From contig NZ_CP121017.1 in the NCBI RefSeq assembly GCF_041468085.1, positions 2,545,676 to 2,609,675 on the forward strand: 64,000 nucleotides of DNA, read 5' to 3'. The stretch is from Tistrella mobilis. GTDB taxonomy: Bacteria; Pseudomonadota; Alphaproteobacteria; Tistrellales; Tistrellaceae. Position numbers and translations under genes: made by a program. The notes beneath the pieces were generated by a model. That model saw only the letters and a list, made by a program, of their open reading frames with translations, had not been told where the DNA came from and made no database searches. Shown piece after piece: positions 1 to 64,000 of this stretch (position 1 is the first letter of the stretch; every line of letters begins with the position of its first letter).

Positions 1-365
1 TCGTCCTGAAGCGCATCCCAGGGATCGGCCGCGGGTGCCGCGGGTCTGGCCGGCTCGTCGTCGAAAAGATCGTCATCGGCAGCGGCCGCAAAGCTGGGGC
101 CGGGGCCGAAATCGTCGTCGTCGAAATCGTTGCCGCCACGCGGATCGGGTTCGGGTTCGGGCGCCGGATCGTCGAAGGGATCGGGCTCGACCACATCGAT
201 CAGATCGAGCACGTCCTCGCGATCGTCGCGCGGCTGCGACGCGCCACCGGCTGCAGCCGGTGCCGCGGCACCACCCTCTTCACCGTCCTCTTCGGCGATG
301 ATGCGCCGGATGGAGGCGAGAATTTCCTCCATCGACGGTTCCTGGTTTTGAGTCCTGTCGGTCAT
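1..365 (-). CDS. popZ: PopZ-type (DUF2497) cell-pole organizing protein, N-terminal part
   Basis: The gene runs off the left edge; 121 codons are visible with no stop. The N-terminus has the PopZ/DUF2497 hallmark helix: QEPSMEEILASIRRIIAEED lies around residues 8-27. It is followed by a long acidic, proline-rich linker with repeated Asp/Glu and Pro-Asp-Pro runs. That is the known PopZ layout: a short N-terminal binding helix, a disordered PED linker, and C-terminal oligomerization helices, which here lie outside the window. PopZ forms the polar scaffold that anchors chromosome origins and signalling proteins in alphaproteobacteria. The gene follows tolC on the same strand, as in many alphaproteobacteria, where valS often comes next. 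The start is the ATG at 365. Confidence 0.82.
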   Translation of the reverse strand, partial: MTDRTQNQEPSMEEILASIRRIIAEEDGEEGGAAAPAAAGGASQPRDDREDVLDLIDVVEPDPFDDPAPEPEPDPRGGNDFDDDDFGPGPSFAAAADDDLFDDEPARPAAPAADPWDALQD

Positions 366-443
366 CGGCCCCTTGGGGCTCCTCGCGCGTGTCCGGTTGC
401 CGCCACTCTAAGGCAGTCGGCCGATGAATGCCAGCAACGACGA

Positions 444-470
444 ACCGGCCCCGCTGCGGGCGGGGCCGGT
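444..470 (-). terminator. GC-rich hairpin between tolC and popZ
   Basis: An 11-bp perfect stem (444-454 with 460-470) and a 5-nt loop sit between the tolC stop and the popZ start. No T-run follows on either strand, so it is a weak terminator, an attenuator or an mRNA-stabilizing hairpin rather than a canonical Rho-independent terminator. Confidence 0.35.
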
Positions 471-513
471 CGGTCCGGCATCCGGGGTGGGTCGGGAGGG
501 GATGCCCCTCCGG

Positions 514-1860
514 TCAGTCGCCCGTCCCCCACCAGGCATCACGTACCTTGCGGTAATTGTCCTGGGGGTCGTAGACGGGTACGTCGGCGGAAATCGCCTG
601 GATGTCGAGTGCACCGACGGCCGCTGCCAGCTCGAAACCGGCAACGATGACGTTGCGCTGCGCCCGAACCAGATTGACCCGGGCGATGAAGAGTTCCTGT
701 TCGGCGTCGAGCACGTCGAGCGTCGTGCGGGCACCGACGGCCGCCTCCTCGCGCACGCCTTCAAGCGCGATCTCGGCCGCGCGAACGGCCGCATCCAGAG
801 AGGCGATCGAGGCCTGGGCAGAGCGCAGCTGCTCCCAGGCGGCGGTGGCGCCCTCGACCGCCTGGCGTTCAGCGGTCATCAGCTCGCCGCGACGCTGGGC
901 CCGGGTCTCCTTGGCCTGGCGGATACCGGCGAACTCGCCGCCGCCCTGATAAAGCGGCACGGTGACCTGGGCGACGATCCGGCTGTCCTCGGTCCGATCC
1001 AGCGCGTAAGAGCTGTCACGCTCGCGCTGATGGCTGCCGACCACCGACACCTGCGGCATGCGCGTCGCTTCCGAAGATCTCACCTGCTGCTCGGCGACGT
1101 CGACGGTATAGCGGGCGGCCCGCACCGAGGGATTGTCGTCGCGGGCCCGACCGATGGCATCGGCACGGGTGCCGGGCAGGTCGGGAAAAGGACGCGGTGG
1201 CTCAAGCGTCTCGGGTGTGCGGCCGATGACCCGCAGATAGGTCGCCTCGGAACTGGCCAGCGCCCCCTGGGCTGCCGTCAGATCCGCCCGGGCACTCGCC
1301 AGCCGGGCTTCGGCCTGGGCAACGTCGGTACGGGTGACCTCCCCCACCTCAAACCGGTCGCGCGTCGCCTGCAGCTGACGTTCCAGCACGCGGACATTGT
1401 TCTCGTTGAGGTCGACCACGGCACGGTCACGGAAAACGTCGCCATAGGTCGATGCCGCTTCGCGCAGCACATCCTGCTCGATTGCCCGTACCTGCTCGCG
1501 GGTGGCGAGCACCTGTGCCTCGGCCTGGCCCAGCTGGGCATCCACACGTCCGCCGGTCCAGACCGGCTGGGTCACCTGCAGGGTGACGGAGCGCGGATCG
1601 GTGCCATAGGTCTTGCTGTTCTGGACCGAGGTTCCGGCGCGGCCGGCGCTGGCCTGAATCTGCGCCTGCGGCCTGCGGCCCGCCAGGGCTGCGGGTATAT
1701 TCTCGTCGACGGCGCGCAGCTGGGCGCGGATCGCATCGATGCGCGGATTGCCGGCATAGGCCGAGACCAGCGCGTCCTGGAGCGATTCAGCCGACGCGAC
1801 AAAAGGCGTCGCCAGCATGGTTCCGGCGGCAAGTACCGCCGCGAGTACCGATCGTCTCAC
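514..1860 (-). CDS. tolC: TolC family outer-membrane efflux protein
   Basis: 448 aa, close to the usual length of TolC-type outer-membrane channels. It starts at a GTG (1860) preceded by GGAG. The N-terminus is a Sec signal peptide (MRRSVLAAVLAAG..., cleavage near VASA-ES). The mature part begins with the typical SLQDALVSAYAGNPRIDAIRAQ helix. Two long coiled-coil repeats follow, rich in Ala/Glu/Arg, with the family-typical YxGGGEFAGIRQA-like turn near the second repeat. TolC trimers form the outer-membrane exit duct for tripartite RND/ABC pumps and type I secretion; no pump genes are in the window. It lies 97 bp downstream of the pcm-like gene and upstream of popZ, probably one transcription unit. 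Confidence 0.93.
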   Translation of the reverse strand: MRRSVLAAVLAAGTMLATPFVASAESLQDALVSAYAGNPRIDAIRAQLRAVDENIPAALAGRRPQAQIQASAGRAGTSVQNSKTYGTDPRSVTLQVTQPVWTGGRVDAQLGQAEAQVLATREQVRAIEQDVLREAASTYGDVFRDRAVVDLNENNVRVLERQLQATRDRFEVGEVTRTDVAQAEARLASARADLTAAQGALASSEATYLRVIGRTPETLEPPRPFPDLPGTRADAIGRARDDNPSVRAARYTVDVAEQQVRSSEATRMPQVSVVGSHQRERDSSYALDRTEDSRIVAQVTVPLYQGGGEFAGIRQAKETRAQRRGELMTAERQAVEGATAAWEQLRSAQASIASLDAAVRAAEIALEGVREEAAVGARTTLDVLDAEQELFIARVNLVRAQRNVIVAGFELAAAVGALDIQAISADVPVYDPQDNYRKVRDAWWGTGD

Positions 1861-1957
1861 CGTCCCGTCTCCCCATCCCTGGATGTCGGCCGGATCTCCC
1901 TGCCCGGCAGTCGCACATCCGAGGTCCCGTCACCAGGGATGTGCGATGGTCCCGTCG

Positions 1958-2614
1958 TCAGAAAACGAAGCCGACTTTCTTGCGGAAGGCGGCGATGTGC
2001 GGCGTCGAGGCATCGAACAGGGTGCGGCGGGCGATTGCACCGGCATAATTGGTGAAAATCGTTGCGCGGCCGACGCGACCTTCGTCGTTCATGACCGCGA
2101 CCAGACGGCCGCCATCGGCAAGCTGGTCCAGCAGCGCCTTGGGCTCCACTTCCAGCGCGCCTTCCACGACGATCACATCGTAGGGAGCCTGGGCAGCGTA
2201 ACCCTCCGCCACCGGGCCCGAAACCACGGCGGCATTGCTGACCCCCAGCTGATCGAGGAGCTCCCCCGCCTGTTCGGCGAGTTCCGGCTGATCCTCCAGC
2301 GCCACCACCGCCGAGGCGAGGCGGGCGAGAACCGCGGTCGAGTAGCCGGTCGCACAGGCGACGTCGAGCACCGCCTCGTGCGACTTCACGTCGGCAGCCT
2401 GAAGCAGCCGCGCAAACAGCATCGGCTCCATCAGGAAACGGCCATGGCCGACCGCCACGTCCTCGTCGACATAGGCCACGGCCCGATGGCTCGCGGGGAC
2501 GAAGCGTTCGCGCGGAACCGCGCCCATGGCTTCGATCACGCGCTCGTCGGTGACCTTGTTGGTGAGGAGCTGGCTCAGCACCATGTTGCGGCGGGCATCG
2601 CTGTAGTCGTGCAT
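1958..2614 (-). CDS. pcm: Protein-L-isoaspartate O-methyltransferase (PCMT family)
   Basis: 218 aa from the ATG at 2614 (MHDYSDARRNMV...). The reading frame is open back to 2674, but the family usually starts with a sequence like the chosen one. It has the SAM-binding motif I VLDVACATGYSTAVLARL and a following acidic ALEDQPELA segment, plus the conserved region around PRERFVP and VDEDVAVGHGRFLMEP seen in the PCMT family. PCMT proteins methylate isoaspartyl residues of damaged proteins. The copy upstream of tolC in alphaproteobacteria is divergent, so its true substrate is uncertain. It is likely cotranscribed with tolC. Confidence 0.88.
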   Translation of the reverse strand: MHDYSDARRNMVLSQLLTNKVTDERVIEAMGAVPRERFVPASHRAVAYVDEDVAVGHGRFLMEPMLFARLLQAADVKSHEAVLDVACATGYSTAVLARLASAVVALEDQPELAEQAGELLDQLGVSNAAVVSGPVAEGYAAQAPYDVIVVEGALEVEPKALLDQLADGGRLVAVMNDEGRVGRATIFTNYAGAIARRTLFDASTPHIAAFRKKVGFVF

Positions 2615-2812
2615 GCTACGGGCTCTCGGCTGCTTCCGGTCGGTCAGACGACGACGCGGCATCGGATGACGCATCGCCGCAACTTATACCGGGGGCCGCG
2701 GGGGATGACAATCACGCCGTCCGCCGCAGATGCAGACGGGCCGTGACGGAAGCCGCCCGAGCCGATAGACTGGTCTTTGCAGCGGATCGTCGACATGGCT
2801 GCGATTGCGGGG

Positions 2813-2841
2813 TTGACCGCACCGGTCGACCTCTCTATAAA
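2813..2841 (+). promoter_or_regulatory. Sigma70-like promoter for the tRNA-Cys/tRNA-Asn unit
   Basis: TTGACC at 2813-2818 and TATAAA at 2836-2841 are separated by 17 bp, an excellent housekeeping promoter. The inferred start of transcription is near 2848, about 115 bp before tRNA-Cys. It lies in the 350-bp non-coding stretch between pcm and tRNA-Cys, in which I see no other gene. Confidence 0.65.
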
Positions 2842-2964
2842 CGCGATCCGTCACGGGACGGTCATCGGCGGAAGCCGGCGACACGGCTTGAAGACATCGC
2901 CGCCTGAAAGATTACGGGTCGACAGATCACGGATCCGGATGGCGGCCTGCAGTGAAGACCCGGT

Positions 2965-3038
2965 GGCCGGGTAGCAAAGTGGTAATGCAGGGGACTGCAA
3001 ATCCCCGACCGGCGGTTCGATCCCGCCCCCGGCCTCCA
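2965..3038 (+). tRNA. tRNA-Cys (GCA)
   Basis: 74 nt including an encoded CCA. The acceptor stem GGCCGGG pairs with CCCGGCC. The anticodon arm GGGGA-CTGCAAA-TCCCC carries anticodon GCA at 2997-2999. The T arm has GGTTCGATCCC. It has its own upstream promoter and is followed 164 bp later by tRNA-Asn with a terminator, so the two are probably one transcript. Confidence 0.96.
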
Positions 3039-3202
3039 ACTCTTCCATCCTGCCCCGGCAGGATGCCGGTATACCGGAGACTTCCGAACAGACCTTGGAA
3101 GCGACCGAAAATAAAGCTGGACAGGCAGGCAGAGCGGTGATAAAAGCCCGGCCCACAGACGACACGGACGGGACGCCCTACCGAAGGCCCCGGACGCACT
3201 GA

Positions 3203-3278
<76 letters not shown>

Positions 3279-3284
3279 ATTGAG

Positions 3285-3317
3285 AAAGCCCTGCAGGTTC
3301 GCCTGCAGGGCTTTTTC
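3285..3317 (+). terminator. Rho-independent terminator after tRNA-Asn
   Basis: A 13-bp perfect stem (3285-3297 with 3302-3314, AAAGCCCTGCAGG / CCTGCAGGGCTTT) with a 4-nt loop (TTCG) runs into a T-rich tail. Confidence 0.9.
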
Positions 3318-3675
3318 TTGTCGCCGGCACACCGCTCAGCGCTCTTGCGTTGGCGAGGCCATGCACGGGTCACCAGACGGATCACCCCACGGCACACGCG
3401 AAGATCTTCCCCCCTTTGGAGCCTGCTGCGGGAAGCGCGCAAATGGCGGTTTTCTGCGGCCTTTGCCAGGGTGCAAGCCAGTTCACAAAGCGGTACCGAC
3501 GCGGTAGTCTGGCCCCCGCCGGCAACCCGTACAACGACCGGCGGCCCGCTTGGGGGAGCGGTATCGTGCGGCAGGGGTTGCGACGGACATTCCAGGACAC
3601 GGCCGTTCAGGCGCGGCCGGCCGACGCGGCTCCCGAAGATGGAGCTGCGCCACTGCATATCCCAAGGGAGGATCC
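3318..3675 (+). other. Non-coding stretch before the acyl-CoA ligase
   Basis: About 358 bp between the tRNA-Asn terminator and the ligase start. Several short reading frames exist on both strands, but none has family features or a good ribosome site. Only the AGGGAGGA Shine-Dalgarno at 3665-3672 is recognisable. The ligase promoter must lie here but no clear -35/-10 pair is visible. Confidence 0.5.
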
Positions 3676-5310
3676 ATGCGCGGCCAGATGATGGACACGC
3701 AGCTTCTGATCGCACCGCTGATCAGGAACGCCGCCAGGTTTCACGGCGACGTGGAGATCGTGTCACGGACCTGCGAAGGCCCCATCCACCGCTACACCTA
3801 TGCGGACGCCTATAAGCGCGTGCAGCAGCTTGCGAATGCCTTGGCCTCGCGCTTCGGCATCGCCATGGGCGACCGCGTCGGCACCCTGGCATGGAACGGC
3901 TATCGCCATTTCGAGGCCTATTTTGCGGTGTCGGGCATGGGTGCAATCCTGCACACGATCAACCCGCGCCTGTTCCTTGAGCAGATCGAGTACATCGTCA
4001 ATCATGCCGAAGACCGGGTCATCCTGGTCGACCTGACCTTCGTCCCGATCATCGAAAAGCTGATCGGCAAGATCCCGACGGTCGAGGCCGTGGTCGTCAT
4101 GACCGACCGGGCCAACATGCCCGAAACCTCGATCCCGAATGCGATCTGCTATGAAGAGCTGATCGCGGATCAGTCTGACAGCTATGACTTCCCGACCTTC
4201 GACGAGAACACCGCCTCGTCGCTGTGCTACACCTCGGGCACCACGGGCAACCCCAAGGGCGTGCTCTATTCCCACCGCTCGAACGTGCTGCATTCCTACG
4301 GCGTGTGCATGACCGACACGCTCGGCATCTCGGCGACCGATGCCGTGCTGCCGGTGGTGCCGATGTTCCATGTCAATGCCTGGGGCCTTCCCTATGCCTG
4401 CCCGATGGTCGGGGCCAAGCTGATCTTCCCCGGGCCGCGGCTGGACGGCCCCGGCCTGGCCGAGTTGATCGAGATGGAGCGCCCGACGGTGCTGGCCGGC
4501 GTGCCGACCGTGTGGCTCGCCCTGCTCAACCATCTGGACGAGATCGGCCGGCGCATGGACGGCGTGCGCATCGCCGTGGTCGGTGGCTCGGCTGCGCCTG
4601 AGTCGATGATCCGTAAGTTCCAGGAAAAGCACGGCACCTTCCTGCTCCATGCCTGGGGCATGACCGAACTCAGCCCGATCGGCACCGCCTGCACCTTCAA
4701 GGCCAAGCACCTGTCGCTGGATCAGGAGGCGAAGTACAAGCTTCAGACCAAGATCGGCAAGCCGGCCTATGGCGTCGAAATGCGGATCACCGACGACGAA
4801 GGCAATGAACTCCCCAATGACGGTGTCGCCTTCGGCCATCTGAAGGTTCGCGGTCCCTGGGTTCTCAAATCCTATTTCCGCCGGGATGACGAGAACATCC
4901 TCGACGAGGACGGCTGGTTCGATACCGGCGACATCGCGACGGTCGATCAGGACGGCTATGCCCAGATCGTCGACCGCGCCAAGGACGTGATCAAGTCGGG
5001 CGGTGAGTGGATCAGCTCGATCGATCTGGAGAACGCGGCGGTCGGCCATCCCGACGTCAAGGAAGCGGCCGTCATCGGCGTCGCTCATCCGAAGTGGCAG
5101 GAGCGCCCGCTGCTCCTGGTCATCCGGCGCGAAGGCGCGACGCTCGACAAGCAGGGCATGCTCGATTACCTGGAGACCAAGGTCGTGAAGTGGTGGCTGC
5201 CCGACGATGTGATTTTCGTCGAGGAGCTGCCCCACACCGCCACCGGAAAGCTGCTGAAGCTGAAGCTGCGTGAGGCCTATGGCGACTGGCTGATGAAGCA
5301 GGCCGGCTGA
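3676..5310 (+). CDS. Fatty-acyl/alkanoyl-CoA ligase (AMP-forming, DmdB-like)
   Basis: 544 aa. The ATG at 3676 is preceded by a strong AGGGAGGA ribosome site, although the frame is open further upstream. This is an ANL-superfamily adenylating enzyme: acid + ATP + CoA give acyl-CoA + AMP + PPi. The P-loop motif [11 protein letters not shown] lies around residues 185-195, the A5-like [13 protein letters not shown] is in the middle, the hinge region [16 protein letters not shown] starts near 413, and the catalytic C-terminal lysine in TATGKLLK is residue 525. The N-terminus ([16 protein letters not shown]) and overall pattern resemble alphaproteobacterial medium/long-chain acyl-CoA ligases and the methylthiopropionate ligase DmdB. 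Substrate cannot be fixed by eye. It is monocistronic and convergent with the SCP2 gene. Confidence 0.9.
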
Positions 5311-5340
5311 TCCGGCGACCGTCGGCACACGCACACACAC

Positions 5341-5378
5341 GAAGCAGGGCGGTATCCGGGAGGATGCCGCCCTGCTTC
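5341..5378 (+). terminator. Hairpin terminator downstream of the acyl-CoA ligase
   Basis: A perfect 12-bp stem (5341-5352 with 5367-5378) and 14-nt loop begin 30 bp after the ligase stop. The T-tail is weak, so termination may be only partial. Confidence 0.55.
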
Positions 5379-5410
5379 GTTCAGATCCGCCCCTTGTCCC
5401 GTACCGGCCA

Positions 5411-5446
5411 CGAAAAAGGGGATGCAGCCATAGGGTCTGCATCCCC
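5411..5446 (-). terminator. Rho-independent terminator for the SCP2 gene
   Basis: A 10-bp stem (5418-5427 with 5437-5446) is followed on the minus strand by five Ts. It lies about 105 bp beyond the SCP2 stop. Confidence 0.65.
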
Positions 5447-5511
5447 TCGCCTGCTTCCGGGGGGATCTGCCGGGCACATCCGTGCCGGCAGACGGAAGCA
5501 TCGGATCACCA

Positions 5512-5539
5512 GCTGCGGGTATCGGGCGATACCCGCAGC
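5512..5539. repeat. Perfect inverted repeat just after the SCP2 stop
   Basis: 12-bp arms GCTGCGGGTATC / GATACCCGCAGC with a 4-nt loop lie 11 bp beyond the SCP2 stop codon. On the minus strand no T-run follows. It is one of several hairpins packed between the two convergent genes. Confidence 0.6.
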
Positions 5540-5550
5540 CGGTCGAATTT

Positions 5551-5844
5551 TCAGAGAATGGACGACAGCTTCATCGCCACCGCCATGTCGCCTTCGACCT
5601 TCAGCTTGCCGGTCATGAAGGCCATGGTCGCCGACAGATCGCCGGTCATCAGCCGGTCCAGGGTTTCCGCCGAACAGCGAATGGTGCAATCGGCCTCCCG
5701 ATCCGCCGCTGAAACCTCGGCAGGGGTGGACCGGCCGTCAATGAAGATCGTGCCGTCCTCAAGCTCGAACTTCACGGTCGCCCCAAGGGCACCGCCCCTG
5801 GCTGCCTTTTCCTGCATACGCCGGACCAGATCGTCTGTGCTCAT
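5551..5844 (-). CDS. SCP2 sterol-binding domain protein
   Basis: 97 aa from the ATG at 5844, which has a GGGGAGGGGA ribosome site; the longer frame back to 6195 is not supported. The whole protein is one SCP2 fold: GATVKFELEDGTIFIDGR, a central ADCTIRCSAETLDRLMTGDL and the C-terminal AFMTGKLKVEGDMAVAMKL that closes the lipid-binding tunnel. Small bacterial SCP2 proteins are cytoplasmic and bind lipids or acyl-CoAs; the role here is inferred. Its position opposite an acyl-CoA ligase and behind a LiuR-like operator suggests fatty-acid or branched-chain acyl-CoA metabolism. Confidence 0.87.
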   Translation of the reverse strand: MSTDDLVRRMQEKAARGGALGATVKFELEDGTIFIDGRSTPAEVSAADREADCTIRCSAETLDRLMTGDLSATMAFMTGKLKVEGDMAVAMKLSSIL

Positions 5845-5885
5845 GCTTCCCCTCCCCGTACAGGCCGGCTTCAGCCGGTCGCTGA

Positions 5886-5922
5886 TTAACGTTAACGTAA
5901 ACGTAAAGATTGACGACGTCAA
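5886..5922 (-). promoter_or_regulatory. Promoter with LiuR/MerR-type operator for the SCP2 gene
   Basis: Read on the minus strand, a TTGACG -35 (5922-5917) is followed by TTTACGTTTACGTTAACG and a TTAACGTTAA palindrome (5886-5895). Repeats of the form TTTACGTTwACGTwAA between -35 and -10 are the known signature of LiuR-type MerR-family regulators, which control branched-chain amino-acid and acyl-CoA catabolism genes in proteobacteria. The motif is seen; the regulator is inferred and is not encoded nearby. The rest of the 306-bp gap to the sensor kinase is AT-rich with no gene visible. Confidence 0.55.
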
Positions 5923-6150
5923 GCGCACCCTCTTCGCAGAATGCCTGCCCGGGGCCTGTGGTTCCAGCCGAATGGCGTGCATACACACATTATTATTTCC
6001 GACATATTTCAACTTTTGATTGTGTGAGAAAATACGTCGTTGCAAGTACCGCGGCATATCACGTCGGTGTAAAATGCAGCTCTCGACAGGCGGCACGACC
6101 GGCGACGGGGAGCGGCACGCCATGGACTTCACCCAGGGACCACCCGTCAC

Positions 6151-8742
6151 ATGTTCATGCAGCATTGGGGCCCGTTGCTGCTGCCCTTGATACAAAATCT
6201 GGGGGTGGTCGCGCTTGCCGCAGTCGCCTTCGGCGCTTTCGGACAGTGCCGCCTGCAGATGAGCCGGCTGACCCGCGGGATCGTCGTCGGCCTGATCTTT
6301 GCGGCTGCCGCCCTGATCTCGATGATGATCTCTGTGGAGATCGCTCCCGACATTGCTTTCGACGGCCGGGCCATACTGGTTCTCTTGTCTGCACCATTCG
6401 GCGGCCCGGCAGCCACACTGGTGGTGGGTGCGACGACGATTGCGTCACGGGTGCTGCAGGGCGGGCCGATTGCGACCGGAACGGCGCTGTCGCTGGTGAT
6501 TGTCAGCCTTATGTCGGTGGGCTGGTGGGCGCTGCGACGCAGAACCGGCATCCGCATGACCGATCTGTTCATTGCCGGCGCCCTGGTAGGTGCTCCAGCC
6601 ATGGTACTGGTCCCGACCATCCACGGCCTGATGTATGACGGGCGCCTGCTGAAACAGTTCGCCCCCCTCCTCTTCCTCAGCGGATTGATCGCCACCGTGG
6701 TCCTGGGTGGACTTCTGACGGTTGAACGCCGGCGTCTGACCGCGGAACGGGCCCTGGCGTCGGAGCGACGGCGCTTTCAGGCGATCGCCGACAACGTACC
6801 GGGCGCAATCCTGCAGATCCGCCTGGATCCGGGCGGCGATATTGCCGTGCTCTACGCAGGCGCCGGCATCCGCAATCTGACCGGCGGCCTTTCGCCCGAC
6901 ATGATCCGCTCCGATCCGCAGCAGCTGGACGAAATGGCCCTGCGCGACGACCAGCGCCTGCTGCCCGCCATCAGAGCCGCCATCCGCGGTGATATGCCAC
7001 CCGGCTTCGGCCTGCCGCTTCCCGGCCGCGACGGGGTGACGCGCTGGGTGCTCCTCTATGCCACCACGCCGCGCCCCACGGCCGATGGCTGCCTGATCGC
7101 CGACGTGCTGGCGATCGACGGCACCGGCCTGCATCGCATCGAACAGGATCTGCGGACCGCACGCGCATCGGCCGAACGTGCCAACGCCGCCAAATCAATG
7201 TTTCTGGCCAATATGAGCCATGAACTGCGCACCCCCATGACCGGGGTTCTGGGCATGCTCGACCTGCTGGCCGGTACCGATCTGGATGGTCGCCAGCGGC
7301 GCTGGGTAACCGCGATGCGGCGGTCGGCGGAAGGGCTGATGACACTGCTCAACGATATCCTCGATCTCTCGAAGGTAGAAGCGGGACGCCTGGTTCTGCA
7401 CGAGGAGCCGGTGATGATCGGCCGGCTGCTGGACGACGTCGTCGGGCTCTTCGAGGGCCGGGCGTCGCAGAAGGGCATCAATCTGTCGATCCGCCGCGGC
7501 CCCGGCGTTCCCGAGACGGTGCTGGCTGATCCGATGCGCCTGCGGCAGGTGCTGATGAACCTGGTCGGCAATGCCATCAAATTCACCGAGACCGGCTTTG
7601 TCGAGATCCGCGTCGACTGCAAGGGCGAGGGGGATCATCCGTCCTTCCTGTCCATCGCCGTCGCCGATACCGGCATCGGCATTGCCGCGGATGCACTGGA
7701 TGCGATCTTTCAGCCCTTCGTTCAGGCGGCGGATCGCTCTGATGCCGCCGCCGTTCAGGGCGATGCGACACCCCCCTCGGGGACCGGTCTGGGCCTGGCC
7801 ATCTCGCGCCGGCTGACGGCGGCAATGGGCGGTGAGCTCACCGTCGACAGCCTGCCCGGTGTCGGGTCGGTCTTCACGATCATGCTCCCCTGCCGGACCC
7901 AGGGCGGACACGCGGCCAGCCGCCGGGGCGATTCCCGCTCCCCCTCCCGGCCGGCGGACAGTCACAACGCCGGCGCATTGATGGCCGTCGCCGGTTTCAA
8001 GGGCCGCAGGCTCCTGATCGCCGAGGACAATCCCGTCAACCGGGAGCTCCTGAACGAAGCCCTGCAACGCATGGGCTTCGACGTTGCGATCGCAGAGGAT
8101 GGTGCGGCTGCCGTCGAGATGTCTGCCCGTACCGCCTTCGACGCCATCGTCATGGATATGCAGATGCCGCGGATGGACGGCGTCACGGCAACCCGCCGGA
8201 TCCGCGCACGGTCGGGGAAGGACGGCCAGGTGCCGATCCTGGCCCTTTCCGCTGATGCCATGCTTGAGAACCGGTCACGCTATCTCGATGCCGGGATCAA
8301 CGCCTTTGTGGCAAAGCCCGTGAACTGGGGCGAGCTGCGCGACACCCTGGCCACTCTGCTCAACGACGATCCCCCGTTGGCCGGGCCCGAACCGGAAGAC
8401 GGATCGTCAGGAGATGCCGGCGGGATGCCCCCGGTGCTCGACCCGGTACGGCAGGGTGAGATTGAAAAGGCCCTTGGTGCCGAACGGACACGCGCCCTTT
8501 ACGGCATGTTCGCGGAAAGCGCGGCCAGCACCCATGAACAGATCGCCGTCGCTGCAACGACGGGGGATGCAGATGCATGGAGAAGTGGGCTGCATGCCCT
8601 CAAGGGCCTGGCAGCCAATTATGGCTACCAGCGTCTGGCCGCCGCCTGTGCATCGCTCGAAGTGGAAGTTCCTGACGTAACGGCTGCGTCCCGGCTTGAG
8701 ACCGAGGTGACGGCCGCCCGGGCAACCATCAGGGCCAGCTGA
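6151..8742 (+). CDS. Hybrid sensor histidine kinase (7TM/LytS-like sensor-PAS-HisKA-HATPase-REC-HPt)
   Basis: 863 aa. Residues 1-190 hold about six hydrophobic helices containing an APFGGPAATLVVG-type loop resembling the 5TM LytS/YhcK sensor family. A PAS-like domain follows (about 205-320), then a HisKA box MSHELRTPMTGVLGM with phospho-His at residue 357. HATPase motifs are VGNAIKFTETG and GTGLGLAISRRL. A receiver domain has IAEDNPVNRELL and phospho-Asp in VMDMQMPRMDG at residue 669. A C-terminal HPt domain has LHALKGLAANYG with His 815. It therefore carries a complete His-Asp-His relay and would hand phosphate to a separate regulator that is not in the window. Its 3' end overlaps the convergent prepilin gene by 118 bp, which places it next to the pilus locus. 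Confidence 0.9.
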   Translation: MFMQHWGPLLLPLIQNLGVVALAAVAFGAFGQCRLQMSRLTRGIVVGLIFAAAALISMMISVEIAPDIAFDGRAILVLLSAPFGGPAATLVVGATTIASRVLQGGPIATGTALSLVIVSLMSVGWWALRRRTGIRMTDLFIAGALVGAPAMVLVPTIHGLMYDGRLLKQFAPLLFLSGLIATVVLGGLLTVERRRLTAERALASERRRFQAIADNVPGAILQIRLDPGGDIAVLYAGAGIRNLTGGLSPDMIRSDPQQLDEMALRDDQRLLPAIRAAIRGDMPPGFGLPLPGRDGVTRWVLLYATTPRPTADGCLIADVLAIDGTGLHRIEQDLRTARASAERANAAKSMFLANMSHELRTPMTGVLGMLDLLAGTDLDGRQRRWVTAMRRSAEGLMTLLNDILDLSKVEAGRLVLHEEPVMIGRLLDDVVGLFEGRASQKGINLSIRRGPGVPETVLADPMRLRQVLMNLVGNAIKFTETGFVEIRVDCKGEGDHPSFLSIAVADTGIGIAADALDAIFQPFVQAADRSDAAAVQGDATPPSGTGLGLAISRRLTAAMGGELTVDSLPGVGSVFTIMLPCRTQGGHAASRRGDSRSPSRPADSHNAGALMAVAGFKGRRLLIAEDNPVNRELLNEALQRMGFDVAIAEDGAAAVEMSARTAFDAIVMDMQMPRMDGVTATRRIRARSGKDGQVPILALSADAMLENRSRYLDAGINAFVAKPVNWGELRDTLATLLNDDPPLAGPEPEDGSSGDAGGMPPVLDPVRQGEIEKALGAERTRALYGMFAESAASTHEQIAVAATTGDADAWRSGLHALKGLAANYGYQRLAAACASLEVEVPDVTAASRLETEVTAARATIRAS

Positions 8743-9470
8743 TTATCCTCTGCCCTGCGCTCATGGACTGCGGCCGCATCCATCATCGCCTGGTCCTCCT
8801 GGCCGGGGCCGGTGGTGGCGGCTGGGCAATGGATGCCATGCAGGCTGGTGAATGCCGGCTCTGCATAGGCAAGAATCCGGTCATCGAACCTGTCGGGCCC
8901 TGAGGCCACGAACGGCACGACTGCGAAAACCCCGTCATCATCGGCGTTTTCCGTCTCGGCCTCCGACGCGGTGCCGGGTGCCCGCCCACCCCCGGCCAGC
9001 CATGCTCCGCCGCCCGGGCCATGTGCCACAAGCAACACCACGGGGTGCTGCGGCGAGGCCCCTTCCAGCGTCAGCACGTCAAAGCCATCGGCACGCCCGC
9101 ACCAGTCCGCCAGATCCACGGTCTGCGTCGCACGGGCATCCACGGCATAAGTGAAGGGCCGCGACCAGCCGTCCTGAACCGCTGCCGCCGGCAGTCCAAG
9201 GCTCGCAGCCGGAACCTGGCCGGTTACCGCGCCGCTGCATGCGGCCTGCGCGATCCCGTCCGTACCGCTTGCCGGACATGGCAGATGTCCGCTCCGGGCT
9301 AGTTCGGCTGCCAGCACGGCCATGACCGCCGCCATGCGCCGATCGGTCGACGCGCTTCGTGCCGAGACGGTTTCCGCGCGCAAGAGCGGCAGAACGCTGC
9401 CCAGAAGCAGGGCAAGCACGAACACGGCAACAGCAATTTCCACCAAGACGAAACCGTCTTCGGTATTCAC
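8625..9470 (-). CDS. Type II/IV prepilin-like protein (N-terminal methylation motif)
   Basis: 281 aa from a GTG at 9470 with TGAGG upstream. This start gives a 6-residue leader ending in Gly, then FVLVEIAVAVFVLALLLG, the class III signal with Glu at +5 of the mature pilin; longer upstream starts would bury it. The rest is a globular domain with Cys pairs (HLPCPAS, ACSG, DWCGR) and a low-complexity Ser/Thr/Ala tail. It probably is a minor pilin or pseudopilin needing a prepilin peptidase encoded elsewhere. It is divergent from the ATPase gene across an AT-rich control region. The last 39 codons overlap, antisense, the HPt end of the sensor kinase. Confidence 0.78.
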   Translation of the reverse strand: MNTEDGFVLVEIAVAVFVLALLLGSVLPLLRAETVSARSASTDRRMAAVMAVLAAELARSGHLPCPASGTDGIAQAACSGAVTGQVPAASLGLPAAAVQDGWSRPFTYAVDARATQTVDLADWCGRADGFDVLTLEGASPQHPVVLLVAHGPGGGAWLAGGGRAPGTASEAETENADDDGVFAVVPFVASGPDRFDDRILAYAEPAFTSLHGIHCPAATTGPGQEDQAMMDAAAVHERRAEDNQLALMVARAAVTSVSSRDAAVTSGTSTSSDAQAAARRW

Positions 9471-9530
9471 GCGCCTCAGGCGATTTCGACTCGACAAATC
9501 GTGACCCCTTGCGTATGCAATCTTTAAAGG

Positions 9531-9578
9531 AGATGTACTTGATAACAATACATCTTGAACGATCTTTATCCACATCTT
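9531..9578. promoter_or_regulatory. Putative operator repeats in the divergent pilus control region
   Basis: Between the divergent prepilin and ATPase genes the sequence turns strikingly AT-rich. It holds a perfect inverted repeat AGATGTA (9531-9537) / TACATCT (9549-9555) with an 11-bp spacer. ACATCTT also occurs as a direct repeat at 9550-9556 and 9572-9578, 22 bp apart, two helical turns. That spacing suits a dimeric response regulator. A TTGAAC (9555-9560) and TATAGG (9591-9596) are present but not well spaced. Confidence 0.5.
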
Positions 9579-9611
9579 TTGGTTTAATTGTATAGGTGGT
9601 GGATTTTCATT

Positions 9612-11300
9612 ATGAACATGATCAACGGTAGCAATTCAGAGACTAGCGGACGGGATCTGGCCGATGCGTTGATGGCACGCGGCCTGCTGACTGCGGATGC
9701 CGCCAGACTGGTCCGGCGCGAGGCGGGTCGCCTTCCCGGCGGATCGCTGCTTCGTGCAATCGAACATATGGGACTGGTCGACGAGGCCGATCTCGTAGCG
9801 GTACTGGCCGCCGAGTCAGGTCTGGCAGCCTGGCCGGGCCATCCGGTTCCATCGGATGCGGCCGGGCTTTCGGCCGAGATGCTGGTCACCGCCGGTGCCG
9901 TTCCGCTTGGTGTCGAACAGGGCGAACTGCTACTCGCCATGATTGATCCCGACGACCTCACTGCGGCGGAAACCATTCGCCGCAGGCTGGGCCATGCAGG
10001 GCAGCTGCGACGGATGGTCATCGGGCGAACCGCCTTCGCACGGCTGATCGGCCGGTTGCATCGCAATGACCCGATGATCGATGCCATGATCGCGGCGGCG
10101 GCCGGCAGTGGCGCCACCCCAGGGCTGACCATCGCCGCCGAGCATATGCCCGAAGATCCGTTTCGCGACCGGCCGGTCGCCGATGCCGAAGAAAGTGCGG
10201 TGACGCGCCTCGCCGATATGTTGATCGCTGCGGCCGTCCGGGCCGGTGCTTCCGATCTGCATCTCGATCCGGCACCGGGGCATCTGGGCATCCGCTTGCG
10301 GATCGATGGCGTTCTGACACCGTTCCGGCTGCTGGATGCCGCCATCGCATCGGGCCTCGTTACCCGCTTCAAGGTGATGGCGGGGCTGGATGCAGTCGTC
10401 ACCCTGCGCCCCCAGGACGGGCGGATCACAAGCAGGATCGACGGGCTGGCGGTGGAAATCCGCGTGGCGACCCATCCCACCGTCCACGGCGAGGCGGTGG
10501 TTCTCAGGCTGCTGGATGCTGACCGCCGGCTGCGACAGCTCGACGGCCTGGGCCTCACCTCCCGAATCGTCGAGGGGCTGCGCCGCATTGCCCGGCGGCC
10601 TGACGGGATCGTGGTTGTGGCCGGCCCGACCGGCAGCGGCAAGAGCACCACCCTGCGCGCCCTGACCGGCCTGATAGATCGCCGCCGGCTGGCGGTCGCG
10701 ACCCTGGAGGATCCGGTGGAATACCCGCTGGACGGGGTGCGCCAGACCGATCTGTCACGCCTGCCGGAGTTGAGCTTCGCCGACGGTATCCGGTCCCTGA
10801 TGCGCCAGGATCCCGATGTTCTGCTGGTCGGCGAAATGCGTGACGAGACCACCGCAGCCATGGCCTATCGTGCCGCCGTGACCGGCCACCGGGTCTATAC
10901 CACGCTGCACGCGGGCGATGCCCTGGGCGTCATCGACCGGCTGCGTGATCTGGGTCTGGCGCCACGCCGGCTGGCGGGTGTTCTGGCCGCCGTTCTGGTT
11001 CAACGGCTGGTGCGGCGCTTGTGTCCGGACTGTTCACCCGCACCGGGGATGGCAGGTCGCGGCTGTCCGGCCTGCGGTTTCACCGGTTTCCGCGGCCGGG
11101 TGCCAGTCGCCGAACTGCTGATCCCCGACGATGCCTTCGACGACCTGCTTGCCGGGGATGCGGCACGGCCGCATCTGGCCGCATATCTGGCCCGATGCGG
11201 TCATCAGAGCCTGCTGGCCGATGCCCGCGAGATCGAGAGACACGGCCTCAGCACCCGCGGCGAAATCGAGGCGGTGGTCGGGCCGCTTGACCGGCCATGA
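9612..11300 (+). CDS. GspE/PilB/PulE family secretion ATPase
   Basis: 562 aa; I take the ATG at 9612, though ATG 9621 or an upstream start at 9588 is possible. The N-terminal domain (about 1-160) resembles the MshEN/T2SSE-N fold: GRDLADALMARGLLTADAA and PGGSLLRAIEHMGLVDEADLVAVLAAE. The motor domain has SDLHLDPAPGHLGIRLRIDG, Walker A GPTGSGKSTT at 338, Asp box LEDPVEY, and Walker B LLVGEMRDETTA near 404. A zinc-binding tetracysteine CPDC...CPAC begins near 471, typical of assembly ATPases. It powers pilus or pseudopilus extrusion from the inner face of the membrane. Its stop overlaps the next gene start (ATGA). Confidence 0.93.
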   Translation: MNMINGSNSETSGRDLADALMARGLLTADAARLVRREAGRLPGGSLLRAIEHMGLVDEADLVAVLAAESGLAAWPGHPVPSDAAGLSAEMLVTAGAVPLGVEQGELLLAMIDPDDLTAAETIRRRLGHAGQLRRMVIGRTAFARLIGRLHRNDPMIDAMIAAAAGSGATPGLTIAAEHMPEDPFRDRPVADAEESAVTRLADMLIAAAVRAGASDLHLDPAPGHLGIRLRIDGVLTPFRLLDAAIASGLVTRFKVMAGLDAVVTLRPQDGRITSRIDGLAVEIRVATHPTVHGEAVVLRLLDADRRLRQLDGLGLTSRIVEGLRRIARRPDGIVVVAGPTGSGKSTTLRALTGLIDRRRLAVATLEDPVEYPLDGVRQTDLSRLPELSFADGIRSLMRQDPDVLLVGEMRDETTAAMAYRAAVTGHRVYTTLHAGDALGVIDRLRDLGLAPRRLAGVLAAVLVQRLVRRLCPDCSPAPGMAGRGCPACGFTGFRGRVPVAELLIPDDAFDDLLAGDAARPHLAAYLARCGHQSLLADAREIERHGLSTRGEIEAVVGPLDRP

Positions 11301-12592
11301 TCGACCGGCCCGATCCCATGCTCCCGACCACCTGTCCGCCGATGGCAGATATGCCGGATGCCGCCATGCGCCGCTGGCGGTTCCGGGCGATCGATGCCGA
11401 GGGCAACCTGCTGCACGGCCGCATTCTGGCCGGCGATGTCGACACGGCCCTCCGCCAGCTGGAAGCGCGTGGGCTCGACCCGCTCTCCATCCGTCCCGTT
11501 CGGGAAGGGTTGGCCCTGGTCTGGCAGGGGCTTACCCGCTCCGGCAGCCTGGTGGCGGGCCCGGCCGAACGTCATGCCGCACTTGCCGAAGCCTGGTCTG
11601 CGGCGGGTCTGCATCTGGCTGCCGCCCGTGACCTGCCGGCGGCGCTGGATGCCGCGGCCCGGGGTGGCATCTCCCACGCCGCGGCCCATGGGTTCACCGG
11701 CATGGCCGCAGCCATCCGCGCCGGACGGAGCCCGGCCGAGGCCGCGGCGGCGGCCGGGCGGGATCTCGGGCCGGTGGCCGCAACGGTGTTTGCGGTTGCC
11801 ACACGCACGGGGCGGCTGACCCCGGCGATTGACGATCTTGCCCATCATCATGAAACCGAGGCCCTGATCCATGCCCGGATCGCCCGGGCATTGCGCTACC
11901 CGATCGTGCTGGGTGCCACCACCTTCGCCTCTCTCGTCGCCCTCATCGGCGGCGCGCTCCCCGAACTTGCCGGTCTGATGACCGAACTCGGTGTTGCGGG
12001 CGATGACCCGACGCTGCAACTGGCCATCGCCATCGGTGCCGCGCCCGGCCTCGCAATCGGGGCGATCGCCGGCCTGCCCACGGCACTGCTGGCAGGGCTG
12101 CTGATCGCCCGGCGCCATCCGGCCATTGCCCGGCGGATCGACCGCTGGACACCGATCATACGCCTGCGCCATCAGCTCGCGGCGGCCCGCAGCCTGCGCG
12201 CCCTGATCCTGGCCGCAGAGGCCGGCGCACCGGTCACGGAGGCACTGGAACTGGCGGCGATTGGTGCCGCAGATCCCGAACTCGCCCGACAGATCGGCAA
12301 TGTCCGCCGCCTGATCATTCGCGGGGTTCCGCCGGCCGAGGCCTTCGCCCTGCTCGAACCCTGGCCTGCCGTGGCCCAGGCGCCACTGATTGCCGGTGCA
12401 GCAGCCGGCCGGCTGCCCGATGCCGCCCGCAGTGCCGCCCGGGCGCTGGACCGCAGCATCGAGCGTTCGGTCGATCGGCTGACCGCCCTGCTGGAACCCG
12501 CCCTGGTCATGTTTCTGGCCCTCATCGTCGCCGGCATCGGCCGGCTGGTGCTGGGTGCCCTGTATTCCGGGCTGGCGGAGGTCGGTGGATGA
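11297..12592 (+). CDS. GspF/PilC family inner-membrane platform protein
   Basis: 431 aa, the usual GspF size. It starts with WRFRAIDAEGNLLHGRILAGD, the conserved N-terminal cap, and LRQLEARGLDPLSIRPV. Two cytoplasmic four-helix GspF repeats follow, each leading into membrane helices (ARALRYPIVLGATTFASLVALIGG; PTALLAGLLIA; a final LEPALVMFLALIVAGI). The protein is the membrane platform that couples the ATPase to pilin polymerization. Translation is coupled to both neighbours by ATGA overlaps at 11297-11300 and 12589-12592. Confidence 0.88.
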   Translation: MIDRPDPMLPTTCPPMADMPDAAMRRWRFRAIDAEGNLLHGRILAGDVDTALRQLEARGLDPLSIRPVREGLALVWQGLTRSGSLVAGPAERHAALAEAWSAAGLHLAAARDLPAALDAAARGGISHAAAHGFTGMAAAIRAGRSPAEAAAAAGRDLGPVAATVFAVATRTGRLTPAIDDLAHHHETEALIHARIARALRYPIVLGATTFASLVALIGGALPELAGLMTELGVAGDDPTLQLAIAIGAAPGLAIGAIAGLPTALLAGLLIARRHPAIARRIDRWTPIIRLRHQLAAARSLRALILAAEAGAPVTEALELAAIGAADPELARQIGNVRRLIIRGVPPAEAFALLEPWPAVAQAPLIAGAAAGRLPDAARSAARALDRSIERSVDRLTALLEPALVMFLALIVAGIGRLVLGALYSGLAEVGG

Positions 12593-15327
12593 ACCTGCGC
12601 ACGCACTCCTCAGCCCGACAGGTTCTGCTGCTCGATCGGGGCGGCCGGCTCTGGCTGGCGACACGGGCCCCGGACGGCGTGGCCCTGCACCCGGGTCCGG
12701 AAACGCCGGCCGACTGGCGCAGCCTTGCAACGATGGGGCGGCGTGAAGGGCTGCGCCGTACGCTGCCGCTGGTCGTGGAAGACGACCGACCACGGGTTGC
12801 GACCATTGCCCTCCCCCGGCTGGGCCGGCGGATCCGGCAGCAGATCGAAGCCCGCCGGATCACCGCCGCCGCAGGTGAACTTGGCCTGGATCAGGGCTTC
12901 GTCGCCATCAGCCCCCTGCCACCCGGCAGCGGAGATGGGGGTGGCGGCACGGGCACGGATCCGGGCATAGATCCGGCCCGCCGGCCGGACAGGCGGGCGC
13001 TCGTTTTCGTCGCCGCCTCGGCGGAACTTCAAGCCTGCACCAGGGCTGCGGCCATTGTCGGGCTGCATCTCCGGCCTTTGCCGCCGGTGCTGCCGGCCGG
13101 GATGGCCCTGGCAAAGGAGCACGAGGCACGGTGGCTGGCCCTGCACGTGCCGGTATCACCCGACCAGTCGTCGGACGCCGGGATCGATCAGATCCTCTGC
13201 GAAGCAGGTCTGCCGGTCTTCGCCAGCCGTCGCCCGCTATCGGGCCTGCGACCCGTCGAAGCCGCCATGGACGGAAGCCGGGCGGTCCGCCGCCATCTTC
13301 ATCGACATCACGCCACCCTTGATCTGATCACGCTGCTGATCGACGACCACGCCCCGTTGATCGCCCCATCCCCCGACAGGGAAGAGATGGCGCTGCGTCA
13401 TCATCAACCGCCATTCCTTACCATGCCGGACCCCACCATCCCGGACAGAGACCGTCTGCCGGGCCTGCTCACCCGTCTGGCTCTTGCCGCCCTGCTTGAC
13501 GAGACCCCGCCGCTGCGTGTCCAGGCCTTCGGACCGATCCCGGCAACCGGCACGGTCGCCGCCCGTTCCTGGCACGATCAGCCGATGCGCATGCGCAATG
13601 CGGCCGCGCCCGCTGCCGCCATTCTTCTGTCTGCCGCCCTGATTCTGCCAGGCCTGCAGGCGGCCGGGCTGGTCGACGAGGCGATGGTTGCCGCCCAGCG
13701 CGATCTGATGCTCGCCACGGAGTTCGATCTGCGCAGCGCAGCAGCCGGCGGCACCGATGCCGGACGTCTGGCCCATGCCACACGGGTCGCCTCTGCCCTG
13801 GGCGGACTTGCCGCCATGGAACAGGCGGCACCGGTAGACCTGCTCTGCGTGCTGGACCGCCTGGCGGTGCTCAGGCCGGAAGGCCTCGCCATCACCGGGC
13901 TACGTCATCAACGGGGCGGCAACGGTACGGAAGCCGGCCGGCTGATGCTCGACATCGAGATCACCCGCAGCGATGCCGCGGCAGCCGAGGCCCTGCGGCG
14001 GGGCTTTGCCGGGACCGTCACCACCGCCGGGCTCGGCATGGCCGCGGTTGCCGATCCGCCACCCGGTCCGAACGGCCGCCCGCCTCTCACACGCCAGCCC
14101 CCGGCATTCAGCGGCAATGGCCAGGAGGATCCTGCCGGGGGCACTCTGCCCGAAGGCAGCCCTTTCCGCGGTCAGTTGATCCTGGCACCGCTGCCCGCCG
14201 ATGCCGGCAGGTCCGGGGCGGCATGCAGACCGCGGCTTTCGGCACGGCGCTTCGGCTTGCGTGCAGCCCGCCCGGCCGCGGTGTCGGCGGATGGCAGCCC
14301 GGGCCGCCGCCCGGCCGGGCGCTCGCGCCGGCTGGCGGGGCTGGCTCTTGGCGCTCTGGCCGTGATCGTCGCAGATCTGAGCATGGCACTGAAGGTGGAG
14401 CGGGCACAGGCTCATGCCGAGAGCCTGGCCCGAACCGCCGAGGCGGCAAGAGCCCGTTTCAGACAGGCAGAAGCGGCGGCTTGGCGGCTCGGCCCCGGTG
14501 CCGGGCGGCTTGCCGCAGATCCGCGGCCGCTGTTCGGGCCGCCGGCACCGGCACCCTTGCTCCGGCAGCTGAATGATCTGGCCCTGGCCGCCGGTATCGG
14601 AACCATCCGCCTGTCGCTCGCCGATGCACCGGCCGAGACGGTGACGCCGCGGCCGGCAGATCGGCGGCTGCCCTATCCGCCGACGGCAGAGGCTCTGCCT
14701 CTGCTTCGGCCGGTTCTGGTCACCGCAGAATTGACAGCGCCCTCGGATGCCGAAATCCGTGCCGGGCTTGTGGCCATGCGTGCCGCGCTGCCGGGTCGCG
14801 CCGTGATCGACCGCCTGGATCTGGCCGACCGCCCGGATGAAGGCCTGGCGCATGCCCGCGCCGTATTGCGCTTCGCCACCATCGATCAGGCCAGCCTGCC
14901 GCCCCGGCCCGACGGTCCGGCCGGGGATCCGCTGGCCACCCTCCTCGCCCGCCACGACCTGGCGATGCCCGTCGTCCTGCCCGACAGGCCGGGAACCGTG
15001 GTCGCCCTTGCCCTGGAGCCGGCGGCACATCAGCGTCGGCTGACCGGCTCCGACCGGCCGGCCGGGAATGAACCGCCCCCGGTCGCACGCCGCATCACGC
15101 TCGACGGCATCGCGCGCGGGCCGGGGCCGGACTGGCGCATCTGGATCAATGGCCAACGGATCGCCAGGGGAGAGCAGGGTCAGAGAGATGCCCCAGTCGT
15201 CGAAGCGGTCGGTCGCGACACCGTCAGCATCCGTCTGGCTGAAGGTCGGGTCGTGGTTCCTCTCGCCCTTGGACAGCGGATCTGTCTGGGTATCGACGGG
15301 GTACTGCCTGATGAGGTCTGTCCATGA
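12589..15327 (+). CDS. Large fused pilus/T2SS assembly protein (PilN-PilO-PilP-like modules)
   Basis: 912 aa with no close single-family match that I recognise. Module 1 (1-330) is cytoplasmic and starts VLLLDRGGRLWLATRAPDG, loosely like the actin-like PilM/GspL part. A membrane helix at about 337-361 (AAAILLSAALILPGLQAAG) precedes a periplasmic PilN-like part with GLAITGLRHQR. A proline-rich linker leads to a second helix (about 581-601, RLAGLALGALAVIVADLSM) followed by coiled coil and a ferredoxin-like domain, as in PilO/GspM. The last 80 residues (ITLDGIARGPGPDWRIWINGQ ... VVVPLALGQRICLG) resemble a PilP/GspC homology domain that would meet the secretin. Order and neighbours support an alignment subcomplex linking platform and secretin. 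Overlaps of 4 bp join it to both neighbours. The module assignments are inference. Confidence 0.6.
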   Translation: MNLRTHSSARQVLLLDRGGRLWLATRAPDGVALHPGPETPADWRSLATMGRREGLRRTLPLVVEDDRPRVATIALPRLGRRIRQQIEARRITAAAGELGLDQGFVAISPLPPGSGDGGGGTGTDPGIDPARRPDRRALVFVAASAELQACTRAAAIVGLHLRPLPPVLPAGMALAKEHEARWLALHVPVSPDQSSDAGIDQILCEAGLPVFASRRPLSGLRPVEAAMDGSRAVRRHLHRHHATLDLITLLIDDHAPLIAPSPDREEMALRHHQPPFLTMPDPTIPDRDRLPGLLTRLALAALLDETPPLRVQAFGPIPATGTVAARSWHDQPMRMRNAAAPAAAILLSAALILPGLQAAGLVDEAMVAAQRDLMLATEFDLRSAAAGGTDAGRLAHATRVASALGGLAAMEQAAPVDLLCVLDRLAVLRPEGLAITGLRHQRGGNGTEAGRLMLDIEITRSDAAAAEALRRGFAGTVTTAGLGMAAVADPPPGPNGRPPLTRQPPAFSGNGQEDPAGGTLPEGSPFRGQLILAPLPADAGRSGAACRPRLSARRFGLRAARPAAVSADGSPGRRPAGRSRRLAGLALGALAVIVADLSMALKVERAQAHAESLARTAEAARARFRQAEAAAWRLGPGAGRLAADPRPLFGPPAPAPLLRQLNDLALAAGIGTIRLSLADAPAETVTPRPADRRLPYPPTAEALPLLRPVLVTAELTAPSDAEIRAGLVAMRAALPGRAVIDRLDLADRPDEGLAHARAVLRFATIDQASLPPRPDGPAGDPLATLLARHDLAMPVVLPDRPGTVVALALEPAAHQRRLTGSDRPAGNEPPPVARRITLDGIARGPGPDWRIWINGQRIARGEQGQRDAPVVEAVGRDTVSIRLAEGRVVVPLALGQRICLGIDGVLPDEVCP

Positions 15328-17102
15328 CCGGTATGCTCTGCCCCGCCCGGCCCTTCCTGTCTGTCCTTCTTGTCCTCGTCCTCACCGCCTGCGGCACTGC
15401 CGATCTGCGCGACCGGGCGCTGGGCCTGGACCGCCGCGACTATCGGGCGATCGGGGGCGCGCCGGCAGCGGAACCACCACCGGGGGTCAGACAAGCTCCG
15501 CAGACGATACCGCCGGCACCGCTGCCCCCGGAAGACGATGACGATCCGGACGATCCGGCCCCCGATCCGGAGGCCCGGGCAATCCTGACACGCCCGGTCG
15601 ATATCCGGGTGGCTGGTCAGATCCCGATCGCCGAGGTGGTGGAAGATCTGGCCCATCAGGCAGGGGCGGGCGTGGTGATCGATCCGGCCGTCAGCGGCAT
15701 GGTCAGGGTCAGCCTCTCTGGTGTACCGCTCGGCAAAGCACTGGCAGCGATCGGCCGCCAGGTGAATTTCGTCTACCGGATCGAAGGCGGGGTGCTTCTG
15801 GTCGAACGCGACCGGCCGGTGGTCCGCATCTACCGCATTGATCAGCCCGATATGGTCCGCCGGGTGGATGGTGGTGTCGCAGCCTCGTCAGAACTCGACA
15901 CCGTCGGCACCGGCAGTGGCGGTACAGCCGACCGCAACGGCTCGTCCATCGCCATCCGCAACCAGACCGACGGCGCCTTCTGGAACGATGCCACCCGAAC
16001 ACTGGCGGCCGCCCTTGGCATCGCCGGTGATGACGCCGCCCAGATCGCAGATCCGGCGGATGACCGCCGCCCCCGATTGAGCGTGAACCCGCGCACCGGC
16101 GTGATCGCCGTCTATGGCGATCGCGGTGCCCAGGAAACCGCCCGCCGGGTGATCGCCGGTCTGCGCCGCACCACCGGGCGGCAGGTCCTGATCGAAGCCC
16201 GTGTCGTAGAGGTGGCGCTCGACGAGGGCTACGAGGCCGGAATCGACTGGTCGGCAATTCTGTCGGGGGATGTCACCATCTCCGGCCGGTTCGGCGCACC
16301 GGCCGCCCGGATCGCGAACGGGGTCGACGACGTCCTGGGCATTCGGGTCTCCGGATCTGATATCGACGCCCTGGTCGGTCTGGCCGCGCGCTTCGGTGCG
16401 GTGCGCACGCTCTCCAGTCCGCGGCTCACCGTGCTCAACAACCAGACGGCCCTGCTCAAGGTGGCCGAGAATGCCGTCTATTTCACCCTTGATGTCGAGC
16501 GCGAGACCGACGACGACACCGGCGACGTGACCCTGACGGTCAATTCGAAGCTGAACACGGTCCCCATCGGGCTCGTGCTCAGCGTGCAGCCGGCGATTGC
16601 CGCCGACGAGCGCTCGGTGGTCATGACCGTGCGGCCGACCATCACCCGCATCGCGCGCGAAGTCGCCGATCCGGGCGTCGCCATCGCCTCGCAGAACCAG
16701 GTGGAGAGCCTGGTACCGGTGGTGGAGGTCCGCGAGCTGGACTCGGTTCTGCGCATCCGGTCGGGCGAGATCATGATCATGGGCGGGTTGATGGAAGAAC
16801 GCGCCCGCTTCGATGAAAGCGGCGCTCCGGTGCTGAAGGATCTGCCCTGGGTGGGGCGGCTGTTCCGCGCCGATACCGATGCCAGCCATACGGTGGAGCT
16901 GGTGGTCTTCCTGCGCGCCACGATCCTGCGCGACGACACCGGCGGCACCATCGCCCCCGCCGATATCGACCTCTATCGCGGCTTCACCACCGATCCGCGG
17001 CCCCTGCCCTTCCCCGCGCCTTCCCCCTCCACACCGCCTTCCCCCATGCCGGCACCGATACCCGGCCGGCCCGTTCCTGAAAGCGAAAGCGAGCCACAGT
17101 GA
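15324..17102 (+). CDS. Secretin, lipoprotein type (GspD/PilQ/MshL superfamily)
   Basis: 592 aa. The signal peptide ends in a lipobox LVLTAC with lipidated Cys 23. A disordered acidic/proline stretch leads to an STN-type domain (ILTRPVDIRVAGQIPIAEVVEDL ... LGKALAAIGRQVNFVYRIEGGVLLVER). A short N-domain with LSVNPRTGVIAVYGDRGAQETARRVI follows, then the secretin barrel: QVLIEARVVEVALDEGYEAGIDW, SSPRLTVLNNQTALLKV, VPIGLVLSVQPAI, and the terminal ELDSVLRIRSGEIMIMGGLM ... LKDLPWVGRLF. The gene encodes the outer-membrane channel of the pilus or secretion machine. MshL, BfpB or R64 PilN are the nearest types because of the lipobox. Confidence 0.9.
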   Translation: MTGMLCPARPFLSVLLVLVLTACGTADLRDRALGLDRRDYRAIGGAPAAEPPPGVRQAPQTIPPAPLPPEDDDDPDDPAPDPEARAILTRPVDIRVAGQIPIAEVVEDLAHQAGAGVVIDPAVSGMVRVSLSGVPLGKALAAIGRQVNFVYRIEGGVLLVERDRPVVRIYRIDQPDMVRRVDGGVAASSELDTVGTGSGGTADRNGSSIAIRNQTDGAFWNDATRTLAAALGIAGDDAAQIADPADDRRPRLSVNPRTGVIAVYGDRGAQETARRVIAGLRRTTGRQVLIEARVVEVALDEGYEAGIDWSAILSGDVTISGRFGAPAARIANGVDDVLGIRVSGSDIDALVGLAARFGAVRTLSSPRLTVLNNQTALLKVAENAVYFTLDVERETDDDTGDVTLTVNSKLNTVPIGLVLSVQPAIAADERSVVMTVRPTITRIAREVADPGVAIASQNQVESLVPVVEVRELDSVLRIRSGEIMIMGGLMEERARFDESGAPVLKDLPWVGRLFRADTDASHTVELVVFLRATILRDDTGGTIAPADIDLYRGFTTDPRPLPFPAPSPSTPPSPMPAPIPGRPVPESESEPQ

Positions 17103-17824
17103 TGAGCATCCGCACCCGTTCCGCAGCCGGGCATTCCGGCTCCAGACAGTCCGTATCCGGGCCTGACGTATCCAGGTCTGGCATAACCGAAGACGATCGC
17201 GGCTTCACCCTGGTCGAGGTGGCCATTGCGCTCGTCGTCATCGCCCTGCTGGTCGGTACGGTTCTGCAGGCCCAGGGCATGGTCGGCAACAGCCGCGTCC
17301 AGGCCTTCGTATCAGAGGTTGGTGCCATCCGCACCGCGTTCGGCCAGTTTCAGGAACGCTATGGCGCCCTGCCCGGCGACTACGCCGATGCGGCAGCACT
17401 TGCAAGCGGCGTCGCGGCCGGCGACGGCAATGGCACACTGTCAGGCGACGGCGCCAGCCAGGAGAGCCTGAATGCCTGGCGTCATCTGACCGCCGCGCAG
17501 TTCCTGACCAATCTCAAAATGCCGCCGGCGGGTACATCCGCGCCGTCCACGCCACTGGGTGGACAATACCAGCTGGTCTCGGCGACGGTCGGAGCAACGA
17601 GCGGCGTCTGGCTCAGGATCGGCAGCATGACCACCGGTTCAACCACTGGTAATTCAACGCCCTTGCTGAGCGTCGATCAGGCCCGTCGGCTGGATGCGGA
17701 ACTGGATGACGGACTGCCGGGTACCGGATCGGTGGTCACCAGCACAGCCGCCTGTCAGGTGACCGGCAGCAATATCTACAATCTGGCTGCAACGGATACC
17801 TGCCTTATTCAGGTGCTGATGTAG
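17102..17824 (+). CDS. Type IV prepilin-like protein (probable major pilin)
   Basis: 240 aa from ATG 17102, overlapping the secretin stop (TGATG); a GTG at 17099 adds one residue. A 34-residue leader ends in Gly34, followed by FTLVEVAIALVVIALLVG with Glu at mature +5, the class III prepilin signal. The long leader is typical of type IVb pilins. The globular part has FQERYGALPGDYADAAAL, a motif common in large bacterial prepilins, and a C-terminal pair of cysteines (AACQV ... DTCLIQ) that could form the pilin disulfide loop. It is last of the clear structural genes in the operon. Confidence 0.85.
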   Translation: MSIRTRSAAGHSGSRQSVSGPDVSRSGITEDDRGFTLVEVAIALVVIALLVGTVLQAQGMVGNSRVQAFVSEVGAIRTAFGQFQERYGALPGDYADAAALASGVAAGDGNGTLSGDGASQESLNAWRHLTAAQFLTNLKMPPAGTSAPSTPLGGQYQLVSATVGATSGVWLRIGSMTTGSTTGNSTPLLSVDQARRLDAELDDGLPGTGSVVTSTAACQVTGSNIYNLAATDTCLIQVLM

Positions 17825-18075
17825 TGGGGTCGGTCCGGCCCTGCCCTTCTGTGGCGATGCTGGTGCGTGTGGCGGTTCTGGCTACGGCTCTCTCGGCTCT
17901 GGCCCTGCCGCCACCGCCGCCGGGCGATCCGCTGCCGCCGGAGCCGGGACCGCCTGTCCTGCAGGGACGGGTTTCGCGCATGATCACCCCGGCGCGGGAT
18001 GTCATCAGCCCGACGATCCCACCACCCAGCGCCCACCGCGACCGGCAACCCGCGCCGCAGGCAGATGAATCGTGA
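17824..18075 (+). CDS. Possible small secreted proline-rich protein
   Basis: 83 codons starting at a GTG that overlaps the pilin stop (TAGTG), the same tight packing as the other operon genes. A hydrophobic segment LVRVAVLATALSALA could be a signal peptide, followed by a proline-rich stretch and a polar tail. The 3' end overlaps the convergent sensor kinase by 71 bp. No family is recognised and codon content alone cannot prove it; it may be spurious. Confidence 0.3.
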   Translation: MGSVRPCPSVAMLVRVAVLATALSALALPPPPPGDPLPPEPGPPVLQGRVSRMITPARDVISPTIPPPSAHRDRQPAPQADES

Positions 18076-21000
18076 CGGTGGTCCCCTGGCCCGGCCGGCT
18101 GTCGAGCAGCAGCCGGCCGCCATGCAGCTCCACGATTGCCTTGGACAGGGGCAAGCCGAGCCCGGTGCCTTCAAACCGGCGGCTCAAGGCACTCTCGATC
18201 TGGCCGAACGGGGTCAGCACCTTCGACAGATCACCAGGTGCGATGCCGATGCCCGTATCAGTGACGGTGATATCCATACCGCCATCCCTGCCCGGTACCG
18301 CCGCCACAGTCACCCGGCCGCCCGGTTCGGTGAACTTCACCGCATTGGACAGAAGATTGAGCAGCACCTGCTTCATGCGCCGCTCATCCACCAGAACGGG
18401 CGGCAGGCCGGGTGGCAGCTCGGTCTCCAGGGTGATCCCGCCGGCATCGGCGCGGGCCTGAACCATGCCCCGGGTCCGGGCGACCATTGCCCTCAGATCG
18501 ACCGGCCTCTCGTCCAGATCCAGCCGGCCGGCTTCGATCTTCGACATGTCGAGGATATCGCTGATCACCGCCAGCAGATGGCCGCCACTCTCGGTAATAT
18601 CGCGGGCGTATTCCAGATAGCGGGGATTGCCGACCGGACCAAGGGTCTCCAGGGCGATCATTTCGGAAAAGCCGATCACCGCATTCAGCGGCGTGCGCAG
18701 TTCATGGCTCATATTGGCCAGGAATTCGCTCTTTGCACGATTGGCGAGTTCGGCCGTTTCCTTGGCCTCCAGCAGGGCCGCCTCGGCGCGTCTGCGCTCT
18801 GCGCCCACCAGGGCAAGGGCGATCAGATCAGCCAGGGAGCCTATGAAATTCACCTCGTCCTGGGCCCAGTGACGGGACGTGCCGAAATGTTCGCAACACA
18901 GGATACCGACCACCCGGCCATCCACCCGGACGGTCGCGTCCATCAGGGCACCCAGCCTGTCGCCATAGCGCGGCAATGTCATCACCTCGGCCATCGCCGG
19001 GTGGTCCCAGGCATCCCCCACGACCAGAACGCGTTCAGGCAGCAGTGCCTCAAAATAGCGCGGCATACCGGCCACCGAGATATGCTGCCCATCCGTCGGC
19101 AGATGACTGCCGGCACGCGCGTCGAAATGATCGATGCACATGAAATCGACCGGATCGGAAGACCGGCTGTCCGTCCTGACCGGCATCGTCCCCGCCAGCC
19201 AGACGGAGACCCGGCCGACATCGATGATCTCTGCCGCCGTTTCGCTGACGACCCGGATGACGCTGGCAGGATCGCCTGTGAACAGCCCACCGCCATGGGC
19301 GATCGCGGCAATGGCCCCGTTCTGACGGCGCAGGCGGGTTTCGCGGCTGCGCAGCGCATCTTCGGCCATGCGCCGGTCGGTAATGTCGTGTACGACCACC
19401 AGCAGGGATGCCGCACCGCCATAGCGCAGGGCACAGGCGCTGAGCAGCCCCCAGAAGGCACGATCTCCGGCCCGGATCATGGGGGCTTCGACCCGCTCCG
19501 CCGCGGCCCGGCCGCTCAACTCGGCCATGATCAGCGCCGCCGCCCCCGGGTCTGCGAACAGCCGGTCGAAGATCAAACCGCCTTCGGTCTGGCCGCCGAC
19601 CAGATCGTCCAGTCCGAAGGCGTCTACCGCCGCACGGTTGGCGAAGAGCAGGCGCCGGCCCTCCTGCATCACGATCAGCATCGGCAGCGGCGCCGCTTCC
19701 GCAATTGCCCGGAACCGCTCTTCGCTTTCGGCCAGGGCGCGTTCACGCCGACGCACATCGGTCGCATCGCGGGCAACGACCACCAGCCCGCCATCGGCGG
19801 TGGCACGTTCGCTCAGTTCCAACAGGCGGCCATCGGCCATGCGGACATCGACCAGCGCATCGCTGCGGTGGTGGACGATATCGCCATAACGACGCATCGC
19901 CGTCTCGACCGAAAACCGGCTGTCGCCACCATAGGCACCGCGATCGACCGCGGCACGCACCAGATCCTCTAGCAGGGTGCCGGGCACCAGCAGGTCGGCG
20001 ACCACCTGAAACAGATCGACCATGCGGCGGTTTACGATCACCAGCCTGAGGTCGCGATCATAGATCGCGATCCCCTCACGCGTGCTGTCCAGCGCATCCA
20101 GCATCAAGCGATGTGCGGCCCAGGCCCGGGCTTCCGCTTCCATACGATCGGTGATGTCCGTCGAAACACCACGATGGCCGATCACCCGACCACGAGCATC
20201 CAGGATCGGCCGCCCCGCTTCTTCGATCACCCGGCGGCGCCCATGAGCATCCAGCAATTCATAACGCAGACCGTCGAAGGCGACACCGGCCGCCATCTCG
20301 TCCAGGTGCCGTCGCCAGCGCCGCTCTTCGGCGCGCCGCCAGGCCATGGCCGGCAAATCGGCGCGACGGGTGCCGATCAGCCGGTCGGCCGGAATCCCCA
20401 GTCGATCCACGATCCGGCGGGAGACGTAGATGAACCGGCCATCGGCATCGGTTTCCCAGATCCAGTCGCTGGCGATGCCGGCGACATCACGGAAGCGCTG
20501 CTCCTGCTCACTGAGCCGCCGGTTGCGGTCCGCAAGCAGCCGCGCATTATACGTCAGGCTTCCCACGGCCAGCCGCGCCCGGGCGGCCGCACTCCAGACC
20601 AGCGCCGACATCAGCAGAAGCGCGATGACGACCAGCGGCACCGTGCTTTCCAGAAGCGTCCGGCCAGGCTGATCTGGCCTCCAGGTGAACCAGGCGATGG
20701 GGGTTCCGTCCGGACCGTCCAGCGCCAGTGCAGCGTCACTCTGCGGCATCGCCAGGGTAAGGGTCACCTCGGGCAGGCCCCCGATCATGTCATGGCCCGG
20801 GAAATACCGGTCCAGGCGCTGAAAGATGACCAGCGCCTGACCGGGGGCCGCCATCGGGGGAACCGTTCCGTTGGTCACGAAAGGTGCAATACGGGCGGCG
20901 ACGGCAAAGACGATGCTGTCACCGATCCTGATCGTCCGTTTCACGGCCTGCGGCTCCGGCCCGCCGGTCGCCAGTGCGGCTTCAATCAGGGGGGCAAGCA

Positions 21001-21574
21001 TCGATGGCAGGGTATTGATCTCGGTCCCGGAAAATCTTTCGCCGACGGAAAGATAGACCGGCGGTCCCGACATCCCCATCACAAGGCTGCCGTCGACGGC
21101 GAAGGTCTGGCGCAGATAGGCCCCGAAATTGTCGTTGAGCCAGGTGTCGTCGACGGGCGCCTGCGTCGCGATGACCGCCTCGTCCCACCAGGCATAATCG
21201 ACGACGGTACGCTCCAGGGTCGACATCCGGGCACTGAGCAGATCGCGGATCAGGCGCTGCTGCTGGTTAAGGGCCGCCTGGTCCTGCACCCCGGCTGCGG
21301 TTACGACGATTGCACCGACAAGAACCAGCCCGATGGCCATCACCCCCAGGATGGGCCGGATCAAGCGGCCAAAGCTGACATCAGCCGGGGTGGCAGCAGA
21401 ATGGGACAGCGGTGCCGAGGCCCCGCCGTGATCGTGATCCGCTGCTCCGGCCGCCGTCGTCGGCGCGGATGAAATCTTGTCCCGATGCCTGCCGATGCGC
21501 ACCTGCGCGATGCCCTCTCGCGATCGGAGCCACGGGCCCCTGCCGTCGTCGCCTGCCGGTCGCCATCCCCCCAC
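18005..21574 (-). CDS. Sensor histidine kinase with CHASE4, PAS, GAF and kinase domains
   Basis: 1189 aa from a GTG at 21574 (start uncertain). A membrane helix (LIRPILGVMAIGLVLVGAIVV) precedes a periplasmic CHASE4-like domain (VDYAWWDEAV, DDTWLNDNFGAYL), then a second helix. Three PAS domains follow (VAGIASDWIWETDADGRFIYVS; AIYDRDLRLVIVNRRMVDLF; FRAIAEAAPLPMLIVMQEG) and a GAF domain. HisKA has FLANMSHELRTPLNAVIGF with His 957. HATPase has LLNLLSNAVKFTEPGG and FEGTGLGLPLSKAI. It has no receiver domain and no response regulator gene adjoins it. It is convergent with the pilus operon. Confidence 0.88.
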   Translation of the reverse strand: MGGWRPAGDDGRGPWLRSREGIAQVRIGRHRDKISSAPTTAAGAADHDHGGASAPLSHSAATPADVSFGRLIRPILGVMAIGLVLVGAIVVTAAGVQDQAALNQQQRLIRDLLSARMSTLERTVVDYAWWDEAVIATQAPVDDTWLNDNFGAYLRQTFAVDGSLVMGMSGPPVYLSVGERFSGTEINTLPSMLAPLIEAALATGGPEPQAVKRTIRIGDSIVFAVAARIAPFVTNGTVPPMAAPGQALVIFQRLDRYFPGHDMIGGLPEVTLTLAMPQSDAALALDGPDGTPIAWFTWRPDQPGRTLLESTVPLVVIALLLMSALVWSAAARARLAVGSLTYNARLLADRNRRLSEQEQRFRDVAGIASDWIWETDADGRFIYVSRRIVDRLGIPADRLIGTRRADLPAMAWRRAEERRWRRHLDEMAAGVAFDGLRYELLDAHGRRRVIEEAGRPILDARGRVIGHRGVSTDITDRMEAEARAWAAHRLMLDALDSTREGIAIYDRDLRLVIVNRRMVDLFQVVADLLVPGTLLEDLVRAAVDRGAYGGDSRFSVETAMRRYGDIVHHRSDALVDVRMADGRLLELSERATADGGLVVVARDATDVRRRERALAESEERFRAIAEAAPLPMLIVMQEGRRLLFANRAAVDAFGLDDLVGGQTEGGLIFDRLFADPGAAALIMAELSGRAAAERVEAPMIRAGDRAFWGLLSACALRYGGAASLLVVVHDITDRRMAEDALRSRETRLRRQNGAIAAIAHGGGLFTGDPASVIRVVSETAAEIIDVGRVSVWLAGTMPVRTDSRSSDPVDFMCIDHFDARAGSHLPTDGQHISVAGMPRYFEALLPERVLVVGDAWDHPAMAEVMTLPRYGDRLGALMDATVRVDGRVVGILCCEHFGTSRHWAQDEVNFIGSLADLIALALVGAERRRAEAALLEAKETAELANRAKSEFLANMSHELRTPLNAVIGFSEMIALETLGPVGNPRYLEYARDITESGGHLLAVISDILDMSKIEAGRLDLDERPVDLRAMVARTRGMVQARADAGGITLETELPPGLPPVLVDERRMKQVLLNLLSNAVKFTEPGGRVTVAAVPGRDGGMDITVTDTGIGIAPGDLSKVLTPFGQIESALSRRFEGTGLGLPLSKAIVELHGGRLLLDSRPGQGTTVTIHLPAARVAGRGGRWVVGSSG

Positions 21575-21735
21575 GACCGCGCTCCATCATCCAGCCCGGG
21601 AAGTGTTGCAGGCCCCCGAGGCGGACGCAAGGCGGAGCCCGGCATTTTTCCAGACCATGCCGGAGATGTGCCATCGCCCGGTACCGCACAGGGACCGGGC
21701 GATGGCAGATGACAGCCGGTGCACGTGCCCGGTGA

Positions 21736-23862
21736 TCAGGCGGCGTGGGTTCTGGCCAGCTTCTCCCCCAGTTTGCCCGGCACCTCCTGGAGCACGGCCT
21801 CCCCGGCTTCGATCACTGCCAGCCCCTGGGTAGCGGCCGCCAGATCATCGATCAGCCGGGGCAGTTCTGCGTCGGGTACCATCGCTTCCAGCCGGTCCCA
21901 GCCCACGGGCTGGGCCACCGCCTCCAGGCCCAGGATCTGGCCGCGGGCGGACTGGATGGCGGCATGCATGCGGGCGGTGGCACTGCCCGGTGCCGTCATC
22001 CGCACCGGCCGCACCGGTTCCAGCAGTACCGGATCCGCCTCGCCCAGGGCCTCGGTCATCGCCATACGGGCAGCGGTCCGGAAGGCCATGTCGGAACTGT
22101 CGACCGCGTGATGCAGACCGTCGGTCAGGGAGACCGCCAGATCGACCACCGGGAAGCCAAGCGGCCCGGTGACCATCGCGTCGCGCACCCCCGCCTCCAC
22201 GGCGGGCACGAAATTGCGGGGCACGGAACCGCCGACGGTCCGGTCCTCGAAGCGGAAACCTTCACCGCGGCCCAGAGGGGTGAGTTCCAGCGACACATCG
22301 GCAAACTGGCCATGGCCGCCGCTCTGACGCTTGTGGCGCGCCCGGGCCGCCGCCGGCCGGCGCGGTGCCTCGCGGAAGGCGATCCGGGGCGGCCGGGCCT
22401 CCACTTCGATCCCGAAGCGCAGCTTCAGCCGCTCCACCGCCAGGGCCAGATGGCGGGCACCCTGGCCGATCAGCACCGTTTCGGACATGTCGGGGCGCGC
22501 ATCGATCCGATAGGACGAATCCTCTTCCACCAGCCGCGCCAGGGCAGCACCCAGCTTGGCTTCATCGGCGGCGCGGGCGGCCGCCAGCACCAGCCCGGCC
22601 ACCGGCATCGGCACATGCCGGCGCCCTTCGGCAATCACGCCTTTGGCATCGACCGTCACGCCGACGGGCACGTTTTCAAGCCGGGGCAGCACCACCACCT
22701 CGCCCGCGACCGCCGCATCGGTGCGGCGGATCATGGCCGGGCCGTCGAACATGCCGATCTGGCCCAGACGCTGACCGGCAAAGTCATCCCCTTCGGCCAG
22801 CCGGCCCGACCACAGCCGGGCGATCCCGACCCGGCCCAGATGCGGCAGATGCAGCACCTTGAACAGCCGGGCCCGCATCCGGCCGTCATCATGTCCGCGC
22901 AGGACCGCATCTTCCCCCTCGTCCTCGGTATCGACCGGGTCGAGTACGCCTTCGCGGCAGGCGGTGACGGCGACACCCGGGGTCTCGTGGCGCAGCGCCT
23001 TCATCAGCCGCCGGACCCCGAACCCTTCAAGCGCATTGCCGAAGAACACCGGCACGATGGTCTCGCGGCCGAATTCCCGGCCGAGATCGCGATAGATGGT
23101 CTTGCGGTCGGGATGGGTTTCCTCAAGCAGCTGCTCCAGCAGCACATCGTCGAAATCGGCCAGCGTCTCAAGCATCACCTGCCGGGCCTCCTGCTCGCGG
23201 GCGCTGAGCGAGGCGGGCAGCCGCACGACCTCCGACGCCGATCCGGGGCGATAGCGATAGGCACGTTCGCTGGCCAGGTCGACATGGCCGACCACCCGCT
23301 CCTCGCCCGAGGCGCTGCGCTCGCGGATCGGCACTTCGCGCAGCACCAGCGGCCGGCGGCTGGCGGATTGCAGGGCATCGAGGATGGTGGCGACACGCAC
23401 GCTCAGGGTGTCCACCTTGTTGATGAACACCATGTGGGGAACACGCATCTCCTCAAGCAGGGTAAAGATCGGTGCCAGCGCCTCAACCCGGGCAGGATCG
23501 GGGTCGCAGACCACCACCGCCACGTCGGCGACCGTCAGGCAGTCGCGCATATCCTGGCGGCAATCAGCGGCGCCGGGGCAGTCGAGCATCGTCCAGCGTT
23601 CGCCCAGATAATCGATACGGGCGGTATTGAGGGTAAGCCCGCCCGAGATCTGGCCGCGCGCCTCGGGCCAGGCATCGCCCCGGGCGGTGCCGTCGGCCAC
23701 CCGGCCAAGCCGGCCGGTGGTGCCCGAGATCCACAGCATGGCCTCAAGCAGGCTGGTCTTGCCGGTTCCATAAGGTCCGATGAGGACGGCGCATCGCGGC
23801 GCCGCTGGAACTCTGTCGGGCATGGCCCCCGCGGGCCTGCCCTCTGCCGTGTTGGTGGACAT
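21736..23862 (-). CDS. EF-G-like translational GTPase (divergent FusA paralogue)
   Basis: 708 aa, similar in length to EF-G. The ATG at 23862 has GGGGAGGA upstream. G1 is GPYGTGKTS, G3 is LDCPGAADC and G4 is NKVD. The expected HIDAGKTT of true EF-G is absent, marking this as the divergent EF-G-like family. Domain II and the EF-G III-V region (GHGQFADVSLELTPL, GSVPRNFVPAVEAGVRDAM, LGFPVVDLAVSLTDG) are intact. Function in this subfamily is unsettled; a stress-related or alternative translocation role is possible. It is divergent from imuA and shares its upstream region. The true fusA is expected elsewhere, near rpsL/rpsG. Confidence 0.83.
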   Translation of the reverse strand: MSTNTAEGRPAGAMPDRVPAAPRCAVLIGPYGTGKTSLLEAMLWISGTTGRLGRVADGTARGDAWPEARGQISGGLTLNTARIDYLGERWTMLDCPGAADCRQDMRDCLTVADVAVVVCDPDPARVEALAPIFTLLEEMRVPHMVFINKVDTLSVRVATILDALQSASRRPLVLREVPIRERSASGEERVVGHVDLASERAYRYRPGSASEVVRLPASLSAREQEARQVMLETLADFDDVLLEQLLEETHPDRKTIYRDLGREFGRETIVPVFFGNALEGFGVRRLMKALRHETPGVAVTACREGVLDPVDTEDEGEDAVLRGHDDGRMRARLFKVLHLPHLGRVGIARLWSGRLAEGDDFAGQRLGQIGMFDGPAMIRRTDAAVAGEVVVLPRLENVPVGVTVDAKGVIAEGRRHVPMPVAGLVLAAARAADEAKLGAALARLVEEDSSYRIDARPDMSETVLIGQGARHLALAVERLKLRFGIEVEARPPRIAFREAPRRPAAARARHKRQSGGHGQFADVSLELTPLGRGEGFRFEDRTVGGSVPRNFVPAVEAGVRDAMVTGPLGFPVVDLAVSLTDGLHHAVDSSDMAFRTAARMAMTEALGEADPVLLEPVRPVRMTAPGSATARMHAAIQSARGQILGLEAVAQPVGWDRLEAMVPDAELPRLIDDLAAATQGLAVIEAGEAVLQEVPGKLGEKLARTHAA

Positions 23863-24207
23863 GGCATCCTCCCCAGCATCCGGAACGGATGGAGGTCGTC
23901 CGATGTCGGGTGTTACAGGCGCGGGCGGCAGGACGGGAAGTCGGCACGAAAAGGCACGCCACGCGTCGAAGCGGATCGGACGATCCGTCCCTTCCTTGGC
24001 AGCGGAACCGTCGGCGGCGATGCAGGATGCCCGCAGCGAAGGCGGCCCCGTCAGATCGCGGGCCGTTCCGTATCGCCATCGGGCGATATGACGGCCTCAT
24101 TACATTCCGATGCTCGCGCGGCCGGCCGGCCGAGGCAAGCGAAACCGTCATCCGATGCCGATCTGTCGCAGCCATTGGTCACAGCCACAGGATGCCTGCA
24201 CCCCTGC

Positions 24208-24247
24208 TTGACTCCACCTGCGGCCCGGACTAGAACAAAAAGAGAAC
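24208..24247 (+). promoter_or_regulatory. LexA-regulated SOS promoter for imuA-imuB-dnaE2
   Basis: TTGACT (24208-24213) and TAGAAC (24231-24236) are 17 bp apart. The -10 overlaps a perfect alphaproteobacterial LexA box GAAC-N7-GAAC at 24233-24247. LexA bound here would block RNA polymerase directly. This is the only SOS box of this form that I saw in the window. The rest of the 477-bp gap from the EF-G-like gene to 24340 shows no gene. Confidence 0.85.
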
Positions 24248-24651
24248 AAACGGACCCCCCCGATCCGCTGAAACGGCCCCGCAAACCCGGCTCGCATGCC
24301 TCGCTTGCATCACCGGGCCCCTCTTGCAGGAAGGCAGCGATGATACCGATCAGGCCGACAACCATCGCGCCGGCACCAGGCCGGGGGGGGCGCATCCTCA
24401 GGGACGGCCCCCGCCGCCCGCACGCCCGGACCGTGGCCGATGACCGGGCCGGCAGCACGACCTCTCCGGCGACCGTGAAGGCCGGCCGGTCGCACGCCCT
24501 GGCCGTGGCGGAGCTGCAGCTGATGGTGGCCGGGGGCGCATACCCGGTGCCGGAACGTGCTGCCCGTCAGATCTCGTCACCGGCCGGTCGCGCCGGTGTT
24601 CCTTCCACCCCGGGGCCAGCGCCGGAAAGCGGCCCGACGACGGAGGATGGC

Positions 24652-25791
24652 ATGGCTTTCGGATCCGCAACCCGCATCACATCCCTTTCGCCCCATACAC
24701 GGCGCGATCCCGCCATCCGGGTCAGGCCTTCGCGCCTGCTTGCGGCTGCCGCCGCGGCAACCGCACGGGCCGCGGTCGATCCCGAGCCCCAGGCCAGCGA
24801 TGATCAGCTCGACGATACCGCAGCAGCCGGTCTCGCCGCGGCCCCGGTGCCCGATCGGGTCGACCAGCTGCGGGCAGTGATCGCGCGCATCGAAACCCGG
24901 GGCAGTTCCACCGTCGGACGCGATCGGGAGCCGGCGGGCGTGATGATCGGTACCGGCCATGCCGCCATCGACGCCCGTCTTGGCGAAGGCGGTCTCAGCC
25001 TGGCCCGGCTGCACGAGATCGTGACCGCAGAGGCGGGGGATCATCCCTCGGCCGGTGCCGCCCATGGTGCCGGGCTTGGCCTTGCCGCCAGCTGGGCCGC
25101 TGCCGCAGCGCGTCTGCGCAGCGGGCCGGTGCTCTGGGTCGGCGGCTGGCCCCCTCCTTATGCACCGGGCCTGGCCGGTTTCGGACTGGATCCGTCCCGG
25201 CTGCTGGTGGTACCGGCCCGGCGCAGCGCCGAACGGCTCTGGGTGATGGAAGAGGCGGTGCGCAGCGGTGCCGTCGCCGCAGTGGTGGGAGAGGTCGCCG
25301 ATGCCGACCCGCTCGCCACCCGGCGCCTGCAATTCGCCGCGGCCGAGGGCGGGGCGCTCGCCCTGATGCTCCGCCCGGTCGCCGCCGACAGTCTTGCGGC
25401 CACGGCCGCCCATGATGCCGATCCCGCCCTGTTGCTCGACCGCCTGCCGGCCAGTTCCGCCGCCAGCCGCTGGGCGGTGACCACGGCTCCGGGCACCGGC
25501 GCACAATGGCCCGCTGCGGCAGGCTATGCCGCCCGCCCGATCGGCCGGCTGCACTGGCGGCTGGACCTGCTCCGCGCCCGCGGAGCCCTGCCCGCCCGCT
25601 TCACGGTCGCCTGGGCGGCAGAGGGGAAGGATCCGGTCACGGCCGACAGGCTGGACGTGATCCACGGCCCGGGCATCGGATCGCCACGCCAGGTCGTGCA
25701 GGGCCTGCCGGCCAGTCAGACCGAAGCTGGCGGCTGGCTGGGCCGCACCCTTACCCGCAGCCTGATCAGCCGGCCCCTCACCGTCGGCTGA
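24652..25791 (+). CDS. imuA: ImuA (SOS mutasome, RecA-like accessory protein)
   Basis: 379 aa from ATG 24652, which has an ideal GGAGG 5 bp upstream. A second in-frame ATG at 24340, also with a good AGGAAGG site and much nearer the SOS promoter, would add 104 Arg/Pro-rich residues. The core from about residue 75 (VDQLRAVIARIE, GTGHAAIDARLGEGGLSLARLHEIV, GPVLWVGGWPPPYAPGLAGFGLDP, LLVVPARRSAERLWVMEEAVRSG) is the ImuA family, a RecA/SulA-like fold. ImuA acts with ImuB and DnaE2 in damage-induced mutagenesis. The protein is longer than usual at its N-terminus. Confidence 0.87.
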   Translation: MAFGSATRITSLSPHTRRDPAIRVRPSRLLAAAAAATARAAVDPEPQASDDQLDDTAAAGLAAAPVPDRVDQLRAVIARIETRGSSTVGRDREPAGVMIGTGHAAIDARLGEGGLSLARLHEIVTAEAGDHPSAGAAHGAGLGLAASWAAAAARLRSGPVLWVGGWPPPYAPGLAGFGLDPSRLLVVPARRSAERLWVMEEAVRSGAVAAVVGEVADADPLATRRLQFAAAEGGALALMLRPVAADSLAATAAHDADPALLLDRLPASSAASRWAVTTAPGTGAQWPAAAGYAARPIGRLHWRLDLLRARGALPARFTVAWAAEGKDPVTADRLDVIHGPGIGSPRQVVQGLPASQTEAGGWLGRTLTRSLISRPLTVG

Positions 25792-25865
25792 CCCGCCCCC
25801 CGGAACCGGACATCCGCGCCGGGCGGGGCAGCTGTCCCGTCCTGTCCCGGGGTTCAGTGTCTCTC

Positions 25866-27608
25866 ATGTCCACCCGTCATCCTGATCCCGCACGGCCCGT
25901 CCGCCCCGGCACTGGCTCCGGCCGGCGCATTCTGGCCCTGCATCTGCCGCTGCTCGCCATCGACCGCCAGGTTCTGATCGCGCAGGCAAACGGCGCCGCA
26001 GACGCTGCCCGACACTGGCGCCACAGCCCTGCCGCCTGTCATGCCCCGGGCCCGCGCGGACCAATGATCACCACCCCGAACCCTGCCGCCCGGGCCGCCG
26101 GGGTCCGGGCGGGAATGACGCTGGCCGAAGCCAGGGCGCGGACCGGCGGCGACATCCTGCTCGCACCTGCTGATCCGCGTGGTGACCGCCGGGCTCTGGC
26201 CTGCCTCGCCGATCTTGCCGACCGCTTCTCTCCCGCCGTCAGCCTTGACGGCGATCAGGGGTTGCTACTGGACATCACCGGGGTTGCACATCTCTTTCGG
26301 GGGGAAGCCGGTCTGATCGCCCGGGCCGGCGCCCTGATCGGTGCCCGCGGCTTCGGCCTGACGGCCGCAATCGCCCCCACTCCACTTGCAGCCTCTGCCC
26401 TTGCCCGGGCCCGCGCAGATCAGGCCCGCGCAGATCATCGGATGGGGACCGGATCTGTTGCCGCCGTGGTGGTGGCAGATGACCGGGCCATGTCCGACGA
26501 GATTCATGCCGCCCTCGCGCGACTGGTCGGGCCTCTGCCGCCCGAGATGCTCAGCCAGGATGGCGAAAGACTGCGGCGGATCGCGGAAGGTCTGGCCCGG
26601 CTCGGCATCCGGCGGATCGATGCCCTCGACGCGCTGCCCCGCAGTTCCGTTGCCGAACGCTTCGGCCCCGGCCTGCTCGACCTGCTCGACCGGCTGTACG
26701 ACCGGGCGCCGGATCCTTTGCACCCCCGACGCCCGCAGGCACCGGCCGAGGTACGGATGAGCTGGGCGGAGCCGATCGGACGGGCCGAGGACATCGCCGC
26801 CGCCACCGCGGCCCTGGTCGGCGATCTGGTGGCGGATCTGGGCGCGGCCGGTCTCGGCGCCCGCCGCCTGGCGCTGTCGGTTCATCTGGTCGACGGGCGC
26901 CTGCAGCGCGTTGAGCTGGGCCTGGCACTCGCCAGCCGCGAGCCCCGGCACATGATGCGGCTGCTGGCCGAACGGCTGGACCGGATCGATCCCGGCCTTG
27001 GGATCGAGGTGATGGTTCTGGCCGCCCCCGTGGTTCAACCGCTCGCTGATCTGGACCGGCCACTGCCGGGGCTTGGGCAGCCCCCGCTTTCAACCGGTAC
27101 CGGCGGCGCTGCGGTCGCTGCGCTGATCGACCGGATCGATGCCCGGCTCGGCAATGGCCGGGTCCGGACGGTCAGGATCGAAGCCGGGGTGATGCCCGAG
27201 ACGGCCATCAGGTTGATTCCCGCGGCCATCGCCCCGGAACAGGCCATGCAGATTGACGACGGCCCCCATCGGGCAACAGCGCCCCGGCCGGCGCGGCTGC
27301 TCACCCGGCCCGAGCCGGCCCTGGTAGTGGCGGCCCTGCCCGATGATCCGCCGGCCCGGCTGCGCTGGCGCGGCCGGCTGCATCGGGTGCATCTGGCCGA
27401 CGGCCCAGAACGGCTGACCGGCCCCTGGTGGGAAAGCCCCGGCGCCCCGGCCGAGGCGCGCGACTATTACCGGGTCGAAACCGAGGAAGGGCTCAGACTG
27501 TGGGTGTTCCGCAGCCGCGGATCGGCCGGGCTGGCTTTGGAAGACGGTGGAAGCGCCGATGACGGAGCGCCTGAATACGGCTGGTTCGTCCACGGAATCT
27601 TTGCCTGA
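25866..27608 (+). CDS. imuB: ImuB (Y-family polymerase-like, catalytically inactive)
   Basis: 580 aa from ATG 25866. The N-terminus RRILALHLPLLAIDRQ stands where active Y-family polymerases have the catalytic DxD, so polymerase carboxylates are missing, as known for ImuB. The family-typical SLDGDQGLLLDITGVAHLFRGE and a thumb/little-finger-like region (VGPLPPEMLSQDGERLRRIAEGLARLGIRRIDAL) are present. ImuB links DnaE2 to the beta clamp in the mutasome. It lies 74 bp after imuA and 53 bp before dnaE2 in one SOS operon. Confidence 0.9.
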   Translation: MSTRHPDPARPVRPGTGSGRRILALHLPLLAIDRQVLIAQANGAADAARHWRHSPAACHAPGPRGPMITTPNPAARAAGVRAGMTLAEARARTGGDILLAPADPRGDRRALACLADLADRFSPAVSLDGDQGLLLDITGVAHLFRGEAGLIARAGALIGARGFGLTAAIAPTPLAASALARARADQARADHRMGTGSVAAVVVADDRAMSDEIHAALARLVGPLPPEMLSQDGERLRRIAEGLARLGIRRIDALDALPRSSVAERFGPGLLDLLDRLYDRAPDPLHPRRPQAPAEVRMSWAEPIGRAEDIAAATAALVGDLVADLGAAGLGARRLALSVHLVDGRLQRVELGLALASREPRHMMRLLAERLDRIDPGLGIEVMVLAAPVVQPLADLDRPLPGLGQPPLSTGTGGAAVAALIDRIDARLGNGRVRTVRIEAGVMPETAIRLIPAAIAPEQAMQIDDGPHRATAPRPARLLTRPEPALVVAALPDDPPARLRWRGRLHRVHLADGPERLTGPWWESPGAPAEARDYYRVETEEGLRLWVFRSRGSAGLALEDGGSADDGAPEYGWFVHGIFA

Positions 27609-27661
27609 TTTTCCAATAAATTATCCATGGACCCTCAGCTGTCGCCACAGGTTCCGCATCG

Positions 27662-30600
27662 ATGCAGCCCATTGCCCATGTCGAGTTCGAGATCACCAGC
27701 TGTTTCAGCTTCCTGCGCGGGGCCTCGCATCCCGAGGAGCTGGTCGCGACCGCAGCCGCCTTCGGTTATGACCGGGTTGCGATCGCCGACCGGTCCAGCC
27801 TGGCCGGCGTGGTCCGGGCGCATGTCTCAGCCCGCAAGCTGGGCCTCATCCTGCATGTCGGCGCCAGGCTCGATCCCGAGGATGCACCGCCGATGCTGCT
27901 CTACCCCCGCAACCGGGAGGCCTATGGCAAGCTCTGCCGTCTGCTGACCCTGGGCAAGCGCCGGGCACCCAAGGGTGCCTGCCGGCTGACGATGGCCGAG
28001 ATTCTGGCCATGGCGGGGGATCACGAGATCATTCTGCTGCCGCCGATGTCGTGCCCCGCCACCGGTCCTCATCCCGACTGGGATGCCCATGCGGCCGCGG
28101 CCAGCCGGCTGGCCGCCGCCTTCCCCGATGCGGTACATCTGGCGGCGCGCCATCTGCTTGCCGGAGACGACGATGCCCGCATCGCCAGGATCGATGCCCT
28201 GGCCGGCCGGCTCGGCATCGACATGATCGCCACGGGCGATGTGCGCATGCATGTGCCGGAGCGGCGGATGCTCGCCGATGTGATGACCTGCATCCGCGAG
28301 CATGTGGCCATCGACCGGGCCGGCCGGCGGCTCACCCGCAATGCCGAACGCCATCTGAAACCGCCCCACGAGATTGCCCGCCGCTTCGCCCGCTATCCCG
28401 ACGCCCTGGCGGCGGCGCGCCGGGTCTCGGACCGGCTGAGTTTCCGGCTCGACGAGCTGTCCTATGAATACCCGATGGAAACCGGCCTGCCTGGCGAGAC
28501 GCCCCAGCAGGCCCTGGAACGCCGGGCCCGGGAAGGTCTCGCCTGGAGATATCCCGAGGGCGCCCCGGCCGGGCTCGTGAAGCGGGTCGAAACCGAACTC
28601 AGCCTGATCGGCCGCAAGGGATATGCACCCTATTTCCTCACCGTGGACGAGATCGTGCGCTTCGCGCGCGATCGCGGCATTCTGGCACAAGGCCGTGGAT
28701 CGGCAGCAAATTCCGTGGTCTGCTTCCTGCTCGGCATCACCGCCGTCGACCCCACCCGGGTCGACCTGCTGTTCGAGCGTTTCATCAGCGATGCCCGCGA
28801 CGAACCACCCGATATCGATGTCGATTTCGAGCATGAACGTCGCGAAGAAGTGATCCAGCATCTCTATGAAAAATACGGCCGCGACCATGCCGCGCTTGCC
28901 GCCACCGTGATCAGCTACCGGCCGAAGAGTGCGCTGCGCGAGGTTGCCCGCGCCATGGGGCTGGACGAGGACACCGCCGGCCGGCTTTCAGGCCAGATTT
29001 GGGGTCATTCCGAAGAGCCGCTCGACCGCGAGGCCCTGCAGGCCGCCGGGATCGATCCCGATGCCCCACGCATCCGTGCGACCATCGCGCTCGCCCGCAG
29101 CCTGCTCGGCTTTCCGCGCCATCTGTCACAGCATGTCGGGGGCTTCGTCCTCACCCGCCGGCCGCTGGAAGAGACGGTGCCGATCGGTAATGCCGCCATG
29201 CCCGATCGCACCTTCGTCGAATGGGACAAGGACGATCTGGATGCGCTCGGCATCCTGAAGATCGACGTGCTGGCGCTGGGCATGCTGACCGCGGTGCGCA
29301 AGGGCTTCGACCTGATCCGGCAGACCACCGGCCGAAGCTGGACCATGGCCACCCTCCCGCCCGAGGATCCTGCCGTCTATGACATGCTCTGCCGGGCCGA
29401 TGCGGTGGGTGTGTTCCAGGTGGAAAGCCGGGCCCAGCTCAACATGCTGCCGCGCCTGAAACCGCGGACCTATTACGACCTGGTGATCGAGGTGGCGATC
29501 GTGCGGCCGGGTCCCATCCAGGGTGACATGGTCCACCCCTATCTGCGCCGGCGCGACGGGCTGGAGCCGGTGGAATATCCCTCGGAAGAACTGAAGGCGG
29601 TGCTGCACAGAACCATGGGCGTCCCGCTGTTTCAGGAACAGGCGATGCGCATCGCCATGGTTGCCGGCGGTTTCACCGGTGAAGAGGCCGACGAGCTGCG
29701 CCGGGCCATGGCCGCCTTCCGCCGCACCGGATCGGTGAACCGCTTCCACGACAAGCTGGTCTCAGGGATGGTCGCACGCGGCTATGACCGCGACTTCGCC
29801 GAGCGCTGCTTCCGCCAGATCGAGGGTTTCGGCGAATACGGCTTCCCCGAAAGCCATGCGGCGAGTTTCGCCCTGATCGTCTATGTCTCGGCCTGGATGA
29901 AATGCCACCACCCGGCGGCCTTCACCTGCGGGCTGCTCAACAGCCAGCCGATGGGTTTCTATGCGCCGGCCCAACTGGTCCGCGATGCCGCAGCCCATGG
30001 GGTGGAGATCCGGCCGATCGACATCGCCCGCAGCGATTGGGATTGCACGCTGGAGCCGACCACGACCGCAACCGGCACGGCAGGCCTGCCGGCCCTGCGC
30101 CTGGGCTTTCGTCTGGTAAAGGGGCTCGCGGAAGCGGATGGGCGGCGGATTGCAGAACGGCGACCGCCCGGTGGCTATGACAGTCCGGCAGCCGTCGCCC
30201 GGCTGGCTGGGGTGATGCCGGCTGCGCTGATGCGCATCGCCGAAGCCGATGGTTTCCGCGGCATGGGGCTGGACCGGCGCCGGGCGCTCTGGGCGCTGCG
30301 CCGGATGGAGGCCGGGGCAGCCCTGCCGCTGTTCGCCGGGCTGGATGATGGCGGCAGGCCCCGAGAAGCACCGGCCCACCTGCCGCCGACACCGGCCGCG
30401 CGGGCGATGGTCGAGGATTATGCCTCAACCGGTCTCACGCTCCGCCGCCACCCGATCACCCTGATCCGCGCGGAACTGGACCGGAGCGGCGTGGTGCCGG
30501 TCTCGGCGCTCGGCGGCATCGCCGGCGGCCGGCGCACGGCCGTGGCCGGGCTGGTGACCACCCGCCAGAGGCCGGGCACCGCCAAGGGCATCGTGTTCAT

Positions 30601-30913
30601 CACGCTGGAAGACGAGACCGGCTATGCCAACCTGATTGTCCGCCCCGAGATCCGCGATCGCCATCGCGTGCTGGTCCATACCGGCCGGGTGCTCACCGCC
30701 CGCGGCCGGCTGGAGCGTTCAGGACAGATCATTCACCTTCTGGTGGAGACCCTGACCGATGCCGAGCCGATGCTGACCGCCGCAGTCGGCCATGCCGACG
30801 ATCAGGCGACAGCCGAACATCTGGCGGCCCTTGGCATCCGGCTGGACGCGACCGCCCCGACGACGACCGCGTCCGCTGGCCAGATCCGGTTGCGTTCGCG
30901 CGACTTTCATTGA
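27662..30913 (+). CDS. dnaE2: Error-prone DNA polymerase DnaE2
   Basis: 1083 aa, the normal DnaE2 size. An N-terminal PHP domain (HVEFEITSCFSFLRGASHPEELV) is followed by the C-family polymerase core with catalytic aspartates in PDIDVDFEHERREE (Asp384, 386, 388), GRGSAANSVVCFLLGIT, the palm region KIDVLALGML, helix-hairpin-helix, and a C-terminal OB domain (TTRQRPGTAKGIVFITLEDETG). DnaE2 performs translesion synthesis after DNA damage together with ImuA/ImuB. Driven by the LexA promoter upstream of imuA. Confidence 0.97.
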   Translation: MQPIAHVEFEITSCFSFLRGASHPEELVATAAAFGYDRVAIADRSSLAGVVRAHVSARKLGLILHVGARLDPEDAPPMLLYPRNREAYGKLCRLLTLGKRRAPKGACRLTMAEILAMAGDHEIILLPPMSCPATGPHPDWDAHAAAASRLAAAFPDAVHLAARHLLAGDDDARIARIDALAGRLGIDMIATGDVRMHVPERRMLADVMTCIREHVAIDRAGRRLTRNAERHLKPPHEIARRFARYPDALAAARRVSDRLSFRLDELSYEYPMETGLPGETPQQALERRAREGLAWRYPEGAPAGLVKRVETELSLIGRKGYAPYFLTVDEIVRFARDRGILAQGRGSAANSVVCFLLGITAVDPTRVDLLFERFISDARDEPPDIDVDFEHERREEVIQHLYEKYGRDHAALAATVISYRPKSALREVARAMGLDEDTAGRLSGQIWGHSEEPLDREALQAAGIDPDAPRIRATIALARSLLGFPRHLSQHVGGFVLTRRPLEETVPIGNAAMPDRTFVEWDKDDLDALGILKIDVLALGMLTAVRKGFDLIRQTTGRSWTMATLPPEDPAVYDMLCRADAVGVFQVESRAQLNMLPRLKPRTYYDLVIEVAIVRPGPIQGDMVHPYLRRRDGLEPVEYPSEELKAVLHRTMGVPLFQEQAMRIAMVAGGFTGEEADELRRAMAAFRRTGSVNRFHDKLVSGMVARGYDRDFAERCFRQIEGFGEYGFPESHAASFALIVYVSAWMKCHHPAAFTCGLLNSQPMGFYAPAQLVRDAAAHGVEIRPIDIARSDWDCTLEPTTTATGTAGLPALRLGFRLVKGLAEADGRRIAERRPPGGYDSPAAVARLAGVMPAALMRIAEADGFRGMGLDRRRALWALRRMEAGAALPLFAGLDDGGRPREAPAHLPPTPAARAMVEDYASTGLTLRRHPITLIRAELDRSGVVPVSALGGIAGGRRTAVAGLVTTRQRPGTAKGIVFITLEDETGYANLIVRPEIRDRHRVLVHTGRVLTARGRLERSGQIIHLLVETLTDAEPMLTAAVGHADDQATAEHLAALGIRLDATAPTTTASAGQIRLRSRDFH

Positions 30914-31102
30914 TCTTCGATAGCATGGATGAGGATATGAGCCGGGCCATGATCTCATCAACCATGGATCGCAGATCAGCTTCATGACTATGATGAAGGC
31001 GGATGTGCTTCTTCCGTGCACGGCACTGCATGTCCCAACAAGGGCATGCACTTGCCTTCGCCTTATCACCCGGGTGCATCCGTCGGCTTCCTATAAAGGA
31101 AG

Positions 31103-31168
31103 ATGACGTTTCAGATGAACCAGCACCCGCCCCGGCCGGGCCGTTTCAGCCGCGGGGCGCGCGCATGA
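31103..31168 (+). CDS. Possible 21-codon upstream ORF coupled to the methyltransferase
   Basis: An ATG 2 bp after AAAGGAAG opens a 21-residue basic, proline-rich frame whose TGA overlaps the methyltransferase ATG (ATGA at 31165-31168). The spacing to the ribosome site is too short for that ATG, though a second ATG at 31115 has a long one. It may be a coupling leader or chance. Confidence 0.25.
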   Translation: MTFQMNQHPPRPGRFSRGARA

Positions 31169-31770
31169 ACGGATGGCGACATATGGCCGACAGCCTCTTT
31201 CTGCGTGAATTCCTGCGCGCGCCCCTCCGCACGGGGGCCCAGCAGCCCTCCAGCCGTGCGCTTGCCACCGCCATGGCCGCCGAAATCGATCCTGCGGCCG
31301 ACGGTCCGGTGGTCGAGCTGGGGCCGGGGACGGGTGTCGTCACCCGGGCGCTGCTCGACCGCGGCATCCCGGAAGACCGTCTGATCCTGATCGAACTCAA
31401 TCCAAGCTTCGCAGACCATGTCCGCCGCAGTTTCCCGCGGGCCACCGTGCTCAACGGCTCCGCCTTCGACATGCGCCGGCTGATCACCACCGAAATCGGC
31501 GGTGGCGCCGAGCCGCAGATTGCCGGCGTGGTCTCGGGCCTGCCTCTCCGCGGCCGACCGGATGGCCTGCGCACAAGGCTGCTGGAAGACGCGCTCGACC
31601 TCGCCCGGCCGGCAGCCGGATGCTTCGTTCAGTTCACCTACTGGTATGACAGCCCGGTGCCGTTCGACCGGGCACGGGTGGATGGCCGCCGCACGCGTTT
31701 CGTGCCGTTCAATCTGTGGCCGGCCTCGGTCTGGGCCTATCGCCGTCATCCGGATCTGCTGACCGGCTGA
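31165..31770 (+). CDS. PmtA-like phospholipid N-methyltransferase / class I SAM methyltransferase
   Basis: 201 aa from ATG 31165, the typical PmtA length; the frame is open to 31003 but gives a non-conserved N-terminus. Key features are FLREFLRAPLRTGAQQPSSRALA (the membrane-associating N-terminus of PmtA), SAM motif VVELGPGTGVVTRALLDRG, LILIELNPSFADHVRRSFP, and the aromatic end VQFTYWYDSPVPF. The family methylates phosphatidylethanolamine stepwise towards phosphatidylcholine; related members are annotated as rRNA-adenine-methylase-like, so the substrate is inferred. It stands alone after dnaE2. Confidence 0.78.
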   Translation: MNGWRHMADSLFLREFLRAPLRTGAQQPSSRALATAMAAEIDPAADGPVVELGPGTGVVTRALLDRGIPEDRLILIELNPSFADHVRRSFPRATVLNGSAFDMRRLITTEIGGGAEPQIAGVVSGLPLRGRPDGLRTRLLEDALDLARPAAGCFVQFTYWYDSPVPFDRARVDGRRTRFVPFNLWPASVWAYRRHPDLLTG

Positions 31771-31788
31771 CGCCGGACGCGGTCGACA

Positions 31789-33675
31789 TCAAGACGGCCC
31801 CGCCGCCGCACGATCCGGTGGGCAGCCACCGGCAGCGGCCCCCAAGCCGACGGTTCCGCCCAGTCGTGCAGCGGGCAGCAGCAGCGTGGCTGTCGTGCCG
31901 GTGTCCTTTTCGCTGTCGAGGGTCAGCGATCCACCATGGAGCTCGGCCAGCATCCGGGCAAGCGGCAGACCAAGGCCGGTGCCCTCGAACCGCCGGTTCA
32001 GCTTGCTGTCGACCTGACCGAAGGCCTCCAGCGCCACCTCCAGCTCCTCGCGCGACATGCCGATCCCGGTATCTGCCACCACGATCCGCAACCCGCCGTC
32101 ACTGCTGCGGCCAGCAATGATGGTGACCCGTCCGCCTGCGGGTGTGAATTTGATCGCGTTGGACAGGAGATTGAGCACGATCTGCTTGATCTTGCGACCA
32201 TCGCCCGACAGCGCAGGCAGACCCGGCATCACCTCGGAGCATACGTCTATGCCCGCCACCTCGGCCCGTTCCCGCAGCATCCCCACGGCCTGACCGATGA
32301 GCGTACCGATCACGACCTGCTCCTCGACCAGTTCCAGCTTGCCGGCTTCGGCCTTCGACAGGTCCAGAATATCGTTGATCAGCGACAGCAGATGCTGGCC
32401 CGAGACCCGGATATCCTCGACATACTCTCTCTGCTTGGCGCTGAGGTCTCCGGCATAACCTGCCGTCAGGACTTCAGAAAACCCGATCACCGCGTTCAAT
32501 GGCGTTCGCAGTTCATGGCTGATATTGGCCAGGAACTGAGACTTGATCCGGTTGGCGGACTCAGCCTGTTCCTTCGCGGCACGCAGGGCCACTTCCACCC
32601 GCTTGCGGCCGGTCACATCGCGCAGATTGACCACGACACCGCCCACCGCCGGATCCTCGATCCGGCTGCGGCCGATGGCCTCCACCGTTACCCAGTGGCC
32701 CAGCGCATGACGCAGGCGGAATTCCAGCACCGCCGTTACGCCAGGGTCGGCCAGGACCGCACGATAGGATTCAGCGACACGGCTTCGATCCTCGGGATGA
32801 AGCAGGGCGACAAAGGCGGTCCCGGCCACCTCCCCCGGCGCCCGTCCCAGAACCCGGAGGGTACTCGGGCTCGCAAAGGCAACGCTGCCGTCGCGATCCA
32901 GCACCAGAACCATGTCCAGCACGTTCTCGATCAGCGCCTTCAACCGCCGATCCCTCAGATCAGCCGCGCGTTCCGCCTCGGTCTGGTCGGTGACATCCCG
33001 CGCGATGGCGATCATCGACACGGCGCCGCTGCTTTGCGGCGAGGCCAGCCTCATGACCAGGGTCTCACACCGTCCGATCGCGCCGTCGGGGCGCCGGAAG
33101 TCCAGGGCGCCGCGCCAGCTGCCGGTCTCCATCACCTGGTCCCGGATCGCCTCCAGCCGGCGCGGCAGATCCTCGCCCGCCAGCACATGGTGGATGGTGT
33201 AACCGCCGACGCGCCCCGCCTCCAACCCGGTCATCCGGGCGGCGCCGCCATTCCATCCGATCACCCGTGCCGCGGCATCGAAGAGGACCACGCCGTCATT
33301 CGTGCGGTCCCACAGAAGCCCCGTTCCATCGATCAGATGGCGGGGCGAAGAGGTGATGCGTCTGGAACGCCACCACAACCCGCCTGCGACCAGGGCACCG
33401 GCAACCGAGAGCAGCAGCAGCCCGCTGCCCAGCGCCGCCGCAGGCAGCTGGACGATACCGGTCAGATCAAGCAGTGCGCAGATGCCGACAGCCGCAAACA
33501 GCAGGGCTGCGGCGATGAGCGCGGGCTCGAAACCGGCACAGGCAGCCACAGGCACGGTAAGGACGGGCGGCACAGCCGGAGCAGGCGGCGCAAGGGCCCC
33601 CTCCGGCATCCCCGCCTCCACGGGCATACCGGCCTCTGACGGCTCGCGCGAAAACTGCACGCCTCCCCAGGCCAC
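31789..33675 (-). CDS. PAS-domain sensor histidine kinase
   Basis: 628 aa from a GTG at 33675. Two N-terminal membrane helices (ALIAAALLFAAVGICALLDL; AALGSGLLLLSVAGALVAGGLWW) with almost no periplasmic loop, two PAS domains (LLWDRTNDGVVLFDAAARVIGW; LKALIENVLDMVLVLDRDGSVAF), HisKA FLANISHELRTPLNAVIGF with His 387, and HATPase LLSNAIKFTPAGG and FEGTGLGLPLARML. There is no receiver and no adjacent regulator, so this is an orphan kinase. The kinase core strongly resembles the one at 18005-21574. A TTGACA element lies on the minus strand at 33866-33861, but its -10 is poor. Confidence 0.9.
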   Translation of the reverse strand: MAWGGVQFSREPSEAGMPVEAGMPEGALAPPAPAVPPVLTVPVAACAGFEPALIAAALLFAAVGICALLDLTGIVQLPAAALGSGLLLLSVAGALVAGGLWWRSRRITSSPRHLIDGTGLLWDRTNDGVVLFDAAARVIGWNGGAARMTGLEAGRVGGYTIHHVLAGEDLPRRLEAIRDQVMETGSWRGALDFRRPDGAIGRCETLVMRLASPQSSGAVSMIAIARDVTDQTEAERAADLRDRRLKALIENVLDMVLVLDRDGSVAFASPSTLRVLGRAPGEVAGTAFVALLHPEDRSRVAESYRAVLADPGVTAVLEFRLRHALGHWVTVEAIGRSRIEDPAVGGVVVNLRDVTGRKRVEVALRAAKEQAESANRIKSQFLANISHELRTPLNAVIGFSEVLTAGYAGDLSAKQREYVEDIRVSGQHLLSLINDILDLSKAEAGKLELVEEQVVIGTLIGQAVGMLRERAEVAGIDVCSEVMPGLPALSGDGRKIKQIVLNLLSNAIKFTPAGGRVTIIAGRSSDGGLRIVVADTGIGMSREELEVALEAFGQVDSKLNRRFEGTGLGLPLARMLAELHGGSLTLDSEKDTGTTATLLLPAARLGGTVGLGAAAGGCPPDRAAAGPS

Positions 33676-33873
33676 GTCGTCGAACCTCTTGACCCGCCAC
33701 CCCCTCCGGCCATTGCCGGAGGCGGTTACGCCGCTTCAACCACGGCATCGGGCCTCATGGTGATGAAGACACCATCGGGCCCGTCCTGGTCGCTTTCCCG
33801 GTGTTCTTGTTCGCTGTCGGAGCGAAGTCGACGATGAACTCAACCACCAATGACGCGGCTTGTCAACATAAGG

Positions 33874-35328
33874 TCACTCGTCACGGACCACCCTTGTGCG
33901 AAACCCATCCGTTCCGCGACTTAGAATCACCGTCTCACGATTCACCATTGTCTTGAGGTGCACCTCTCGACCCCAAAGTGTGTAGACGTGATCCAGGGTC
34001 TTCTCCGCATAGCCCAGCTGCAGATCCCGCCCGTCGTGAACGTGCTCCAGCAGCAGCCCGCGGCTGCGGCCGTAGTCACCGTCCAGCACCCGGATCATCG
34101 GCATGGCATTTGTGCCGGTCTGGCGGATCAGCCGGTCCCGCACCTCGCGCCAGCCGCTCTCATTCGACACTTTCGCCACCACCAGATCATTGCCGCGCGG
34201 TTCATAGGCGAAGAGATCCTGATCACGCATCAGTTCCTCGTCCAGGAAACGACGCAGGAAGCTGGCATCACGTTCGCTCTCGCGGATCTGGAAAAGCTTC
34301 TGGCGGGTGGCAGCCGAAGGCGCGCCCGGCAGACCGCGCCGTGGATCCCAGGTGCCTTCCTCCTCGGCAACCAGCCTGTCCCAGATCGCGAGACCCAGGC
34401 AATAGGGGTTCACGTCGCCCGGGATCCGTCGCACCACCTGATTATGGCGGACCAGGAACTCCATGTGGATATCGGGTGGCAGCCCCAGCGTGTTCATGAT
34501 CGCGCGGTGCCAGAAGCTGGCCCAGCCCTCGTTCATGATCTTGGTTTCCATCTGGGGCAGGAAGTAGCGCGCCTCTTCGTCCACGATCCCGATCAGGTCG
34601 CGCTGCCAGTCGGCCAGATAGGCGCCGTGGTCGCGGATGAACAGCAGCAGGTCGGGGTCGGGATCCAGCGGCAGCCGCTCCAGATCGGCCCGGGTCGCCG
34701 CCTCGTCGGTGCGCTTGCGGGCATGGATCGCGGCATAAGGGTCGGGCGTGCCCGTCGCACGGTCCAGCGCCCGGACACGCTGCTCGGCCGGCGACAGGCG
34801 CGGCACGGCCGGGTTGCGGCCGATATTGAACGACAATGCATGGGCGGCATCCAGCACCTTCTCCACCGCCTCCAGCCCGATCGAGGGATCCTCGACATAG
34901 CTGCGCACCCGATCGGCATGCATCTTCACCTGGCCCAGGATCAGCTCGGCCCGGGTGCCGCGGGCAAAGTAGAAATTGTTCTTGAAGAAGTCGTTATGGC
35001 CGTAGACATGGGCCATGGTCAGGATCTGCAGGCACAGCGAATTGTCGCGCATCAGATAGGCGATGCTCGGGCTGCTGTTGATCACCATTTCGTAGGGCAG
35101 CCCGGCGACACCCAGATCATTGAGCGTGCGCTGGCGTTCATAGGATTTGCCGAACGACCAGTGCGGATAGTGCGACGGCATGCCATGATAGGCCATGAAG
35201 CCGATCATCTGGTCGCGGTCGCAGATCTCGAATTCCTGGTCGTAGCAGTCGAGTTCATATTCCGCGACCTTGTCGCGGATGCGCGCATCCCAGTCTTCAA
35301 GATCGCGCATGGTCCAGCTCATGCCCAT
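33874..35328 (-). CDS. spoVR: SpoVR/YcgB family protein
   Basis: 484 aa, typical for SpoVR/YcgB. A GGGAGGG ribosome site precedes the ATG at 35328. Conserved blocks are DQMIGFMAYHGMPSHYPHWSFGK, LPYEMVINSSPSIAYLMRDNSL, HVYGHNDFFKNN and MNEGWASFWHRAIMN, with many His/Glu residues suggesting a metal site. Biochemical function is unknown. In enterobacteria the homologue is coexpressed with yeaG(prkA)-yeaH in starvation and stress, and here the three genes form one leftward operon. Confidence 0.95.
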   Translation of the reverse strand: MGMSWTMRDLEDWDARIRDKVAEYELDCYDQEFEICDRDQMIGFMAYHGMPSHYPHWSFGKSYERQRTLNDLGVAGLPYEMVINSSPSIAYLMRDNSLCLQILTMAHVYGHNDFFKNNFYFARGTRAELILGQVKMHADRVRSYVEDPSIGLEAVEKVLDAAHALSFNIGRNPAVPRLSPAEQRVRALDRATGTPDPYAAIHARKRTDEAATRADLERLPLDPDPDLLLFIRDHGAYLADWQRDLIGIVDEEARYFLPQMETKIMNEGWASFWHRAIMNTLGLPPDIHMEFLVRHNQVVRRIPGDVNPYCLGLAIWDRLVAEEEGTWDPRRGLPGAPSAATRQKLFQIRESERDASFLRRFLDEELMRDQDLFAYEPRGNDLVVAKVSNESGWREVRDRLIRQTGTNAMPMIRVLDGDYGRSRGLLLEHVHDGRDLQLGYAEKTLDHVYTLWGREVHLKTMVNRETVILSRGTDGFRTRVVRDE

Positions 35329-35384
35329 GGTGGCAGGCCCTCCCGGTCACCGACGAGACGAGATGAAGAATGGCAGGCGCGCCT

Positions 35385-36671
35385 TCAGGCGCCGGCCTTC
35401 GCCTGGGCAGGTTCCTCCTCCGGGCGCTTTTCCTTGGTCAGGAAAGCCCGGAAGGCCGGCCAGACATCCTCCTTCCGTTCGATCGACAGCATGTGGAAAT
35501 TCGGCGCCGTCACACGGCGGAAGACATCCAGCATCGTGGCGTCGCGGAACCGCCAGGCATTGGGCTTGATCTCGCCATAGCCGAACAGGTTCGACACTTC
35601 GCACAGCTCATTCGCTGCAGCGACCGTCCGGTCATTGTCCGATGGAAAGTTGTCACCGTCCGAGCAGTGGAACGAATAGATGTTCCAGAGCGACGGATGA
35701 TAGCGTTCGCGAATAATTTCCAGCGCCTTCTCGTAGCCGCTGGAAATCAGCGTACCGCCGCTTTCTCCCCGGTGGAAGAAATCATGCTCGTTCACTTCAC
35801 GTGCGATAGCGTCATGGGCGACGAACACGATTTCGACCGTGTCATATTTCGTGCGCACGAACTGGTAGAGCATGAAGAAGAAACTCCGCGCCAGATACTT
35901 CTTCATCGTGTCCATGGAGCCCGAGGTATCCATGATGCAGATCACCACGGCGTTGCTCTCCGGCTCTACCTGGGGGCGGATGCGGTGATAACGCAGATCG
36001 TCTTTACGGAACCGGAAGCGGGGTCCCGCCACGGCAGCACCACCGTCATCGACCTCCTCCTCATCATCGGGCAGGTCGTCTTCGGCATCCTCTGCCGCTT
36101 CAAGTTCAGGGTCGGAGACCGGCGGTGTGCCGGTCGCCATCCGCCGTCGGACGCGGGCGATGGCGGTGCGCCGTTTCGACATGTGGACGCGGATGCCGCT
36201 CTTGCGATACCCCTTGCGACGGTGGGTGCGCTCGGAAATCACCTCGCGCAGCTTGCGCCGCTCCATGTCGGGCAATTCCAGATCCTCGAACATGATCTGG
36301 ATCAGTTCGTCCAGGGTGATCTCGGTTTCGTAGACATCGCGGCCGGCCTGATCGCCGGCAGGGCCCTGGCCGGGCTTTCCCTGACCATCGCCGGCCTTGC
36401 CGACCACCTGGCCCTCTGCGGTATCGCCATCACCCTGGCCGACGCCGCCCTGGTTGTCACCGAAGATGAAGCGGTACTCCTTGATGCCGCGGATCGGCAC
36501 CTTGATGGTCTTGTCCCGCGACTGGCCGATGATCGCCTCCTCGGCGACCAGATCGGCGATGTTGTCGCGGATTGCCCGGCGCACCTTCTCGCGGTGACGC
36601 TGGCGGTCGCCCGCACTGCGGTCGCTGCGCAGGCCCTCGCTCTGGGCATAGTCCCGGAAAATCGTCGCCAT
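35385..36671 (-). CDS. yeaH: YeaH/YhbH family protein (DUF444)
   Basis: 428 aa from ATG 36671 (MATIFRDYAQSEGLRSDRSAGDRQRHREKVR, in part), the conserved DUF444 start. The middle has an acidic, glycine-rich linker. The C-terminal half is a von Willebrand A-like domain with MIDAS motif MDTSGSMD. Family members work with the PrkA kinase in stress and stationary-phase responses; the mechanism is not known. It sits 57 bp upstream of spoVR and 99 bp downstream of prkA. Confidence 0.94.
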   Translation of the reverse strand: MATIFRDYAQSEGLRSDRSAGDRQRHREKVRRAIRDNIADLVAEEAIIGQSRDKTIKVPIRGIKEYRFIFGDNQGGVGQGDGDTAEGQVVGKAGDGQGKPGQGPAGDQAGRDVYETEITLDELIQIMFEDLELPDMERRKLREVISERTHRRKGYRKSGIRVHMSKRRTAIARVRRRMATGTPPVSDPELEAAEDAEDDLPDDEEEVDDGGAAVAGPRFRFRKDDLRYHRIRPQVEPESNAVVICIMDTSGSMDTMKKYLARSFFFMLYQFVRTKYDTVEIVFVAHDAIAREVNEHDFFHRGESGGTLISSGYEKALEIIRERYHPSLWNIYSFHCSDGDNFPSDNDRTVAAANELCEVSNLFGYGEIKPNAWRFRDATMLDVFRRVTAPNFHMLSIERKEDVWPAFRAFLTKEKRPEEEPAQAKAGA

Positions 36672-36770
36672 GCAGCTCTGCCATCCCTCTGCTGTCGCGA
36701 CCGGCCGGCGGCACCCGGAATACGGGACCACCGGCCGGCCGTGATCTGCTGGATCGAACCGCCGCCCGCC

Positions 36771-38702
36771 TCAATCCTTCCAGAGATTGTTGGCGGCGTA
36801 TTTCAGCACCACATCGGCCGAATAGCTGTTGTAGCCATTGCCCAGCAGGTTCCTGACCAGCTGGTCGTATTTTTCCCGCTGATCTTCGTCGCGGGTCCGG
36901 GCCTTGGTGATGATGCGGCTGATGTCGCGCACGGAATTGGTCAGCTTGCGCTCGATCGCATCCTTGAGCGGCTCATAGGACGAGTAATGCACCTTCTCGC
37001 CGCGCCGGGTGGCTGCCCAGAGATAGGCAATGACCTCCTGGCGGAAGCCCTCGGCAGCCGTGCCGATGATCGCGATCTGCTCCTCGATCGACTTCAGGAA
37101 AGCCTCGTCGGGCTGCAGCTCCTCCCGCGTGTTGCGGTCCTTGACCTTGGTGCGGTTGATATAGGCTTCGGCATGGTCGAGATAGTTCTGGAACAGGGTC
37201 TCGGCCTGTTCCTCATAGGCATACACGAAGGCGCGGGTGATCTCCTTCTCCAGGATTTCCAGATAGGCCTTGTGGATGGTGTCCTGCAGCAGCTCCAGAT
37301 AATGCTTGCGCCGGTCATCGGGCATTTCGCTGCCCTTGACCATGGCGATCAGCGCCTCGCGGATATGGATCGGCGTGATGCCCTCGGGGCTGTCGGCAAG
37401 CGCATTGTCCACCGCCTTGACGATGAAGCGGGTGGAGATGCCGCTCATGCCCTCGGAGATCGCCTCGTCGCGCAGTTCGTCGACATCGATCTTCTTGGCC
37501 CGGCCCTTCTCGACCACCTCCTCGCCATTGTAGAGCCTGAGCTTCGTCATCAGATCGCATTTGGGCGTCGGCGCCAGCCGCGAGAGGATCGCGAACATCG
37601 CGGCCACTTCCAGCGTGTGCGGCGCGATGTGATGGCGATAGCCCGATTTGCCCAGGATCTTCGAATAGATCTTCACCTCTTCCGAGAGCCTGAGATTGTA
37701 CGGCACCCGGATCATCACGATGCGATCCAGGATCGCCTCGTTGGTATGGTCGGATTTGAATTTCTGCCACTCGGCTTCGTTCGAGTGGGCGACGATGCAT
37801 TCATCGACATAGACCGTGCCGTGCCGGCCGGGTGCGGGCACGAATTTCTCCTGGGTCGCGGTCAGGATGGCGTGCAGATATTCGGTTTCGTTCTTGAAGA
37901 CCTCGATGAACTCGACGATGCCGCGATTACCCGCATCGAAGGCGCCGTTGAGGTCCAGAACCCGTGGATCGCCTTCCGAGAAGCGATCGAGCTTCGAGAT
38001 GTCCTCGGATCCGATCAGGACCGAGGTGTCCTGGTTGTTGGGATCGACCGGTGGCACCACCGCGATGCCGCGCCGGGCGCGCTTAGAGATCGAAACGGTC
38101 CTCACCGGCATCTCTTCATACCGGCCGTTGAACTCCTCCTTCAGCCGCCAGCGGCAGATCGGGCAGAGATCGCCGTCGATGCGGACATTGAGCATCTTCT
38201 CGAATTCCCGGCGCAGATGGCGGGGAATCAGATGCAACGGCTCCTCGCGAATCGGGCAGCCGTCGATGGCATAGATCGGTGGGGCTTCCTCCAGCCCGCG
38301 TTCCAGGCGTTCGACCAGCGAACTCTTTCCCGAACCGACCGGGCCCATCAGATAGAGCACCTGCCGGCTTTCCTCGCCCTGCAGGGCGGCGGAGTGGAAA
38401 TAGCGCACGAACTGCTGGATGGTACGTTCCATGCCGAAGAACTCGTCGGAGAAGAACCGATAGGTCTTCACCGGCTCGTCTCCGAACAGGCGCTGCAGGC
38501 GCGGATCATCGGCGCCGCCGATCAGGTCCACACCCTTGCTCATGATCATGTCGTAAATGCGGGCATGCGCCAGTTTGGTGATCTCGGGATTGTCCCGAAC
38601 CTTTTCGAGATAGTCGAGAAAGGTACCGGACCATTCCTGCGAGGTGCGTTCCTCTCGATCCTTTTCGATCAGACTGGCGAAAGAGGTTTTGGGCTGCTCC
38701 AT
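36771..38702 (-). CDS. prkA: PrkA (YeaG) serine protein kinase / AAA+ protein
   Basis: 643 aa from ATG 38702 with GGAAGGG upstream. Residues near 119-127 are the Walker A GPVGSGKSS inside an AAA+ fold; C-terminal PrkA kinase-like helices follow (ITRAFVYAYEEQAETLF, EEQIAIIGTAAEGFRQEVIAYLW). PrkA/YeaG is a stress-induced protein with AAA+ and kinase-like character; both kinase and protease activity have been proposed. It is the first gene of the prkA-yeaH-spoVR operon. Confidence 0.95.
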   Translation of the reverse strand: MEQPKTSFASLIEKDREERTSQEWSGTFLDYLEKVRDNPEITKLAHARIYDMIMSKGVDLIGGADDPRLQRLFGDEPVKTYRFFSDEFFGMERTIQQFVRYFHSAALQGEESRQVLYLMGPVGSGKSSLVERLERGLEEAPPIYAIDGCPIREEPLHLIPRHLRREFEKMLNVRIDGDLCPICRWRLKEEFNGRYEEMPVRTVSISKRARRGIAVVPPVDPNNQDTSVLIGSEDISKLDRFSEGDPRVLDLNGAFDAGNRGIVEFIEVFKNETEYLHAILTATQEKFVPAPGRHGTVYVDECIVAHSNEAEWQKFKSDHTNEAILDRIVMIRVPYNLRLSEEVKIYSKILGKSGYRHHIAPHTLEVAAMFAILSRLAPTPKCDLMTKLRLYNGEEVVEKGRAKKIDVDELRDEAISEGMSGISTRFIVKAVDNALADSPEGITPIHIREALIAMVKGSEMPDDRRKHYLELLQDTIHKAYLEILEKEITRAFVYAYEEQAETLFQNYLDHAEAYINRTKVKDRNTREELQPDEAFLKSIEEQIAIIGTAAEGFRQEVIAYLWAATRRGEKVHYSSYEPLKDAIERKLTNSVRDISRIITKARTRDEDQREKYDQLVRNLLGNGYNSYSADVVLKYAANNLWKD

Positions 38703-39130
38703 GATCGCCCTTCCCGTCCGTTGAAGCGATTGCCGCGGGGGCCAGCCAGAGCCCTTGCGTCTGGTTCGCGTCCGCCGACGTCGGATCGACCGGCCCATGC
38801 GGCCGGATAAAGGTCACCCTGATCGTCGAACGACGGCAGACGTGAAGGTCTATCGCGCATGTCGCGGTTCAAAGCCGCGATCAGTTGCCGGACGGCGCTG
38901 CCGTACGCCATCCGGACCGGAGCGATGCGGGTTCATTCAGGCTCCGATATGAATCACTTGTTGCCCGGACACGCAGGCTTCAAGAAGAAATCGCCGAGCG
39001 GCCGCACCGCCCACCTGCCGGAACCCGGCATGCGGCACGGGAATCCGGCCGTGCTGCGGCATTCCGCCGCGCTCCGGTGACCCGACAAAAAATCGGTCGC
39101 CCCCGATCAGCCTGTGGATCGGAGTATGTG
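38703..39130 (-). other. Non-coding stretch upstream of prkA
   Basis: About 430 bp between the prkA start and the slyX stop. It must contain the prkA operon promoter, but no convincing -35/-10 or -24/-12 pair was found. The only other element seen is a small hairpin near 39087-39107. Short overlapping frames on both strands lack family features. Confidence 0.45.
39087..39107 (-). terminator. Small terminator after slyX
   Basis: On the minus strand ATCGG / CCGAT (5 bp, 6-nt loop) is followed by six T-equivalents, 24 bp beyond the slyX stop. The stem is short, so strength is uncertain. Confidence 0.45.
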
Positions 39131-39334
39131 TCAGGGGATGAAGGGGGTGCCCGGTTCCGGCCCGTCACCGCCGTCGGCGGACGACAGCCCGGCGATCCGG
39201 GCTTCAAGACGCCGGACATGGCGGACCAGCCCGTCGATCAGCCGGTCCTGACGGAGGATCTCAGCCGAGGCCTCATCCAGCATGCGCTCAAGATGAGCGA
39301 GGCGTTCCTCGATGGCCATCACGCGGTCATCCAT
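39131..39334 (-). CDS. slyX: SlyX family coiled-coil protein
   Basis: 67 aa. MDDRVMAIEERLAHLERMLDEASAEI is a heptad coiled coil typical of SlyX; DRLIDGLVRHVRRLEARI completes the helix, and the tail GTPFIP resembles the usual SlyX PPPHY-like end. Function unknown. Its start overlaps the acetyltransferase stop by 8 bp, so the two are translated together. Confidence 0.82.
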   Translation of the reverse strand: MDDRVMAIEERLAHLERMLDEASAEILRQDRLIDGLVRHVRRLEARIAGLSSADGGDGPEPGTPFIP

Positions 39335-39845
39335 GAGAGGCCGGCTCCCGGGTCATGTAGCGGGCATCGGTCTCGTAGCTCGCCAGCTTGGCTGCAAGCG
39401 GCGACGCCGGATCGACCTCGCATGCGGTAAAGCCCATCGCGGCCCATCCGGGCGCTGAGCCGCCGACCGCCGTCAATGCCATGCGCGGCAGGCGGTGATG
39501 GCGGGCAAGCTCCTCCAGCATCGCAACCAGCCGCCGGGCCAGGCCCCGTCCGCGCGCCTCCGGCAGCAGGGCCACATCGTGGACATAGAGGCAATCGGCA
39601 TCGTCGGGGAGCGCACCCAGAAGGCTGTCGAGTGCAGGCGGCCGTCCGTCGATCCAGGGATGGGTCACCGCGTATCCCACCATCTGTCCATCCACCACCG
39701 CCGCAAAGCAGCCCCCCGGAAACAGCCGCAGCCGCTCGGCCGGCACCTCCTCGCGCTCGGGAAAATCGAGATGGACGGCATTGGCGATCTCGTTCAGCCG
39801 GTCGAGATCCGCGGCCGTGAGTGGCCGCCAGCCCTGTCGGATCAT
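39327..39845 (-). CDS. GNAT family N-acetyltransferase
   Basis: 172 aa from ATG 39845 (MIRQGWRPLTAADLDRL). GNAT motifs are GQMVGYAVTHP, CLYVHDVALLPEARGRGLARRLVAML (acetyl-CoA pyrophosphate loop, Q/RxxGxG/A) and MALTAVGGSAPGWAAMGF. Substrate cannot be told. Operon with slyX. Confidence 0.9.
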   Translation of the reverse strand: MIRQGWRPLTAADLDRLNEIANAVHLDFPEREEVPAERLRLFPGGCFAAVVDGQMVGYAVTHPWIDGRPPALDSLLGALPDDADCLYVHDVALLPEARGRGLARRLVAMLEELARHHRLPRMALTAVGGSAPGWAAMGFTACEVDPASPLAAKLASYETDARYMTREPASHG

Positions 39846-39950
39846 CCTGGCATCTCCGGAAACCGTTGGTCGCACATCGGGCGCGACGTTGGCACGTCCG
39901 GCGATCCGGAGCAAGGGCACCGGAACCCGCCCCCGGGTCGCGCCGGACAC

Positions 39951-39979
39951 AAAAAAAGCCCCGGGGGCGAGCCCGGGGC
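39951..39979 (-). terminator. Rho-independent terminator (minus strand)
   Basis: An 8-bp GC stem (GCCCCGGG 39958-39965 with CCCGGGGC 39972-39979) is followed on the minus strand by seven Ts (39957-39951). It ends transcripts coming from the coiled-coil membrane gene, about 150 bp past its stop. Confidence 0.85.
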
Positions 39980-40131
39980 GAAGGTCGGCCTTTCCGTGAA
40001 TGCAATCGCCGCTTCCGCCCGACCATCAGGCCGCCGCGGAAGCCGGAGCAGAGGATGCCCCGGCTGCATGTCGCCCCCATGACCGCCGCATGATCATTCG
40101 ATGACGGCGGGGCGGGCGCAAAAAGCGGCGT

Positions 40132-40860
40132 TCAGGGATAGGCGCAGACGTCGGACGAGACCTCGACGAAGCTGCGATTGCTGGCCCGGATCGCGAAGCG
40201 GTATTCGCGGTCACCGATCACCATGCTGTGCTGCAACGGCAGGGTGCCGGTCGCCTCGGTGGCGCGGCCGCCGATCTCGATGAAGCGCAGGGTGACCGGC
40301 TGCGACGGGTCGAACCAGGCCTCACGATCCCCCTTGTCGTTGACAGAGGTCTCCCCCCGGCCGGTGACGGTGATCAGCCCGTCGGCAAAGGTCACCGCGT
40401 CATTGCTGCCGGTGGAGAGCGGGGTCGGCAGGATGAAGCGCTTGGTGACCGGCCCGCCCTCGCAACGACGCTCGTTGCTGACCGCGCCGATCACGAAATT
40501 CAACCGCTCGGGCTTCACGCCATCAGCCATCCGGCTCTGCACGCGGGTCAGGATCTCGGCCAGCTGCCCCGTCGGCACGTCCTTCTGATAGCGCTGACGC
40601 CATTGCTCCACCTCGATCAGCGCGCTCTCGCGCGCCTCACGCAGGCGGGCATTCTCCGCCCCAAGTTCCGAAAGCCTGACATTCAGCTCGGCCACGGATT
40701 GTTCCAGCCGCCGGACCTCGCCCTCGGCCAGCATCGCGCCGGTGCGATAGGCATAGGCGCCTGCCCCGGCAATGATCGCCAGTCCCGCCAGCCATTTCAG
40801 CATCATCATCCGCCGGCGCCGCTTCTCTCGGCGGCGGCTGGCGTTCAGCCCCAGTGACAT
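40132..40860 (-). CDS. Hypothetical single-pass membrane protein with coiled coil
   Basis: 242 aa. A very basic N-terminus (RRREKRRRR) precedes one membrane helix (MLKWLAGLAIIAGAGAYAY), giving a type II orientation. A coiled coil follows (EVRRLEQSVAELNVRLSELGAENARL), then a C-terminal beta-rich domain with two cysteines (ERRCEGGP, SDVCAYP) that may form a disulfide in the periplasm. No family recognised. Monocistronic, with its own terminator. Confidence 0.72.
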   Translation of the reverse strand: MSLGLNASRRREKRRRRMMMLKWLAGLAIIAGAGAYAYRTGAMLAEGEVRRLEQSVAELNVRLSELGAENARLREARESALIEVEQWRQRYQKDVPTGQLAEILTRVQSRMADGVKPERLNFVIGAVSNERRCEGGPVTKRFILPTPLSTGSNDAVTFADGLITVTGRGETSVNDKGDREAWFDPSQPVTLRFIEIGGRATEATGTLPLQHSMVIGDREYRFAIRASNRSFVEVSSDVCAYP

Positions 40861-41182
40861 GCCGTCTTCGTTCCTCGTCAGCGTCCGCTATGGGTGTCAG
40901 ACCGGTGGCCTTCCACGGCTCTCGCCGCAACCGCCACCGGCCGGTACCGACCGCGGCGCCAGGCGCGGCGTCTTCCGGCCACGCTCCCGCGCTCGGGCCA
41001 TACTAAGACCGCGTCGGGCCCGGCGGGTCAAGTGGCGAGGACGGGTCAAGTGCGGTGATGCGGCAGCAATGCGGCGACATCCCCGGCGAACACGACGGAC
41101 GCGGCATCCTCTAGCCTCTCCCTGCAATCAACCGGAACGGGCCGACACCAGCGCCCGGTCCGACACGAGGAGAGACCACCCG
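40861..41182. other. Divergent intergenic region before the beta-helix gene
   Basis: 322 bp between the coiled-coil gene (minus) and the beta-helix gene (plus). A GAGGAGA ribosome site at 41167-41173 serves the latter. No promoter, operator or small gene could be supported. Confidence 0.4.
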
Positions 41183-43084
41183 ATGGCACTTCACGACATC
41201 GACGAACTCGCGATCGTCGACACCATTGCCGATCTGCGCAGCCTCGCCACCACCGGTCCCTGGACCATGGTCCGGGTGCTCGGCTATCACAGTGCCGGCG
41301 ATGGTGCCGGCGGCCTGTTCCGCTGGGATACCTCGGCCTGGAACAGCGGTGAGATCATCCCCGGACGCAGCACGCCCGATGACGGCGGCACCCGCGTCGT
41401 GCCCACCGGGCAGACGAGCGGCCCCGGCCTGTGGCGGCGCGTGATGGCATCCAGAGACCGGCTGAACGTGCGCTGTTTCGGCGCCCGCGGCAACAACAGC
41501 ACCGACGACAGCGACGCCTTCGAAGCGGCCTGCTTCTACGGTCCCGTGCATGTCAGCGACGGCAGCTACAAGATCACCCGGCGTATCACCATGACAGGCA
41601 AGACAAGCCTGATCGGTACCGGGCAGGGAGCCTCTATCAGCGCCAACTTGCCTGAAGACTACATCCTGTACGCCGAAACCGGCCTTTCGGGGCTGATCGA
41701 AAACATCACCTTCAAGAACTGCACCACCAAGGGAGCCATCTACCTGGGCCATCCGTCCGATATCGAGAAGGGTGCACATCTCTGGATGCTGCACAAGCTG
41801 CGATTTTGGGGACAGAAAGGGCCGGCAATCGTCACGAATGGTGTCTACGACATGAACTGGTCGGACATCGACATTTATCACCCCGAAGCACGTCCAGGCA
41901 GTGATAGCGCTCCGGAAACCGATTCCGCCGTGATCTTTCTCAGTGGCACCAACAATGTGAATATCGATGGGCTGCATATTGAGCAGCCTCGCTACTGCGG
42001 TGTCTATATCGCCAGTGGCGCCGAAATCTCCATTCAGGAAGGAAAGATCGACTGCTTCGGATCACTGGCAAGCTCGCCAAGTGTGGCGGGGTTCTACATC
42101 GACGGCGGATCCGTCAGGCTCTCGACCTTCCGGTTCGCCGGCGTGGTTGCGCCGCGCGTGATTATGAAAAAGACCGCGTCGCTCATCGCCGACGAGACCT
42201 GCATCATGGGCGGTGGCGGCAATGCGCCACAGATCGTGCTCGAAGGCAGCTACAGTGACACCGGCGCCACCTACTCGTCGCTCCGCCCGACCTGGCCGAA
42301 AATTGCGTGGATGGGCCATATTGGCTATCTGGGCGGCAACACCGATCAGCTGGCGACCTGCTTCATCGATGCCAGGATGCCGACCCCGCTCAAGCGCAAG
42401 GGGAAGGTGACGACGGCATCAGGGGGCAATATCCACGTCGGCTCTCTGATCGATCTGAGTGCAGATGCAGCCTATGACAACCGCTGCTCGGTCGCCTCGG
42501 CGGCTTCCGGCCATACCGATCGCGCTCTGGCGTGGATCGACTACACAACGTCAGACGAGCATTGGTACAGTCTGGTCGGTGTGACCGCTTCGTCGCTGGG
42601 CATGGGCGTAAATGCTGATGTGTTCATAGAGCACGCCCCTCACCACGGGTTGGACGTGAAGCTCAATCCGGTGAACTTCGAATACCGCCTGCCGATCTTC
42701 GCCACGCTGCTGAACACCACCGTCGCCTCGGCCAGCTATGACGCCACAACAGGCTATACGACGGTCACGGTCGCGGCCACCTTCCCGAAGACGGAATACG
42801 AGGGGCGTTGGCTCTACACCGCCTCCGAGCGCTGGCACAAGATCCTTGAGTCGGCGGAGACGACGCCGGACATCTCGACCTTCCTTCTGCCCTACGACGT
42901 CACCGCCGAATTCCCCGCCAGTTCCACCGTGACGGTGCGCACCGGTGCGATGGTCAATGCCTCGCTCCAGGGCGATCGGGTGGTCTGGGGACGTGACGAC
43001 ACGCTGGTGTCGGAAGCGCTGGAGACCCTGCGCCGCAAGGGCCGTGGGCCGAACGAGGTCTACCCCCTCGCCGACGGCGCCTGA
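41183..43084 (+). CDS. Right-handed beta-helix / tailspike-like protein
   Basis: 633 aa from ATG 41183. The first 110 residues (DTIADLRSLATTGPWTMVRVLGYHSAGDGAGGLFRWD) match the head of pectate-lyase-3/tailspike proteins, followed by VRCFGARGNNSTDDSDAFEAA, the classic start of a pectin-lyase-fold beta helix. Repeated short strands (SGLIENITFKNC, NNVNIDGLHIEQP, CGVYIASGAEISIQEGKIDC) form the solenoid to about residue 310, and a beta-rich C-terminal part follows. There is no signal peptide. Such proteins are phage tail spikes or polysaccharide-degrading/binding enzymes. It is a lone gene whose base composition looks a little less GC-rich than its neighbours, and it ends beside tRNA-Glu. Confidence 0.75.
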   Translation: MALHDIDELAIVDTIADLRSLATTGPWTMVRVLGYHSAGDGAGGLFRWDTSAWNSGEIIPGRSTPDDGGTRVVPTGQTSGPGLWRRVMASRDRLNVRCFGARGNNSTDDSDAFEAACFYGPVHVSDGSYKITRRITMTGKTSLIGTGQGASISANLPEDYILYAETGLSGLIENITFKNCTTKGAIYLGHPSDIEKGAHLWMLHKLRFWGQKGPAIVTNGVYDMNWSDIDIYHPEARPGSDSAPETDSAVIFLSGTNNVNIDGLHIEQPRYCGVYIASGAEISIQEGKIDCFGSLASSPSVAGFYIDGGSVRLSTFRFAGVVAPRVIMKKTASLIADETCIMGGGGNAPQIVLEGSYSDTGATYSSLRPTWPKIAWMGHIGYLGGNTDQLATCFIDARMPTPLKRKGKVTTASGGNIHVGSLIDLSADAAYDNRCSVASAASGHTDRALAWIDYTTSDEHWYSLVGVTASSLGMGVNADVFIEHAPHHGLDVKLNPVNFEYRLPIFATLLNTTVASASYDATTGYTTVTVAATFPKTEYEGRWLYTASERWHKILESAETTPDISTFLLPYDVTAEFPASSTVTVRTGAMVNASLQGDRVVWGRDDTLVSEALETLRRKGRGPNEVYPLADGA

Positions 43085-43116
43085 TCCGAAGCCGGGTACC
43101 GCCCACCATCAGACGC

Positions 43117-43145
43117 AAAAAAAGCCGGCCCGAACCCGGACCGGC
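43117..43145 (-). terminator. Rho-independent terminator of tRNA-Glu
   Basis: On the minus strand GCCGGTCC pairs with GGGCCGGC (8 bp including one G-U; 43138-43145 with 43124-43131), followed by seven Ts at 43123-43117. It lies 33 bp past the tRNA 3' end. Confidence 0.85.
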
Positions 43146-43178
43146 CTGCGGAAGCGCATTCATCGGAATGCGAGAAGA

Positions 43179-43253
43179 TGGCACCCCCAACGGGAATTGA
43201 ACCCGTGTCTCCGCCTTGAAAGAGCGGTGTCCTAACCTCTAGACGATAGGGGC
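43179..43253 (-). tRNA. tRNA-Glu (TTC)
   Basis: 75 nt with encoded CCA. Acceptor GCCCCTA pairs with TGGGGGT (one G-U at position 1-72 and one at 6-67). The anticodon loop CTTTCAA carries TTC. The T arm has GGGTTCAATTCCC. The 3' end faces the beta-helix gene. Confidence 0.96.
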
Positions 43254-43460
43254 ATTGCCTGTCTTCCGTGGCCGGTGCGCGGTGCCTTCGGGCGCCGCCG
43301 CCGTCCACGGGGCGTACACATATTCGGCGCCGGGCGCCGCGTCAAGCATTTTACGCAGAGAGATTGCAGGAGGCCCTCCGGGCGCTCTGCAGCTTGCACT
43401 CGGGCGGGGCTTGCGCCACCATTCGCCCCCATTCCCATTCCTCCGGATCCACGCCCGATC

Positions 43461-44381
43461 TTGTCCCTTCGCCGTGCCACGACCGGCGCCGTGCTGGCGC
43501 TCCTGGTGCTCGCCACATCCGCCGATGCGGCGGAGGGACCGATGCGGGTGGTGTCGATCAATCTCTGTACCGATCAGCTGCTGCTGCGCCTGGGCAATGC
43601 CGACCAGATCTCCGGGATCGGTCCGCTGTCGCGCGACCCGAAGCTGTCGGTGGAAGCTGCACGCGCGGCGACCGTTCCCCAGGTGGCCGCCTCGGCCGAA
43701 ACGGTTCATGCGCTGGAACCCGATCTGGTGCTGGCCGGCCGGTTCGGCGCGACCGCAGCCGCGGCTGCCCTGGAGCGGCTGGGCACGCGGGTCGAACGCT
43801 TCCGCCCTGCCGCCAGCATCGACATGATCCGCGACGGCCTGCTGCGTGCCGGCGATCTGCTGGGCCCCGAGGCCCGCATCCGGGCAGAAGCTGAAGTCGC
43901 TGGGCTGGAGGCCCGTACCGCCGCCCTGACCGCACGGGCAGCCGCCCTGCCCCGGCGCCCCCGCGCGTTGATGCTGCGCGCCGATGGCAGCATGGTGGGG
44001 CCGGGCGGCCTTGCCCATGCCATGCTGGTGATGGGCGGCTTCGACAATATCCTTGAGCATCGCTTCGACCCGGCCGGCCGCGCCCGCCGGGGCGGCGACT
44101 GGCGGGTGGAGCTGGAAGCCGCGATCCGCGCCCGGCCCGAGGCGATCCTGATCGAGAGCATGCCCGGTGCCGCACCCGCCCTGGTCCATCGCCTGCCGCG
44201 CCATCCCGCCCTCGCCCGTCTCGCCGCACTGGGCGACATGGCGCCCGAGATGATCGGCGTGCCGGGCAATCTCCTGGTCTGCGGGCTACCCGACGCCCTC
44301 GACATCGCCGAAGCCCTGCTGCCGGTCGCCGAGCGGCTGTCCGCCAGACCTGTGGCTGCCGCCGAAGGAGACGCCTCGTGA
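43461..44381 (+). CDS. Periplasmic binding protein of a metal-chelate/cobalamin ABC importer
   Basis: 306 aa if translation starts at TTG 43461, which gives a clean signal peptide (LRRATTGAVLALLVLATSADA). GTG 43491 is an alternative, and the frame is open to 43275. The mature protein starts MRVVSINLCTDQLLLRLGNADQI, typical of BtuF/FepB-like class III binding proteins. VPQVAASAETVHALEPDLVLAG and PRALMLRADGSMVGPGGLAHAMLVMGG (each partly quoted) are family-typical. The ligand, vitamin B12 or ferric siderophore, cannot be told; no B12 riboswitch or Fur box was seen upstream. Overlaps the permease start (GTGA). Confidence 0.85.
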   Translation: MSLRRATTGAVLALLVLATSADAAEGPMRVVSINLCTDQLLLRLGNADQISGIGPLSRDPKLSVEAARAATVPQVAASAETVHALEPDLVLAGRFGATAAAAALERLGTRVERFRPAASIDMIRDGLLRAGDLLGPEARIRAEAEVAGLEARTAALTARAAALPRRPRALMLRADGSMVGPGGLAHAMLVMGGFDNILEHRFDPAGRARRGGDWRVELEAAIRARPEAILIESMPGAAPALVHRLPRHPALARLAALGDMAPEMIGVPGNLLVCGLPDALDIAEALLPVAERLSARPVAAAEGDAS

Positions 44382-45388
44382 GCGACGCGGCGATCCGCCG
44401 GGCGGCCTGGATCCTGCTGGCGATCCTGCCCCTGATCGTGGGCTGGGCCTCGCTCGGCTATGGCCCGTCGGGCTGGATTGCGCCCGATCCGTGGGTCCTG
44501 CTCGGCATTGATGCACCGTCCACTGCGTCGGAAATCGTGATGCTGGAGCTGCGCCTGCCGCGCACGCTGATCGCCATGATGATCGGCGCGGTGCTGGGCG
44601 CCTGCGGGGCCGCACTTCAGGGTCTGACCCGTAACCCGCTGGCGGAGCCCTCTACCCTCGGCGCCTCGTCCACCGCAGCACTGGGCGCCGTGACCGCGAT
44701 CTATTTCGGCCATGCCGGCGTGCTCGACGGTCCCGCACCGGCCGCGGCGGGGCTTGCCGGCGCGGCGATCGGCCTGGCGCTGGTGCTGGCTCTGGGGCGC
44801 GGCGGCGGGTTGTCGCTGATTCTGGCCGGTGTCGGCGTCGGCGCTCTTGCCACCGCCTTCGTCTCGCTGGCGCTCACCTTCGCGCCCAGCCCCTATGCGA
44901 CGCTGGAGATGGTCGACTGGCTGATCGGATCGGTTGCCGATCGCACGCTGGCCGATGCCGGATTGCTCGCCCCCTTTGCCGCCCTCTCGCTGCTGCTGCT
45001 CACCGGCTGCGGCGCCGGCCTCGATGCCCTGGGGCTGGGGGAACGCACTGCCCGCTCGATGGGCGTGCGCCTCGGCCGGTTGCGCCTGCAGGTGGTGGCG
45101 GCAACCGCGATCGGGGTCGGCTCGGCCACCGCGGTCGCCGGCGGTATCGGCTTTGTCGGGCTGATCGTACCCCATGCCCTCAGGCCCTTCGTCGGCCATC
45201 GCCCGGGCCGGCTGGTGCCGGCGAGCATGGCCGGTGGCGCGGTTCTGCTGCCGCTCGCCGATCTTGCCGGCCGGCTGATCGGTGACGGCACCGAAATCCG
45301 CGTCGGTGTCGCCACCGCGCTGATCGGCGCGCCGGTGTTCCTGCACATCCTGTTGACCCGGGCTCGGGCGGAGCGTGGCACATGGTAA
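44378..45388 (+). CDS. FecCD/BtuC family ABC permease
   Basis: 336 aa starting at GTG 44378 overlapping the upstream stop. About ten membrane helices. Family signatures are LRLPRTLIAMMIGAVLGACGAALQGLTRNPLAEPSTLG, which is the classic BtuC/FecD N-terminal block (in part quoted), and GFVGLIVPHALRPFVGHRPGRLVPASMAGGA near the C-terminus (in part). It forms the membrane channel for the chelate importer. Confidence 0.93.
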   Translation: MSDAAIRRAAWILLAILPLIVGWASLGYGPSGWIAPDPWVLLGIDAPSTASEIVMLELRLPRTLIAMMIGAVLGACGAALQGLTRNPLAEPSTLGASSTAALGAVTAIYFGHAGVLDGPAPAAAGLAGAAIGLALVLALGRGGGLSLILAGVGVGALATAFVSLALTFAPSPYATLEMVDWLIGSVADRTLADAGLLAPFAALSLLLLTGCGAGLDALGLGERTARSMGVRLGRLRLQVVAATAIGVGSATAVAGGIGFVGLIVPHALRPFVGHRPGRLVPASMAGGAVLLPLADLAGRLIGDGTEIRVGVATALIGAPVFLHILLTRARAERGTW

Positions 45389-46170
45389 GGGCGATGCCGG
45401 CACTGGATCTGATGAATGTCCGCGCGGTGCTGGGCGAGCGCACGATCCTGGACCGCATCACCCTCACCCTGTCCGCCGGCGGTCTCATCGCCCTGGTCGG
45501 CCCGAACGGCGCGGGCAAATCCACCCTGCTCGCGATCCTGGCCGGGCTGCTCGGCCCTGCCACGGGCGAGGTCCGGCTGGACGGCGAGCCGCTCGCCCGT
45601 CTGGGCGACCGTGCCCGGGCGCGGGTGATGGGCTATCTGGAACAGCAGCCGGAATGCCACTGGCCGCTGAGCGTCGCAGCCCTTGCCCGGCTTGGCCGGC
45701 TGCCCCATCGCGGTGCCTTCGGCAGCCTGGATCCGCGTGCCGACGAGGCGGCGGTCGACGCCGCCCTCACCCGCACCAACATGACCGGCTTCCGCGACCG
45801 GCGGATCGATCATCTGTCGGGTGGCGAGCGGATGCGCGCCCATCTCGCCCGCGTGCTTGCCGGCGAGCCGCAGGTCATCCTCGCCGACGAACCCCTGGCG
45901 GGGCTCGATCCGGCCCATCAGCTGGAAGTCATGGCGCTGCTGCGCGACCTCGCCGCCCAGGGGCGGATCGTGGTGGTGGTTCTGCACGATCTGGCCCTTG
46001 CCGCCCGCTTCGCCGATCGGGCGATCCTGCTCGGCGAAGGCCGGGTTCTGGCAGACGGCCCGCCCGAGACGGCGCTCGATGATGCCGCTCTTGCGCGTGC
46101 CTATGGGGTTTCGGTCACCCGGGTGGAGATCGACGGCCGGCAGGTGCCGCTGCCGACCGCGCGGCTCTGA
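45382..46170 (+). CDS. FepC/BtuD-type ABC ATPase
   Basis: 262 aa, starting 7 bp inside the permease gene; ATG 45394 is an alternative. Walker A GPNGAGKST, Q-loop YLEQQPE, signature LSGGERMRAHLARVL, Walker B VILADEPLAGLD and switch His in VLHDLALAARFADR are intact. It energizes the importer with the two genes upstream; the three genes are translationally coupled. Confidence 0.94.
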   Translation: MVRAMPALDLMNVRAVLGERTILDRITLTLSAGGLIALVGPNGAGKSTLLAILAGLLGPATGEVRLDGEPLARLGDRARARVMGYLEQQPECHWPLSVAALARLGRLPHRGAFGSLDPRADEAAVDAALTRTNMTGFRDRRIDHLSGGERMRAHLARVLAGEPQVILADEPLAGLDPAHQLEVMALLRDLAAQGRIVVVVLHDLALAARFADRAILLGEGRVLADGPPETALDDAALARAYGVSVTRVEIDGRQVPLPTARL

Positions 46171-46185
46171 GGCGGGCCGGCGGGG

Positions 46186-47976
46186 TCAGCGGGCGGCCGC
46201 CACGTCGTCGATGAACATCTGAACGTCGTCCCGGCCCTGCCAACGGTCGCGCCTGAGGCCACCTGCCACATGCAAAGGCATGCCGCGCGCCTGTAGCAGG
46301 GCGCTGCCGACGGCATTGTCGGCCGCGCGGAAGGCCATGCCTTTCAGCCGCGATCCATCCTCAGCGCCCATGATCACCCGGATATGGCCCTGGCCGACCA
46401 CATCGGCCTTCAGGATCCGCACGCCCGAAAGCGCAAAGCGTGGCTGGGCGTTACCGGTGCCGAACGGCCCGATGCGTTCCAGCACCGAGACCAGATCGGT
46501 GGTGGCCCCCCCCACTGCCAGCACACCATCCAGGCCCAGCCTGGGTGCCGGCGGCTCGCCGCCGGTCTGGGCGATGATGCGCTCGGCCAGGAAGGCATGC
46601 AGATCGACCATCTGCCTCACCTCCACCGTCAGTCCCGCCGCCATGGCATGGCCGCCGCCATTGACCAGCAGCCCGGCCTGCCGCGCCGCCGTCACCGCTG
46701 AGCCCAGATCGACCCCCGGCACCGACCGGCCGGAGCCCTTGCCGATACCGGTGGCGCCATCGACCGCAACCACGAAGACCGGGCGATGAAAGCGTTCCTT
46801 GATCCGCCCGGCAACGATGCCGATCACGCCCGGATGCCAGCCGTCACCGGCGACCAGGATGAAGGGTGCATCGGCCTGGCGTTCGGCGGCCTCAAGCGCT
46901 TCGGCCTCCACCGCTGCCTCGATCTCGCGGCGTTCGGTGTTCAACCGGTCGAGTTCCATGGCGATGCCGGTGGCTTCGTCCGGATCGTCGGTGCCGAGCA
47001 GGCGCGCGCCAAGATCGGCCTGACCGACCCGGCCGCCGGCATTGATGCGTGGGCCCAGCACATAGCCCAGATGATAGGCTTCGGGGGTCTCGTCCAGACG
47101 GGCGATATCGGCCAGCCGCGCCAGCCCGGTGTTGCGGCGCCGGGCCAGGACCTTGATGCCCTGAGCGACAAAGGCCCGGTTGACACCGGTCAGCGGCACG
47201 ACGTCGCAGACGGTGCCCAACGCCACCAGGTCCAGCAGCCCCATCAGATCGGGCGCCTTCACACCCAGCCGGTCGTAGACGCCGCCGTCGCGCAGGGCCC
47301 GGTTCAGCCCCACCAGCAGCAGGAAGGCGACGCCCACCGCGGCCATCTGGCCATGGGGGCTGGTTTCGTCGAAACGGTTGGGATTGACCACGGCAAGAGC
47401 CGCCGGCAGTTCCGGCTCGCCGATGTGATGGTCGACGACCACCACGTCGAGACGAGCCGCACGGGCGGCCTCAAGGGCGGCGAAGGCCGTCGTACCACAA
47501 TCGACCGTTACCACCACCCGCACACCGCGGGCGGCGAGCGCGGTCATTGCGGCCGCGTTGGGGCCATAGCCCTCGGTCATCCGGTCGGGAATATAGACCA
47601 CCACCGGCACGCCGATCCCGCGCAGGAAGCGGGTCACGAGGGCGGTTGAGGTGGCGCCGTCGACATCGTAATCGCCGAACACCGCGATCGGCTCGCGGGC
47701 GGCGATCGCCGCAGCCAGACGGTCCACCGCCCGGTCCATATCGCGAAGATGCGACGGGTCGGGCAGTGCGACGCGCAGGCTGGGGTTCAGGAAGTCGTCG
47801 GCATCGTCCAGGCCGACCCCGCGCCCGGCCAGAACCCGCCCGACGATCTCGGGCAGGCCCAGGCGCTGGGCCAGGGCCAATCCCAGGCGCTGATCGGCGA
47901 GCCGCGTTTCCCAACGTCGTCCGCCAAGCGAGCGTTCGACGCCGAGAACCGCGGCATCACGGAGCAGAACGTCCAT
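46186..47976 (-). CDS. recJ: Single-stranded-DNA exonuclease RecJ
   Basis: 596 aa, typical RecJ length. DHH-phosphoesterase motifs are present: FGDYDVDGATSTAL (motif I), VTVDCGT (II), VVVDHHIGEPEL (III, with DHH), and the C-terminal DHHA1 region INGGGHAMAAGLTV-like (VNGGGHAMAAGL). RecJ degrades 5' ssDNA ends in RecFOR recombination, mismatch and base-excision repair. Last gene of the aminotransferase-hom-glpX-recJ group. Confidence 0.96.
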   Translation of the reverse strand: MDVLLRDAAVLGVERSLGGRRWETRLADQRLGLALAQRLGLPEIVGRVLAGRGVGLDDADDFLNPSLRVALPDPSHLRDMDRAVDRLAAAIAAREPIAVFGDYDVDGATSTALVTRFLRGIGVPVVVYIPDRMTEGYGPNAAAMTALAARGVRVVVTVDCGTTAFAALEAARAARLDVVVVDHHIGEPELPAALAVVNPNRFDETSPHGQMAAVGVAFLLLVGLNRALRDGGVYDRLGVKAPDLMGLLDLVALGTVCDVVPLTGVNRAFVAQGIKVLARRRNTGLARLADIARLDETPEAYHLGYVLGPRINAGGRVGQADLGARLLGTDDPDEATGIAMELDRLNTERREIEAAVEAEALEAAERQADAPFILVAGDGWHPGVIGIVAGRIKERFHRPVFVVAVDGATGIGKGSGRSVPGVDLGSAVTAARQAGLLVNGGGHAMAAGLTVEVRQMVDLHAFLAERIIAQTGGEPPAPRLGLDGVLAVGGATTDLVSVLERIGPFGTGNAQPRFALSGVRILKADVVGQGHIRVIMGAEDGSRLKGMAFRAADNAVGSALLQARGMPLHVAGGLRRDRWQGRDDVQMFIDDVAAAR

Positions 47977-48027
47977 GGGTGGGCTCGATACTCCAGGAAC
48001 GAGGGCTGGTCGGGGGAACCGGACAGA

Positions 48028-49005
48028 TCAGTCGAAGGCGGTCTTGCGGCCGAAATTGTGCTCGGCCGAGATCACGCGGACGGTGCCGGTCTTGGAGCGC
48101 ATGATCAGGCTCTGGGTCGACCAGTGGTTCACGCCCACGCGATGCACGCCACGCAGCATCGAGCCGTCGGTGACGCCGGTGGCCGAGAAGATCACATCGC
48201 CCGAGGCCAGATCCAGCAGGTTGTAGATCCGGTTGAGGTCGGTGATGCCCAGGCGATGGGCGCGGCCACGCTCGTCATCATTGCGGAACAGAAGCTTGCC
48301 CTGCATCTGGCCGCCGATGGCGCGCAGTGCCGCCGCCGCCAGCACGCCTTCCGGCGCACCGCCCGAGCCCATATAGATGTCGATACCGGTGTCGGGGCGC
48401 GCGGTCGCGATCACGCCAGCCACGTCGCCGTCGCCGATCAGCTGGATGCGCGCACCGGACTCGCGGACCTTGGCGATCAGCTCGGCATGGCGCGGACGGT
48501 TCAGGATGCAGGCGGTGAGGTCCGAAATCTCGACGCCCTTGGCCTTGGCCAGGCTCTTCAGATTCTCCTCGACCGTGTTCTCAAGGCTCACCACGCCCTC
48601 GGGGAGGCCGCCGCCGACGGCGATCTTGTCCATGTAGACGTCGGGCGCATTCAGGAACTTGCCCTCTTCGGCCATGGCCAGAACCGCCAGCGCGTTCGGG
48701 CCGCCGGTGGCGCAGATGGTGGTGCCTTCCAGCGGGTCGAGGGCGATGTCGACCTTCGGGCCCTTGCCGGTGCCGACCTTCTCGCCGATGTACAGCATGG
48801 GCGCTTCGTCGCGCTCGCCCTCGCCGATCACAACCGTGCCGTCGATCTCAAGGCTGTTCAGCGCGCGGCGCATCGCGTCCACGGCGGCCTGGTCGGCGGC
48901 CTTTTCGTCACCCTTACCGATCATCTTGGCGCAGGCCAGCGCGGCGAATTCGGTGACACGCACGGCCTCAAGGGCCAGGTTGCGATCCATGCTGTAAGTG
49001 ATCAT
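48028..49005 (-). CDS. glpX: Fructose-1,6-bisphosphatase class II (GlpX)
   Basis: 325 aa, standard GlpX length. Conserved metal and substrate motifs: GKGDEKAADQAAVDAMR, VVIGEGERDEAPMLYIGE, DIALDPLEGTTICATGG and MGSGGAPEGVLAAAAL. It hydrolyses fructose 1,6-bisphosphate to fructose 6-phosphate in gluconeogenesis. It lies 51 bp upstream of recJ and 261 bp downstream of hom, from which it is separated by a terminator hairpin. Confidence 0.97.
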   Translation of the reverse strand: MITYSMDRNLALEAVRVTEFAALACAKMIGKGDEKAADQAAVDAMRRALNSLEIDGTVVIGEGERDEAPMLYIGEKVGTGKGPKVDIALDPLEGTTICATGGPNALAVLAMAEEGKFLNAPDVYMDKIAVGGGLPEGVVSLENTVEENLKSLAKAKGVEISDLTACILNRPRHAELIAKVRESGARIQLIGDGDVAGVIATARPDTGIDIYMGSGGAPEGVLAAAALRAIGGQMQGKLLFRNDDERGRAHRLGITDLNRIYNLLDLASGDVIFSATGVTDGSMLRGVHRVGVNHWSTQSLIMRSKTGTVRVISAEHNFGRKTAFD

Positions 49006-49210
49006 CGCTCTCGTCTTGTAGCCGTTCAGCGTCGGTCTGAAACCCGCGGGGGAAAATAACGCAAGATCTGCCCGGAATCATCAAGGTTCCGGACAGCCTG
49101 ATTGCGGCCGGGTCGCGCCGACGACGGATGTCATCCCACTCCGGCGATACCCTAAGCCCGAAGCGCCTCGGGCGCCAGAGGCTGAATCGGGGGATGGACA
49201 CCAACCGGAT

Positions 49211-49247
49211 GGAAAACGGGCGGGATATGCAGACTGTCCCGCCCGTT
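49211..49247 (-). terminator. Terminator between hom and glpX
   Basis: A perfect 11-bp stem (AACGGGCGGGA 49215-49225 with TCCCGCCCGTT 49237-49247) and 11-nt loop, with a TTTT tail on the minus strand, 20 bp after the hom stop. glpX-recJ thus probably have their own promoter or depend on read-through. Confidence 0.8.
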
Positions 49248-49266
49248 CACCCGTTCGTCGCCTGGA

Positions 49267-50595
49267 TCAGAGGCTGTTCTCGATCCGGATCATCCGCGGC
49301 GGCTCGATCACCGCCGGCAGGGCGGCAATGGTGTCGAGCGCCCGGCGCAGCGCAGCCTCTGAGGTGGCATGGGTAGTCAGCACCACGGGCACCGCCTCCA
49401 CCTCGCTGCGCCCGCGCTGGATCAGGCTTTCCAGCGAAACCTGTTCGGTGGCGAAGGCGCGCGCCACATCGGCCAGCACGCCCGGCTGATCCAGCACCAT
49501 CAACCGGATGTAGAAGGCGCCGACATGCGCATCGATCGGCGCCGCCGCCGGGGCGCCCAGCGCCATCGCGGGCACCGAGAAGGCCGGACCTGCATAGCCG
49601 CGGGCAATGTCGATCAGGTCCGCGACCACCGCCGAGGCCGTGGGACCGCGGCCGGCGCCGCGGCCCTGAAACATCGTGCCGCCCACGGCATCGCCTTCGG
49701 CGACCACGGCGTTGAACACCCCCTCGACATGCGCGATCGGCGCCGAGAGCGGCACCATGCAGGGATGCACCCGCTGCTCCAGCCCCTGGCCGGTCATCCG
49801 CGCGACCCCCAGCAGCTTGATCCGGAAGCCCAGCTCCTCGGCAAAACGGATGTCGTCGATGGTGACGTGGCGAATGCCTTCCACATGAATCGCGTCGATG
49901 TCGGGCCGGCCGCCGAAGGCCAGCGCCGCCAGAATCGCAAGCTTATGGGCGGTATCGATGCCGTCGACGTCGAAAGTGGGGTCAGCCTCGGCATAGCCCA
50001 GCGCCTGGGCCTGGGCCAGAACCTCCGAGAAGTCGCGGCCGGTGGTCCGCATCTCGGTCAGGATGTAGTTGCAGGTGCCGTTCAGGATGCCATAGACCCG
50101 CCCGACCGCATTGCCGGCCAGACCTTCGCGCAGCGCCTTCAGGATCGGGATCCCGCCGGCCACCGCCGCCTCGAAAGCCAGCGCCAGGCCGCTTTCCTCG
50201 GCGGCTGCCGCAAGTTCGGGGCCATGGGCCGCGATCATCGCCTTGTTGGCCGTCACGAAGGACTTCCCGCCCGAGAAGGCGGCACGGGCAAGATCCAGTG
50301 CCGTCCCCTCTGCGCCGCCGATCAGCTCGACGACCACGTCGACGTCGTCGCGCCGGGCCAGGGCCACGGCGTCATCCTCCCAACCGAGGCCATCCAGATC
50401 GAGGCCGCGCTCCCGGCTGCGGTCACGCGCCGAGACCGCGGTCACCTCGATCGGGCGCCCGGCACGGGCGGCGATCAGTGCCGCCTGGTTGCGCAGGATC
50501 TCGACGACCCCGACGCCCACGGTACCGAGGCCGGCCACACCCACACGGAGCGGCACGGCATGCCCGGAGGCGGCGGAGAGGGGACTGGCGTTCAT
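49267..50595 (-). CDS. hom: Homoserine dehydrogenase
   Basis: 442 aa. The NAD(P) Rossmann motif GVAGLGTVGVGVVEIL, the substrate region FVTANKAMIA, GGIPILKALREGLAGN, YGILNGTCNYIL and the catalytic TEADPTFDVDGIDTAHKLAIL-type block (AEADPTFDVDGIDTAHK) are present, with a C-terminal ACT domain (FYIRLMVLDQPGVLADVARAF). It reduces aspartate semialdehyde to homoserine on the Thr/Met pathway; the ACT domain suggests threonine feedback. Start overlaps the aminotransferase stop (ATGA). Confidence 0.97.
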   Translation of the reverse strand: MNASPLSAASGHAVPLRVGVAGLGTVGVGVVEILRNQAALIAARAGRPIEVTAVSARDRSRERGLDLDGLGWEDDAVALARRDDVDVVVELIGGAEGTALDLARAAFSGGKSFVTANKAMIAAHGPELAAAAEESGLALAFEAAVAGGIPILKALREGLAGNAVGRVYGILNGTCNYILTEMRTTGRDFSEVLAQAQALGYAEADPTFDVDGIDTAHKLAILAALAFGGRPDIDAIHVEGIRHVTIDDIRFAEELGFRIKLLGVARMTGQGLEQRVHPCMVPLSAPIAHVEGVFNAVVAEGDAVGGTMFQGRGAGRGPTASAVVADLIDIARGYAGPAFSVPAMALGAPAAAPIDAHVGAFYIRLMVLDQPGVLADVARAFATEQVSLESLIQRGRSEVEAVPVVLTTHATSEAALRRALDTIAALPAVIEPPRMIRIENSL

Positions 50596-51818
50596 CGGAC
50601 TTCCTCGAATGCTTCGGCAGGTTTCAGGGCCTGTTCTTCACGATATTCCTTGAAGAACCGCTTGATGTTGCGCACCGCCTGACGGATGCGGTGCCTGTTC
50701 TCGACCATGGCGATGCGGACATAGCCGTCACCATATTCGCCGAAGCCGATGCCCGGCGACACCGCCACATCGGCGCGGGCGAGCAGCAGCTTGGAGAATT
50801 CGAGCGAGCCCAGATGCTTGAACTCGTCGGGGATCGGCGCCCAGCAGAACATCGAGGCCCTGGGCGTCGGCACCGGCCAGCCGATGCCGTGCAGGCCTTC
50901 GACCAGCACGTCACGGCGCTCGCGATAGAGCGTCCGCATCTCCTCGACACAATCCTGCGGCCCGTTCAGCGCCGCCGCACCCGCCACCTGGACGGGGGTG
51001 AACTGGCCATAGTCGAGATAGGACTTGATCTTGGCCAGCGCCTGGATGAGGCGGCGGTTGCCAGCCGCGAAGCCCACGCGCCAGCCGGCCATGTTGTAGG
51101 TCTTGCTGAGGCTGGTGAACTCCACCGCAAGATCCCGGGCGCCCGGCACCGACAGGATCGAGGGCGGCGGCACGCCGTCGAAATAGACCTCGGCATAGGC
51201 CAGGTCCGAAAGGATGTACATCTCATGGCGACGGGCGAAAGCGACCAGCTTCTCGTACTGGGCGACGTCGACCACCTCGGCCGTGGGATTGCCCGGATAG
51301 TTCAGCACCATCGCCACCGGCTTGGGCGAGGTGTGGCGCACCGCATATTCCAGCTCGGCCAGGAAATCATAGCCGGGGCCATGGGGCACGTGGCGGATAT
51401 TGGCGCCGGCGATCACGAAGCCGTAAGGATGGATCGGATAGCTCGGATTGGGGACCAGGATCACGTCGCCCGGCGTGGTGATCGCCGAGGCCAGATTGGC
51501 GAGCCCCTCTTTCGAGCCGATCGTGACCACGACCTCGGTCTCGGGGTCGATCTCGACCCCGAAGCGGCGGCGGTAATAGCTCGACGCCGCACGGCGGAGG
51601 CCCGGAATGCCGCGCGACTGGGAATAGCGATGCGTCTTCGGATCGCGCACCGCCTCGACCAGCTTGTCGACGATATGGGTCGGCGTCGGGGTGTCGGGAT
51701 TGCCCATGCCGAGATCGATGATGTCGCGGCCGGCGGCGCGCAGCCGGGCCTTCATCTGGTTGACTTCGGCGAAGACATACGGCGGCAGCCGCCGGATCCG
51801 CGCGAATTCGTCTGCCAT
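50592..51818 (-). CDS. Class I/II PLP aminotransferase (AlaC / LL-DAP-aminotransferase-like)
   Basis: 408 aa from ATG 51818 (MADEFARIRRLPPYVFAEVNQ in part). Fold type I motifs: LGMGNPDTPTP, the PLP lysine in SLSKTYNMAGWRVGF, NYPGNPTAE and a C-terminal arginine in GDGYVRIAMVENRHRIRQA. The family includes AlaC and methionine/aspartate-family aminotransferases and typically adjoins hom in alphaproteobacteria. It probably serves amino-acid synthesis; the substrate is inferred. Confidence 0.9.
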   Translation of the reverse strand: MADEFARIRRLPPYVFAEVNQMKARLRAAGRDIIDLGMGNPDTPTPTHIVDKLVEAVRDPKTHRYSQSRGIPGLRRAASSYYRRRFGVEIDPETEVVVTIGSKEGLANLASAITTPGDVILVPNPSYPIHPYGFVIAGANIRHVPHGPGYDFLAELEYAVRHTSPKPVAMVLNYPGNPTAEVVDVAQYEKLVAFARRHEMYILSDLAYAEVYFDGVPPPSILSVPGARDLAVEFTSLSKTYNMAGWRVGFAAGNRRLIQALAKIKSYLDYGQFTPVQVAGAAALNGPQDCVEEMRTLYRERRDVLVEGLHGIGWPVPTPRASMFCWAPIPDEFKHLGSLEFSKLLLARADVAVSPGIGFGEYGDGYVRIAMVENRHRIRQAVRNIKRFFKEYREEQALKPAEAFEEVR

Positions 51819-51989
51819 GGGACCACTTCCCGTCGATCGTCTCGTGTCTTGGAGACCAGGTGAAGCAGGTGGCGGAATCTCCGTCGCCCGCAAGGGAGGT
51901 TCGACTGTCTCCGGGCGCGGATGCATCGGCGCCAAGGCGCCGCCCCCGTACGGCGCCCGTCGTCCGCTACAGGGGAAAATTTTCGCTTT

Positions 51990-52646
51990 TTAGCGGATGC
52001 CCCCGGTGGGTGCGATGAAAATTTCAAAATCCGGGGCCATCGAGCCTGCCGGCGCCTGGATCCGCGCGATCCGGGTGGCGGGTGCCCCCATCTCGGCGAG
52101 ACGACGGGATGCGGCCTCCAGCCGCGCGGTGGCCAGTGCCGTTCCCTGGTCGGTGCCGGCCACAAGGGCCAGGGCCTCGTTGCGGGCTTCGGCGATCCGC
52201 CAGGCGGCACGCAGCTCCGCCGCAGCGCCGTCGTCAATGGCGGCACTGCCGGGTGCGAAGCCGATCCGTCCGACCGAAAGGCCGGGCCTCGGGGCCACGG
52301 GGCGGTTCGCCGCCGCCGCGGCCGCAGCCGCTGCCTCGGCGATCGCCTGACCGGCCCGGCTCTGGTCGTCCACCAGGTCCTGGCGAATCCGGGCGCGCTC
52401 GGCGGTCGGCGTGACCGGGGGGGCCGTCTCGGGCACCGAATTCAGGGTCGGGAACGGCGCTGCCGCGAATTCCGCACGGGCTGCCCGGATATCGGGATCG
52501 GTGCCGGCGCCCGGGCCTTCGGCACAGGCGCCGAGGGCAAGCGCGAACACAACGGCCACGGCCATCCTGCCGCCCGCGTGTCCCGCGAAATTCCGTCGCA
52601 TCCCCACCGAGGCAGCGTTGAGCCCCGCCGCCTGCACCCGTATCAT
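51990..52646 (-). CDS. Putative lipoprotein with degenerate OmpA-like domain
   Basis: 218 aa from ATG 52646 with GAGGTG upstream; ATG 52601 would give a shorter signal peptide. A lipobox LALGAC follows a hydrophobic segment. An Ala-rich middle leads to a C-terminal domain beginning GRIGFAPGSAAIDDGAAAELR, which resembles OmpA_C (FxxGSAxL), but the peptidoglycan-binding NxxLSxxRA motif is not obvious. It is probably an outer-membrane lipoprotein anchored on the periplasmic side. Divergent from phaC with 69 bp between. Confidence 0.68.
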   Translation of the reverse strand: MIRVQAAGLNAASVGMRRNFAGHAGGRMAVAVVFALALGACAEGPGAGTDPDIRAARAEFAAAPFPTLNSVPETAPPVTPTAERARIRQDLVDDQSRAGQAIAEAAAAAAAAANRPVAPRPGLSVGRIGFAPGSAAIDDGAAAELRAAWRIAEARNEALALVAGTDQGTALATARLEAASRRLAEMGAPATRIARIQAPAGSMAPDFEIFIAPTGGIR

Positions 52647-52715
52647 GGCCTTCACCTCGACCTCGCACTACCACCGATCGCCGACTGTGGCGGCGCAACT
52701 ATAAGGGACGTAAGG

Positions 52716-54518
52716 ATGGCCGAGCAAGGAGCCGACCGGGGAAGCAGCACCGGCAGCCGTGACGACGCCGACGCCTTCGCACGCAACATGCGCGAGGTTG
52801 CCGAGCGCAGCCAGCAGATCATCCGCGATTTTCTGTCGCGGAACGAAGGCCTGGACACGTCCGCTCCCGCCGATCCCCTGAACCTCACCACCGCTTTCAC
52901 CCACCTCACCGAGCGCATGATGGAGAACCCGGCCCGTCTGGTCGAGGCCCAGGCAGCGCTCTGGCAGGATTATCTCAATCTCTGGCAGTCCACCGCCACC
53001 CGCATGGCCGGCGGCGATGCAAAGCCCGTCATCGCCCCCGACCCGTCGGACAAGCGGTTCAAGGATAAGGACTGGAGCGAGAACCAGCTCTTCGACTTCA
53101 TCAAGCAGTCCTATCTGCTCACCGCCCGCTGGATCCTGAACACCGTCCATGGTGTTCAGGGCATGGACCCGGACGAGGCGCGCAAGATCGACTTCTACAC
53201 CCGCCAGTTCGTCGATGCGATGGCGCCGTCGAATTTCGTCACCACCAACCCCGAAGTGCTGCGGGCGACGATCGAGAGCAAGGGCGAGAACCTGGTTCGC
53301 GGCCTCAACAACATGATCCGCGACATGGAGAAGGGCGGCGGCGAGCTGCGCATCTCCATGACTGACGAGAAGGCTTTCGAGCTGGGCCGCAATGTCGCGA
53401 CCGCACCGGGCAAGGTGGTGTTCCAGAACGGGCTGATGCAGATCCTGCAATACACGCCCACCACCGAGACGGTTCACAAGCGGCCGCTGCTGATCGTGCC
53501 GCCGTGGATCAACAAGTTCTACATCCTCGACCTTCAGCCCAAGAACTCGTTCATCCGCTTTGCGGTCGATCAGGGCCATACCGTCTTCGTGGTCTCGTGG
53601 GTGAACCCGGACGAGGAGATGGCGAAGAAGACCTTCGAAGATTACATGGTCGACGGTCTGATCACCGCCCTCGACAAGGTGACCGAAGAGAGCGGCGTGC
53701 CCGAGGTCAATGTCATCGGCTACTGCATCGGCGGCACGCTGCTGGCCACCACCCTGTCCTATCTGAAGGCGCAGGGCGACAAGCGGGTCAAGAGCGCGAC
53801 CTTCTTCACCACCCTCACCGACTTCCGCGATGCCGGCGACATCAAGGTCTTCGTCGACGAGACCCAGATCGGCAATCTGGAAAAGGTGATGTCGAAGAAG
53901 GGCTATCTCGAAGGACGCAAGATGGCGACCGCGTTCAACATGCTCCGGTCGAATGACCTGATCTGGAGCTTCGTGGTCAACAACTATCTTCTGGGCAAGG
54001 ATCCCTTCCCCTTCGACCTGCTCTACTGGAACAGCGACGCAACCCGCATGCCGGCGGCGATGCACAGCTTCTATCTGCGGCATATGTACCGCGAGAACAA
54101 GCTGGTGGAGCCGGGCGGTATCACCATGCGCGGCGTGCCGATCGACCTCAGGCAGATCGACATTCCGGTCTATATCCTCTCGGCGCAGCAGGACCATATC
54201 GCGCCCTGGAAATCGACCTATCGCGCCACCCAGCTCTATTCGGGCAACACCCGCTTCGTGCTGGGCGCGTCGGGCCATATTGCGGGTGTCATCAACCCGC
54301 CGGCCGCCAACAAATACAACTACTGGACCAATAAGGACCTGCCCGCCGATCCGGAGGCCTGGTTTGCCGGCGCCGAGAAGCATGCCGGCTCCTGGTGGGT
54401 GGACTGGGCGAAATGGATCAAGCGTCTGGGCGGTGCCCAGGTGCCGGCCCGCGCTCCCGGTGACGTCCTGGGGGTGATCGAGGATGCTCCCGGCAGCTAT
54501 GTGAAGATGCGCGACTGA
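52716..54518 (+). CDS. phaC: Class I poly(3-hydroxyalkanoate) synthase PhaC
   Basis: 600 aa from ATG 52716 with a TAAGG ribosome site; the frame is open upstream into non-conserved sequence. The lipase-like box is GYCIGG with the nucleophile Cys337, Asp493 in QQDHIAPW and His521 in GASGHIAG form the catalytic triad. LLIVPPWINKFYILDLQPKNS (in part) and VFVVSWVNPDEEMAKKTFEDY (in part) are hallmark blocks. It polymerizes 3-hydroxyacyl-CoA at the surface of storage granules. phaA/phaB and phasins are not in the window. Confidence 0.97.
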   Translation: MAEQGADRGSSTGSRDDADAFARNMREVAERSQQIIRDFLSRNEGLDTSAPADPLNLTTAFTHLTERMMENPARLVEAQAALWQDYLNLWQSTATRMAGGDAKPVIAPDPSDKRFKDKDWSENQLFDFIKQSYLLTARWILNTVHGVQGMDPDEARKIDFYTRQFVDAMAPSNFVTTNPEVLRATIESKGENLVRGLNNMIRDMEKGGGELRISMTDEKAFELGRNVATAPGKVVFQNGLMQILQYTPTTETVHKRPLLIVPPWINKFYILDLQPKNSFIRFAVDQGHTVFVVSWVNPDEEMAKKTFEDYMVDGLITALDKVTEESGVPEVNVIGYCIGGTLLATTLSYLKAQGDKRVKSATFFTTLTDFRDAGDIKVFVDETQIGNLEKVMSKKGYLEGRKMATAFNMLRSNDLIWSFVVNNYLLGKDPFPFDLLYWNSDATRMPAAMHSFYLRHMYRENKLVEPGGITMRGVPIDLRQIDIPVYILSAQQDHIAPWKSTYRATQLYSGNTRFVLGASGHIAGVINPPAANKYNYWTNKDLPADPEAWFAGAEKHAGSWWVDWAKWIKRLGGAQVPARAPGDVLGVIEDAPGSYVKMRD

Positions 54519-54524
54519 CGCACG

Positions 54525-54559
54525 ACCCGGCGGTTCCTCCCACAGAGGAACCGCCGGGT
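54525..54559. terminator. Bidirectional hairpin terminator between phaC and lysR
   Basis: A perfect 15-bp stem (54525-54539 with 54545-54559) and 5-nt loop lie 6 bp after phaC and 6 bp before the convergent lysR stop. No long T-run on either side, but position and stem strength suggest a shared terminator. Confidence 0.7.
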
Positions 54560-54565
54560 GCCGTT

Positions 54566-55444
54566 TCAGGCGGTAACGGTGTCGAGGAAGGCCCGCGCCG
54601 CCCGCCCCAGATAACGCTCGCGATGCAACAGCAGGTGGAAGGCCCGCTGCGGCAGGTCGAGCCCCGGGCTGCACAGGCTGCCGAGTGCAAGGCCGCCCGC
54701 CACCACCAGGGCAGAGAGGGCCGTGGCCCCTGCCCCGGCTTCCACCGCGGCCCGCACCGATTCATTCGACGGCAGCTCCAGCACCACATTCAGGGCCGCA
54801 GGATCGACGCCGAGCCCCGTAAGGGCGGTCTCGAACTCCGCGCGGGTGCCGGAGCCGCGTTCACGCAGCACCCAGGGTGTTTCCGCCAATCGCTCCGGCG
54901 TCACCTGCGGCAGCGCCGCCCAGGGATGCGCCGCCCCCACCACCAGCATCAGCCGGTCTCCGGGCAGCAGCCGTTCCGACAGCGTGGGATCCTCGACCGG
55001 CCCCTCCACGAATCCCAGATCGGCCGTTCCGGCCCGGACGGCCGCCGCGACCTCGGCCGTGTTGCCGATCGCGATCTCGACGGTGACCGCCGGGAAGTCG
55101 GCCATGAAGCCGATCAGCCGCGCAGGCAGCCAGTAATTGGCGACCGTCTGGCTGGCGTGAATGCGCAGCCGGCCCCGCGGATTGCCGGCAAGGTCCGCAA
55201 GCGCCTGTTCGGCCGCTGCGGCGCGGGTGAGCACCGCACGAGCCTCTTCCAGAAAAATCCGGCCGGTCTCGGCCAGTTCGATTCCCCGGCCGACACGGTG
55301 AAACAGAGCTACCCCGTGGCGCGCTTCCAGCGCCGCGATCGTCGCCGAAACCGTCGACTGGGTGAGGTTCAGCGCCCGCGCCGCCCGGGTGACATGGGCA
55401 TGCTCGGCAACCGCAACGAAAATTCTCAGCTGCTCAAGGGTCAT
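54566..55444 (-). CDS. LysR family transcriptional regulator (YeiE/CbbR-like)
   Basis: 292 aa. N-terminal helix-turn-helix: MTLEQLRIFVAVAEHAHVTRAARALNLTQSTVSATIAALE (in part). Substrate-binding domain starts GRLRIHASQTVANYWLPARL, as in the CysB/CbbR/YeiE branch. It is downstream of yeiH on the same strand, and YeiE-type regulators are known neighbours of yeiH, so control of that gene is a fair inference. The effector is unknown. Confidence 0.93.
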   Translation of the reverse strand: MTLEQLRIFVAVAEHAHVTRAARALNLTQSTVSATIAALEARHGVALFHRVGRGIELAETGRIFLEEARAVLTRAAAAEQALADLAGNPRGRLRIHASQTVANYWLPARLIGFMADFPAVTVEIAIGNTAEVAAAVRAGTADLGFVEGPVEDPTLSERLLPGDRLMLVVGAAHPWAALPQVTPERLAETPWVLRERGSGTRAEFETALTGLGVDPAALNVVLELPSNESVRAAVEAGAGATALSALVVAGGLALGSLCSPGLDLPQRAFHLLLHRERYLGRAARAFLDTVTA

Positions 55445-55625
55445 GGCGCCGTCACTGTCCGGCCATTGAAGATGATCGGCGCCGGACGCAGGAACGGCGC
55501 CCGTGGGGGCGCCGCCATCAGACCGGATCTGGAAATCTCGGGCGGGCTCATCCCTGCATCATGCAGCCGCCTGGCTCTTCAGGGCAACGGCTTCGGCAGG
55601 CAGCCGAATGGCTGGGCCGGATGGG

Positions 55626-56675
55626 TCACCCCAGCACCGAGACCACGGCCAGCGGCACGGCGCCGACCACCAGGGTCAGCAGCAGGCCCAGGATCACCGG
55701 GCGGATGCCGCGGGCCCTGACCTTGCCGAGATCGGTACCGAAGCCGATCGCCGCCAGCGCCACGGTCAGCATGATCGGGGTCGCCGCCGCCGAGATCTGG
55801 CGGACCTCTTCCGGCACCACCCCCAGGCTGTTCAACCCGGCAAGAGCCACGAAGCCGACCGCAAACCAGGGAACCGGCACCTTGGCGGCCGCCGCCTCGG
55901 CATCCTCGATCGCATGATCGCCGCGGCGCGCGGCCCGGTCCGCCGCCCAGACCAGCAGCCCGACGACCGGGGCCAGCATCGCGACACGGGCGAGCTTGGC
56001 GATGACCGACACCTCACCGGCCGCCGTACCGTGCTGGAAGCCGGCCGCCACCACCTGCGCCACCTCGTGCACCGAGGCGCCGATCCAGAGGCCATAGGCG
56101 CGATCGTCCAGACCCAGTGCCGTGCCGAGCAGCGGCCAGAGCGCCATCACCGCCGTGCCGAACAGGGTGACCACGCCCACCGCATAGGCGATCTCGTCAT
56201 CGCGGGCACGGACGGCCGAGCCGACGGCCGCCGCTGCGGACGCCCCGCAGATCGCGGTGCCTCCGCCGATCACCGTGGCGAGCCGCGGCTCCACGCCCAC
56301 CAGCCGGCCCAAGGGCCGGGCGAGCGCCAGGGTCACGCCCAGGGCCGCAAGCGCCGCCAGAATACCGTCGAGGCCAAGACCGAGAATGTCGCCGGCGGTG
56401 ACCTGAAGCCCGAGCAGCGCCACGCCCAGCCGCATCAGCGGCTTAGAGGCAACCGCCAGGCCCGGAGCCGCCACGGCGGGCGCGCGGCCGATCATCGCCC
56501 GCAGGATCAGCCCCAGCCCGATCGCCACCAGAACCGGGCTCACCGCCTGCATGCCCGAGGCGCGGACCATCAGGATCGCGGCACCGCCGATGACGCCGGC
56601 AAGCGCCAGACCCGGCAGTTTCGCCGCGAGCCGTGGCAGGGGTCCTGCGGTTTCAGTGGTGGGAAGGCTCGCCAT
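55626..56675 (-). CDS. YeiH/UPF0324 family membrane protein (putative sulfate exporter family)
   Basis: 349 aa with about ten membrane helices. Family blocks include PLMRLGVALLGLQVTAGDIL, TVIGGGTAICGASAAAAVGS, IGASVHEVAQVVAAG and a C-terminal IGFGTDLGKVRARG. YeiH proteins are poorly characterized; some are called sulfate or taurine-related exporters. The partner regulator lies 181 bp downstream on the same strand. Confidence 0.9.
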   Translation of the reverse strand: MASLPTTETAGPLPRLAAKLPGLALAGVIGGAAILMVRASGMQAVSPVLVAIGLGLILRAMIGRAPAVAAPGLAVASKPLMRLGVALLGLQVTAGDILGLGLDGILAALAALGVTLALARPLGRLVGVEPRLATVIGGGTAICGASAAAAVGSAVRARDDEIAYAVGVVTLFGTAVMALWPLLGTALGLDDRAYGLWIGASVHEVAQVVAAGFQHGTAAGEVSVIAKLARVAMLAPVVGLLVWAADRAARRGDHAIEDAEAAAAKVPVPWFAVGFVALAGLNSLGVVPEEVRQISAAATPIMLTVALAAIGFGTDLGKVRARGIRPVILGLLLTLVVGAVPLAVVSVLG

Positions 56676-56776
56676 GGCGTGATCTCCGGTCCGTCCTGCC
56701 CGGGGGCGGTTTTTGCACCTCCCGGGGTGTGGTTCATGACCGAAAGATGACCGCAGACGATCATTCGCTCCAATGA

Positions 56777-56805
56777 ATTATACAGCTCGTTATGATCGAT
56801 TGGAC
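56777..56805 (-). promoter_or_regulatory. Putative yeiH promoter
   Basis: A perfect -10 TATAAT is read on the minus strand at 56782-56777, about 100 bp upstream of the yeiH ATG. No good -35 lies at 16-18 bp, as is common for LysR-activated promoters. The inverted pair CCAAT (56770-56774) / ATTGG (56799-56803) brackets the element. Confidence 0.45.
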
Positions 56806-56812
56806 CGAACGG

Positions 56813-57442
56813 TCAAGAGATGGGCACCACCGCAGCGCCCAGCACGTCGCGGGCCACCTCCTGATGGCGAGCCGCCAGGCCGGAATAGTGGCGGGCCGTG
56901 GCGGCAAGGCGGGGCATGCCTTCCTCGCCCAGATCGCGCAGCTTCCTGGCCGGCACGCCGCCCCAAAGCTCGCCGGTCGCGACCCGCTTGTCATTGCCGA
57001 CCAGCGCACCCGCGCCGACGATCGCACCGCCTTCGACCACCGCGCCATCCAGCACGGTGGCGCTCATGCCCACAAAGGCGCCGGTCATCAGCGTGCAGGC
57101 GTGGATCATCGCCCGATGGCCGATGGTGACGTCATCGCCGATCAGGGTCGGATGGGCCAGCCGACTGACATGAACGATGGTGCCGTCCTGAAGATTGGTG
57201 CCGCGGCCGATATGGATATGGTTGACGTCGCCGCGCAAGACGCAGCCATACCAGATGCTGCTTTCGGGCCCGATCTCCACCTGGCCCACCACCACCGCAC
57301 CCGGCGCCACGTAACAGCTGGCATCGATCTTCGGCCAGATGCCGTCGAAGGGCAGGATGATCGCACCGGGAAAGCGCGCCGCAAGCTCTGCCGCCGGCAC
57401 CGGATCCGCCGGGGGTGTGATGGTGAGTTCGGTGGAAGACAT
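56813..57442 (-). CDS. Gamma-class carbonic anhydrase family protein
   Basis: 209 aa. Left-handed beta-helix hexapeptide repeats run through the middle (VAPGAVVVGQVEIGPESSIW, TLIGDDVTIGHRAMIHACTL, DGAVVEGGAIVGAGALVGND). Histidines in GTIVHVS, IGHRAMIHAC match the metal site of gamma-carbonic anhydrase/YrdA-PaaY proteins. Catalysis is not certain; many members are called transferase hexapeptide proteins. It lies 46 bp downstream of lolD and may be cotranscribed. Confidence 0.9.
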   Translation of the reverse strand: MSSTELTITPPADPVPAAELAARFPGAIILPFDGIWPKIDASCYVAPGAVVVGQVEIGPESSIWYGCVLRGDVNHIHIGRGTNLQDGTIVHVSRLAHPTLIGDDVTIGHRAMIHACTLMTGAFVGMSATVLDGAVVEGGAIVGAGALVGNDKRVATGELWGGVPARKLRDLGEEGMPRLAATARHYSGLAARHQEVARDVLGAAVVPIS

Positions 57443-57488
57443 GACGTCAGTCCCTTGTTTTTCTTCTGAGAAGGGCGCCGGATCACTC

Positions 57489-58172
57489 TCAGGCGACGTG
57501 ATCCAGCCGCCCCTGATCCAGCCGCACCCGCCGGTCCATCCGGGCGGCGAGTTCGGGATTGTGGGTGGCGATCAGCGCCGCCACACCCTGATCCCTTGCC
57601 GCAGCAACCAGCAGGCCGAACACCCGTTCCGCCGTCTCGGGGTCGAGATTGCCGGTCGGCTCGTCGGCCAGCAGCAGCCGGGGCCGGTTGGCCAGCGCAC
57701 GCGCGATTGCCACCCGCTGCTGCTCGCCACCCGACAGCCGTGCCGGACGGTGATCGGCGCGGGCCGAAAGCCCCATCAGCTCCAGCAGGTCGGCGGCACG
57801 GGCGCGGGCCTTCGACCGGCTCTGCCCCGCCAGCAGCTGCGGCATCATCACATTCTCGATCGCCGAGAATTCAGGCAGCAGGTGATGGAACTGGTAGACG
57901 AAGCCGATCGTTGCGCGGCGCAGCCGGGTGCGGACGCTGTCGTCGGCGCGGCCGGCATCGGTGCCGTCGATCACAACCCGCCCGCCATCGGGCCGCTCCA
58001 GCAGGCCGGCGGCGTGCAGCAGGGTGGACTTGCCGGCACCGGACGGGCCGATCAGGCCGACCATCTCACCCGGATGCAGGCGGAAATCGATCCCGCGCAG
58101 CACCTCCAGCACCTGGCCGCCCTGTTCGAAACGGCGGACCAGGCGTTCCAGAATCAGGACCGGCTCACTCAT
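57489..58172 (-). CDS. lolD: LolD, ATPase of the lipoprotein-releasing ABC transporter
   Basis: 227 aa from ATG 58172, overlapping the lolC/E stop by 8 bp. Walker [10 protein letters not shown], the LolD/MacB-type [19 protein letters not shown], signature [15 protein letters not shown], Walker [13 protein letters not shown] and ATHN switch. With the LolC/E permease it extracts outer-membrane lipoproteins from the inner membrane for LolA. Confidence 0.96.
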
Positions 58173-59412
58173 AGCGCAGCGCCTCCACGGGATCGAGGCG
58201 GGCAGCGCGCCACGCCGGATAAAGCGTCGCCAGGAAAGACAGCACCAGCGACAGGCCCACAACGCTCACCACATCCGACCAGACGACATCCGCCGGCAGT
58301 TTCGACAGGAAGTAGATCTCGGCCGAGAAGAGCTGCGTGCCGGTCAGCGCCTGCAACGCCTGGCGGATGCTCTCGATATTGGTGGCGAAGGCAAGCCCCA
58401 GCACGAAGCCGATGAAGGTGCCGACGATGCCGATCGACGCGCCGGTCATCATGAAGATCCTGAGGATCATGCCGCGGGTGGCGCCCATGGTGCGCAGGAT
58501 GGCGATGTCCCGGGACTTGTCCTTCACCAGCATCACCATGCCCGAGATGATGTTGAAGGCGGCGATCAGGATGATCAGGGTCAGGATCAGGAACATCACG
58601 TTGCGCTCGACATCAAGCGCGCCGACCAGTGTCGAATTGGTCTGCTGCCAGTCGGTCAGCACCACGCCGCGATCGGCAATGATCGATCCGATCTCGCCGC
58701 GGATCGCCTTCACGTTCTGCGGGTCGGTGACGTCCACCTCGATCGCGGTCGCCGCGTCACCGGTCTGGAAGAAGGCCTGGGCGGTATCGAAGGGCATGAA
58801 GACCAGCGAGCTGTCGAACTCGAACATGCCCACTTCGAAGAGGCCGACCACCGGGAAACTCACCTGCCGGGGCATGCCGCCGAACGGTGTCGCCACGGTG
58901 CGCGGCGAGATCAGGTTCAACTCGTCGCCGAGCCTCAGCCCCAGCCGCTGGGCCATGCGGGTGCCGATCAGCACGCCCTTGCCCTGAAAATCCTCAAGGC
59001 TGCCGGCGCGGATGTTGTTCGCGATCAGGGTCTTGCGCTCAAGGCTCTCGCGGGTGAAGCCGCGAACCAGTGCGCCGCGGGCATCGTCGGGCCCGCTCGC
59101 CAGCACCTGGCCTTCGACCATCGGCAGGGCGCGGACAACCACCTGGGCCTTCTCCAGATCGGCCGAAATGCCGCCGTAATCCTGAATGCCGCGCCCCGAG
59201 GCGCTGAACACGGTCATATGACCGTTGAGGCCAAGGATCCGGTCGACCAGCTGGTCGCGAAAGCCCTTCATCACGGCCAGCACCACGATCAGGGTGCCCA
59301 CGCCGAGCGCAATGCCCAGCAGCGAGAAGCCGGCGATGACCGAGATGAACCCTTCCTTCCGCCGGGCTCTGAGATAGCGGAAGGCGAGAAGACGCTCGAC
59401 TGTCCTGAACAT
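58165..59412 (-). CDS. LolC/LolE family lipoprotein-releasing permease
   Basis: 415 aa, the LolC/E size. [22 protein letters not shown] is the family start, then helix [26 protein letters not shown], a large periplasmic domain, and three C-terminal helices containing [32 protein letters not shown]-type FtsX motif (partly quoted). One gene only, so the complex is likely a homodimeric LolF-like arrangement with LolD, as in many alphaproteobacteria. Confidence 0.95.
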
Positions 59413-59635
59413 GCGGGTTCCGTTGGCCAGAGGATCGGGAAGTGCCGGAGATATCGGGATGTGCCAGAGGATCGAGAGGAGATCCGGGAGGATGCGTGCG
59501 GGCCGACTTTAGGCACAGCCCGGCCGCGGTGCAACCAAATGCCCCGTCATGCAGGGCCGATCACGGCATCGTCACGGGATCAGACCCGAAAACCGGTTCA
59601 TGATTTCGCAAACCGTGCAGGCGGAGCAGGCGGCG

Positions 59636-60871
59636 ATGACGACGGATCCTCATCTTGAAGCCTTGCAGGACAGGCTCCTGCGCAGGATTGAGGCCTACAT
59701 GCCGGTGCGTGGACGGCCGGCGCCACCCCGGCCGGCCCTGATCGAAGCGTTCAGGCGGTACCCACGCCACCTCTTCCTGCCGCGTTATCGCCCGGCAGAT
59801 CAACCCGACGGGCCGGCGCTTGCCCCGGGCGATGCCGCCTTCCTCGACCATGCCTATGACGACGGCCCGCTCTGCTATGTCGATGATCATGGCGCCTCCC
59901 TGCCCGCCTCCTGCTCCGAGCCGGGCTTCATCTTTCATCTGGCCGAACTGCTGGACGTCCGGCCCGGCCATCGGGTCCTGGAGGTGGGCTGCGGCACCGG
60001 CTGGCTGCTCGCGCTTCTCGCACATGCCGCAGCGCCGGATGGAGAGGCTTTGGGCGTCGAGATCGATCCCGGTCTGCAGGCTCTGGCAGCCCGCAATCTT
60101 GCGACGGCAGGTGTCGCGAACGCCATCGCCGTCACGGGCGACGGCCTGGCTGCCGCAGGCCGGAAGACGTTCGACCGCATCATCATGACTGCTTCGGCCT
60201 GGCAGCTGCCGGCAACCGTCCTGACCCTGCTTGCGGATGACGGCATCGCAGTTCTTCCCATTCAGAACAAAGGGCTGTCGCAAGAAATTCACGTTCTGAG
60301 AAAGGACGGGTCCACCCTTGTGTCACGACTGACGCGCCTCTGCCGCTTCGTACCCCTCACCGGCCGCGACGGTGCCGATGCAGACGTGCTCATGCCCCGC
60401 CTGGATGCAGACCCGGACATCACCCGGCTCCCCATGACCGGCCTGCCCGACGTGCTCGACTTCGGCCAGGCGGAGCCGGAGCGGATGATGCCGCCGGCCC
60501 TCGCCTTCACCGGCTGGCTGTCAAAGCTGGATCCGCGCTTCCGGGCATGGCGGCTGGGTGCAGGCGATGCAAGACCATCCCTCTTCGGTGATCCGCAGGT
60601 CCATGGATTCGGTCTGGTGGATGCAGCGGCCGGATCTGCCGCCCTGTGGCGCGCAGGCTATGTCACGGCATATGGCGATGCGGGCGCGCGTGACGCGCTC
60701 TTCGCCCATCTGGCCCGATGGACGGCCCATGGCAGCCCAACCGGCTATGCCTTCGGCCTCGGCATCACATCCGCCGGAGCGGCGTCACCGGTTTCCCACC
60801 CATCTCATCGCGAGCGCCGTGGCCCGCTCGATTTCTGGTGGTGGCTGCGCCCGCCCGCCGAACGGTTCTGA
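59636..60871 (+). CDS. PCMT-family methyltransferase with C-terminal extension
   Basis: 411 aa from ATG 59636; ATG 59600 is the alternative start. The first 220 residues are PCMT-like: IEAFRRYPRHLFLPRYRP, AYDDGPLCYVDDHGASLPASCSEP (in part), SAM motif VLEVGCGTGWLLALLAHAA, VEIDPGLQALAARNL and FDRIIMTASAWQLPATVL. The C-terminal 190 residues are not in housekeeping PCMT and contain ALAFTGWLSKLDPRFRAWRLG and GLGITSAGAASP. Extended PCMT relatives occur as RiPP (FxLD and lanthipeptide) modifying enzymes, but no precursor or LanB-like gene is visible here. Divergent from lolC/E. Confidence 0.75.
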   Translation: MTTDPHLEALQDRLLRRIEAYMPVRGRPAPPRPALIEAFRRYPRHLFLPRYRPADQPDGPALAPGDAAFLDHAYDDGPLCYVDDHGASLPASCSEPGFIFHLAELLDVRPGHRVLEVGCGTGWLLALLAHAAAPDGEALGVEIDPGLQALAARNLATAGVANAIAVTGDGLAAAGRKTFDRIIMTASAWQLPATVLTLLADDGIAVLPIQNKGLSQEIHVLRKDGSTLVSRLTRLCRFVPLTGRDGADADVLMPRLDADPDITRLPMTGLPDVLDFGQAEPERMMPPALAFTGWLSKLDPRFRAWRLGAGDARPSLFGDPQVHGFGLVDAAAGSAALWRAGYVTAYGDAGARDALFAHLARWTAHGSPTGYAFGLGITSAGAASPVSHPSHRERRGPLDFWWWLRPPAERF

Positions 60872-60881
60872 TCACAGGCCC

Positions 60882-61490
60882 TCACCGTCTCTCCCGCTCC
60901 AGCCGCGCGCAGGCCGCCGCAATCGCATTCCGGGCAGGATCGTCCAGCCGCTCCCCATTCCAGGTGACCGTGCCGTCGGCCGCGATCGTCACCTGGCCGA
61001 GATCGACCTCGGCCGAGCCCAGCGGCTGGTCCTTAAAATAGCCGAAACGCTCGAGCGGCAGCCCCAGATCGATAGTGATGCCGCGGCCGAGGGCGCGTTC
61101 GGCCGCGCGCGCCCCGTAGCCGCCGTCCAGATCGGCAGGTGCGACGGGGTTTCCGTCGACGTCGACGCCCGGCTGATAGGTCACGTCGGCATCCGGCCTG
61201 TGGACGGTCAGACGGTTGCAAAAGGCCCGGTCGACCGTGACGGTCACGCCACGACCATTGCCGTCGATGCGGATCGGTGCCGTAGCATGCTCGCCAGCCG
61301 CCACCGCGCCGGTGTATAAGCCGAGAAGGACAATCGCGCCGATCCCCGCCGCACGTCCGGTCGCATGCCGACCGGATCCGTGACGTCCCTCCGGTTGCGG
61401 CGCCCTCGACAACGACAGAAACCGAAGCGACCCCCGGGGCCGCTGACGCAGGCCCTGTGCGGCTTGTGTGCAGCCCCGCCGCCGGAGCAT
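60882..61490 (-). CDS. Secreted/periplasmic hypothetical protein
   Basis: 202 aa if ATG 61490 is used; the frame extends to 61550, into the permease gene. A hydrophobic stretch IGAIVLLGLYTGAVAAG is probably a signal or anchor segment with an unusually long basic N-region, so the true start may be later and non-ATG. The mature part contains VTVTVDRAFCNRLTVHRPDADV and a repeat-poor beta-rich domain ending in a coiled AACARLERERR. No family recognised. Convergent with the methyltransferase, whose stop is 10 bp away. Confidence 0.6.
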   Translation of the reverse strand: MLRRRGCTQAAQGLRQRPRGSLRFLSLSRAPQPEGRHGSGRHATGRAAGIGAIVLLGLYTGAVAAGEHATAPIRIDGNGRGVTVTVDRAFCNRLTVHRPDADVTYQPGVDVDGNPVAPADLDGGYGARAAERALGRGITIDLGLPLERFGYFKDQPLGSAEVDLGQVTIAADGTVTWNGERLDDPARNAIAAACARLERERR

Positions 61491-61542
61491 CGGATCGGTC
61501 TTCCCAATCGGCATTGCCTTACCCGTCCAGGAGCTTGCGGGA

Positions 61543-62835
61543 ATGCTCAAAACCTATTTCCAGCTCGATCAGCTCGGCACCACGGTCCGCCGGGAAGTCG
61601 TCGCAGGTGTGACGACCTTCCTGACCATGGCCTATATCATCTTCGTCAATCCGGTGATCCTCGCCAACACCGGCATGGATCAGGGTTCGGTTTTCGTCGC
61701 CACCTGCGTGGCGGCGGCGGTCGGCTCGCTGATCATGGGGCTTTATGCCAACTATCCCGTGGCGCTGGCACCGGGCATGGGCCTGAACGCCTTCTTCACC
61801 TTCACGGTCGTGATGGAGATGGGCTACACCTGGAATCAGGCTCTGGGCGCGGTCTTCATCTCGGGCGTGGTGTTCTTCATCCTGGCCCTGCTCAAGGTCC
61901 GGGAATACATCATCAACTCGATCCCGATGACGTTGAAGCTGTCGATTTCAGCGGGTATCGGTCTGTTCCTTGCGATCATCGCGCTCGAAAACGCCAAGGT
62001 CATCGTCGATCATCCGGCCACCCTGCTCACGCTGGGTGATATCGGCCAGCCGACCGTGCTGCTCGCCGCCCTGGGCTTTTTCGTGATCTGCGCCCTGCAC
62101 TATCGCAACATCACCGGCAGCATCATCATCGGCATCCTGCTAGTGACGATCCTGTCGATCCTGCTCGGCCTGAACCAGGCCCAGGGCATCGTCAGCGCTC
62201 CGCCCTCGATCGCACCGACCTTCTTCCAGCTGGATATCGCCGGCGCCCTTGAAGCCGGCATGTTCGGGGTGATTTTCGCCTTCCTGTTCGTCGACATGTT
62301 CGACACCGCGGGCACGCTGGTCGGCGTCGCCCACCGCGGCGGTCTGCTCGACAAGGACGGCAAGCTCCCGCGCATCGGCAAGGCCCTGCTCGCCGACAGC
62401 AGCGCCACCATGGTCGGCGCCGTCTTCGGCACCTCCACCGTCACCAGCTATATCGAAAGCGCCTCGGGCATCAATGCCGGCGGCCGCAGCGGCCTGACCG
62501 CAGTGGTCGTTGCGATCCTGTTCCTGGTCGCTCTGTTCTTCTCGCCGCTGGCAGGCTCGGTGCCGGCCTATGCCACCGCACCGGCCCTGCTCTTCGTGGC
62601 CCTGCTGATGGCACGCGGCCTGGCCGAACTCGACTGGGACGACATGACCGAGGTGGCGCCGGGCGTGCTGGCAGCCATCAGCATGCCGCTCACCTACTCG
62701 ATCGCCAACGGCATCGCCCTCGGCTTCATCTCCTATGCCGCGATCAAGCTGCTGGCCGGCCGGGCCCGCGAAGTTTCGATCGCCGTCTGGGTGCTGGCCG
62801 TGGTCTTCGTCCTCAAGTTTGCCTTTATCGGCTGA
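61543..62835 (+). CDS. AzgA-type purine (hypoxanthine/guanine/adenine) permease
   Basis: 430 aa from ATG 61543 with AGGAG upstream, matching AzgA family length. About 12-14 membrane helices. Signatures are MAYIIFVNPVIL, ALAPGMGLNAFFTF, VFAFLFVDMFDTAGTLVG-like FLFVDMFDTAGTLVG, and GTSTVTSYIESASGINAGGRSGLTA (in part). The family imports purine bases by proton symport. Monocistronic with its own terminator. Confidence 0.94.
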   Translation: MLKTYFQLDQLGTTVRREVVAGVTTFLTMAYIIFVNPVILANTGMDQGSVFVATCVAAAVGSLIMGLYANYPVALAPGMGLNAFFTFTVVMEMGYTWNQALGAVFISGVVFFILALLKVREYIINSIPMTLKLSISAGIGLFLAIIALENAKVIVDHPATLLTLGDIGQPTVLLAALGFFVICALHYRNITGSIIIGILLVTILSILLGLNQAQGIVSAPPSIAPTFFQLDIAGALEAGMFGVIFAFLFVDMFDTAGTLVGVAHRGGLLDKDGKLPRIGKALLADSSATMVGAVFGTSTVTSYIESASGINAGGRSGLTAVVVAILFLVALFFSPLAGSVPAYATAPALLFVALLMARGLAELDWDDMTEVAPGVLAAISMPLTYSIANGIALGFISYAAIKLLAGRAREVSIAVWVLAVVFVLKFAFIG

Positions 62836-62856
62836 GGCACTGATATCCCTTGAAAG

Positions 62857-62892
62857 AAGCGGCGACACAGCGTGATGTGTCGCCGCTTTTTT
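62857..62892 (+). terminator. Rho-independent terminator after the purine permease
   Basis: A 12-bp perfect stem (AAGCGGCGACAC 62857-62868 with GTGTCGCCGCTT 62877-62888), 8-nt loop and six Ts. Confidence 0.93.
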
Positions 62893-62982
62893 CGTCGCAC
62901 CCGCCCCTGTGCACCGCACCATCGCACGAGCGAGCCCTGTTCGAAGCTTACCGGAATTCCGCCCTTTTTGTAATGACCTGAC

Positions 62983-63020
62983 GATTTTTGCATTTTTTGC
63001 ACCGCACACATGCAAAAATC
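62983..63020. repeat. AT-rich inverted repeat upstream of the RNA promoter
   Basis: Perfect 11-bp arms GATTTTTGCAT (62983-62993) and ATGCAAAAATC (63010-63020) flank a 16-nt spacer. It lies just before a 14-bp palindrome and a promoter, so it may be a regulator site or UP-like element. Between the permease terminator and this point (62893-62982) nothing else is recognised. Confidence 0.65.
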
Positions 63021-63022
63021 TG

Positions 63023-63051
63023 GTGACGATCGTCACATTCCTGCGTACTCT
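63023..63051 (+). promoter_or_regulatory. Promoter overlapped by a CRP/FNR-like palindrome
   Basis: GTGACGATCGTCAC (63023-63036) is a perfect palindrome; with flanks it reads GGTGA-N6-TCACA, near the CRP-family consensus TGTGA-N6-TCACA. Its left half also gives a -35-like GTGACG (63023-63028), 17 bp from TACTCT (63046-63051). A regulator bound here would cover the -35, suggesting repression. Promoter and regulator are inferred. Confidence 0.55.
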
Positions 63052-63057
63052 CCCCTT

Positions 63058-63378
63058 GCCGACGTGAAGGGCACCGGCAATCAGAACCGGCCCAACGTCT
63101 AGGGAGGGTGTAACCGGCGAGAGCCGGAGGGATCGACCGCAAGAGCATCCGGTGGCCACGATGCCACCACGCCGGGTTCAGCACAGATCCGGCGCCAGGA
63201 GCCACGGCGGTCCCAGGAGAGTAAAGAGTTCCGACGTCCCGGCACAAACGATCGGGCCGTCCACAAAATAACAATGATAACAATCCACTGCGCCGATCGG
63301 TTGCCGTCGAATCGGACGTGGTGATCAGCACCAAGCGGAATCTTCGATCAAGGCCGTGCTCGCACGGTCTTTTTTTTT
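63058..63378 (+). ncRNA. Candidate structured non-coding RNA
   Basis: About 320 nt between an inferred promoter and a strong terminator, with no credible ORF. Visible stems are GACGT/ACGTC (63061-63065 with 63095-63099) enclosing a CCGG/CCGG helix; CCGGC-GAGA-GCCGG (63114-63127); GGTGGC/GCCACC (63151-63156 with 63163-63168); and CGATCGG/CCGATCG (63249-63255 with 63293-63299). The last closes a loop with two copies of ATAACAAT (63268-63275, 63277-63284), an A-rich unpaired stretch like Hfq/target-binding regions. It does not match tmRNA, RNase P, 4.5S RNA, or the riboswitch cores I know (B12, TPP, glycine, guanidine-I). A trans-acting sRNA is the best guess. The weak 36-codon frame at 63161-63271 has no ribosome site. 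Confidence 0.6.
63351..63378 (+). terminator. Strong Rho-independent terminator ending the candidate RNA
   Basis: An 8-bp stem (63351-63358 with 63363-63370, CCGTG-CTCG-CACGG core) followed by nine Ts. No plus-strand gene lies upstream of it after the permease terminator, so it must end a separate transcript. Confidence 0.92.
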
Positions 63379-63397
63379 GCGCGGCGACCATAACCGC

Positions 63398-64000
63398 TCA
63401 CCCCCTGTCGGAGCGGTGATCACGGCCGGCATATCGCTGGGGGGTGGTGCCGAGCATCCGCCGGAACATGGCCGTGAAGGCGCTCGGGCTGTCATAGCCA
63501 AGACGGGCGGCAACCGTGGCCACGGCCGTGCCCTGCGACAGCAGCGACACCGCCTCGACCAGCCGGGCCTGCTGGCGCCAGCGCAGGAAACCCATGCCGG
63601 TCTCACGCGCGAAGGCGCGGGCAAGCGTCCGGGTGCTGGCCCCGGCGCTTTCGGCCAACCGCTCAAAACCTGCATCCTCTCCGGGATCGTCCAGAACCCG
63701 CCGGCACAGACGCTGAAGCCGCGGATCGCGCGGCCAGGGCAAGTGGAGCGGCAGGGTCCGCGGCGCCTGGAGTTCATGAAGGATCAGCGCGGCCACCGCC
63801 TCGCCTCGGCTGCCGTCGGCGTAATCCACGGGCTCTGCCACCGCCGCCAGAATCAGCTCGCGCAGCAGGGTCGTGATCTCGATCACCGTACAGGCAGCAG
63901 GCAATCGCCTGGCCGGTTCGGGCGCCACATAGACCGTGCGCATGGACACGGGCCCGATCATCCGCACCGAATGCTCCACCCCGGGCGGCACCCACAGCCC
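63398..64000 (-). CDS. AraC family transcriptional regulator, C-terminal part
   Basis: The gene runs off the right edge; about 200 codons are visible, frame open to 64000. The visible start, GLWVPPGVEHSVRM, is the end of a cupin sensor domain. The C-terminus is a double helix-turn-helix AraC domain: FERLAESAGASTRTLARAFARETGMGFLRWRQQARL (in part) and VATVAARLGYDSPSAFTAMFRRMLGTTPQRY (in part). It resembles the YdeC/NimR-like single-gene AraC regulators with an adjacent exporter; the target is outside the window. Confidence 0.92.
   Translation of the reverse strand, partial: GLWVPPGVEHSVRMIGPVSMRTVYVAPEPARRLPAACTVIEITTLLRELILAAVAEPVDYADGSRGEAVAALILHELQAPRTLPLHLPWPRDPRLQRLCRRVLDDPGEDAGFERLAESAGASTRTLARAFARETGMGFLRWRQQARLVEAVSLLSQGTAVATVAARLGYDSPSAFTAMFRRMLGTTPQRYAGRDHRSDRG

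Follow-up and report, generated by a model that had tools for sequence, protein, structure and literature searches.

In the 64-kb window analysed here (the whole stretch of Tistrella DNA under study), the stop codon of a purine permease gene at 62835 and that of a convergent AraC-type gene at 63398 enclose a gap of about 560 bp, as had been stated in the preliminary description of this DNA. The permease is followed by a hairpin and T-run of its own (about 62853-62895), so that a second intrinsic terminator, at 63350-63378 on the + strand, is claimed by no listed gene, in agreement with the earlier claim of a nine-T terminator outside any protein gene; it is strong and intact, with a 9-bp hairpin at 63350-63371 and T9 at 63370-63378, and has 97% identity to the other Tistrella species. 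The sequence that it closes, 63058-63379, is present in three of three Tistrella genomes at 92% identity, and conservation in relatives, whose absence had been named beforehand as an argument against an RNA, is therefore found. Identity rises to 100% across the three genomes at 63037-63057 and is 95% in the other species over 62980-63022, whereas the flanks 62836-62939 and 63380-63430 show 56-59% identity to the window in the same comparison, so that the conserved block spans promoter to terminator. Deletions of 4 nt and 1 nt between species within this block rule out a long reading frame. On sequence grounds, 63058-63379 (+ strand, about 322 nt) is a stand-alone, non-coding, structured RNA gene.

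The folding of 63058-63379 has a z-score of -2.9 and that of 63051-63379 one of -3.6, each surpassing 100 of 100 dinucleotide shuffles. The consensus fold on the + strand begins with a 5' hairpin (63061-63099) and includes a branched structured domain (63129-63214); between the two stands a GNRA-tetraloop hairpin (63114-63127), the GAGA hairpin of the preliminary description, in which the tetraloop reads GCAA in the other two species. Both tetraloops fit GNRA when read on the + strand and neither does on the minus strand, an indication of a + strand RNA. A covariation check, also proposed earlier, returned one compensatory pair among the three sequences; covariation is almost absent because only three closely related genomes were available, which is too little for support to be claimed from it. 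Further downstream, the arms 63245-63255 and 63293-63303 bound a loop of exactly 37 nt, and the tandem repeat that had been described there is real, with ATAACAAT present at 63268-63275 and again at 63277-63284. This part of the loop reads AAU AAC AAU GAU AAC AAU (63267-63284, + strand), in which five of six triplets are of the A-R-N form. In Escherichia coli, the distal face of Hfq binds sites made of such triplets, and the segment is a candidate for binding of this kind, in a loop predicted to be open: the mean unpaired probability of 63265-63286 is 0.86, and a pattern as rich in triplets occurs at 3 of 127,964 positions in the window, both strands counted. Five of six triplets are found in two species, while in one species there are at most four, at least one triplet having been lost. 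An hfq gene is encoded in the Tistrella genomes. Inside the A-rich loop there is also a 16-codon ATG frame (63274-63324), kept in three of three species and not accompanied by a Shine-Dalgarno sequence.

When Rfam was searched at gathering and at permissive thresholds, no family reached its cut-off at the locus, and the earlier impression that no known RNA family is represented holds; weak matches to Atu_C4 and SorY were confined to the 3' terminator end and were rejected. The genome comparison consisted of the three Tistrella genomes and then a class-wide sample, with no relatives between genus and class level. BLAST over 385 alphaproteobacterial genomes returned no homologues outside Tistrella, only scattered chance matches of 20-50 nt, and a class-wide search with a covariance model of the 5' domain gave two 30-bit matches, no more than expected by chance, both of them inside coding genes, which we take to be leuD-like and hemB-like. 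An exact-pattern scan of GTDB contigs found T. mobilis KA081020-065 only, and a plasmid collection held no match to the RNA. Of the proposal of a new sRNA class in Rhodospirillales, what can be kept is that this lineage has a new sRNA gene that had not been annotated. This much is well supported by where conservation begins and ends, by the terminator and the fold, by the change of the tetraloop from one GNRA sequence to another, and by the absence of any Rfam match. The Rhodospirillales-wide scope is too broad: among the genomes sampled, only those of Tistrella have the RNA, and NCBI now assigns the genus to Geminicoccales. In the literature searched, no report of this RNA or of any Tistrella sRNA was found, nor any paper mentioning both Tistrella and small RNA.

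Transcription of the RNA would start near 63058. The invariant region 63037-63057 (+ strand) has the features of a core promoter, with a -10-like TACTCT at 63046-63051, and the -35 region is overlapped by a palindrome, GTGACG-AT-CGTCAC (63023-63036), whose half-sites are kept between species while the spacer changes from AT to GA. The palindrome, in the general form GTGACG-NN-CGTCAC, occurs at one or two sites per genome and may be a second operator; no regulator could be matched to it. Of the promoter proposed earlier at 63023-63051, the complete identity of 63037-63057 speaks in favour, but a sigma-70 scan of the region detected no consensus -35/-10 match, the proposed -35 element is half of the palindrome, and TACTCT is a poor -10. 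Further upstream, an inverted repeat GATTTTTGCAT / ATGCAAAAATC (62983-63020) surrounds a PhaR (AniA)-type operator, ATTTTTTGCACCGCACACATG, at 62992-63012. A weight matrix built from Sinorhizobium meliloti sites bound by PhaR in EMSA (training mean 22.6 bits, minimum 14.2; PMC12542648) gives this site 20.5 bits, the best score in the 64-kb window, where the next is 12.4, and 18.3 bits in the other species; about 1e-4 sites of such strength are expected per 120 nt promoter at the local composition. The site has one mismatch to the published PhaR consensus, and since plain consensus matches with one mismatch are not rare in the window (3 found against 3.8 expected), the operator argument is carried by the weight matrix. 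The operator is centred about 56 nt ahead of the predicted start, a distance that falls among those of the phasin sites in S. meliloti (table 3, PMC12542648). A second, weaker PhaR-like site with the core TGCACCGCA is located at 62904-62924 (9.7 bits in the window, 14.1 bits in the two other species).

The genome encodes PhaR itself (PF07879, 103 bits), and two phasin promoters, used as positive controls, score 26.5 + 22.0 bits and 22.0 bits, while the promoter of a third phasin gene in the same genome has no PhaR-type site. The first of these promoters (L073, 1263-1344) carries its two strong sites as phaP1 and phaP2 of S. meliloti do. With a phaR gene in the genome and a promoter site resembling those bound by PhaR, the RNA can be placed provisionally in the PhaR regulon. 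The PhaR (AniA) protein of S. meliloti, which granules of PHB titrate, binds the mmgR promoter and represses the gene (PMC12542648).

In each Tistrella genome, a second place matches 63073-63107 at 86%. There, about 1.2 Mb away from the locus, the opposite strand carries an array of three short units, each composed of a hairpin, GUUUCCUCCCUAGAC and a terminator. In the two genomes tested, RF00519 identifies them as three tandem alphaR8/MmgR genes, with 60-68 bits where the cut-off is 41. The genes are read from the minus strand whereas the matching sequence is that of the plus strand, and the RNA of the window is therefore antisense to alphaR8. Almost every alphaproteobacterium has alphaR8 (MmgR) sRNAs (PMC12559287), and in Sinorhizobium they hold back PHB storage. 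The Tistrella array (L005, 1249-1846, minus strand; G000:C4:3801090-3801687) is situated between phenylalanine-4-hydroxylase-like and transglycosylase-like genes. PhaR-type sites were found upstream of the alphaR8 copies as well, one strong and two weaker (20.8, 14.5 and 14.0 bits), and in copies 1 and 3 a PhaR-like site stands about 17-39 nt ahead of the start of the family match. Elsewhere in the genome, a sub-threshold RF00519 match of 35 bits (L013, about 1501-1577; G000:C4:1339918-1339994, minus strand) contains CCUCCCUGUCAGACUU, further GUCUCCC motifs and a strong terminator, and could be a fourth anti-Shine-Dalgarno sRNA.

The antisense segment of the window RNA, 63066-63108 (+ strand), is made up of the 5' hairpin and the following UCUAGGGAGG, and is complementary to the functional core and the terminator of all three alphaR8 sRNAs, which are encoded elsewhere in the genome. 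It includes a 12-bp seed, in which 63097-63108 (GUCUAGGGAGGG) pairs with UCCUCCCUAGAC of the sRNA core through 11 Watson-Crick pairs and one G-U; in the 10-mer UUUCCUCCCU, CCUCCCU is fully paired, the adjacent U is paired by G-U and the first two U are left unpaired, and the pairing extends 3'. When alphaR8 copy 2 was used as BLAST probe, the locus was the only non-alphaR8 match below E = 1 in each of the three genomes, in antisense orientation (E = 0.0014, 0.06 and 0.06, the next match being at about 4.8); chance matches of such size occur in about one genome in seven, and the strength of the result is in the position of the match. With the 45-nt core plus terminator of each copy taken as target, the duplex of 63066-63110 has energies of -53.1, -58.4 and -55.6 kcal/mol for copies 1, 2 and 3, ranks first for each copy among about 6,400 overlapping segments of the 64-kb window (both strands), and is reached by none of 1000 dinucleotide shuffles of the RNA (z = -4.8, -7.0 and -7.3). 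A full-length duplex computation was set aside, as duplexfold disregards self-structure over long loops. Once self-structure is taken into account, pairing still brings a net gain of -16 to -26 kcal/mol, where the shuffled sponge brings about -7 +/- 3 (and equals the real one in 0, 0 and 1 of 200); with alphaR8 shuffled instead, the competition-corrected energy is attained in 12, 1 and 20 of 200 cases, a less striking result, to which the loss of the terminator hairpin on shuffling contributes. The fold of the RNA itself partly occludes the pairing region, the core having a mean unpaired probability of 0.48, or of 0.25 with a start at 63051. The loop of the 5' hairpin, CAAUCAG, is complementary to the alphaR8 terminator loop; it reads CAATCAG in the DNA of the window's species, where it matches best copies 2 and 3, and CAGACAG in the other two, where it matches best copy 1, whose own loop reads GTCTG in these two species. 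A co-change of the RNA and alphaR8 copy 1 is suggestive and rests on one event.

The preliminary description recognised the RNA but offered no function for it, having missed both the alphaR8/MmgR antisense match and the PhaR-type operator. With these added, 63058-63379 (+) is probably the gene of a stand-alone sponge of the alphaR8/MmgR sRNAs, helped by Hfq and under the PHB-sensing repressor PhaR; by gene content, both RNAs and Hfq are encoded in the same genome, which agrees with a sponge of the proteobacterial Hfq-dependent type. Among the other readings, the one that survives best, although it is unlikely, is that of an ordinary mRNA-targeting Tistrella sRNA unrelated to alphaR8, whose antisense stretch arose by chance. 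It takes account of the length of the RNA, 322 nt being long for a sponge and mostly devoid of alphaR8 complementarity (the pairing accounts for the first 50 nt only), and the candidate Hfq motifs would fit any trans-acting sRNA; chance, however, would have had to produce the only non-alphaR8 match to the probe in three whole genomes, a duplex energy unmatched by any shuffle, and an antisense segment, retained in every species, whose target is precisely the functional core. The RNA may also have a dual role, as a sponge and as a regulator of mRNAs.

It is distinctly improbable that the minus strand is a degenerate or diverged fourth alphaR8 gene, the similarity on the + strand being merely its complement. 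The minus strand does follow the alphaR8 order, in that one hairpin precedes CCUCCCUAGAC and a second, whose loop is AUUG or UCUG, comes after it, but RF00519 finds no minus-strand match at the locus even at E up to 10, the second minus-strand hairpin is not followed by a T-run whereas the terminator on the + strand is conserved and includes T9, the change from GAGA to GCAA remains GNRA on the + strand only, and the operator and the conserved upstream region are on the + side. An inverted alphaR8 copy may nonetheless be the ancestor of the + strand RNA. It is very improbable that the block is an intergenic element conserved without being transcribed, or the remnant of a decayed gene: the promoter is weak by consensus, but the limits of conservation are sharp at promoter and terminator, the terminator is strong, the fold stable and the operator conserved. 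Least probable of all is a cis-acting leader, an attenuator or a small-ORF mRNA, as no + strand gene lies downstream, the next gene being convergent, the 16-codon frame, whose retention in the three species is the argument in favour, lacks a Shine-Dalgarno sequence, and longer frames are broken by the deletions between species.

In the sponge mechanism that is proposed here, each of the three tandem alphaR8 sRNAs would be bound at its CCUCCCUAGAC core and its terminator hairpin by the 5' hairpin and the following UCUAGGGAGGG of the sponge. Pairing would probably start from a loop-loop contact and the 12-bp seed, with Hfq assisting via the A-rich loop and the U-tail. Pairing in the cell would mask the anti-Shine-Dalgarno core and open the alphaR8 terminator hairpin, it may speed decay, and the target mRNAs of alphaR8 would be freed. 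Transcription of the sponge would be controlled by PhaR (AniA), bound to the operator centred near -56, which would tie it, like the phasin genes, to the carbon-storage state of the cell. The alphaR8 genes may be under PhaR as well, so that the sponge may work as a threshold or a delay and not as a simple switch; if PhaR represses alphaR8 too, both partners would rise together, with a net effect that is not obvious. More tentatively, and as a serious possibility that falls short of a probable one, these elements may form a new PHB-sensing circuit, in which PhaR, titrated by the storage polymer, governs the phasins and the alphaR8 sRNAs together with a dedicated sponge, specific to the lineage, whose pairing targets are the core and terminator of alphaR8. 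Such a circuit would link the amount of stored polymer directly to the activity of a global anti-Shine-Dalgarno sRNA family, and its three parts, PhaR, alphaR8 and the sponge, make it a testable prediction. It would also imply two or more separate origins of alphaR8 sponges, one in Caulobacter and one in Tistrella, the latter possibly by inversion of an alphaR8 copy, and that sponging is a recurrent part of alphaR8 control.

Three known systems can be compared with the Tistrella RNA. MmgR/alphaR8 (RF00519, "suhB") is its proposed partner and not its family: the minus strand of its 5' domain resembles part of alphaR8, but at the locus there is no RF00519 match of at least 41 bits on either strand, and the RNA is the complement, is four times longer and has a separate terminator, located on the other strand. 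In Vibrio, QrrX, as cited in PMC12559287, is similarly one sponge acting on several sibling sRNAs, and differs in the sRNA family, the bacterial class and the regulator. The closest parallel is CrfA of Caulobacter crescentus (2025), the only antagonist RNA of alphaR8 found in the literature, which sponges the alphaR8 sRNAs SisA-D and thereby relieves their targets (PMC12559287). CrfA and the Tistrella RNA are alike in being independent non-coding genes with a G/A-rich segment directed against the CCUCCC core common to all alphaR8 copies, in having several sibling sRNAs as partners, and in belonging to a context of carbon metabolism and to a genome with Hfq. By contrast, the pairing of the Tistrella RNA extends through the stem and loop of the alphaR8 terminator and leaves out part of the UUU of UUUCCUCCCU, the RNA is of about 322 nt with several domains, and its upstream region includes a PhaR-type operator, where CrfA is switched on by carbon starvation via an unknown regulator. 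The two RNAs may be unrelated, and their likeness, compared by description, would be one of mode of action.
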